Source of the DNA: Eubacterium sp.
Lineage (GTDB): Bacteria; Bacillota; Clostridia; Lachnospirales; Lachnospiraceae
Reading direction: 5' to 3'
DNA length: 36,022 bases
Assembly: GCA_017459345.1 (NCBI GenBank)
Contig: JAFUDC010000126.1
Location: 1 to 36,022 of the forward strand
Position 1 is the stretch's first letter. Each line of letters begins with the position of its first letter. The translations under genes were made by a program, and so were the position numbers. Positions 1 to 36,022 of the stretch are shown here, piece by piece. A model generated the notes under the pieces. It was not told where the DNA came from and did not search any database. It worked only from the letters and a program-made list of their open reading frames with translations.

Positions 1-23
1 GCACAGCGATATGTATCAGGCTG

Positions 24-944
24 CTAGCTCCACAGCTGCTGAGGATAGAGATGTCTTTGTTTCATAGACCGGATGGCTTCCATAACCGTGGCCTTATCCT
101 CCTGATAGGTCACGCCATACCACTTCTCTTCCGACTCCAGCACCCTGACCACAGCCTTGTCCTCTGCCAGGAGGTCTGAGACCACGCTGGGAAGAAAATA
201 CTCACATTTCAGGGGATTGGAAGTAAGATTCTCCTCCAGGAATCCAGGGAATCTCTCCTCCAGCTCCTTCATAAAGCCCGGTGTGAAGCCCCAGCAGTTC
301 ATGGAAACCGGCGTCTTATCCGGAATGGCATGCCAGGTTTCCCCCTCATCCAGGCTGTAGGCGGCCCCGCCGTCCACTTTCTCTATCCGGGTCCGCTCGG
401 TGATTTCGGTAAGATGACCTTGCTCATCAACCTGACAGATTCCCCTGGCCACGTGACCATTCTCTGTGATGGTATTCTCAATGTGGAATCCGATCATGAC
501 ATACCTGTACCTGTCATCATCCTCATTGGTTGTCAGATATTGATATAATTCTGCAAAGGCCTTGGGCCCATAATAATCATCTGCGTTGATCACGGCAAAG
601 GGAGCACCCACCACAGCCTTTGCGCACAGGACTGCATGTCCGGTTCCGAAGGGCTTGACCCTGCCTTTCGGACAGGTATAGCCTTCGGGAAGCAGGTCAT
701 TCTCCTGATATACATACTCCACATTCATAAAAGGCTCAATTCTGCTGCCGATGATCTTCTTAAAATCCTCCTCAATCGCATGCTTGATAATGAAGACAAC
801 CTTCTCAAATCCCGCCCTCTTTGCATCATAGACCGAGAAATCAAGCAATGTATGCCCTTCCGGATCCACCGGATCCATCTGCTTAAGGCCGCCGTATCTG
901 CTGCCCATACCCGCTGCAAGTACTACTAATACCGGTTTGTTCAT
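24..944 (-). CDS. Sugar-phosphate nucleotidyltransferase family protein
   Basis: 306 residues. The N-terminus (VLAAGMGSRYGGLKQMDPV, about residues 8-26) is the nucleotide-binding glycine-rich signature of the NTP_transferase fold, and INADDYYG (about 119-126) matches the metal-binding Asp motif of this family. Members join a sugar phosphate to an NTP, giving an NDP-sugar and pyrophosphate; the substrate cannot be read from sequence. The start has an AGGAAA site about 6 bases upstream. It is divergent from the small gene at 1095. The gene is complete (stop at 24-26). The fold is clear but the exact activity is unknown; it lacks an obvious C-terminal left-handed beta-helix, so it resembles stand-alone uridylyltransferase-like enzymes more than GlmU or GlgC. 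Confidence 0.8.
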   Translation of the reverse strand: MNKPVLVVLAAGMGSRYGGLKQMDPVDPEGHTLLDFSVYDAKRAGFEKVVFIIKHAIEEDFKKIIGSRIEPFMNVEYVYQENDLLPEGYTCPKGRVKPFGTGHAVLCAKAVVGAPFAVINADDYYGPKAFAELYQYLTTNEDDDRYRYVMIGFHIENTITENGHVARGICQVDEQGHLTEITERTRIEKVDGGAAYSLDEGETWHAIPDKTPVSMNCWGFTPGFMKELEERFPGFLEENLTSNPLKCEYFLPSVVSDLLAEDKAVVRVLESEEKWYGVTYQEDKATVMEAIRSMKQRHLYPQQLWS

Positions 945-1027
945 AAGAGTTTCCTTTCTTTTGTACTTAATATTAACCCTGTTAGTTCATTTTCCCACAA
1001 ATGTGCCAAAAACTCAATAAGCAATTC

Positions 1028-1055
1028 TTGCAATAATTAATTTCAATGGTATAAT
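1028..1055 (+). promoter_or_regulatory. SigmaA-type promoter for the 88-residue gene
   Basis: TTGCAA at 1028-1033 and TATAAT at 1050-1055 are separated by 16 bases, upstream of the gene at 1095. By-eye match to the vegetative consensus. Confidence 0.55.
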
Positions 1056-1094
1056 GGTACTTGTGTGTAAATAATCTAGAAGGAGTGAACAGCT

Positions 1095-1361
1095 ATGACA
1101 TTTGAACAGAAGAAACTTGTACCGGAACGTGATGAGAATTTGAAGAATGGCAATTTTACCGTGTTAAACGGCGAGTATACCAAGAATATGAACGTGTATG
1201 TAGTTGGTGAAAAGCATAAAGAATCCATCGATTACATCATGATGCTGCTGGACCGTTCCACAGATAACACATTGGGCTATGGCATCAAGATGGGCAGCCA
1301 GAAGAAGTTTGGCGTTACCTTCTGGGACGAGGAGGATATCCCGGAGGAATATAGGGCATAA
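1095..1361 (+). CDS. Hypothetical 88-residue cytosolic protein
   Basis: I do not recognise this family. It is a real gene by context: a good promoter (1028-1055), an AGGAG site about 8 bases before the ATG, and a strong hairpin terminator directly after the stop. The product has no signal peptide or membrane segment, is rich in charged residues, and looks like a compact alpha/beta domain (MNVYVVGEKHKESIDYIMML in the middle, an acidic tail ending EEYRA). It is a monocistronic unit placed between the nucleotidyltransferase and the exporter operon, neither of which suggests a function. Confidence 0.75.
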   Translation: MTFEQKKLVPERDENLKNGNFTVLNGEYTKNMNVYVVGEKHKESIDYIMMLLDRSTDNTLGYGIKMGSQKKFGVTFWDEEDIPEEYRA

Positions 1362-1365
1362 GTAA

Positions 1366-1401
1366 AACCAGAGTATCCCGATAAAGATACTCTGGTTTTT
1401 T
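1366..1401. terminator. Bidirectional intrinsic terminator
   Basis: A 12-bp stem (AACCAGAGTATC at 1366-1377 with its complement at 1386-1397) is followed by a T run on the plus strand and, because the left flank is A-rich, also serves the minus strand. It lies between the convergent ends of the 88-residue gene and the MacB-like permease gene. Confidence 0.85.
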
Positions 1402-1402
1402 C

Positions 1403-2668
1403 TTACTCATGTCTTAGAGCCACGATGGGATCCAGATTCGCCGCCTTCACCGCCGGTGCCAGACCAAAGAGTATTCCGATGAACATGGAAAATACAATGG
1501 CTACCACCACGGATGGTATGCTGATGGCTATGGGTACCTTGGATATCCTTCCGATGGATTCGGCAAGGACGATACCCGATATGGTTCCGATCACGCCGCC
1601 GATGCTGGTCAGGGCAGCCGCCTCCGTCAGGAACTGGGCCAGGATACGGTTCTTTCTGGCGCCGATGGCCTTTTTCAGTCCGATTTCCCTGGTTCGCTCC
1701 GTCACGGATACCAGCATGATGTTCATTACGCCGATACCTCCGACCAGAAGAGATATGCTGGCGATCCAGATCAGCTGCTGCTGGGTTGCTGCATTGAGCT
1801 TGGCATTATCCTCTGCCTGCTCGGACATATCCTTGGACCGGTACTTGACCTCATTATTCGTCACATTGGTATTCAGGAAATCAGCCGCAGCCTTGCCCAC
1901 ATCACTCATATTCTCCGTGGAATCTGCAAGTATCTGCACATTCTGGGGCTCATCATACTGCTGCACGATATTCCACACTGCATCAGGAATGATCACGCTG
2001 CCGCTGCTGGATTCATAATCCAGGTCGTATTTATAGGTGTAATAGTCCTCCACACTGTTGATAGCCGGCTCGAAATCTGAGGATTCCTCAATGGTTCCGA
2101 TGATGATAAAGGGCTCTCCCTTGATATCCAGTGTTTTCCCGATGGGATTTTCCTCTCGAAAAAGGGTTGCTGATACAACATCATCAATCAGAGCTACTTT
2201 CCGGTACTGGTCAAAGTCTGACTGGAGAAATGGCCGGCCTGATGTCATGATGTAACCGCAGGTGTTCAGATAATGGATATCTGTACCGATCAGCCTTCCG
2301 CCCTGCAGGGGTGTGGCATTATAATAGATGTAATCCACAGCAGTACGCTGCATGTAAAGACTGGCATCCTTTGCGTGGGGGAGGGCAGCCAGCTGCTGGC
2401 GGGTTTCCTCTGTCAGCAGTGGTATTCCCTCAGGAATGGAGTTATACTCCCACTCATAATCGTAGTTGCCGCTCTCAGTCAGACGTACATTTACCGCGTT
2501 GGTACCGGAACCGATCAGGTTCTTACGAATCTGCTCATTGGTTCCCTTGATGGTAGATACGATGGCGATGATAGCTGCAATACCGATTATGATACCCAGC
2601 ATGGTTAGCAGCGATCTAAGCTTATGTCCCCAGATCCCCTGAAAAGAGATTCTCAGATTTTCAAACAT
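1403..2668 (-). CDS. MacB-like ABC transporter permease (FtsX domain)
   Basis: 421 residues with MacB/LolC topology. The N-terminal block (about residues 1-45) contains the family motif LRSLLTMLGIIIGIAAII and the first membrane helix. A large extracytoplasmic region of the MacB periplasmic-core type follows (about 50-290), then three helices in the C-terminal FtsX domain (about 295-415) with the motif VTERTREIGLKKAIGARK. In this family the permease couples ATP hydrolysis in the cytosol to movement of a substrate held outside the membrane. It is the last gene of a four-gene operon with its ATPase (5503-6174) and two adaptor proteins. The start has GGGAGG about 7 bases upstream and lies 22 bases after the preceding stop. 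The substrate (peptide, antibiotic or cell-wall-active compound) is unknown. Confidence 0.88.
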   Translation of the reverse strand: MFENLRISFQGIWGHKLRSLLTMLGIIIGIAAIIAIVSTIKGTNEQIRKNLIGSGTNAVNVRLTESGNYDYEWEYNSIPEGIPLLTEETRQQLAALPHAKDASLYMQRTAVDYIYYNATPLQGGRLIGTDIHYLNTCGYIMTSGRPFLQSDFDQYRKVALIDDVVSATLFREENPIGKTLDIKGEPFIIIGTIEESSDFEPAINSVEDYYTYKYDLDYESSSGSVIIPDAVWNIVQQYDEPQNVQILADSTENMSDVGKAAADFLNTNVTNNEVKYRSKDMSEQAEDNAKLNAATQQQLIWIASISLLVGGIGVMNIMLVSVTERTREIGLKKAIGARKNRILAQFLTEAAALTSIGGVIGTISGIVLAESIGRISKVPIAISIPSVVVAIVFSMFIGILFGLAPAVKAANLDPIVALRHE

Positions 2669-2690
2669 ATTTTCCTCCCTTCAAAAAGAT

Positions 2691-5501
2691 CTACCAGACA
2701 ATATCGTCCGCGTCTTCGGCAACTTCTGTCTTTGCTCCCTCAATCAGATTCTTTCCATAAGGAAATGCTATCTTGTCATCTAATGTGAGGCCTGCTGTGA
2801 TTTCTATGAACTGTCCCTGGGCTATGCCGCCGGTCTTTACATAGGACTTTTTCAATCTTCCCTCTTTGTCCGCCTTGTAGACATAGCTCTTCTTACCCTC
2901 TGTGCGGACATAGGCAATAGGAAGATAAATCGTATCGCCGGATGCTGTGCCCATGGTCTGGGAATCATAGGAAATGTTGACCGTATCACCGATCTTCAAT
3001 CCTTCTGCATCCTTGATGTATGCAATAACCTGATAGAAGGAACTGTTGGGGTTGCCGCCAGTCATGTCTGCCGTGCTGTCCTCCGTGGGATAATCAGCCA
3101 CCTCCCTGACCTCAGCATCGTAAGATTCATTGGTCTCATAGGAAGTGCACAGAAGCTTGCCGCCTACAGTTACTGTGTCAAGAACAAGTTCACTGACTGC
3201 AGTCTTTACATACATGCCGTCATCTGCCCGGATAATGATTGCCGGGCTGTCCGTGGGTGCATCAGATGCAGTGTAGGCAAGGGTTACCTTTCCGCTGATC
3301 GTGGCCCTTACGATGGCCTTCTCCACCTCTGCCTTGGCCTCCTTGAGACTGATCTTAGCTTCGGACAGATCCTGTTTGGCTTCAGCAATCTCATCCTCCT
3401 TATCGGAGATGGCATCCTTTAATTCCTCTGCAGTGTAGGACTCGATATTCTCATCGTCAATATCCGTGCCGCCGTCATCATCGACGTCATCGTCATCAAT
3501 ATCCGAGTCATCATCTCCCGATGAACTGCCGGATCCCGATGACCCCTTCCCGCTCTTCTTCACACTGACAAGATAGCTGCCCTTCTTTGTGCCTGCCTTG
3601 GCAGTAATCTTAAGGGCTCCCGCCTTCTCGCCGGAAGCTACGGTAAGTACTCCGCCGGAGGATATCTTGGTGGAGGAGGACTTGGCGTTGGTGACCGTCC
3701 ACTTTACGCTTGTCCCACTCACATTTGTTCCGGATACCTTGGCGATAAACTTATATTTATTACCGGTCTTCACTGTTTTCAACCCCTTCTTCTTGGGGGT
3801 TACCTTGACAGACTTGACCGAAACCAGGAGCTTGTTGAGATCCTTAATCCTGTACCTGGCCACACCGGTAATCTCCGGGGAGAACTTGGTGTCCGGTGTG
3901 ATGGAGATCACATTCGAGGGGGTTCCTGCTGCATAGGCATCCTCTGACTCGTAATCTCTGAAGATGGCGTATTTCTTTTTGGAAATCAGGTAATTGATCA
4001 CTGACCCCTTAATATAGGCATCCTTCTTAAGGTTATAGATATATTTGGATTTCTGCGTTCCCCTTCCGGACTGCTTCTGATTATACTGGGTTACCGATTT
4101 GAGAAGATAGTCGGTACCTGCCGGAGTTGTATCCGTCTTGACCAGATTCTTCAGGTCTTCCACCGTATAATTCTTGCTGGTATCAATCTTGCCTTTTAAA
4201 ATAGCATCAGGAGTCAGCTGGAAGACAGTAGATGCTGTCTTGCTGTCTTCAGAATCATAAACCCTGAACTGTATGTACTTTCCAACTAAAGAGCCATCAG
4301 AATTAGAACTATTGGTAAAGAAGCTCTGGACCACATCTCCGGTAATAGTCGGTTCCTTGGTACCGTCCTTAACCAGCAGATAGAATATGGTGTCATCTGC
4401 ACTGTCTCCGGACCCGGATTGCACAGACTGCTGCATGTAGGCATCATCAATCTTTGTATAGCGGGGTCCCCCATGGAGTTCCTTCAACTGATCAAGGGCT
4501 TTTTTCTTCAGTTCCTCGATCTGGTCTGCTGTATCGGCATCTTCAAGCGCTTTTGAGGTATTGTTAATAATCTCATCGCTGCTGTTATTATCCGCTTTGC
4601 CGTATCGTTTATCTCCCACATAATCTTTCAGAGCATCCACAGCAGAATCCCGTTTTTCCTGAAGCTTTGCAATCTCCTTCAGGGCAGCAATCCCTGCTTT
4701 TAACTGGCTATCAATCTCTTCTGATGTTCCAGCCTTATTGATGCTCTCACTATATTTTGTGATGGCAGCATTTTCCAATGCCTTATCATGGTCACTGACA
4801 TCACTTCCTTCAGATTTGTAGCTTTCAAGGGATTTTACAGCCGCCTGCTTATCTGCAGCCAGGGGGTCCTCCGTTTCCCCAGATTCATCTGTATTTTCAT
4901 CTTGTTTTACATCTGAACCTGAATCATCCGGATCAGTCCCGGAAGAACCACCTGTCTGATCAGTCTCATCCTCATTCGCCGCCATCAATGTCCCGGCAGC
5001 TGCCCCCTTTAATAGAGACATGGATGCCGCATCCCTGATTCCGGACAGGTTTAAGGAGGCCTTAAGGGCAGGGGTGCCGCCTGCATCAATGCTGCCGACA
5101 GGCTTGGTGTTTTTCAGCTTTGTAAGCTCCTTTTCCATGTTCTCGATCTGCAGCTGGGCAGACTGAATCTGGAGTTCCTGAAGCTTGACATCAATCTCCT
5201 GCTCTTCCACATTGTACTTGAGCAGTTTGTCACCCTTCTTTACCTTCTGGCCCTTCTTGACATAGATTTCCTCTATCTCCCTGGAACCATCCGGGATAAC
5301 CTCCTGGACATAATCGGAGAAGATGGTTCCGGTCAGCTCAGAACCATAATCCACATAATCAGCCATGTTCATGGATTCCATGGGGTATACTTTTACGGCA
5401 TTATTCTTTCTGTTATGCTGCCAGAGCATGGTGCCGCCGGCTGCCAGAGCTGCTATGATTACTGCGGCCAGGCCTGCAGCCATCGCCTTCTTCTTATTCA
5501 T
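2691..5501 (-). CDS. Giant HlyD/MacA-type adaptor with Big2-like insertion
   Basis: 936 residues, more than twice the usual MacA/YknX length. Order: membrane anchor 7-27; first half of a biotinyl-lipoyl-like domain about 57-97; first coiled-coil helix about 98-130; then about 555 inserted residues; second helix about 687-730; and the second lipoyl half and beta-barrel region about 731-936 (ending EVAEDADDIVW). The insert holds a Ser/Asp/Glu-rich stretch with FIVAR-like helical segments (about 210-345), a Tyr-rich beta region (about 360-555), a bacterial Ig-like Big2 domain (about 560-652) and an Asp-rich linker (about 653-686). Adaptors bridge the permease and the cell envelope; the insert sits at the tip of the adaptor hairpin, so it probably projects into the wall. 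The stop of the ATPase gene and this start are one base apart; GGAGGGG precedes the ATG. Composition shows no sign of a fusion artefact. Confidence 0.85.
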   Translation of the reverse strand: MNKKKAMAAGLAAVIIAALAAGGTMLWQHNRKNNAVKVYPMESMNMADYVDYGSELTGTIFSDYVQEVIPDGSREIEEIYVKKGQKVKKGDKLLKYNVEEQEIDVKLQELQIQSAQLQIENMEKELTKLKNTKPVGSIDAGGTPALKASLNLSGIRDAASMSLLKGAAAGTLMAANEDETDQTGGSSGTDPDDSGSDVKQDENTDESGETEDPLAADKQAAVKSLESYKSEGSDVSDHDKALENAAITKYSESINKAGTSEEIDSQLKAGIAALKEIAKLQEKRDSAVDALKDYVGDKRYGKADNNSSDEIINNTSKALEDADTADQIEELKKKALDQLKELHGGPRYTKIDDAYMQQSVQSGSGDSADDTIFYLLVKDGTKEPTITGDVVQSFFTNSSNSDGSLVGKYIQFRVYDSEDSKTASTVFQLTPDAILKGKIDTSKNYTVEDLKNLVKTDTTPAGTDYLLKSVTQYNQKQSGRGTQKSKYIYNLKKDAYIKGSVINYLISKKKYAIFRDYESEDAYAAGTPSNVISITPDTKFSPEITGVARYRIKDLNKLLVSVKSVKVTPKKKGLKTVKTGNKYKFIAKVSGTNVSGTSVKWTVTNAKSSSTKISSGGVLTVASGEKAGALKITAKAGTKKGSYLVSVKKSGKGSSGSGSSSGDDDSDIDDDDVDDDGGTDIDDENIESYTAEELKDAISDKEDEIAEAKQDLSEAKISLKEAKAEVEKAIVRATISGKVTLAYTASDAPTDSPAIIIRADDGMYVKTAVSELVLDTVTVGGKLLCTSYETNESYDAEVREVADYPTEDSTADMTGGNPNSSFYQVIAYIKDAEGLKIGDTVNISYDSQTMGTASGDTIYLPIAYVRTEGKKSYVYKADKEGRLKKSYVKTGGIAQGQFIEITAGLTLDDKIAFPYGKNLIEGAKTEVAEDADDIVW

Positions 5502-5502
5502 C

Positions 5503-6174
5503 CTACAGCCCCTCCTTCAGCTCTCCATCGAGGATACGAACCACTCTTCTGGCATATCCTGCTATGTTGGCATCATGAGTGATCATGATGACGGTTACTC
5601 CCTCATCGTTCAGGCTCTGGAACAGTTCCATGACCTGCTGCCCGGATTTGGAATCCAGGGCTCCTGTAGGTTCGTCTGCAAGAATGATCTTGGGATTGTT
5701 TACCAGGGCACGGGCGATGGCCACCCTCTGCTGCTGGCCGCCGGACAGCTGCGGCGGTCTGAAATTGACACGGTCAGCAAGTCCCACTCTCTCCAGAGTG
5801 GTATATGCAATCTCCCGCCGGGTTTTTACCGGTATGCCGGCGTAGCTCAAAGGCAGTGCCACATTATCCAGGGCAGTCTGCTTGGGCAGGAGGTTGAAGC
5901 TCTGGAATACAAAGCCCAGGGTATTGAGCCGGAGGTCCGAAAGCTGGTTTTCACTGTAGGAGATGATGGACTCACCTTCTAAGATGTAGTCACCCTGAGT
6001 TGGCCTGTCCAGACATCCGATAATGTTCATCAGGGTGGTCTTGCCGGAACCTGAGGGTCCCATAACTGCAAGATACTCTCCTTCGTCCACGGTCAGATTC
6101 ACATCCTTGAGGGCAGGCACCACGAGATCTTCCTGTATATAGTCTTTGTAAATATGCTTTAATTCTAATAACAC
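5503..6174 (-). CDS. MacB/LolD-type ABC transporter ATPase
   Basis: 223 residues, typical for this family. Walker A GPSGSGKTT at about 39-47, Q-loop FVFQSFNLLPKQ at about 88-99, signature LSGGQQQR at about 143-150, Walker B ILADEPTGALD, and the switch His in MITHD. It powers the permease at 1403-2668. The start is GTG at 6174, which overlaps no neighbour: the upstream adaptor stops at 6176 (one base between them), and GAGGG lies about 9 bases ahead inside the end of that gene, so translation is likely coupled. This is the LolCDE/MacAB type of ATPase, not an importer subunit. Confidence 0.93.
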   Translation of the reverse strand: MLLELKHIYKDYIQEDLVVPALKDVNLTVDEGEYLAVMGPSGSGKTTLMNIIGCLDRPTQGDYILEGESIISYSENQLSDLRLNTLGFVFQSFNLLPKQTALDNVALPLSYAGIPVKTRREIAYTTLERVGLADRVNFRPPQLSGGQQQRVAIARALVNNPKIILADEPTGALDSKSGQQVMELFQSLNDEGVTVIMITHDANIAGYARRVVRILDGELKEGL

Positions 6175-6175
6175 G

Positions 6176-8179
6176 TCAATTACCCTCTATATCTATCATC
6201 CCGTCTAAACCTGAATCAGATTCATCAATGACATCGGGACCCAGTCCCTCATCATCTCCCAGGCTATCCACATCCTGGCCCGAATCGTTGTCGCCGCCGG
6301 AATCCATGTCATCGTATACCTGGTCATCGTTATATTCTTCTTCCAGATACTCACCTTCATCGGATTCCGCATCCACCTTGGATGTTCTCATATTCTCATG
6401 GAGGTCTCCCGTGTCACTGGCAATATAATCGGTGATGGCCAGTCCCTCGGTGATCTCATATTCATCAAGTTCTTCATCATGGTTGCCCACTTTGACACTC
6501 TTAAGAGTCAGGCGGCCTCTGCCGTTATCGGCCCATACATAATACTTATCTCCTTCTTTATGGAGATAGGCTGCATTCAGCCACATACCGGTCTTCTCAT
6601 CATCCTGTCCGTTATCCACCTCAATCAGGACATGCTGTCCCAGCATCAGTCCATCGTCGGAATCAAGATTCACATAGAAATTGTAGCTGGATGCCGTCTC
6701 CTTAGTGTTATCTCCCGAATCATAGTAATCCATGTCGGAATTGCTGGTATCGGTTTCGTCATTGGTATCTGTCTTCACCGTCTTGATGGTTCCTCTCCAG
6801 GTAGCCGTGTCATCAAGGCGGGAGCGGACAATCACCGGATCTCCCTCACCCAGCATCCAGATGTTGGTCTCACTGATCTTGCCCTTAACCCTGTAGTCAC
6901 CAAGGGCCAGGATAGTCATATAGGTGGAATCACCGGAGCCATCATCATAGGAACCTACCTGTTCTTCACTGTCGGAAGACTGACCCAGGGATGTGTTAAT
7001 ACTCTTAACCAGGCCGGCCATCTTGCTCTTTACTGTGGCATCCTTGATGTTTTTTTCAATCTCCTTGATCTCTTCCTTGCTGGACTTGATGGTGAACTCA
7101 TTCTTCTTGATGGTGGTCTGGGCTGTCAGGATCTCCGTCTGCAGCTGAATCTTCTCACTGGCACTTGCTGTCTTGAGATTCTCCTGGTACTCATTGATAT
7201 CCTTGGTCCGCTGAGTAATCTCATTGGTCAGGGTTTCAACCTCCAGTTCCTTCTTTTCCTTATTCAGCTTCAGTTCTTCTGTGTTATAGGAGAAGAGCTT
7301 GTCTCCCTTCTTCACCTCATCTCCGACAGAAACATAGCACTTGGCCACAGACATATCCGGCTGCAGAGTAATCTTCCAGGATTCCTGGGCCTCCACAGTT
7401 CCGGTGTAGCGGTTGGACATGCCGTTGGCGCTTCCCAGGCCTGTCAGTTCTCCCACATTCTCCACGTAAACCTTGCTGTCATCGCCGCCTCCCATATTCC
7501 TCACAATGAAGAAAATGGCAGCGCCCAGAACCAGTGCTGCGGCAACTCCGGCGATGGCAATCTTTGACTTTTTGGACATGCGGCGCCCTGGCCCTTTCGG
7601 TGCCCTGGCTGCCTTTGATGTATTATCTTTCTTTTTGTTCTTTTTGGCGGAGGACTTATTGTTCTTCTTACCCAGGATCCCCTTCCTGCCGGCAGACTTA
7701 CTATCCTTTTTATTCTCTTTGGAAGAAATGTCAACTGCTGCCGTGACCGGTTCCGGGGCGGGGTCTGAAAAGCCTGCCTCAGAAAATTCCCGGCCGGTAT
7801 CAGCCAAGGCTGTGACATCTCCCTGATCTGTGCCGTAGTCAGGATCTGAGGGATGCCACTCTAAACCAGGATCCTCCGGCTCCATCTGCGGAACAGAGCT
7901 CTCCGGTTCCATCTGCCATACAGGATCTACCGGATCCTGGCTGCTGACGGAGAAATAATCCTCAACTGCCACTTTATCAGAAGCGTTCTCTTCCAGTCTC
8001 TTTTCTTCCTGCTCAAGCTCCTCCTCGATCAGATCAAGCTCCTCTTCACTGATCTGACCGGCGTCTTCTTCCAGAAGAACTTCATCCAGTAACTCTTCAT
8101 CCAGCAGATCATCTTCACTATCTATATAATCGATCTCATCCAGATACAGGTTGAATTTTTTCTTCTTTTTGCCAAACAT
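6176..8179 (-). CDS. HlyD/MacA-type adaptor with long acidic/basic cytoplasmic head
   Basis: 667 residues from the ATG at 8179, chosen because AAGGAGG lies 5 bases before it; an in-frame ATG 18 bases upstream has no ribosome site. Residues 1-60 are strongly acidic (runs such as LIEEELEQEEKRLEE), about 150-205 are Lys-rich, and one membrane helix follows at about 206-227. This places a 200-residue charged head in the cytosol. Outside the membrane come a lipoyl-like half domain, two long coiled-coil helices (about 300-395), the second lipoyl half, a beta-barrel region, and an acidic Gly/Ser/Asp tail. It is the first gene of the exporter operon. The adaptor fold is clear; the role of the head is unknown. 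Confidence 0.85.
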   Translation of the reverse strand: MFGKKKKKFNLYLDEIDYIDSEDDLLDEELLDEVLLEEDAGQISEEELDLIEEELEQEEKRLEENASDKVAVEDYFSVSSQDPVDPVWQMEPESSVPQMEPEDPGLEWHPSDPDYGTDQGDVTALADTGREFSEAGFSDPAPEPVTAAVDISSKENKKDSKSAGRKGILGKKNNKSSAKKNKKKDNTSKAARAPKGPGRRMSKKSKIAIAGVAAALVLGAAIFFIVRNMGGGDDSKVYVENVGELTGLGSANGMSNRYTGTVEAQESWKITLQPDMSVAKCYVSVGDEVKKGDKLFSYNTEELKLNKEKKELEVETLTNEITQRTKDINEYQENLKTASASEKIQLQTEILTAQTTIKKNEFTIKSSKEEIKEIEKNIKDATVKSKMAGLVKSINTSLGQSSDSEEQVGSYDDGSGDSTYMTILALGDYRVKGKISETNIWMLGEGDPVIVRSRLDDTATWRGTIKTVKTDTNDETDTSNSDMDYYDSGDNTKETASSYNFYVNLDSDDGLMLGQHVLIEVDNGQDDEKTGMWLNAAYLHKEGDKYYVWADNGRGRLTLKSVKVGNHDEELDEYEITEGLAITDYIASDTGDLHENMRTSKVDAESDEGEYLEEEYNDDQVYDDMDSGGDNDSGQDVDSLGDDEGLGPDVIDESDSGLDGMIDIEGN

Positions 8180-8447
8180 TAGGTCCTCCTTGGTCATAAG
8201 ATGCGTATATCAAAAAGCAAAAAAATCTAATATATTGCCAAATAACATAAATCAGTAACATAATAGCACATTTACAAAAAAAAAACACCCTTTTGATGAA
8301 GAATTAAAAAAAAATTCATATTTTTTTAAGTATTTGCCTCAATAACAGCTAATTTCCTTCCAAAATAATAATAGACAGGTAATTTTTATCAGATTTCCTG
8401 TCTATTTCATAACATTAATAATATATTTAATTGATGAGAAGTTAAGT
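8180..8447. other. AT-rich spacer upstream of the exporter operon
   Basis: 268 bases of very AT-rich sequence with long A and T homopolymers. The operon promoter must lie here on the minus strand, but I could not settle on one -35/-10 pair. The dapL terminator occupies the right end. Confidence 0.5.
8370..8406 (-). terminator. Intrinsic terminator of dapL
   Basis: AATAGACAGG at 8370-8379 pairs with its complement at 8397-8406. Read on the minus strand it lies just after the dapL stop and is followed by a T-rich stretch (TATTATTTT). It separates the dapF-dapL genes from the exporter operon. Confidence 0.7.
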
Positions 8448-9662
8448 TCAAATATTCTTAAACCGTTCCATGGCTTTCAGGGTATTCTCATAGCTTCCAA
8501 AAGCTGTAAGCCGGAAGTAGCCTTCCCCGCTCGGACCAAATCCGGAACCGGGTGTCCCCACGATGCCAACCTTATCCAGCAGATAATCAAAGAAGTCCCA
8601 GGAGCTCATCCGGTTGGGTGTTTTGAGCCAGATATAGGGAGCGTTGACTCCGCCGTAGACCTCGAATCCCGCTGCCCCAAGGCCTTCCTTGATGGTTCGG
8701 GCATTGCGCATGTAATAGGCAACCTGGTCTTTGATCTGAGCCCTGCCCTCATCGCTATAGCAGGCAAACCCTGCCTTCTGGATGATATAGGGAGCTCCGT
8801 TATATTTGGTCCCATGCCGTCTTGCCCAGAGGGAGTGGAGGGTCACTTCTCCGCACTTTAATGCCTTGGGAACCACGGTAAAGCCCAGTCTGGTCCCGGT
8901 AAATCCGGCATTCTTGGAAAAGCTTCTAAGCTCGATGGCGCAGGTCTCTGCCCCCTTGCACTCATAGATGGAATGGGGTACATTTTCCTCTGTGATATAG
9001 GCCTCATAAGCGGCATCATAGATAATCACGGCACCCACGTTGTTAGCATAATCCACCCAGTCCTGCAGCTGGGACCTGGTCAGTGTGGTTCCTGTGGGAT
9101 TGTTGGGGATGCAGAGATAGATGATGTCCGGAACCTCCGTCGGAAAGTCCGGGATAAAGCCATTCTCTGCTGTACAGGGCATATAGATGACATCACTCCA
9201 GGTTTCCGTCCCCGGGTCATAGGTTCCCGCCCTGCCGGCCATGACATTGGTATCCACGTAAACCGGGTAGACCGGGTCACAGACTGCGATGCGGTTGTCC
9301 ACGGAGAAAATCTCCTGAATGTTGCCGGAGTCACATTTGGCCCCGTCACTGATAAAGATCTCATCTGCCTGGATCCGGCATCCCCGCTCCTGGTAATCCT
9401 GCCGGGCAATAGCGTTTCTTAAGAATTCATAGCCAAGATCAGGGGCATAGCCCTTGAAGGTATCAGCATGTCCCATCTCATCCACAGCCTCATGAAGGGT
9501 TTCAATGATTCTGGGAGCCAGGGGCTGGGTCACATCCCCGATTCCCAGACGGATCAGCTCCCTGTCCGGATGAGCTTCCTGATAGGCTGCCACCTTCCCC
9601 GCAATGTTGGAAAACAGGTAGCTTCCGGGTAACTTCAGGTAATTGTCATTTATCTTAAACAT
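8448..9662 (-). CDS. dapL: LL-diaminopimelate aminotransferase
   Basis: 404 residues, the usual DapL length. It transfers an amino group from glutamate to tetrahydrodipicolinate, giving LL-diaminopimelate in one step. It is a fold-type I PLP enzyme: the N-terminus (PGSYLFSNIAGKV and LIRLGIGDVTQPLAP) is characteristic of DapL, PNNPTGTTL is the cofactor-binding loop, and the PLP lysine lies in SFSKNAGFTGTRLGF. GGAGGAGG precedes the ATG. It follows dapF by 52 bases on the same strand; DapF would convert its product to meso-diaminopimelate for peptidoglycan and lysine, so the two genes form a pathway unit. No dapA, dapB or lysA is in the window. Confidence 0.95.
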   Translation of the reverse strand: MFKINDNYLKLPGSYLFSNIAGKVAAYQEAHPDRELIRLGIGDVTQPLAPRIIETLHEAVDEMGHADTFKGYAPDLGYEFLRNAIARQDYQERGCRIQADEIFISDGAKCDSGNIQEIFSVDNRIAVCDPVYPVYVDTNVMAGRAGTYDPGTETWSDVIYMPCTAENGFIPDFPTEVPDIIYLCIPNNPTGTTLTRSQLQDWVDYANNVGAVIIYDAAYEAYITEENVPHSIYECKGAETCAIELRSFSKNAGFTGTRLGFTVVPKALKCGEVTLHSLWARRHGTKYNGAPYIIQKAGFACYSDEGRAQIKDQVAYYMRNARTIKEGLGAAGFEVYGGVNAPYIWLKTPNRMSSWDFFDYLLDKVGIVGTPGSGFGPSGEGYFRLTAFGSYENTLKAMERFKNI

Positions 9663-9714
9663 GAATCCTCCTCCTTCTTATAATCCTCTTTCCTTCTATA
9701 ATAATAGTCCGCAC

Positions 9715-10551
9715 TCAAATGGGATACAGGACCCCGTCAAAGACGGTGGTCGCCGGTCCGGTCATATAGATCAGATTACTCTCCCGGTCCCACTCGATAA
9801 AGAGGTCTCCCCCCAGCAAATGTACGGTCACCTTATCTTCAGTCAGGCCGTTTAATACACAGGCCACGACTGTAGCGCAGGTTCCGGTTCAGCAGGCCAG
9901 GGTCTCCCCGGACCCCCTCTCCCAGACCCTCATGTTGACGGTTGTCCGGTCGATCACCTCCACAAATTCCGTGTTGACCCTGTTGGGGAAACAGGGATGG
10001 TTTTCAAAGTGAGGGCCGATTGCTTCGATGTCCAGGTCCTTAACATGATCCATGAAGACAACGGCATGGGGATTGCCCATGGACACGCAGGTCATCCGGT
10101 ATTCCTGATCAAGGACGGTGATGGGCACATCAACGGCCGGATTCCTGTCACAGATTACCGGGATATCCTCCGGTACCAGAATGGGAGAGCCCATGTTGAC
10201 CCGGACCGTCTCCACCTTACCATCCTTTACCGTAAGCTTAAGGTACTTGATTCCGGCCAGAGTATCTACTGTAACCTCTGTCTTATCCGTAAGACCGTAG
10301 TCATAGACATATTTGCCTACACAGCGGATACCGTTGCCGCACATTTCCCCCCTGGACCCATCAGCGTTATACATATCCATCTGAAAATCTGCCTTCTCAG
10401 ATGGCCTTATGAGAATCAGGCCATCTGATCCGACGCCGAAATGTCTCTCGCTGACAAAGCGGGCCAGGGACTCCGGGTCCGCCACCTCCTCCTTAAAGCA
10501 GTTGACATAGACATAGTCATTACCGATTCCGTTCATCTTGGTAAATCGCAT
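9715..10551 (-). pseudogene. dapF: Diaminopimelate epimerase, interrupted by in-frame TGA
   Basis: DapF converts LL- to meso-diaminopimelate with two cysteines acting as acid and base. The first is Cys71 in MCGNGIRC; the second is Cys220 in ERGSGETLAC. The codon right after Cys220, Gly in the family motif ACGTG, is TGA here (9889-9891). The same frame then continues without a break as [14 protein letters not shown] and so on to a TGA at 9715-9717. The total is 278 codons plus stop, a normal DapF length. There is no frameshift; GGA to TGA is one base change. If TGA is read as stop, the protein ends at its catalytic Cys and loses the last 57 residues. It may be a nonsense mutation, an assembly error, or recoding. 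Start: GAGGAG about 8 bases before the ATG. It lies between the ANTAR gene and dapL. Confidence 0.85.
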
Positions 10552-10587
10552 GATTGTACTCCTCTTATACAGTATTATTTTATCTGA

Positions 10588-11133
10588 TTATAATTGCCCG
10601 CTCATCCTGAGAAGCATATAGGCCGTATCCACCAGATTGCTGCCGCTGTCCATACTGCACTTCTGCAGGTATCGGTGGGCCTCCTCCTCAGTCATGGACT
10701 TGTGTTTGATCAGGTAGGACTTGGCCCGGCTTATGAGACTTTCCTCCTGCCTGGACCGTTTACTCCTTGTCTGCCGCCGGACAGCCCGTCCCATCTGGTC
10801 AGACAGAACATCCTCCACTGTTGTCAGCAGGTCATAAACGGTAAGAGGCATTGGCAGCCAGATGACACCTTCAGCCCCGTATTCTTCCCAGTGAACCTGG
10901 TCAGAAAGCACTACCATGGTGTAATCCGGAAGATTTTTCCTGATATCATGGCAGATCATATCCGGATACCGCAGACCGGATATGATGATTCCCCGGTCCT
11001 CTTCCCCTGCAGCTCTCAGAACCTGGGCTCCGGTCACACAGACCGCTGTCACCGTAAATCCGTTTCTCACCAGAATATTGCGGACCTTCTCTCCAATTTC
11101 TCTCTTTGAAAACGCGATAATGATCGGTATCAT
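10588..11133 (-). CDS. ANTAR-domain antitermination regulator (glnA-linked)
   Basis: About 181 residues from the ATG at 11133. The frame can extend to a TTG at 11163 inside glnA, but that site has no well-spaced ribosome site, and the receiver fold begins right at MIPIIIAFSKREIG. Residues about 2-115 form a degenerate receiver domain. The C-terminus (about 125-181, ISRAKSYLIKHKSMTEEEAHRYLQK) is a classic ANTAR domain, which binds paired RNA hairpins and prevents transcription termination. The start is 4 bases after the glnA stop with no clear Shine-Dalgarno, so reinitiation after glnA is likely. A similar glnA-linked antiterminator is known in solventogenic clostridia. I infer that it acts on the long glnA leader. 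Confidence 0.85.
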   Translation of the reverse strand: MIPIIIAFSKREIGEKVRNILVRNGFTVTAVCVTGAQVLRAAGEEDRGIIISGLRYPDMICHDIRKNLPDYTMVVLSDQVHWEEYGAEGVIWLPMPLTVYDLLTTVEDVLSDQMGRAVRRQTRSKRSRQEESLISRAKSYLIKHKSMTEEEAHRYLQKCSMDSGSNLVDTAYMLLRMSGQL

Positions 11134-11137
11134 GGCA

Positions 11138-12469
11138 TTAATACTTATACAGGTAGGAGTCAAGCTCCCACTTTGATACCGTCTGACAGTACTCCTTCCA
11201 CTCTAATCGCTTGGCCTCCAGATACTTGCGGGCGATATGCGGCCCCAGCACGTCCATGAGGAAGGGGTCTTCCTCAAAGGCATCGCAGGCTTCTCCCAGA
11301 GTCTGGGGCAGCTTCTCAATCCCCATCTCTTTAAGCTCTCCGGATGTAATCTGGTACATGTTGCTGCCCACAGGCTCCGGGGGCTGCAGACTTTTCTCCA
11401 TCCCGTCTAAACCAGCCGCAAGACATAATGCCAGCACCAGGTAGGGATTGGCCGAGGGGTCGGGGCTGCGGAATTCAATCCGGGTTCCCCGCCCTCTGGA
11501 AGCCGGAATCCGGATCAGGGGACTGCGGTTCATGGAAGACCAGGCCACGGTAACCGGCGCCTCATAGCCCGGCACCAGCCTCTTGTAGGAATTAACCAGG
11601 GGATTGGTGATCACTGACATTCCTCTGGCGTGCTTCATCAGGCCCGCGATAAAATGGTAGCAATCCTGACTGATACCCATGGGGTCTGACTTGTCGGAAA
11701 AGAGATTCTTCCCATGTCCGGACAGGGAGATATTGATATGCATTCCTGATCCATCCACGCCTTCCACCGGCTTGGGCATAAATGTAGCATGAAGGCCGTG
11801 GCGCTTGGCCACGGTCTTTACCACCATCTTGAATGTCATGATCTTATCCGCAGTGGCAAGGGCATTGTCATACTTGAAATCAACCTCATGCTGGGCCGGG
11901 GCCACCTCATGGTGGGATGCCTCGATCTCGAAGCCCATCTCCTCAAGAGTCAGTACGATATCCCTTCTGGCATTCTCCCCAAGATCCAGGGGAGACACAT
12001 CAAAATACCCTGCTTTTTCGTGGGTGATGGTGGTGGGCTGGCCGTTATCATCCGTGTGGAAAAGGAAGAACTCACACTCCGGTCCCACATCCATGCTGTA
12101 ACCCATCCGGGCTGCCTTCTCCAGTATTTTTTTCAGAACATGGCGGCTATCCCCTTCAAAGGGAATCCCCTCAGGCCGGTAGACATCACACATGAACCGG
12201 GCCACCTTACCATTCTGCTGCCTCCAGGGCAGGATCTCAAAGGAAGAAAGCTCCGGATAAAGGTACATGTCAGACTCCTCAATCCGGACAAAACCTTCGA
12301 TGGAAGACCCGTCGAACATACACTTGTTATCAAGAATCCGGTCAAGCTGGCTGACCGGAACCGCTATATTCTTAAGCATCCCGAACACATCGGTAAACTG
12401 AAGGCGGAGAAAGCGGACATCCTGGTCCTCCACCAGCTCCAGGATATCCTGCTTGGTATATTTTTTCAT
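11138..12469 (-). CDS. glnA: Glutamine synthetase, type I
   Basis: 443 residues, the length of the GSI-alpha class, which lacks the adenylylation site of enteric enzymes. It condenses glutamate and ammonia with ATP. Visible signatures: FDGSSIEGF near residues 52-60, the ATP-site motif KPVEGVDGSGMHINISL, and RSPLIRIPASRGRGTRIEFRSPDPSANPYL in two conserved stretches of the active site. GGAAAG lies about 7 bases before the ATG. It is preceded by a roughly 320-base structured leader and followed directly by the ANTAR regulator, so control by antitermination of its own leader is the natural model. Confidence 0.96.
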   Translation of the reverse strand: MKKYTKQDILELVEDQDVRFLRLQFTDVFGMLKNIAVPVSQLDRILDNKCMFDGSSIEGFVRIEESDMYLYPELSSFEILPWRQQNGKVARFMCDVYRPEGIPFEGDSRHVLKKILEKAARMGYSMDVGPECEFFLFHTDDNGQPTTITHEKAGYFDVSPLDLGENARRDIVLTLEEMGFEIEASHHEVAPAQHEVDFKYDNALATADKIMTFKMVVKTVAKRHGLHATFMPKPVEGVDGSGMHINISLSGHGKNLFSDKSDPMGISQDCYHFIAGLMKHARGMSVITNPLVNSYKRLVPGYEAPVTVAWSSMNRSPLIRIPASRGRGTRIEFRSPDPSANPYLVLALCLAAGLDGMEKSLQPPEPVGSNMYQITSGELKEMGIEKLPQTLGEACDAFEEDPFLMDVLGPHIARKYLEAKRLEWKEYCQTVSKWELDSYLYKY

Positions 12470-12790
12470 GTGTGCTTTCCTTTCTTACGTGCTTTATGAC
12501 TGACAGCGAAATACTGAAATAACAGACCGATTTCGAATTGGAATCATCTCGATGATTCCGTGCGAGTTGCGCAGCGCGTCAGCGCCTTCCAATGCGCAAC
12601 TCTGCGTCTTCGTATGAAATGATATCCGCAATATCCGTCAAATCGTTATGATATCTATAGTAGCAGCCGATGGATATGAAATCTAAACTGAAACATCCGT
12701 CATACGTCTGCGTCAGTTGTCGAAAAATCATATTTTTTTCGGGTCTATTATGAATTGAGAGATTATATTTCCTGCAAAATCATCAATCGT
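12470..12790 (-). promoter_or_regulatory. Structured glnA 5-prime leader (candidate ANTAR target)
   Basis: About 320 bases between the predicted start of transcription and glnA. In transcript order I see: a hairpin CGAAAAA with TTTTTCG (12721-12741); a 10-bp perfect stem GAGTTGCGCA with TGCGCAACTC enclosing a small GC hairpin (12564-12602); and, 4 bases later, a 9-bp perfect stem GGAATCATC with GATGATTCC (12540-12559). Two closely spaced hairpins are the layout of ANTAR targets, but I could not find the hexanucleotide loops with A1 and G4 that the family needs, nor a clean T-run terminator. The structure is visible; the function is inferred. Confidence 0.5.
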
Positions 12791-12794
12791 TAAA

Positions 12795-12823
12795 ATAGTA
12801 TCACAAATAGGATATGAATGCAA
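12795..12823 (-). promoter_or_regulatory. SigmaA-type promoter for glnA
   Basis: On the minus strand TTGCAT (12823-12818) and TACTAT (12800-12795) are 17 bases apart, about 325 bases before the glnA start. Confidence 0.6.
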
Positions 12824-12825
12824 GG

Positions 12826-12837
12826 GTGATATATCAC
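12826..12837. promoter_or_regulatory. 12-bp perfect palindrome just upstream of the glnA -35
   Basis: GTGATATATCAC is a perfect palindrome two bases upstream of the -35 hexamer. The position suits an activator or repressor operator; the binding protein is unknown. Confidence 0.4.
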
Positions 12838-12877
12838 TTTAATGTGCCAAAGTTCAGGAAGGGGCAGGATCAATCAG

Positions 12878-14107
12878 TCAGGTCAGCTCCGCAATCCTGG
12901 TGACCGCCACGTAAATCTGGCTGATTCTGTACCAGGTGGAAAAACCGGTATCCCCCGTCACGGGCAGATCAAATATTTCCTGAAAGGCTCTTACCGCCCG
13001 GGCCGTCTCCTGCCCGTAGATTCCATCCACCCGAACCCGGGGTATTCTGGGATAGGCTCCCGCGATGGCATTGAGCTGCTGCTGAAGCTGCCGGACTTTG
13101 GCTCCGGAAGAACCGATGGTAAGCAGATAGCCCGGAAAAGATGAGGGAACACCTGATATATACTCTGCTGTATTGATATAGATATCATCTCCGTAGTAGT
13201 ATCTGAGAATCTGACTGGCAGTCAGTCCCTCATCTGCCAGATCTTTCGACCCCCACTGGCTCATCCCGGCCGGACACATGACTCTCCTTCCGTCGCAGAA
13301 CTGGGTGAGGATAGGCTGAGCTATGTCCGGTCTTGCAAGATAGGAGTCAAAGATTTCATCCACGATCCGGTTGATGGAAGAGTAGGTAGACTTGCCCCGA
13401 ATCCATTTCTGATCGTAGGCTGTGGAGGATGTGATGGTATAATCATAGCCCTTTGACCGGTACCACTCAGTGTAGACCCGGTTTAAGGTAAAGGACATGA
13501 TTGCCAGGATATTGGCCCTTAATGCCGCCTCAGGCCAGGTTGCATAGATCTCACAGGAAGCGACATTTTTGATATAATCCCTGTACTGGATGTAATAATT
13601 ATCTGCCGTATCATCCCCCACTGCCCCATCATGGACAATCACATACTCCGGAACCACCACCCGGCTTAAGACCACCTGGCCGCTGGCCAGGATATCCTTG
13701 GTCTCACTTTCCTCAATCTTGGGCGGATAATCACCAAAAAGGGTATGAGGGCCGATATCCAGCACCTGGCTATCCTCCGGATTCTGAAGCGGATAGAGCC
13801 TTTCACTCTGAATCGCCTTTTCCCCGGACAGGATCTGAACCCCCATTATGGTAACCGACTCGTAATCCCGGGCATTAATCTGTATGTCATACTCCGAATA
13901 AGGCTGCCCCTCCCCCGGCTCCAGAGAGAATTCCAGAGGCGGGCTGGTCAGGTCGATTGTCTCCGTCTGCCCGGAGGAATCCGTCTGGAGCACCTCCAGC
14001 ACCTGATCCGGCTGTCCCGTTACCGTAATCTTAACCTCTGCCCCCTCAACCGGACCATTTGACCTGGAGGAAAGCAGCTGAACCTGTAATCTTCCCGTAT
14101 CTGCCAT
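12878..14107 (-). CDS. SpoIID-like protein with C-terminal peptidoglycan-binding domain
   Basis: 409 residues from the ATG at 14107 (AGGTG just upstream); an in-frame TTG at 14134 lies inside a hairpin and has no ribosome site. About residues 1-100 form a beta-rich domain resembling carboxypeptidase-regulatory or Ig-like folds (LQVQLLSSRSNGPVEGAEV). About 145-320 resemble the SpoIID/LytB amidase-enhancer or lytic-transglycosylase region (WPEAALRANILAIMSFTLNR, MSQWGSKDLADEG, ILRYYYGDDI). About 325-405 are a PG_binding_1 domain (GSSGAKVRQLQQQLN, VDGIYGQETARAVRAFQ). No signal peptide is evident, which fits a protein made inside the spore or mother cell. It is probably a sporulation or cortex protein; the catalytic role is uncertain. 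Confidence 0.75.
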   Translation of the reverse strand: MADTGRLQVQLLSSRSNGPVEGAEVKITVTGQPDQVLEVLQTDSSGQTETIDLTSPPLEFSLEPGEGQPYSEYDIQINARDYESVTIMGVQILSGEKAIQSERLYPLQNPEDSQVLDIGPHTLFGDYPPKIEESETKDILASGQVVLSRVVVPEYVIVHDGAVGDDTADNYYIQYRDYIKNVASCEIYATWPEAALRANILAIMSFTLNRVYTEWYRSKGYDYTITSSTAYDQKWIRGKSTYSSINRIVDEIFDSYLARPDIAQPILTQFCDGRRVMCPAGMSQWGSKDLADEGLTASQILRYYYGDDIYINTAEYISGVPSSFPGYLLTIGSSGAKVRQLQQQLNAIAGAYPRIPRVRVDGIYGQETARAVRAFQEIFDLPVTGDTGFSTWYRISQIYVAVTRIAELT

Positions 14108-14122
14108 ACTGCACCTATTTTC

Positions 14123-14178
14123 GCAGCTGTTCAACCGTTATCGCCTTGGCGATTACGGTTGAATAGCTGCTCTTTTTT
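14123..14178 (+). terminator. Large hairpin plus T6, oriented away from any gene
   Basis: GCAGCTGTTCAACCG and following bases at 14123-14145 pair with 14148-14170 (21 of 23 positions), and six T at 14173-14178 follow on the plus strand. No plus-strand gene ends here. On the minus strand the same stem lies in the 5-prime region of the SpoIID-like gene, ending about 8 bases before its ribosome site. Confidence 0.55.
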
Positions 14179-14270
14179 ATCTATAATATGCACGTTCCGG
14201 CAATGGGTGCAGATTGATTATAACAGCTCTGAGAGAACAACTTCTAATGATGGTAAAGGGAGCTGCATGC

Positions 14271-14299
14271 TTGAAATGGGCTGGAGCAAATGATATAAT
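14271..14299 (+). promoter_or_regulatory. SigmaA-type promoter in the spacer before queH
   Basis: TTGAAA at 14271-14276 and TATAAT at 14294-14299 with exactly 17 bases between, a near-consensus promoter. Transcription would start near 14306, about 390 bases before queH. Confidence 0.6.
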
Positions 14300-14305
14300 T
14301 GCCTG

Positions 14306-14410
14306 GAAATCAAGTATTAACCCTATATTGCAATGTTAACTGACCCTTTCCCCTGGCAGGCATCCAAACTCCGGCTCTTACATCCATACTTATAGATGTA
14401 AGTTCTTTTT
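14306..14410 (+). ncRNA. Candidate small RNA or attenuated queH leader
   Basis: This segment runs from the predicted start of the 14271-14299 promoter to a terminator-like hairpin: CTTACATC (14377-14384) with GATGTAAG (14395-14402), then a T-rich tail to 14410. No open frame with a ribosome site lies inside. A C-rich segment (ACCCTTTCCCCT near 14342) is complementary to purine-rich ribosome-binding sequence. It could be a free RNA of about 105 bases or the 5-prime end of a queH transcript that is terminated conditionally. Confidence 0.4.
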
Positions 14411-14491
14411 AAATCATGTAATTCGGAAAAAAGCTCTTTTTGAACTGTTTTTTTCGCAAATAATTGGTAGACAAGAAGGATTGATTTTTTT

Positions 14492-14553
14492 CTACCCATC
14501 AACTCTTGCTCTTTTTCTGTCCTGCGTTAGAAAACAGGAAAAGTTGTGGGTAG
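14492..14553. other. Imperfect palindrome in the queH upstream region
   Basis: CTACCCA at 14492-14498 with TGGGTAG at 14547-14553 forms the outer stem, with AACT/AGTT and CCTG/CAGG pairing further in. The remaining 14411-14491 and 14554-14690 are AT-rich; I saw no gene there. Confidence 0.45.
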
Positions 14554-14696
14554 AGATTCTTATTTTAATTATTCTCACCCAATTATGTAGGAAAATACAG
14601 GAACAAAACGGAATTTTTACTTCATATATGTCTTCATCAATGTGTCGAGGTATCAGTTAACTGCATAAATACCCCATATCCTGGGAAAGAAAAGAC

Positions 14697-15326
14697 ATGA
14701 ATAAAATCAATTATCAAAAAGAACTGGATATGATCACCTCCCGCATCGGGGAGAACTGCCCGGAGGAGCAGAAGCCTCTGCTCCTCCTCCATGCATGCTG
14801 CGCCCCCTGCAGCAGCTACTGTCTTGAGTATCTGACTAATTACTTCCAGATAATCGTATTCTATTATAACCCTAATATCACACCGGAATCGGAGTATGTA
14901 AAGAGGGTCCGGGAACTGAAGAAATTCATCCATGATGCAGGTTATGAGGGCAGGGTCACCTTCCTGGAGGGAGAATATGATCCTTCCATCTACTTTAAAA
15001 CAGTAGAGGGGCTTGAGGACCTGCCGGAGCGCAGCATCCGCTGCCGCTTATGCTACGGTCTGCGTATGGAGGAGGCAGCGAAAGAAGCTAAGAAGGCAGA
15101 TGCCGACTTCTTTACCACCACCCTCTCCATCAGTCCTCATAAAAATGCCCAGTGGATCAATGAGATTGGAAAAGAGCTGGAGGGAAAATATGGGGTGAAA
15201 CACCTGCCTTCTGATTTTAAGAAAAAAGGAGGTTATCTCCGTTCAATCGAATTATCCCGGGAATATGACCTCTATCGGCAGAATTACTGCGGATGTATCT
15301 TTTCCATAGAGGCAGCGGACCCATAA
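14697..15326 (+). CDS. queH: Epoxyqueuosine reductase QueH
   Basis: 209 residues, matching the QueH (former DUF208) family, which carries out the last step of queuosine synthesis in tRNA anticodons independently of QueG. The cysteine-rich signatures are present: LHACCAPCSSYC (Cys34, 35, 38), RCRLCYGLRM in the middle, and YCGC near the C-terminus; these bind the iron-sulfur cluster and metal. The motif FTTTLSISPHKN is also typical. A purine-rich site (GGGAAAG) lies about 8 bases upstream of the ATG. It stands alone and converges on the zinc-ribbon gene over a shared terminator. No other queuosine genes are in the window. Confidence 0.92.
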   Translation: MNKINYQKELDMITSRIGENCPEEQKPLLLLHACCAPCSSYCLEYLTNYFQIIVFYYNPNITPESEYVKRVRELKKFIHDAGYEGRVTFLEGEYDPSIYFKTVEGLEDLPERSIRCRLCYGLRMEEAAKEAKKADADFFTTTLSISPHKNAQWINEIGKELEGKYGVKHLPSDFKKKGGYLRSIELSREYDLYRQNYCGCIFSIEAADP

Positions 15327-15329
15327 AAA

Positions 15330-15359
15330 AGACCTGATGTCATGGCACATCAGGTCTTC
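15330..15359. terminator. Bidirectional terminator, queH and zinc-ribbon gene
   Basis: AAGACCTGATGT (15330-15341) pairs perfectly with ACATCAGGTCTT (15348-15359). The A-rich left flank and T-rich right flank let it work for both convergent genes; its right half overlaps the 3-prime end of the minus-strand gene. Confidence 0.8.
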
Positions 15360-16075
15360 TTTATGAACCGGTCCCCACATCTGGGACAGGTAATCTCTAT
15401 CTTTCCTTTTCCTTTCGGCACCCGGATCTTCTGCCTGCAGGCAGGACACTTGAAGAATTTAAATGCCTTCTTGTCCTCCCGGATCCTATCTTCCCGCATA
15501 CTGTCTGCCGATGCCCTGTAGCGGCGGCCCTGATTAAAGCTATCATTATCAGGGGATTGTCCTGATCCGGACTTCTCGGGGGACACTGCTATTTCAGACT
15601 CTCTCCCGGCATACCGAGTGGGCTCATCAGCAATCCCGGTACGGATGGGGTCAGCTGATACTCTCTCCGCTTCTCTTACCATCTGCCCACTGGTTAGATC
15701 AGACATAGTCTGTCTGTTTTCCGCGCGGAGGAGATGATCGGTGACCATATCAGCCTCATCGCTTTCGTCATACTCGTCTGATATTGTCTCATCTTCGGAA
15801 AAATCATCTTTTCCCTTCCGGACAAAGAGTGACTCCAGCAGGCGTACAAACCATTGGTTTGCTCTGGCTCTTCTTTCATGGTTGGTCGAAAAGAATCTCA
15901 GGAGACAAACCAGCAAGGGCAGGAAATTCAGCAGGTTCCAGGCTTTTGCACTCTCCACCCCCTGCTTAAACAGGAGGGTCGTAATCAGATTAATCAGGAG
16001 GCTTAGAAGAATAAGCCCGCAGGATAATGCATCCATCCCGTAGATTCTCATCAGATAATCCCTTATATTCTCCAT
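15350..16075 (-). CDS. Membrane-anchored protein with C-terminal zinc ribbon
   Basis: 241 residues of unknown function. Two hydrophobic helices near the N-terminus (about 15-37 and 43-60) are followed by a long polar, mostly acidic linker (about 90-190) without visible structure. The last 40 residues hold a zinc ribbon with two CPxC knuckles (KCPACRQKI and TCPRCGDRF) in a basic context. The arrangement suggests a membrane-tethered nucleic-acid or protein-binding ribbon. The gene ends inside the queH terminator and lies 34 bases downstream of the small export gene, so the two may be cotranscribed. Confidence 0.75.
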   Translation of the reverse strand: MENIRDYLMRIYGMDALSCGLILLSLLINLITTLLFKQGVESAKAWNLLNFLPLLVCLLRFFSTNHERRARANQWFVRLLESLFVRKGKDDFSEDETISDEYDESDEADMVTDHLLRAENRQTMSDLTSGQMVREAERVSADPIRTGIADEPTRYAGRESEIAVSPEKSGSGQSPDNDSFNQGRRYRASADSMREDRIREDKKAFKFFKCPACRQKIRVPKGKGKIEITCPRCGDRFIKKT

Positions 16076-16109
16076 ATGTACTCCTCCTCTAAAAATACCT
16101 GTTTTTTAT

Positions 16110-16616
16110 CTAAAACATCCTCAGCAATCCAAACAGCACTGTGCTTCCGGTGCCCATGATAATCCCCGCCAGGATCACGCCTAACATTACTGCGATGATA
16201 CTGGACTTAAAGTCCATCTTAAGGATGCTGGCTGCCAGGGTTCCTGTCCAGGCTCCGGTTCCTGGCAGGGGAATTCCGACAAAGAGCAATAAAGCCAGGA
16301 AAAGCCCCCGTCCGGCCTTTGCCGTAAGCTTCTGTCCTCCCCGCTCTCCCTTTTCCATGCACCAGCGGCAAAAGCCGCCGACTACAGGCCAGCTGCTGCC
16401 TATCTCCAGTACTTTTCTGGCAAAGAGATAAATAATCGGGACCGGCAGCATGTTGCCAACGATGGCAATCAGATAGGAGGGCAGGAGGGGCAGTCCGAAT
16501 CCCACCGCATAGGGGATTGCTCCCCTGAGCTCAATAAGAGGGACCATGGATATAAAAAATACAATCAGATATTTGTTCAACTTATTCTTCCTTTCAATTG
16601 GCAGCATCTTTGACAT
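16110..16616 (-). CDS. Small multidrug export family membrane protein (COG2426)
   Basis: 168 residues with about four or five membrane helices. The motifs PLIELRGAIPYAVGFGLP near the N-terminus and FVGIPLPGTGAWTGTLAA at about 113-130 are characteristic of the Sm_multidrug_ex family (PF06695 type). Despite the family name the substrate is not established. It has its own strong promoter at 16705-16733 and likely carries the zinc-ribbon gene with it. Confidence 0.85.
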   Translation of the reverse strand: MSKMLPIERKNKLNKYLIVFFISMVPLIELRGAIPYAVGFGLPLLPSYLIAIVGNMLPVPIIYLFARKVLEIGSSWPVVGGFCRWCMEKGERGGQKLTAKAGRGLFLALLLFVGIPLPGTGAWTGTLAASILKMDFKSSIIAVMLGVILAGIIMGTGSTVLFGLLRMF

Positions 16617-16704
16617 AAAAGGATTTTCCGGATTCTAATCAGATTCGTCTCGAATATTCCGGATTAACTATACCTTAATTCAGCTCTTCCTTATGTCACT
16701 TTAG

Positions 16705-16733
16705 AATCTACCATCTATATAATCCTGAGTCAA
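16705..16733 (-). promoter_or_regulatory. SigmaA-type promoter for the small export gene
   Basis: On the minus strand TTGACT (16733-16728) and TAGATT (16710-16705) are 17 bases apart. The -35 overlaps the right arm of a GTCAAAG/CTTTGAC dyad that follows rho. Confidence 0.6.
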
Positions 16734-16779
16734 AGAGTTAAATTTCACGACTTTGACGCACCATCAGCAGATAATTGAC

Positions 16780-18414
16780 TTACTGCCTGCGATTCAGAAG
16801 GGACCGCTGCATAAGTTCGATAAATTCCCGGTTTGTTTTGGTTCTCTTGAAGAAATTGAGAATCTGTTCCATATTCTCATCTGCCCGGTTCCCGGACATT
16901 TCCCGATGAAGGGCAAAGAGAATCTCCTGCTCCGGTTTGGTAAGCAGCAGGTCATCCCGCCTGGTTCCGGATTTCTGGATGTTGATGGCCGGGAAGATCC
17001 TCTTTTCGGATAGTTTTCGGTCAAGGACCAGCTCCATATTGCCGGTTCCCTTGAACTCCTCGAACACCACATCATCCATCTTGCTGCCGGTATCCACAAG
17101 GGCAGTGGCCAGGACGGTGAGACTGCCTCCCTCCCGCATATTACGGGCAGCTCCGAAGAACTTCTTGGGCATATGGAGGGCCGCCGGATCAAGACCGCCG
17201 GAAAGGGTTCGGCCGCTGGGCGGTACGATGAGGTTGTAGGCCCTGGCAAGACGAGTGATAGAGTCAAGGAGAATGACCACATCCTTCTTATGCTCTACCA
17301 GGCGCTTTGCCCGCTCCAATACCATCTCAGATACTCTCCGGTGGTGTTCCGGAAGCTCATCAAATGTAGAATAGATAACCTCCGCATTTGGTCCTTCGAT
17401 GTAGTCGCGGATATCGGTAGCCTCCTCAGGCCGTTCATCGCTCAGGAGCACGATCAGCTGCATTTCAGGATAATTGGTGGTGATTGACCGGGCAATCTGC
17501 TTAAGCAGGGTAGTTTTTCCGGTCTTTGGCTGGGACACGATCATCCCCCTCTGGCCCTTGCCGATGGGGGACAGCAGGTCTACCATCCGCATGGAAACCG
17601 GGGCGTCAGGGTACTCCAGACGGATCTTGCTGTTGGGGAAAATCGGAGTCAGATCCTCGAAGTTCTTCCTTCTCTGCGCATCATAGGGCTTCATCCCGTT
17701 GATGGATTCCACATATAAGAGAGCACTGTATTTCTCATTCTGGGTCTTAACTCTGATGTTGCCAACCAGAATATCCCCCGTCTTCATGTTAAATCTGCGA
17801 ATCTGGGAGGGAGACACATAGACATCATTCTCCCCGGGCAGATAATTCTCACAGCGGATGAAGCCAAACCCATCAGGCATAACCTCAAGAATACCATCCG
17901 CCTTGGCTCCGCTGTCAAGACTGGCCAGCTCTGCCTTCATACCATTCTCCAGAGTTGCTTCTCTATCCTCGGTAGTTGGCTGTATTCGTCTTCTGTCAGT
18001 ATCCCTATCCTCAGAAACTGGCTGTATTCGTCTTTTATCCGCAGATCTGGATAACTGGGGCTGAGATTGGTCCATGTCCTGCGACTGTGCTGCAGTCACT
18101 GGAGGACGCCTTCTCTCCCTGGTCTGGCTTGACGGTACTGGCTCCGCTGGTGTGCGCCTTCTTCCCCTGGGCTGACTTGCGGGAGCTGTCTCCACTGCCA
18201 TACGCCTTCGCTCTCTGGTCTGGCTCGCCGGTATAGCTTCCATTTTTTCTTCAACAGGCTTGCCTGGCTGTTCAGCTTCCTGGCTGGCAGAATCTTTTTC
18301 TGTAGAGAGCAGCAATTCCAGCAGCTCATTTTTTTTAAGGGCACTGATACCCTTCATTCCTTTTTCTTTTGCTGCAGCCCGAAGCTGCAGCAAGGTCATT
18401 GAACTATAATCCAT
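16780..18414 (-). CDS. rho: Transcription termination factor Rho
   Basis: 544 residues from the ATG at 18414, chosen because GGAGG lies 6 bases before it; an upstream in-frame ATG at 18426 has only a weak site. Rho is a hexameric RNA-dependent helicase that ends transcription. Order: Rho_N helices about 1-40; a disordered Arg/Gln/Pro-rich insert about 45-155; the cold-shock-like RNA-binding domain about 160-235 ([18 protein letters not shown]); then the ATPase core with P-loop [10 protein letters not shown], Walker [17 protein letters not shown] and the R-loop/Q-loop region (SGTRRDDLL). The insert holds three copies of an SQTRERRR-like unit and two copies of RRIQP. It lies alone, divergent from the radical SAM gene. 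Confidence 0.96.
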
Positions 18415-18727
18415 TCTATCCTCCATTCTCGTTTTTTCTTTTTTATTTGCAGGCTGCCTAAAAGCTACGCCAGGACCGAAAGAACCGCTCCATAAGGGAA
18501 CATACTCACAAAATTACCTGGTATAACCTGCTATAACCGGTTATACTCAATCGAGCTTAATTCAAATCAGATTCAAACTGAATATTAATACTATTAGGTT
18601 CAAACTGGGTTTTTAAAACGGATAATCGCATGATTAACGATTAAATGATGCAATCCGGGTCCACATGGAACCCGTCACTCTTTTAGAAATGTCTATATAA
18701 CGACGATCCAAAACGAATTACTTATCT

Positions 18728-18755
18728 ATTCTAACATAAATTGAAAATAATTCAA
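18728..18755 (-). promoter_or_regulatory. Candidate rho promoter
   Basis: On the minus strand TTGAAT (18755-18750) and TAGAAT (18733-18728) are 16 bases apart, about 300 bases before rho. The 18427-18720 segment would be a long leader; it has no obvious gene and only weak local dyads. Long leaders fit known rho autoregulation in other bacteria. Confidence 0.45.
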
Positions 18756-18810
18756 TATCACTTTTCTATTTTATAACATTTTCAAATCGAGATTCCCAAC
18801 CATTTCCAGA

Positions 18811-18839
18811 TTGCGCTTTTTCCATCAAAATGCTATGAT
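18811..18839 (+). promoter_or_regulatory. SigmaA-type promoter for the radical SAM gene
   Basis: TTGCGC (18811-18816) and TATGAT (18834-18839), spacing 17, about 100 bases before the gene at 18942. Confidence 0.5.
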
Positions 18840-18941
18840 AGGTGTGATACTCAGAACCATGGGTAATATGTATGGAGCAAACTTGTCAAGCTGGCGACAC
18901 CTTAAAAGAGATCACCACTTCCCGCCGGAAAGGAACTGATT

Positions 18942-19874
18942 ATGGACAGATATCTGACCTACTCCTCTTTTTTAAAAGAACAATTCGGGGGCAAGGTCTA
19001 TAAGATCTGCCTGAATGGGGGCTTTACCTGTCCCAACCGGGATGGCAGCCTATCCACTCTGGGCTGTCTCTTTTGCAGTGAGGGTGGGAGTGGTGATTTC
19101 GGAGAAGATCCCAGCCTGTCTGTCTCTGACCAGATTATAGCCGGGAAGAAGCAGACCTCGGATAAATATCACGGCAATCGATATATCGCTTACTTTCAGG
19201 CCTTTACCAACACTTACGGGCCGGTGGAAAAACTGAACCGGCTCTACCGGGAGGCTCTTGCTTCCGATGAAGTTGTGGGGCTTGCCATAGCCACCAGACC
19301 GGACTGCCTTCCCCATGAAGTTCTTGAATTATTGAGGGATCTGAACCAGATAAAACCGGTCTTTATAGAGCTGGGCCTGCAGACCTGCCACGATGAGACA
19401 GCCAGACGCATGAACAGGGGCTATGAGACAAAGGTCTTTACGGATGCGGCGAGCCGCTGCGGGGCTCTCGGTCTCCGGGTCACTGCCCATGTCATCCTGG
19501 GCCTCCCCGGGGAGGACACGGCCATGATGTATGAGACCATCTCCTACCTTAACAGCCTTCCTGTTAAGGGCATAAAGCTCTCCATGCTTCATATATTAAA
19601 GAATAGCCCCCTGGCTCAGATCTACGAAAAAGAGCCCTTCCACGTCTTTACCCTGGAAGAGTATGTGGATCTGGTCATCTCCTGCATCGAAAGACTGCGG
19701 CCGGATATGGTGATTGAGCGAATTACGGGAGATGGGCCGAAGAGGCTGCTGATTGCCCCATCCTGGAGCGGGAACAAGCGGCTGGTTCTGAATACTATCC
19801 ATCAGGAAATGAGGCGCAGGGACAGCTGGCAGGGAAAAGAATTATCAACATCAGTCGGAGTCCCCCGCTTCTAA
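18942..19874 (+). CDS. Radical SAM protein, TIGR01212/YhcC family
   Basis: 310 residues, usual for the family. The iron-sulfur cluster cysteines lie in the long-spaced motif CLNGGFTCPNRDG then GCLFC (about residues 23-45), characteristic of this family rather than the common CxxxCxxC. Further marks are AYFQAFTNTYGP, the SAM-binding region VVGLAIATRPDCLP, ELGLQT and VTAHVILGLPGE. AAAGGAA lies about 8 bases upstream. The reaction of this family is not settled. It is followed by DUF4364 on the same strand, 61 bases on. Confidence 0.88.
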   Translation: MDRYLTYSSFLKEQFGGKVYKICLNGGFTCPNRDGSLSTLGCLFCSEGGSGDFGEDPSLSVSDQIIAGKKQTSDKYHGNRYIAYFQAFTNTYGPVEKLNRLYREALASDEVVGLAIATRPDCLPHEVLELLRDLNQIKPVFIELGLQTCHDETARRMNRGYETKVFTDAASRCGALGLRVTAHVILGLPGEDTAMMYETISYLNSLPVKGIKLSMLHILKNSPLAQIYEKEPFHVFTLEEYVDLVISCIERLRPDMVIERITGDGPKRLLIAPSWSGNKRLVLNTIHQEMRRRDSWQGKELSTSVGVPRF

Positions 19875-19935
19875 GCATTGCATAAGCGGCGGCAAATCCT
19901 CTGCGAGATTCGCGCTTTACTTAAGGGAGCAAACT

Positions 19936-20478
19936 ATGACACAGGAATCACTTACTCTATATAAATTAATGATCATGTTCATGCTGGATCATCTGGAGGT
20001 ACCACTGACCAACTCCCAGCTGTCCGAGTTCTTCGTCAGCAGGGGTTACGCCTCCTATTTTCACCTGCAGCAGTCTATCAATGACCTGGTTGACTCCTCC
20101 TTTATCAGGGGGGAGCTGAATCGCAGCATCACCAGCTACTATCTCACGGAGAGCGGCAGGGAAGCGATCCACATGTTTGAGAACCAGATATCTGAAGCCA
20201 TCAAGGAGGATATCCTTACCTACTTTGACCAGCATCACGTCAAGCTGCGGCAGAATGTGGAAATCAATGCCGATTATTACCCTACCAGGCAGGGTGAGTA
20301 CATCGTCCGCACCCAGATCAGGGAGAAGGATTCTCTTCTTCTCGAATTGAATATTAATGTTGTCACCGAAGACCAGGCCATCACCATCTGCAATCAGTGG
20401 GCCGGCCGGAGCGAGGAAGTGTATAAGACAATTATGAATATGCTTCTGCTGAACGCTCCGGCACCTGAACCGGAATGA
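19936..20478 (+). CDS. DUF4364 family protein (winged-helix-like)
   Basis: 180 residues. The N-terminal half (about 5-80) has a helix-turn-helix pattern like PadR or MarR regulators (LTNSQLSEFFVSRGYASYF, then YYLTESGREAIHMFE). The C-terminal half (about 100-175) is an alpha/beta region typical of DUF4364 in Clostridia. It is a probable DNA-binding protein, with no known target. AAGGGAG lies about 7 bases before the ATG. It probably shares a transcript with the radical SAM gene and converges with engB, whose stop is one base away. Confidence 0.82.
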   Translation: MTQESLTLYKLMIMFMLDHLEVPLTNSQLSEFFVSRGYASYFHLQQSINDLVDSSFIRGELNRSITSYYLTESGREAIHMFENQISEAIKEDILTYFDQHHVKLRQNVEINADYYPTRQGEYIVRTQIREKDSLLLELNINVVTEDQAITICNQWAGRSEEVYKTIMNMLLLNAPAPEPE

Positions 20479-20479
20479 T

Positions 20480-21091
20480 TTATGCTTCGGGGATCTCCAT
20501 CTCGGCACCCAGAGCGTAGGTCTCAATCAGCTCCCAGATCTCATCCCTGCCCTGCCTTGTGACTGAGGAGAAGGGAATCAGGGGGACTCCCTCCATAACC
20601 TTCAGGGTATCATGGATCAGCTGCAGCTGTTTCTTTACCTGACTTCTCTTGATCTTATCAAGCTTGGTGGCGATGATAACCGGGGAGAAGCCGTTGCTTA
20701 AAATCCACCGGTACATGTTCACATCATTCTCCCCGGGTTTATGCCGGATATCAATGAGAAGAAAGACCATGCGCAGCTGACGGGATGTATGCAGGTAATT
20801 CTCAATCATGGGACCCCACTTGGCAGCTACCGCCTTTGATACCTTGGCATAGCCGTAACCGGGCAGGTCCACGATATACATTTCCTTATTCACATTATAA
20901 AAGTTGATGGTCTGGGTCTTGCCGGGCTGGCCCGATGTCCGGGCCAGGGACTTGCGGTTTACCAGGGCATTGATGAGGGAGGATTTCCCCACATTGGATT
21001 TGCCTGCGAAGGCCACCTCCGGGAGCTGGTTGTCCGGCAGGCGGCTGGTGATTCCGCAAACTGTTTCAAGTTCTACATTTTTTATTATCAT
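20480..21091 (-). CDS. engB: Ribosome-assembly GTPase EngB/YsxC
   Basis: 203 residues. GTP-binding motifs in order: G1 GKSNVGKSS (about 30-38), G2 Thr in the GQPGKTQTINF stretch, G3 DLPGYGYA (about 75-82), G4 TKLD (TKAD in many homologues), and G5 SSVT. The protein helps mature the large ribosomal subunit. It is the last gene of the tig-clpP-clpX-lon-engB series, 15 bases after lon, the same neighbour as in Bacillus. Confidence 0.95.
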   Translation of the reverse strand: MIIKNVELETVCGITSRLPDNQLPEVAFAGKSNVGKSSLINALVNRKSLARTSGQPGKTQTINFYNVNKEMYIVDLPGYGYAKVSKAVAAKWGPMIENYLHTSRQLRMVFLLIDIRHKPGENDVNMYRWILSNGFSPVIIATKLDKIKRSQVKKQLQLIHDTLKVMEGVPLIPFSSVTRQGRDEIWELIETYALGAEMEIPEA

Positions 21092-21106
21092 AGCTCTATC
21101 CTCAAC

Positions 21107-23416
21107 TCAGTCTGCCAGCAGGGCCTGCTTAAGCACTTCTTCCATATCCTTCACATAGATAATATTCATGCCATCCCTGATCTCCTCATCCAGATCGGCC
21201 ACATTGCGCCTGTTCTGGTCGGGAACCAGGACTTCTTTAATCCCGACTGCCTTGGCCGCCAGCAGCTTCTCCTTGAGTCCGCCGATGGGCAGAACACGTC
21301 CCCGGAGGGTAATCTCTCCGGTCATGGCCACATCGCCCCGGACCTTTCTTCCGGTGATTGCTGACAGCATGGCAAGGGCCATGGTAATACCGGCAGAAGG
21401 GCCATCCTTGGGAACCGCCCCTTCCGGTATATGAAGATGGATATCATGCTTATCAAAAAATGTCTCATCAATCTGATAATCTTCGGCCACAGACCGGATG
21501 TAGCTGAGGCCGATCTGAGCAGATTCCTTCATCACATCACCCATACGTCCGGTCAGAACAACCTTACCCTTGCCGGGCATGATATTTACCTCGATGGAGA
21601 GGGTATCTCCTCCCACACTGGTCCAGGCCAGACCTCTGGCTACACCCACCTGGGCTTCCGTGAGCTTATCGTCCTCAGAGTAGGGAACCATGCCAAGCAG
21701 GTCCGGAAGCTGGTCCACCGTCACATGGAGACATTCCTCCCCCTCAATAACCTTTCTGGCCGCCTTGCGCATGAGTCTGCCGATCTTGCGCTCAAGTTCT
21801 CTCACACCGGCCTCTCTGGTGTAGGACCGAATCAGGGCATAGACCACCTCATCCGGAATGTCTATCTGCTTTTTCTGTATTCCATTTGCCTTCCTCTGCT
21901 TTTTGATCAGATATTTATCCGCAATATGAAATTTCTCATTTTCCGTGTAGCTGGACAGCTCGATGATCTCCATGCGGTCAAGAAGGGGCTTGGGAATCCT
22001 GCCAGGTTCATTGGCCGTGGCGATAAAGAGTACATTAGAAAGATCTAAGGGCACCTCCAGATAGTGGTCCCTGAAGGCCACGTTCTGTTCTCCATCAAGG
22101 ACCTCCAGCAGAGCGGAAGCCGTATCCCCCTTATAATCACTGCTGACCTTATCGATCTCATCCAAAAGCATCAGGGGATTGCTCACCCCTGCCTGGCGGA
22201 TGCCCTCGGCAATTCTTCCCGGCATGGCACCGATGTAGGTCTTTCGGTGTCCCCGGATCTCCGCCTCATCATGCACTCCTCCAAGAGAAATGCGGACATA
22301 TTTTTTATTAAGAGCTCTGGCGATGGACTTGCCGATGGAAGTCTTTCCGGTTCCGGGCGGTCCCACCAGACAGAGGATGGGGGTGTCCCCCTTGCCGGTA
22401 AGCAGGCGAACTGCCAGATAGTCCAGGATTCTTTCCTTAACCTTGGTCAGCCCGTAATGATCATCCTCCAGAACCTGAATGGCATGATTCATGTCCTTGT
22501 TATCCCGGGAGGATTTCTTCCAGGGCATCTCCAGCATAGTCTCTATGTAACTGCGCATCATGGTGCTCTCCGCTGCCACAGGAGGGAGACCCCGAAAGCG
22601 CCTGATTTCTTTTTCTATCTTGTCTTTTACCTTCTTGGAGGCATTAAGCTCATTGCATCGCTTCTGATATTCGTCGGCATCCGAGCCCAACTCCTCCTCT
22701 CCCAGTTCTTTGCGGATAACCTTCTGCTGTTCCCTCAGGAGGTAGTCCCTCTGGTTCTTGTCCACGCTCAGCTTGACCTTCTCTGTGATTTCATTGCGGA
22801 TATCGCTGATCTCTGACTCCTTGAGCAGGACCTGAATCATCATCTCCGCCTGAAGTTTCACATCGGTTTCCTCCAGAATTGCCTGCTTCTCCTTATGTTC
22901 AAAGGGAATCTCGGAAGCCAGACTGTAGATAAAGGGAATCAGCCGCCCCTTCTCCATAGCCTTGATGAGCATGGGGGAGTGAAATCCCACATTCTTATCC
23001 TGGAAAGCGGCAAAAAGGTCAGCAAGGATCCGGAAGAGGGCAGACTCCTCTGCCTCAGTCTCCGGAACGTGGACGGATGGCATCTCCGTCACCCGGGCTG
23101 AGACAGACAGGTCATTGTCATAATAGTCCTCGATCCGGGCTCTTTTTATTCCTTCCACAAAGACCCTCAGCACTCCCTGGCTCAGCTTTACCATCTGCTG
23201 GATCTTTGCGATGGTACCTACATGATAAAGGTCGTCCCGGGAAGGCTTATCCACAGCGGCATCCTTCTGGTTGACCAGAAAGATCATCTGCTCATTATTC
23301 ACTGCCTCCTCCAGGGCTTTCAGGGACTTTTTCCTGGAAACTTCGAAAAATACTGAGGTCTCCGGATAGACCAGCTTCCCCCTCAGGGGAAGCGTGGGTA
23401 GTACGTATTGCTCCAT
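21107..23416 (-). CDS. lon: ATP-dependent protease Lon
   Basis: 769 residues from the ATG at 23416 (TTGGAG about 6 bases ahead); an in-frame TTG at 23431 lacks a site. Order: LonN substrate-binding domain about 1-195 (starting [15 protein letters not shown]), helical region to about 310, AAA+ domain with Walker [10 protein letters not shown] and Walker [10 protein letters not shown], and the C-terminal Ser-Lys protease domain with the catalytic Ser in [12 protein letters not shown] and the Lys in [10 protein letters not shown]. It degrades misfolded and regulatory proteins in the cytosol. It has its own spacer after the clpX terminator; I did not see a CIRCE or CtsR site. Confidence 0.96.
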
Positions 23417-23608
23417 GTTTGCTCCAATCAATACTGGCGACTAGCTGTGATAGTCACTCAGATTTTATCTTGTGTATTTCTCTTAAAAATGTCGTAACTG
23501 CTCAAAACTATACCTGCATGGCTCTGAGTAGTATAAAATCTTCGTAATGAACGAAAAGGCCAACACAAAAACTCCTGTCGTCTGTGTCGGCCTGTCTTTA
23601 ATCATTTG
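23417..23608. other. lon upstream region
   Basis: 192 bases containing the clpX terminator and the lon promoter region. I could not choose a convincing lon promoter and saw no heat-shock operator. Confidence 0.4.
23558..23592 (-). terminator. Intrinsic terminator of clpX
   Basis: On the minus strand GGCCGACACA (23592-23583) pairs with TGTGTTGGCC (23567-23558), one G-T wobble, followed by TTTTCG. Confidence 0.8.
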
Positions 23609-24904
23609 TCAGGCGATCTCGCCGCCATTCTTCTTTCTTCGCTTTCTGCCGATGGGCTTCTTGCTCACCGGTTCATCATGGTAGGTAAGCAAAGGTTCCT
23701 GGGTGCCTTCCACGGCCTCTTTCGTGATGGTACAGGTAGCCACCATCTCATCAGATGGTATGGTATACATCAGATCCATCACGACTGATTCCATGATGGA
23801 ACGGAGTCCTCTGGCTCCGGTATTCCTCTTGATGGCCTTCTGGGCAATGGCTCTGAGGGAATCCTCGGTAAATGTAAGGATGACCCCATCCAGCTCAAAA
23901 AGCTTCTGATACTGCTTAACCAGAGCACTTCTGGGCTCGGTCAGAATCTTCACCAGGGCTTCCTCATCCAGCGGGTCTAAGGAAACATTCACCGGAACAC
24001 GGCCGATGAATTCGGGAATCAGACCATACTTCACAAAGTCCTCCGGAAGTACCTGCTTTAAAAGCTTGCCCAGGTCTTTCTTTCTCTGTTCCACGATCTC
24101 AGCGTGGAAACCGATGGACTTCTTACCGATCCGGTTCTCGATAATCTTCTCCAGACCGGAGAAGGCTCCTCCGCAGATAAAGAGGATATTGGTGGTATCA
24201 ATCTGCAGGAACTCCTGATGGGGATGCTTTCTTCCTCCCTGAGGGGGTACTGAAGCGACTGTCCCCTCCAGAATCTTGAGCAGGGCCTGCTGAACACCCT
24301 CGCCGGATACATCCCTGGTGATGGATGTATTCTCAGACTTGCGGGTAATCTTGTCAATCTCATCGATATAGATAATGCCTGTCTGGGCACGCTCGATATC
24401 ATAGTCGGCAGCCTGGATCAGCTTGAGGAGAATATTCTCCACATCCTCACCCACATAGCCGGCCTCAGTGAGAGCCGTGGCATCTGCGATGGCAAATGGC
24501 ACATTCAGCTGTCTGGCCAGAGTCTGGGCCAGCAGGGTCTTGCCGGAGCCGGTAGGCCCGATCATAATGATATTGCTCTTCTGAAGCTCGATATCATGGC
24601 TCTGATCTGACAGGATCCGCTTGTAATGGTTATATACGGCCACAGAGAGAACCTTCTTGGCCTCCTCCTGACCGATGACGTATTCATCCAGAAAAGCCTT
24701 CATATCCACAGGCTTCATCAGGTTGATATCGGAAGACCCTTCGTTATACTCGTCGAATTCATCCTCCATGATCTCATTGCATACCTCTATGCACTCATCA
24801 CAGATATAGACTCCCTTGGGACCTGCCACAAGCTTGCGGACCTGGTCCTGGGTCTTACCGCAGAAGGAACAGCGAAATGGTTGTTTATCAGAACGTGATG
24901 CCAT
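23609..24904 (-). CDS. clpX: ClpX ATPase, unfoldase of ClpXP
   Basis: 431 residues from the ATG at 24904, preceded by AGGGG; the in-frame start 45 bases upstream would overlap clpP and has no site. The N-terminal zinc-binding domain has CSFC and CDEC knuckles (Cys12, 15, 35, 38). The AAA+ core shows Walker [13 protein letters not shown], Walker [11 protein letters not shown], the pore loop [10 protein letters not shown], and the IGF-type ClpP-binding loop region (IGFHAE). It unfolds substrates and feeds them to ClpP, encoded 16 bases upstream. Confidence 0.96.
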
Positions 24905-24920
24905 ATACTCACCCCTTCTA

Positions 24921-25505
24921 TTACTGTCTCTTATCCACAACAGTGTCAATCAGACCATACTCCAGAGCCTCCTGGGCAGTCATCCAGTTATCTCTTTCCG
25001 TATCTGCCTTCACTCTCTCGTAAGGCTGGCCGGTATTCTCCGCAAGGATCCGGTTCATCTTTTCCTTGGTCTTGATGATATGTTCTGCTGCAATCTCGAT
25101 CTCCGTTGCCTGTCCCTGGGCACCGCCGGAGGGCTGGTGAATCATGATCTCAGCATTGGGGAGCGCCAGGCGCTTGCCCTTGGTTCCTCCTGCTAAGAGG
25201 AAGGCACCCATGCTGGCTGCCATACCCATGCAGATCGTAGACACATCACACTTGATAAACTGCATGGTGTCATAGATAGCCATGCCGGCTGTCACTGATC
25301 CGCCCGGGCTCATGATGTAAAGGTTGATATCCTTATCCGGGTCCTCCGCCTCGAGAAACAGCATCTGGGAAACCACCAGGCTTGCCGTCACATCGTTGAC
25401 CTCCTCCCCGAGGATGATGATCCTGTCCTTTAACAATCTGGAATAGATGTCATAGGATCTCTCCCCATGACTGGTCTGCTCCACTACATATGGTACTAAA
25501 CTCAT
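24921..25505 (-). CDS. clpP: ClpP serine protease subunit
   Basis: 194 residues, standard length. The catalytic triad is visible: Ser98 in [11 protein letters not shown], His123 in IMIHQPSGG, and Asp about 172 in TERDNW. It forms the barrel partner of ClpX. It sits between tig and clpX, 28 bases after tig, the same order as in enterobacteria (Bacillus lacks clpP at this place). Confidence 0.97.
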
Positions 25506-25533
25506 AATACCTCCATATTATTTACGAAAAACC

Positions 25534-26853
25534 TTACTCCTCCTCGAAGTCAAGGTCATCAGATGCTTCCACAACATTGGCATGCTCTACCAGGAAGTCA
25601 ACAGCCTTCTGGGTAGCAAGATTTCTCTTCATGCTCTCCTTCTCCTCGTCAGGCATAAATCCTTCGATCTGCTCCACATCCATCTGGTACATGGTAGCCA
25701 TCTTCTCGAGCTCTGCCCTCAGATCCTCATCGCTGGCTGTGATTCCCTCTTCCTTTGCAATCTGCTCAAGAACAAGGGATCCCTGGATATTCTTCTTGGC
25801 ATCCGGTCTCATGTTCTCTCTTACCGCATCAACACCGCGGCCGGAATACTGCAGGTACTGGTCAAAGTCCATACCCTGATAGCTCAGTCTCTGCTGGAAT
25901 TCCTGCAGCTGCTGATCAACCTGGGCCTCGATCATGGCATCCGGGATATCCATGGTGGATGTCTCGATTACCTTCTCGATCAGCTGGTTTGCCATCTTAT
26001 TCTTGGCCTGTTCCTCCTTGCCAAGCTTTAATCTGGCACGGATGTCATCCTTGTACTCTTCTAAAGAATCAAACTCTGTGGTATCCTGTGCGAAATCGTC
26101 ATCAATCTCAGGAAGCTGCTTCTCTGTGATGCCAAGAATCTTCACATGGAATACAGCAGGCTTACCGGCCAGTTCCTCTGCATGGTACTCTTCCGGGAAT
26201 GTAACCTCAACGTCCTTCTCATCTCCGATATTCAGACCAACCAGCTGGTCCTCAAATGTATCGATAAAGGAATGGGATCCGATCTCCAGGTTCTGGTTAG
26301 TTGCTGTGCCGCCGTCAAATGGCACGCCGTCGATGGTTCCGGCATAGTCCAGTTTGATCACATCGCCTTCCTTGACCGGTCTGTCCTCAACCGTGATCTC
26401 TCTGGCATTCTGCAGCTGAGCTTCCTTAAGCTTAGCTTCCACTTCCTCATCTGTCACTTCCACGGGAACGCTGTCCACATCAAGTCCCTTGTACTGTCCC
26501 AGCTCAACCTCAGGTCTTACGGCAACCTCTGCGGTAAAGATAAAGGCCTGGCCCTTGCCGATCTGAGTGACATTAATCTCCGGCTGGGAAACGATCTCAA
26601 GACCGCTCTCCTCCACTGCTTCTTCATAAGCTTTAGGCATAAGATCATTGGCAGCATCTTCGTAGAAGATTCCGGCACCATAGGCTCTTTCGATCACATT
26701 CATGGGAACCTTGCCCTTACGGAATCCAGGCAGGCTGAAGGAACCCTTTCTCTTATTGTAGGCTCTCTTCTCTGCTGCAGCAAACTGCTCAGCATCCACC
26801 TCGATGGTCAGTCTGGCCATATTATGCTCTAATTTTTCTACCTGTACGCTCAT
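25534..26853 (-). CDS. tig: Trigger factor chaperone and peptidyl-prolyl isomerase
   Basis: 439 residues from the ATG at 26853, preceded by AAGGAGG at about 8 bases; an upstream frame start lacks a site. The ribosome-docking signature GFRKGKVP lies near residue 43-50; the FKBP-type isomerase domain covers about 150-245 (VKEGDVIKLDYAGTIDG); the C-terminal helical arms follow to an acidic end. It binds nascent chains at the ribosome exit. It is first gene of the tig-clpP-clpX series with its own promoter. Confidence 0.95.
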   Translation of the reverse strand: MSVQVEKLEHNMARLTIEVDAEQFAAAEKRAYNKRKGSFSLPGFRKGKVPMNVIERAYGAGIFYEDAANDLMPKAYEEAVEESGLEIVSQPEINVTQIGKGQAFIFTAEVAVRPEVELGQYKGLDVDSVPVEVTDEEVEAKLKEAQLQNAREITVEDRPVKEGDVIKLDYAGTIDGVPFDGGTATNQNLEIGSHSFIDTFEDQLVGLNIGDEKDVEVTFPEEYHAEELAGKPAVFHVKILGITEKQLPEIDDDFAQDTTEFDSLEEYKDDIRARLKLGKEEQAKNKMANQLIEKVIETSTMDIPDAMIEAQVDQQLQEFQQRLSYQGMDFDQYLQYSGRGVDAVRENMRPDAKKNIQGSLVLEQIAKEEGITASDEDLRAELEKMATMYQMDVEQIEGFMPDEEKESMKRNLATQKAVDFLVEHANVVEASDDLDFEEE

Positions 26854-26944
26854 GAAAATATCCTCCTTAATATATATGTATCTTTGCTTTCTTTTCACTT
26901 ACAAGAACAGTAACTCTCCGGTTACCATGAAAACACATTTTAGT

Positions 26945-26973
26945 ATTATAGCATGAAGAAGACAAGCTGTCTA
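26945..26973 (-). promoter_or_regulatory. SigmaA-type promoter for tig
   Basis: On the minus strand TAGACA (26973-26968) and TATAAT (26950-26945) are 17 bases apart, about 92 bases before tig. A GTAAC/GTTAC hairpin lies in the leader. Confidence 0.65.
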
Positions 26974-27051
26974 CCAAAAGTTTTTATTATAATACAGCCC
27001 AAAGAGAAGGTATATTCTCAGGGGAAAAATAGCCGGCAGATTAACAGGAAA

Positions 27052-27081
27052 GAGCCTGAAACTCCGCAGAATTCCAGGCTC
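27052..27081 (-). terminator. Terminator of the spore protein gene
   Basis: On the minus strand GAGCCTGGAA pairs with TTTCAGGCTC (one G-T wobble), followed by TTTCC. The 27082-27169 stretch before it also has paired CCTGA/TCAGG segments, so the spore protein mRNA has a structured 3-prime end. Confidence 0.6.
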
Positions 27082-27169
27082 CTTATTCACATTTTCAAAG
27101 CTGGCCGAACCCTGAGGTCGTGGCCTCCGCTTCTTAATTCAGGCCAAAGCCCGACATTCCTTTATAAGC

Positions 27170-27409
27170 TTACTCCTGTGTGGAACCGGAATTGTCAGAA
27201 CCGGCCATCTCCTCTTCCTGGCGTTTGATCATCTTGCGGACCATCTCACCGCCGATAGAACCGGCTTCCTTGGCTGTGATGTCGCCATTGTAGCCCTTCT
27301 TTAAGTCAACGCCAAGCTCATTGGCCACTTCCATCTTAAAACGATCCATTGCGTTTTTAGCCTGTGGTACTTCAACTCTGTTAGAACCGGAATTATTGCT
27401 GTTAGCCAT
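27170..27409 (-). CDS. Alpha/beta-type small acid-soluble spore protein
   Basis: 79 residues from the ATG at 27409 (GGAGGG 6 bases ahead). Both family signatures are present: KMEVANELGVDL, with the Glu-Leu bond normally cut by the Gpr germination protease, and the DNA-binding segment ITAKEAGSIGGEMVRKMI. These proteins coat DNA in the spore and protect it. The gene is monocistronic. I did not find a convincing sigmaG promoter by eye. Its presence makes the organism a spore former or a close relative. Confidence 0.93.
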   Translation of the reverse strand: MANSNNSGSNRVEVPQAKNAMDRFKMEVANELGVDLKKGYNGDITAKEAGSIGGEMVRKMIKRQEEEMAGSDNSGSTQE

Positions 27410-27570
27410 TATTATTCCCTCCAATTATAAAGTGTCATCCGGATGGTTGGTTGGTTTTTTGCTTCTATAGTGAAACGGTATATAAAAGCTTTTGTTTACC
27501 GTACACCTATTATCTGCATATCAGGAAGAAATATAATGGTAAATTTTACTTTTGTCATTTGTAAAGTATT

Positions 27571-29892
27571 TTATTCTACATTTTTCAGTGCCTCATCCAT
27601 GGGAACCTTCCGGATCTTCCGGTACTCAAACAGAGCCACAACCATGTAGGAAACCAGGCCGATGATGATCATTTTCTCGTACACTGCCGGCTCGATCACC
27701 AGGGGAATCCAGCCGGTCATCTCCTGGATGATCATGTACCTGAAGAGAACGGTCAGGGCATTCTTGACCAGGGGGATCGTCACCAGGAGGCTTAAGATGA
27801 CCATGATGGTGGTGGAAGCAAGGTAGAGGCCGCTTATCTCCCGATTGGAGTAGCCTAAGATCTTGGTCATGGAGATGGACTGGGCATTCTTCTCTATGAT
27901 GATCTTGGAGAGGAGATAGATCAGGATGAGGAAGATGGCGACGGCAAAGCCGTTAACCAGATCCATCATATCGCCCATGGACCGGTCCAGCTGCCTTGAT
28001 ACCTTAGTCAGGGCATCATAGTCAATCACTGTTCCCAGATAGCGGTCATCAATGTCTGTAATCTCGGAATCGGAAAAGTATCCGCTGAAATAATCATCAT
28101 CTTCATCAAAGAGCCGGTTCAGCTCCTCCCTGTTCATAAAGAGGGCCAGGGCTCCCTTGTAATCATAAAGCCCTGCCACCTTAAAATCATAGCTTTTATC
28201 CTCGTAGGCTTCCTTTAAGTTGATGGTATCACCGGGCTTTAATTCATATTTGTCTGCGTAGGTGGCAGATACCAGCACCTGGCCGGCAGGAATATCCTCA
28301 TGGATATATTTGCTGTCCTCCTCGATACCGTAACAGAGGATGTCCTCACTCTTATAGATGCCATGTTCAATGCTTTTTAAGGACCATGCACTGAACTTCT
28401 CCGCGTCCTCATTATCGGTCTCCACTCCGTACTGAAAGAGCATCATCTCGAGGACAGTCTTAAGTTTCCGGTCTTCATCCACTGCACTGACAGGGAGAGT
28501 CAGCATGTACTGGTACTTGCTCAGCATGTTGGTTGAGATCTCCTGCTGATAATTATCTATCACCGCCGGCAGGGCGATGCCGAAGAGGAGCAGGAGGTTG
28601 GCAAAGGCAATGCCGACAAAGAGCATCATATAGTTGCTCATGTTCTGCAGGATGACCCTCAGCCTGAATCGGGTAAAGAAAGGAATCCTCCTGTAAAGGG
28701 GGAATGCCCTCTTCTGCTTCTTCCGGCTTAAGTCCCTGCGGATAAACTTAAGGGGGGACAGGGACAGCTTCCTTCTCAGGATAAAAAAGTTGATCAGCAG
28801 CATCATGATCACTGGGACAACTGTCGTAAGGATAAATGCCTCCCCGTTCCATATAGTGACATAAGTGGGCAGGCTGTAGCTGCCATAATACATACCTGCG
28901 CAAAAGTTCTTAAAAAATGTATAACCCATGATATTGCCGATCAGGGCAGCCACAAGGGTAACCAGAACCGGCATGATCATATAGTGGCGGACCAGCTCAG
29001 CTATGGTATAGCCGGAGGCCCGCAGGGTGCCGATTACATTTGCCTCTTTTGCTATGGTATCACTGATGGTGAGTCCGAAGACAAAGGCCATGATGGCGAT
29101 GATAATGTAGAGGAGGATCAGCATCATGGCCCGGTCACCACCCATATCGTCCCCGGTAAAACGGATGGCCTGGTTCTGATATCGGGGAACAAAGTCCTTA
29201 AGCCTGACCTCGCGGCCGATATCCTTCATCAGGTCTTCCGAGATGTCTTTCTCTTCCTTTTCATCCGCGGGACTTTTGTCATACTTCCAGGCATAGACAA
29301 AGTTGTGGTCTTTTGAGGAATAATCTGCAAATTCCTCATCCGTCACCACTCCGACACCGAACTTGATGGAATCGAACATGGTATCGGAGTTGTCGGAAAA
29401 CAAGGCTGAGTAATCGGACAGGGCCACAAGACCGGTAACCGTCCACTTATGCTTCTTTGTCCCGATAGTATCGCCCACAGACAGCTTGTTGTTATCCGCA
29501 TACATCCGGTCGATGGCGATCTCATTTTTATTCTCCGGGAAAGCCCCCTCCATGAGGCAGACCTTGTTGACCTGGTCCCTGTTCTTGTAGATCCGCATGG
29601 TGGAGCCGTTAGTCAATTCCTTTTCCACATAATAGTTTTCATAGATGCGGATGCCGTATCCCTGTATTGCTGCTCTCTGAGCCCTGTTTAACTTCTTCCC
29701 GGTCTGAAAATGTCCATCTTCTATATTATACTTCTCAAAGCTCTCATTATAAGCAGTGATCATGCTTCCATCCGCCACCAGAAAGCCTGAAATCAGGCCG
29801 ATGGAACCGATCAGCAGCAAAAAGATCACGATGTATTTTCCAAATTCCGACTTAAGCTCCCTGGGCAGCCTTTTTATCAGCGGGTTTCTCAT
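27571..29892 (-). CDS. FtsX-type ABC transporter permease, large
   Basis: 773 residues with two FtsX units. There is one N-terminal helix (about 20-42), an extracellular region (about 45-255), a first membrane cluster (about 258-380), a helix near 430-455, a second extracellular region (about 455-640) and a final cluster (about 640-745) ending in the cytosolic tail VPMDEALKNVE. The layout is that of exporters for antimicrobial peptides or lipids rather than MacB. GGAGG lies 4 bases before the ATG. Its ATPase is the upstream gene, 58 bases away. No sensor kinase is adjacent, so it is not a typical Bce module. Confidence 0.88.
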   Translation of the reverse strand: MRNPLIKRLPRELKSEFGKYIVIFLLLIGSIGLISGFLVADGSMITAYNESFEKYNIEDGHFQTGKKLNRAQRAAIQGYGIRIYENYYVEKELTNGSTMRIYKNRDQVNKVCLMEGAFPENKNEIAIDRMYADNNKLSVGDTIGTKKHKWTVTGLVALSDYSALFSDNSDTMFDSIKFGVGVVTDEEFADYSSKDHNFVYAWKYDKSPADEKEEKDISEDLMKDIGREVRLKDFVPRYQNQAIRFTGDDMGGDRAMMLILLYIIIAIMAFVFGLTISDTIAKEANVIGTLRASGYTIAELVRHYMIMPVLVTLVAALIGNIMGYTFFKNFCAGMYYGSYSLPTYVTIWNGEAFILTTVVPVIMMLLINFFILRRKLSLSPLKFIRRDLSRKKQKRAFPLYRRIPFFTRFRLRVILQNMSNYMMLFVGIAFANLLLLFGIALPAVIDNYQQEISTNMLSKYQYMLTLPVSAVDEDRKLKTVLEMMLFQYGVETDNEDAEKFSAWSLKSIEHGIYKSEDILCYGIEEDSKYIHEDIPAGQVLVSATYADKYELKPGDTINLKEAYEDKSYDFKVAGLYDYKGALALFMNREELNRLFDEDDDYFSGYFSDSEITDIDDRYLGTVIDYDALTKVSRQLDRSMGDMMDLVNGFAVAIFLILIYLLSKIIIEKNAQSISMTKILGYSNREISGLYLASTTIMVILSLLVTIPLVKNALTVLFRYMIIQEMTGWIPLVIEPAVYEKMIIIGLVSYMVVALFEYRKIRKVPMDEALKNVE

Positions 29893-29950
29893 ATGGCCTC
29901 CGTTAATGGTAATAAGATTTGTAAACTTTGGGATTTATAATGATAAGCAG

Positions 29951-30649
29951 TTACCACTCTAGTTCTTCTGCGGGAATGCGGTGGTCATTGACATAGTTAT
30001 GAAGGATCATACCGTCTCTCAGCCGGACCACCCGGTCTGCCATACCCTTGATGGCATCGTTGTGAGTGACCATCACCACAGTATTGCCATACTTCTTGTT
30101 GACAGTCTCAATCAATTTGAGAATATCCTTGGAGGTATTATAATCCAGCGCTCCTGTAGGCTCATCGCAGAGGAGAATGTCCGGATTCTTCACAATAGCC
30201 CTGCCGATGGCGGTCCTCTGCTGCTGGCCGCCGGACAGCTGATTGGGCAGCTTTCTGCTATGCTCAAAAAGTCCAAGTGTCTTCAACAGCTCATCAACAT
30301 TCAACGGCTTATCAGACAGATAGGCCCCCACCTCAATATTCTCCCGGACAGTCAGGTTGGGAATCAGATTATACATCTGAAAGATATAACCCAGATGCCG
30401 GCGGCGGTAAGCCGTCAGCTTCCTCTCCTTCATATCCGCCATCTTCTCTCCGTCTATGCTGATATCCCCGGAATCTGCGGAGTCAATTCCCCCGATAATA
30501 TTAAGCAGGGTGGACTTGCCGGAGCCGGAAGGCCCTAAAAGGACACAGAACTCCCCCCGGTCGATGCTTAAATTAATATCTTTGAGCACCTCCACCCGGC
30601 TGTCACCAGATCCAAACCCCTTTCTGATGTCATGTATTTCAAGAAACAT
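29951..30649 (-). CDS. ABC transporter ATPase partner of the FtsX permease
   Basis: 232 residues from the ATG at 30649 (GAGGG 4 bases ahead); the frame extends to a TTG at 30688 without a well-placed site. Walker A GPSGSGKSTLLN, Q-loop YIFQMYNLIPN, signature LSGGQQQR, Walker B ILLCDEPTGALD and switch His in VTHND are all present. This is the MacB/LolD class of ATPase and pairs with the permease at 27571-29892. The promoter and operator-like dyad upstream suggest repressor control. Confidence 0.92.
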   Translation of the reverse strand: MFLEIHDIRKGFGSGDSRVEVLKDINLSIDRGEFCVLLGPSGSGKSTLLNIIGGIDSADSGDISIDGEKMADMKERKLTAYRRRHLGYIFQMYNLIPNLTVRENIEVGAYLSDKPLNVDELLKTLGLFEHSRKLPNQLSGGQQQRTAIGRAIVKNPDILLCDEPTGALDYNTSKDILKLIETVNKKYGNTVVMVTHNDAIKGMADRVVRLRDGMILHNYVNDHRIPAEELEW

Positions 30650-30719
30650 AAATCCCTCTTTTCTGCATGCTGCAGCAGGCAGCGCCAAACATAAGCTGAA
30701 TGATACAAACCTCCTTTTG

Positions 30720-30735
30720 GTTAGTATCCGCTAAC
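30720..30735. promoter_or_regulatory. Operator-like dyad over the transporter start site
   Basis: GTTAG, six bases, CTAAC. The dyad begins just after the -10 box and would overlap the start of transcription, the usual place for a TetR or MarR-type repressor. No such regulator gene is adjacent. Confidence 0.4.
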
Positions 30736-30736
30736 A

Positions 30737-30765
30737 ATTATTTCATCAACTCAATTAAAAGTCAA
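30737..30765 (-). promoter_or_regulatory. SigmaA-type promoter for the FtsX-type transporter
   Basis: On the minus strand TTGACT (30765-30760) and AATAAT (30742-30737) are 17 bases apart, about 90 bases before the ATPase start. Confidence 0.55.
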
Positions 30766-30816
30766 TAATACCCGGGACTTATGATAATAATTATCAATAT
30801 ATCTCTGAAACAGAAA

Positions 30817-30861
30817 CAGGCGAAAGGAAAAGGACCAAAAAGGTTCTTTTCCTTTCGCCTG
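30817..30861 (-). terminator. Long-stem terminator of the hydro-lyase genes
   Basis: CAGGCGAAAGGAAAAG at 30817-30832 pairs perfectly with its complement at 30846-30861; GACC/GGTT extends the stem inward. On the minus strand it is followed by TTTCTGTTTC, 21 bases after the last large-subunit gene. Confidence 0.8.
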
Positions 30862-30882
30862 TCATTCACTTATGAATTTACA

Positions 30883-32124
30883 TCATACCTCCGGCATGGT
30901 TATCCTGCCATAGATGGCGGAGGTAGCTGCCGTAGCCGGGGATCCCAGATAGATGCCCACCTTAGAGGTACCCATCCTGCCCAGGAAGTTCCGGTTGTTG
31001 GTGGCCAGTACCTTCTCCCCGTCAGTCAGGATTCCGCCGGCGCGGCCGCAGCAGAGGCCGCAGCCGGGCTGGGTGATGATGGCTCCTGCCCTTGCCAGGA
31101 TTTCCATATAACCTGCCTCGATGGCTTCCAGGTAGATCTTGCGGCTGGCCGGGGTGATGATCAGCTTGCAGGCTGTCTCTTTACCTTCAAGGATCTTTGC
31201 GGCAGCTGCCAGGTCCTCCAGACGGCCGTTGGTGCAGGAGCCGATAAATACCTGGTCAAGCTCCGTTCCCACAAGCTCGCTTACCGGATGGATGTTATCC
31301 ACCTGGGAAGGACAGGCGCAGACAGGAACCAGATCTTCCGCCCTGTATTCCATCACTCTTGCGTACTCAGCATCCTCGTCCCCATATAACCAGTCCACAT
31401 CAGATAATTCAACTTCAGAGTAGGCAGCGGTCTTCTCATCCGGGCGGAAGAGACAGCACTTGGCACCGGCCTCGATAGCCATGTTGGAGATGGTCATCCG
31501 GGAGGCCACGCTCATGGCATCCACTGCTGAACCGGTAATTTCCAGGGCCTTGTAGGTTGCTCCGTCAGCCCGGAGATCTCCGATCAGGGTCAGGATCACA
31601 TCCTTAGCCGATACATTTGCCGGGAGAGTACCGTCGATGACCACCTTGATGGTTTCAGGAACCCGGACCCAGAGCTGGCCGGTTCCCAGAATGGAGGCCA
31701 TCTCTGTGTAGCCGATTCCGGAGGAGAAGCAGCCTACACAGCCGTAGGTGGTGGTATGAGAGTCCGTTCCAAAGACGATATCCCCGGGCCTGGCATAACC
31801 CGCCTCGGTCATCAGCTGGTGGCAGATTCCGTCGCTTCTATGCACATGGGTCAGACCGTACTTCTTTGCAAATGCATCTCCAATTTTAAAATGTCTGATA
31901 TCCTCCACGGCGCTGGCAGGTACCAGGTGGTCATAGATCAGAACCACCTTGTCCGGATCCCAGAGCCTGGTAAATCCCATCTCTTCGAATTTATCCGCAA
32001 CAAAGGGGATAAAGATATCATGAATCATGACCCGGTCCACATTTACCGTGACGATCTGGCCGGCCTTCACATGGTCAGCCCCGATGTTGCGCTTAATAAT
32101 CTTTTCAATTAATGTATATCCCAT
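30883..32124 (-). CDS. Isopropylmalate dehydratase/homoaconitase family, large subunit (pair 2)
   Basis: 413 residues of the short LeuC type. The aconitase-family iron-sulfur cysteines are in IGSCTNGRLEDL and PGCGLCCG; active-site motifs GTDSHTTTYG, NMAIEAGAKCC and NRNFLGRMG are intact. The enzyme would isomerise or dehydrate a 2-hydroxy-diacid such as 2-isopropylmalate or methylmalate, with the small subunit encoded 14 bases upstream. This copy keeps the standard C-terminal run (NRNFLGRMG, SPATAA), so it is the better candidate for a true LeuC. No leuA or leuB is nearby, so the pathway cannot be fixed. Confidence 0.85.
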   Translation of the reverse strand: MGYTLIEKIIKRNIGADHVKAGQIVTVNVDRVMIHDIFIPFVADKFEEMGFTRLWDPDKVVLIYDHLVPASAVEDIRHFKIGDAFAKKYGLTHVHRSDGICHQLMTEAGYARPGDIVFGTDSHTTTYGCVGCFSSGIGYTEMASILGTGQLWVRVPETIKVVIDGTLPANVSAKDVILTLIGDLRADGATYKALEITGSAVDAMSVASRMTISNMAIEAGAKCCLFRPDEKTAAYSEVELSDVDWLYGDEDAEYARVMEYRAEDLVPVCACPSQVDNIHPVSELVGTELDQVFIGSCTNGRLEDLAAAAKILEGKETACKLIITPASRKIYLEAIEAGYMEILARAGAIITQPGCGLCCGRAGGILTDGEKVLATNNRNFLGRMGTSKVGIYLGSPATAATSAIYGRITMPEV

Positions 32125-32138
32125 GAATTAATCGCTCC

Positions 32139-32630
32139 TTAATGCTTTTTGTTTCTCTCCTGCATGGCTTTTACCAGTCCGCCGGCATTCAGGATTTCCA
32201 TCAGGTTCTGAGGGAGAGAGGTGATGGGGTAGGTCTTACCATCGTGTTCAATGGATTCGCCCACCTTAACCGTGATGCTGTCTCCTTCCTTAACCGCATC
32301 CTGGATCTCACTGTTTTCTATCAGCAGAAGCCCGTTATTGATGGAATTGCGGAAAAAAATTCTGGCATAGGACCTGGCGATGACGCAGCGGACCTTCAGG
32401 GCCTTGATGATCTCCGGAGCCTGCTCCCTGGAGGAGCCGCATCCGAAGTTCTTGCCTGCCACGATGATGTCACCCTCGCCGATCTGGGAGGCCAGCTCGG
32501 GGCGGAGGGGGGAAAAACCGTATTGTTTCATATCTTCAACAGTGGGGAGTGCCAGATACTCTGTGGGAATGATGATATCTGTGTCGATGTCATCCCCTAA
32601 TACCCAGACCTTTCCTGTAAATTGTTCCAT
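32139..32630 (-). CDS. Isopropylmalate dehydratase/homoaconitase family, small subunit (pair 2)
   Basis: 163 residues of the LeuD swivelling-domain type: DIDTDIIIPTEYLALP at about 13-28, NFGCGSSREQAP at about 61-72, SYARIFFRNSINNG after it. The variable loop after the YL pair in this family helps choose substrate; a hydrophobic YLAL here suits a non-polar side chain as in isopropylmalate, but this is inference. AAAGGA lies about 7 bases before the ATG. It precedes its large subunit by 14 bases, an order reversed from the classic leuCD. Confidence 0.85.
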   Translation of the reverse strand: MEQFTGKVWVLGDDIDTDIIIPTEYLALPTVEDMKQYGFSPLRPELASQIGEGDIIVAGKNFGCGSSREQAPEIIKALKVRCVIARSYARIFFRNSINNGLLLIENSEIQDAVKEGDSITVKVGESIEHDGKTYPITSLPQNLMEILNAGGLVKAMQERNKKH

Positions 32631-32667
32631 ATGTGTATCCTTTCTGTAATGTTTTAATATTTAGTCA

Positions 32668-32849
32668 ATTGCGAAACTCTGTCAAGGCTCGAAAATGTTC
32701 CTACGTCACACTGTTGCCTGGACATTTTCTTCATAATTGTTCGTCAATTCCATACTAAAGTATGTCCTTGCCGTACATTTATTCGAAATTGTCCATTCAA
32801 ACGTGCAACTTTAGGAATCATTTTTCGAGCCTGACACGAGTTTCGCAAT
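32668..32849. repeat. 182-bp imperfect palindrome (MITE-like or RNA hairpin)
   Basis: The ends ATTGCGAAACTC (32668-32679) and GAGTTTCGCAAT (32838-32849) are inverted; inside them GGCTCGAAAA/TTTTCGAGCC and TTCCTA/TAGGAA pair as well. The centre has its own small dyad CATACTAAAGTATG. The whole spacer between the two hydro-lyase pairs can fold on itself. No transposase or clear target duplication is visible. Confidence 0.6.
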
Positions 32850-32868
32850 CACCTAATTATAATTGGAT

Positions 32869-34128
32869 TCACCCCAGATCCTCCGGTCCGCAGATATAAC
32901 CTGCCACAGCGGAAGCGGCACATACCGCCGCATCTGCCATATAGACCTTGGAGCTGGGATGGCCAGCCCGACCCTTAAAGTTGCGGGTTCCGGTGGAAAT
33001 CAGCACTTCATTTTCTCCGATGACGCCCTGGCAGCTGCCCCAGCAGACGGAGCAGTTGCAGTTCATGATCATGGCACCGGCCTCCATCAGGGTGGTGATG
33101 ATACCCTCCTTAAGGGCATCGATGTAGACCTCCTTTGAAGCGGGGGCAACCAGGAAGCGGACGGAGGGGCTGATCTTTCTGCCCTTAACCACCTCTGCGG
33201 CAACCCGGAGGTCAGGAAGACGGCCGTTGTTGCAGGAGCCCACGAAGGATTCGTCAATGGCAATCTTCTCTTCCTTGACATCCTTTAAGAGGGCAAAGTT
33301 ATCCACAAAATCCGGGCGGACTACCACCGGCTCAATCTTGTCCAGATCATAATCATATACGGCAGCAAATACAGCATCTTCATCACTTTTGAACATGTGA
33401 ACTGCCTTCCGGCCCCGTTCCTCACAGTAAGCCGCAACCTTCTCATCCGGCTCCACAATACCTGCCTTGGCCCCGGCTTCCACAGTAAGATTGCACAGAA
33501 CCATCCGCTCATCGATGGAGAGATTATGGGCTCCCTCACCGGCAAATTCCATAATCTTATAGGTAGCCCCATTGGCTCCGATATCCCCGATGATGGTGAG
33601 TATCAGGTCCCTGGCATAGACCCCTTCTCTAAGCCTGCCATGAAGGTTGAAGCGGATAGTCTCCGGAACCATCACCCAGGAAGTACCGGTCACCATACCA
33701 TAGAGGAAATCCGTGCAGCCGACGCCCGTTCCGAAGGCTCCCAGGGCACCATAGCTTGTAGTATGAGAATCAGCGCCGAAGATCAGCTCTCCGGGGCAGA
33801 CGTAGTCTTCCATCATGATCTGGTGGCAGACCCCCTGTCCCTCGTAGAGACGGATGCCCTTTTCCCTGGCAAAGTTACGCATTTTCTTATGAGCCTCTGC
33901 AGTCTTGGGATTCTCCGCCGGCACATTGTGATCCATGATAAAGACCACCTTATCCGGATCGGCAATGCGGGGATTCTTAAGCTTGTTGTTGTACATATCC
34001 ACGGTAAGGTGGGTAGTACCATCATTGCTCATCATGCGGTCAAGGGTCACCGTGTGGATATCATTGGGCTTCACCTCATCCACACCGGCTGCCCGGGCAA
34101 TTATTTTCTCACCAATTGTCATTCCCAT
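32869..34128 (-). CDS. Divergent aconitase-family hydro-lyase, large subunit (pair 1)
   Basis: 419 residues. The fold and cluster cysteines are clear, but the signatures depart from LeuC: GSCNNGRLPDL replaces SCTNGRLEDL, the CxxC site is NCNCSVCWGSCQGV instead of the usual GCGPCLG, and the C-terminal SPATAA run is changed to ADAAVCAASAV. GADSHTTSYGALG and TRNFKGRAG are kept. These changes suggest a different substrate, for example a methyl- or dimethylmalate-type dehydratase as known from anaerobic Eubacterium, though I cannot show this. The small-subunit gene ends 2 bases upstream, so the pair is cotranslated. Confidence 0.82.
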   Translation of the reverse strand: MGMTIGEKIIARAAGVDEVKPNDIHTVTLDRMMSNDGTTHLTVDMYNNKLKNPRIADPDKVVFIMDHNVPAENPKTAEAHKKMRNFAREKGIRLYEGQGVCHQIMMEDYVCPGELIFGADSHTTSYGALGAFGTGVGCTDFLYGMVTGTSWVMVPETIRFNLHGRLREGVYARDLILTIIGDIGANGATYKIMEFAGEGAHNLSIDERMVLCNLTVEAGAKAGIVEPDEKVAAYCEERGRKAVHMFKSDEDAVFAAVYDYDLDKIEPVVVRPDFVDNFALLKDVKEEKIAIDESFVGSCNNGRLPDLRVAAEVVKGRKISPSVRFLVAPASKEVYIDALKEGIITTLMEAGAMIMNCNCSVCWGSCQGVIGENEVLISTGTRNFKGRAGHPSSKVYMADAAVCAASAVAGYICGPEDLG

Positions 34129-34130
34129 GA

Positions 34131-34610
34131 TTATTCCTCCCCCTTGTTCAGTGAGGCGATCAGACCGCCCTGAGATAAAATGTTCTGCATATATTCCGGA
34201 AGCCTGGTACAGGAATATGTCTTTCCTCCTGCCGTGACCGTACCTGCCGAGAGGTCAAGGTCAGCCTGGTCTCCATCCTCCACGGCATCATAGAGGTCCT
34301 TACAGACGATAACCGGGAAGCCGATATTGATGGAATTGCGGTAGAAGATCCGGGCGTAGGACTTGGCAATTACTGCCTTAACCCCCAGGGCCTTCAGCAC
34401 GCTGGGCGCCTGCTCTCTGGAAGAACCACATCCGAAATTCTCCCCTGCCACAACGATATCCCCGGGCTGCACTCTGGCAGCAAAATCCGGATCAAGAGAT
34501 TCAAAGGTATACTCTTTCATCGCATCGATATCCGGCAGAAGCAGATACTGGGAAGCGATGATCTGATCGGTGTCCACATCATTGTGAAACTTCCAAACCT
34601 GGTTGCTCAT
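34131..34610 (-). CDS. Aconitase-family hydro-lyase, small subunit (pair 1)
   Basis: 159 residues from the second in-frame ATG at 34610. GGAGG abuts the first ATG (34619) directly, leaving no spacing, but lies 9 bases before the second, so the second is preferred. LeuD motifs: DVDTDQIIASQYLLLP, NFGCGSSREQAPS, SYARIFYRNSINIGFP. It shares perhaps half its residues with the pair-2 small subunit by eye, so the pairs look like an old duplication or separate acquisitions rather than a recent copy. First gene of the series. Confidence 0.84.
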   Translation of the reverse strand: MSNQVWKFHNDVDTDQIIASQYLLLPDIDAMKEYTFESLDPDFAARVQPGDIVVAGENFGCGSSREQAPSVLKALGVKAVIAKSYARIFYRNSINIGFPVIVCKDLYDAVEDGDQADLDLSAGTVTAGGKTYSCTRLPEYMQNILSQGGLIASLNKGEE

Positions 34611-34647
34611 AGTATTCATCCTCCAATTAATTATTACATAATTATTC

Positions 34648-34672
34648 AGATTCTAAGACTTTAATAGAATCT
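34648..34672. promoter_or_regulatory. Hairpin/dyad in the leader of the hydro-lyase genes
   Basis: AGATTCTA (34648-34655) and TAGAATCT (34665-34672) form a perfect 8-bp dyad, about 40 bases before the first start. A TATAAT -10 box lies on the minus strand at 34707-34702 without a good -35. It may be an operator or an RNA hairpin. Confidence 0.35.
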
Positions 34673-34750
34673 TCTAAAAAATATATGACATTTTCATGTA
34701 CATTATAGAATACTACATTTTAATTATTTTGTCGAGAGCAGAGGAAAAAC

Positions 34751-34865
34751 CACTTTTTGGCTGAACAGATTTTCAGAGGCTCTTTTTGGCTGAGCAGATT
34801 TTCTGAGGCTCTTTTTGGCTGAGCAGATTTTCTGAGGCTCTTTTTGCTGAGCAGATTCTCTGAGG
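34751..34865. repeat. Four tandem copies of a 29-bp unit
   Basis: Units at 34751-34779 (variant), 34780-34808, 34809-34837 (identical) and 34838-34865 (28 bp, variant). Each holds CTTTTTGGCTGAGCAGATTT and a small CAGA/TCTG hairpin. The period is not a multiple of three and no gene reads through it. Confidence 0.9.
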
Positions 34866-34878
34866 CGTCAAATGGATA

Positions 34879-34908
34879 GTGACAAAAGACTGATAAAGAG
34901 AGTATAAT
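34879..34908 (+). promoter_or_regulatory. SigmaA-type promoter for the rhodanese gene
   Basis: GTGACA (34879-34884) and a perfect TATAAT (34903-34908), 18 bases apart, roughly 95 bases before the rhodanese start. Confidence 0.6.
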
Positions 34909-35004
34909 AGACTAGTACACCGATTATTAAGTATTAACAAACGGTGTACTAGCCCTTAGATGATTATCTCCGGGGTATGTATCAATGATCAGGAGCAAAC
35001 GATA

Positions 35005-35325
35005 ATGAATAATTTGTATAAAGAGATATCCTTTGAAGAAGCAAAAAAAATCATGGACGCAGGAAATGACTGGGTCCTCTTTGATGTCAGAGAGGAGAAT
35101 GAATATGTCACCGGCCATGCGGAAGGGGCAGAGCTCTTCCCTGTAGATACCATCAATGAGGAGACAGCAGCCCGGATGATTCCGGGCAAAGATACAAAAG
35201 TGATGGTCTACTGCCGCAGCGGACAGCGGGCAGCCCTGGCCGGCCAGAGGCTTAATGCCCTTGGATATAAACAGGTATTAAGCATTGGCAGCCTGGTGGG
35301 CTGGCCTTATGGGATTGAGTATTAG
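35005..35325 (+). CDS. Single-domain rhodanese
   Basis: 106 residues from the ATG at 35005 (AGGAG about 9 bases ahead; an earlier in-frame ATG at 34960 has no site). The rhodanese fold is shown by WVLFDVREENEYVTGHAEGA and the active-site loop VYCRSGQRA, with catalytic Cys70, followed by LNALGYKQV and the terminal GWPYGIEY. Such proteins carry sulfur as a cysteine persulfide; the partner is unknown. It is followed by a hairpin and then the DUF4250 gene on the same strand. Confidence 0.9.
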   Translation: MNNLYKEISFEEAKKIMDAGNDWVLFDVREENEYVTGHAEGAELFPVDTINEETAARMIPGKDTKVMVYCRSGQRAALAGQRLNALGYKQVLSIGSLVGWPYGIEY

Positions 35326-35331
35326 AAGCCT

Positions 35332-35371
35332 GATTTCGTCCGTGCCAGAGAAGCGGCACGGTTACGAAATC
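35332..35371 (+). other. Strong hairpin between rhodanese and DUF4250 genes
   Basis: GATTTCGTCCGTGCC at 35332-35346 pairs with GGCACGG (35355-35361) and ACGAAATC (35364-35371), 15 bp with a 2-base bulge. No T tract follows at once, so it is a weak terminator at best and may instead stabilise or process the mRNA. Confidence 0.55.
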
Positions 35372-35427
35372 GCGCATCCGGACGATTTTGTCACAAAAAA
35401 CTATCATTTTACCAGGAGGGAAAAAAC

Positions 35428-35607
35428 ATGGCACAGTTACCCAATGACCCGATAATGCTATACAGCGTGCTGAATACTAAGCTCAGGGATCAATATGATT
35501 CGCTGGAGACATTATGTGATGATCTTAATGTGGATGAAAAAGAAATCAGGGAGAAGCTTGCCGGGGCGGGCTTTAAGTATGATTCTGATTTAAATCAGTT
35601 TGTATAG
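35428..35607 (+). CDS. DUF4250-family small protein
   Basis: 59 residues, all helical in appearance: it begins MAQLPNDPIMLYSVLNTKLR and continues through a predicted helix-turn-helix-like segment (LETLCDDLNVDEKEIREKL) to GFKYDSDLNQFV. The opening LPNDPxMLxSxxNxKLRD is the family mark. AGGAGGG lies 7 bases before the ATG. Function unknown; the small winged-helix look suggests nucleic acid binding. It lies 100 bases after the rhodanese. Confidence 0.85.
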   Translation: MAQLPNDPIMLYSVLNTKLRDQYDSLETLCDDLNVDEKEIREKLAGAGFKYDSDLNQFV

Positions 35608-35650
35608 TTGAAATCTGATGTAAGAGTGACACTGTAACTATTTAACGTAA

Positions 35651-35792
35651 CAACGAGCCAGGCAGGCTGGACGAGGGAACAGAAAATACAGCCGTGCTTG
35701 CACGAGCTGAATTGAATGATCCATCGTCCAAGGCTATCGGGCGACTGCCCGATAGCGAGCAGCCTCTGGCTGCGAGCCTGCCTGGGAAGTTG
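35651..35792. ncRNA. Four-way-junction structured element
   Basis: The outer stem CCAGGCAGGCT (35658-35668) with AGCCTGCCTGG (35775-35785), extended by CAAC/GTTG, encloses three arms. Arm 1: GGACGA (35669-35674) with TCGTCC (35724-35729), capped by CAGC-CGTGC/GCACG-GCTG (35689-35709). Arm 2: perfect 10-bp GCTATCGGGC/GCCCGATAGC (35733-35756). Arm 3: GCAGCC/GGCTGC (35759-35773). It is either a structured RNA or a folded repeat element; the strand is not determined. Confidence 0.5.
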
Positions 35793-35833
35793 CGATAACC
35801 TTATATTGCTCAGTTAACTTTTTCAACGTCTCC

Positions 35834-36008
35834 TGGCATCCGAAACCAGAAGATCGTGCCAAAGTGACAGCCCGCAGGGCTGAGGTCAGTTCAATTAAAG
35901 CAGCCGAAATGGTAAAAAGAGCTATGGTAACAGCGCGGGAAGCGTATGAAGCTGATAGAAAGGGAATTCCAGCGGTTCTATCTGCTTCAATCGCTTCCCG
36001 TTAGCTCT
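35834..36008. ncRNA. Second hairpin-rich element at the window edge
   Basis: Three hairpins in a row: TGGCA/TGCCA (35834-35861), CAGCCC/GGGCTG with a 3-base loop (35868-35882), and a long stem made of CGGGAAGCG, TGAAGC and GATAGAA (35936-35960) pairing with TTCTATC, GCTTCA and CGCTTCCCG (35976-36000), flanked by AGAGCTA/TAGCTCT. The element may continue beyond the window. An open frame across it is explained by the stem and has no ribosome site. Confidence 0.45.
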
Positions 36009-36022
36009 TCATGGCAGATAGA

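Follow-up and report, generated by a model that had tools for sequence, protein, structure and literature searches.

The gene dapF, encoding diaminopimelate epimerase, is interrupted by one in-frame TGA codon in the window, i.e., the whole analyzed stretch of 36,022 nucleotides of Eubacterium sp. (assembly GCA_017459345.1, contig JAFUDC010000126.1). This TGA is most likely an ordinary single-base nonsense allele or an error. With a probability of roughly 0.52, it represents a real, recent, strain-level nonsense allele of dapF, and the lost step would be bypassed by meso-diaminopimelate dehydrogenase (Ddh). According to this reading, the conserved Gly codon of the sampled strain would have become TGA by a single-base substitution; translation would end at this codon, acting as an ordinary stop, directly after Cys220, leaving no working DapF, and Ddh would still supply meso-diaminopimelate from tetrahydrodipicolinate in one step.

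The dapF reading frame and codon 221

The gene dapF is located at positions 9715–10551 on the minus strand and comprises 278 codons, with the ATG start at 10551 and a second TGA, codon 279, at 9715–9717. The first TGA is codon 221 (9889–9891, minus strand). It directly follows the codon of Cys220 (9892–9894, minus strand), recognized as catalytic from the alignment with a solved DapF and from the role described for this Cys in PMC12039745, which would be the last residue of the truncated product. No other internal stop is present, but the frame is not the uninterrupted one of a regular DapF. With the stop translated as X, the product matches the TIGR00652 model with 299.7 bits (cut-off 114.65) over residues 1–275, and residues 2–274 align with the best-matching solved DapF. 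Codons of both catalytic cysteines are present, in the segments MCGNGIRC and ETLAC. Accordingly, the gene resembles the DapF family (TIGR00652, PF01678) in the whole-length match, in both catalytic cysteines and in the conserved flanks, and differs from it by one TGA, which replaces the Gly codon following the second catalytic Cys.

Several statements of the first-pass annotation were thereby confirmed: the TGA does lie right after the second catalytic Cys, the span 9886–9894 corresponds to codons 220–222 (Cys-TGA-Thr), and the normal C-terminus is still encoded downstream with no other decay, the frame being clean to codon 279 and no other invariant column being altered. The annotation had also assigned Gly to this position in the family, which agrees with the alignment of relatives. 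Codon 221 is GGN in all 109 related loci read (L004–L112), namely, in 108 of them by motif and in L018, which reads GGG. This set combines the 29 best relatives (50 of 61 genomes matched, the source genome included) with the best 80 of 592 confirmed loci, and at least four contigs occur in it twice. None of these 109 loci has a stop at codon 221; a stop shared with relatives was rejected, the stops flagged in genomes G001 and G099 being, among the matches listed, the terminal stops of the genes themselves. Since Gly occupies the position in all loci read, TGA is the derived state, one base away from a Gly codon.

In the alignment of 26 relatives, consisting of the usable full-length genes among the 29 loci L004–L032 (L023, L027 and L030 were dropped), TGA 221 is the only departure of the window dapF from invariant columns. 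The segments on both sides of the stop are similarly conserved, their amino acid identity to six relatives amounting to 0.76–0.81 before and 0.72–0.83 after the stop; identity was used instead of dN/dS, because most pairs showed saturation at synonymous sites. Because the rest of the gene is without decay, the lesion would be recent. The related dapF loci belong to records such as Lachnospiraceae and Eubacterium, many of them from gut or rumen samples, and it is from the origin of these samples that the source bacterium may be labeled as gut-type.

In DapF of Anabaena, the Gly and Thr residues directly following Cys, at the N-terminus of a helix, are described as binding the substrate carboxylate via backbone amides (PMC12039745). 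By analogy, a product ending at Cys220, devoid of this Gly and Thr and of everything after them, would be very unlikely to function. The same residues bear on the assumption of a split enzyme, in which active DapF would be formed from two parts, the 220-residue product and a C-terminal fragment whose translation restarts at GTG 9867. This in-frame GTG is located 8 codons past the TGA and opens an ORF of 50 residues, but the split would remove the residues that immediately follow the catalytic Cys and that in Anabaena contact the substrate, and a stop at codon 221 was seen in no relative examined. The chance of a split enzyme is close to negligible.

Selenocysteine machinery and other recoding

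Recoding of UGA 221, by selenocysteine or by another programmed mechanism, would result in full-length DapF. This option of the first-pass annotation is in agreement with the position of the site next to the catalytic Cys, with the presence of SelD and with a hairpin downstream of the TGA; nevertheless, it is very improbable in view of the genes found. In the search for selA, selB, selC and selD in the source genome, only SelD was detected above the cut-off (402.6 bits against 125). SelA was found neither in the source genome nor in 15 relatives of the genus, among 25 genomes searched, whereas the Escherichia coli control was positive; the two SelA-positive genomes of the 25 belong to other families of the order. 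The best match to tRNA-Sec, with 111 of 241 first-look candidates scored, reached 40.2 bits, below the gathering score of 47, and was located at tRNA-Gly genes. The best SelB match of 182.9 bits is below the cut-off of 242.25; its gene adjoins fusA and reads by eye as that of EF-Tu, and it was rejected as SelB.

The presence of SelD is probably explained by YedF and YqeB. The gene selD is flanked by genes of a TIGR01977 desulfurase-like protein and of YedF (TIGR03527) at positions 15411–18594 of contig C139 of the source genome, while YqeB (TIGR03309) is encoded on contig C172 at positions 1469–2293. For Enterococcus faecalis, PMC2276186 describes the same selD neighbors without the selenocysteine and selenouridine systems, selD being tied to selenium-dependent molybdenum hydroxylases; in a later survey, YqeB and YqeC together mark the selenium cofactor trait (PMC5029168). 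The source genome resembles the selenium cofactor genomes described in PMC2276186, which have SelD and no selenocysteine genes, in the location of SelD beside YedF and the TIGR01977 protein and in the presence of YqeB. It is therefore likely that SelD, YedF and YqeB represent the selenium cofactor trait without selenocysteine, YqeB being the marker of the pair that was searched for.

Compared with bacterial selenoproteins, the window dapF is similar in having an in-frame TGA within a conserved enzyme and a hairpin downstream of it. It differs in that SelA, SelB and tRNA-Sec were not found, in that the residue of the homologs is Gly rather than Cys, and in that no second TGA-bearing homolog was seen. 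None of the 109 loci read has Cys at the position of the UGA, Gly being present in all of them. In the selenoprotein survey of the Sargasso Sea, as described in PMC1088965, Cys homologs were required, and a lone TGA-bearing sequence was regarded only as a candidate owing to a possible sequencing error. The literature matches for diaminopimelate epimerase together with selenocysteine had neither term in the title or abstract.

The hairpin is modest: the 60 nt beginning with the TGA (9832–9891, minus strand) fold with −17.2 kcal/mol, and the hairpin, its apical loop opened by G, lies about 30 nt past the TGA. Its z-score of about −2.3 to −2.5 is the lowest among 27 homologous segments, of which the second lowest has −1.79. 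The bacterial SECIS loop has G among its first two bases, a length of 3–14 nt and a start 16–37 nt after the UGA. Among 400 random in-frame segments of the genes of this genome, 23 reach the z-score of the hairpin, 126 fit the loop rule and 8 do both. The hairpin was not taken as a SECIS element, as 2% of random segments equal it on z-score and loop rule and the selenocysteine machinery was not found; with SelA, SelB and tRNA-Sec missing from the search results, it is suggestive at most and carries little weight for recoding.

Reassignment of TGA throughout the genome, of the type of genetic code 4 or 25, was excluded in practice. Of the 77 genes of the disruption control, described below, the 73 in which a stop occurs no more than 50 codons from the match were scored, and in 28 of these (9 of 21 for the window) the next stop is TGA. 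The anticodon UCA is present in none of the 34 tRNAs found, a set that is incomplete and lacks tRNA-Trp and several others. This incompleteness leaves room for a suppressor tRNA outside the assembly; readthrough of UGA 221 by such a tRNA, or by a recoding signal of unknown type, would produce full-length DapF with a residue other than Gly beside the Cys, and is even less probable than programmed recoding.

The Ddh route and retention of dapF in the family

Meso-diaminopimelate is a precursor of the cell wall and of lysine. Ddh forms it from tetrahydrodipicolinate in one step, bypassing DapF. In the source genome, ddh is intact at positions 645–1625 of contig C59 and matches the TIGR01921 model with 446.3 bits (cut-off 180.6), the scores of the intact gene ranging over 446–448 bits. 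A second dapF was not found in the whole assembly, either with the Pfam model or by protein search, the window copy being the only one found. In the first-pass annotation, DapF was expected to be essential in the case where DapL is the aminotransferase; this premise fails, since the intact ddh encodes a bypass of it. Among the explanations called simplest in the first-pass annotation, a sequencing error and a recent nonsense mutation both stand, whereas the second dapF, by which the mutation was to be tolerated, was not found in the assembly, and the Ddh bypass would take its place.

For Corynebacterium glutamicum, coexistence of both routes to meso-diaminopimelate is described, the dehydrogenase route requiring high ammonium (PMC8396482). 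The source genome is similar in encoding two such routes, via DapF and via Ddh, and differs in that its route through LL-diaminopimelate uses DapL and its DapF is interrupted. If the nonsense allele is real, it would illustrate, on a small scale, the loss of one of the two routes by a Lachnospiraceae-type strain in which Ddh is left; conditions, for example the supply of ammonium, would then determine whether DapF is needed.

The gene ddh was found above the cut-off in 12 of 15 relatives of the genus. Two genomes with ddh have no intact dapF in their assemblies and support the reading of the TGA as a real nonsense allele: G042, of the same order and listed as 100% complete, in which dapF was undetected, and G110, of another genus of the same family and listed as 95% complete. 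On contig C123 of G110 (locus L243), the N-terminal region of dapF continues in frame into a sequence resembling, by eye, the C-terminus of dapL. An internal deletion and an assembly error are both possible origins of this fusion, and the possible assembly error weakens the support that G110 gives.

The survey of the family, in which the ddh and dapF tables for 150 genomes at least 90% complete were cross-tabulated, also weakens the real-nonsense reading. Among 85 genomes with ddh above the cut-off, 84, the source genome included, also match dapF above the cut-off, G110 being the exception; consequently, dapF is generally not lost from genomes that have ddh. A dapF match is missing from 14 of the 150 genomes, and 0 of these 14 have ddh above the cut-off, 8 of the 14 not being among the genomes listed in the ddh survey, where 38 genomes without a match are unlisted. 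Judging from these genomes, Ddh makes a cell without functional dapF plausible, yet ordinarily does not lead to the loss of dapF.

Assembly quality, strain mixing and gene neighborhood

An artefact of the consensus would consist of one wrong base in the codon, or of a base originating from minority reads, in a fragmented and strain-mixed assembly, with dapF intact in the cells. Such an artefact is a serious contender, its chance falling somewhat short of even, and from the sequence it fits about as well as a real nonsense codon. The assembly of the source genome consists of 188 contigs, with a completeness of 97.38% and contamination of 3.1%. Mixing is directly visible at the locus of the ABC-ATPase gene and ddh, which was assembled twice, at C59:1–3067 (L153) and C65:15000–17885 (L154); the DNA of the copies is 96.2% identical across 528 bases and 94.1% identical across 615. 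The presence of this locus twice at 94–96% identity indicates that the bin is a mixture of two strains or near species. The full-length ddh is located on the small contig C59 of 3,067 bases, which also weakens the real-nonsense reading, while the copy of the second strain runs off the end of the 17,885-base contig C65.

An artefact is also consistent with the normal constraint on the remainder of dapF and with retention of the gene in nearly all ddh-bearing genomes of the family, as well as with the caution about lone TGA-bearing sequences expressed in PMC1088965. The disruption control points in the opposite direction. For this control, 921 ORFs from relatives were compared with 403,122 bases of the genome, and 77 non-overlapping gene matches were obtained, which together span 79,278 bp; the window accounts for 22 of these matches. 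Internal stops occur in two matches, and dapF alone has one in well-aligned sequence, the stops of L175 falling within an N-terminal extension that aligns poorly. Among the 77 matches, there were no frameshift candidates. With looser thresholds, ten rows contained stops: six were dapF, three were antisense to clpX or rho, as judged by eye, and one was L175. Assembly errors are thus apparently not frequent, although, as a rough estimate from the size of the control, there may still be tens of them per genome.

The interpretation of the TGA as a real nonsense allele, with an inactive truncated product and the flux carried by Ddh, is supported by the clean control of 77 genes, together with the otherwise conserved sequence of dapF, its single copy, the intact ddh and the use of TGA as a normal stop. 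If the codon is an error, the case indicates that recoding is not to be concluded from a single in-frame TGA of an assembly with mixed strains before the selenocysteine genes, the residue of the homologs and a bypass enzyme have been checked.

In the window, dapF is flanked on one side by dapL and on the other by glnA and a gene of an ANTAR-type regulator, the latter two named by eye. The gene dapL (8448–9662, minus strand), encoding LL-diaminopimelate aminotransferase, is located 52 bp downstream of dapF and matches the TIGR03542 model with 594.3 bits (cut-off 364.7). The order glnA, regulator gene, dapF and dapL was found in several of the relatives examined, though not in every stretch. Elsewhere in the window, at positions 30721–34619, two apparent tandem pairs of genes were recognized by eye, each consisting of genes for aconitase-like large and small subunits of the 3-isopropylmalate dehydratase type.
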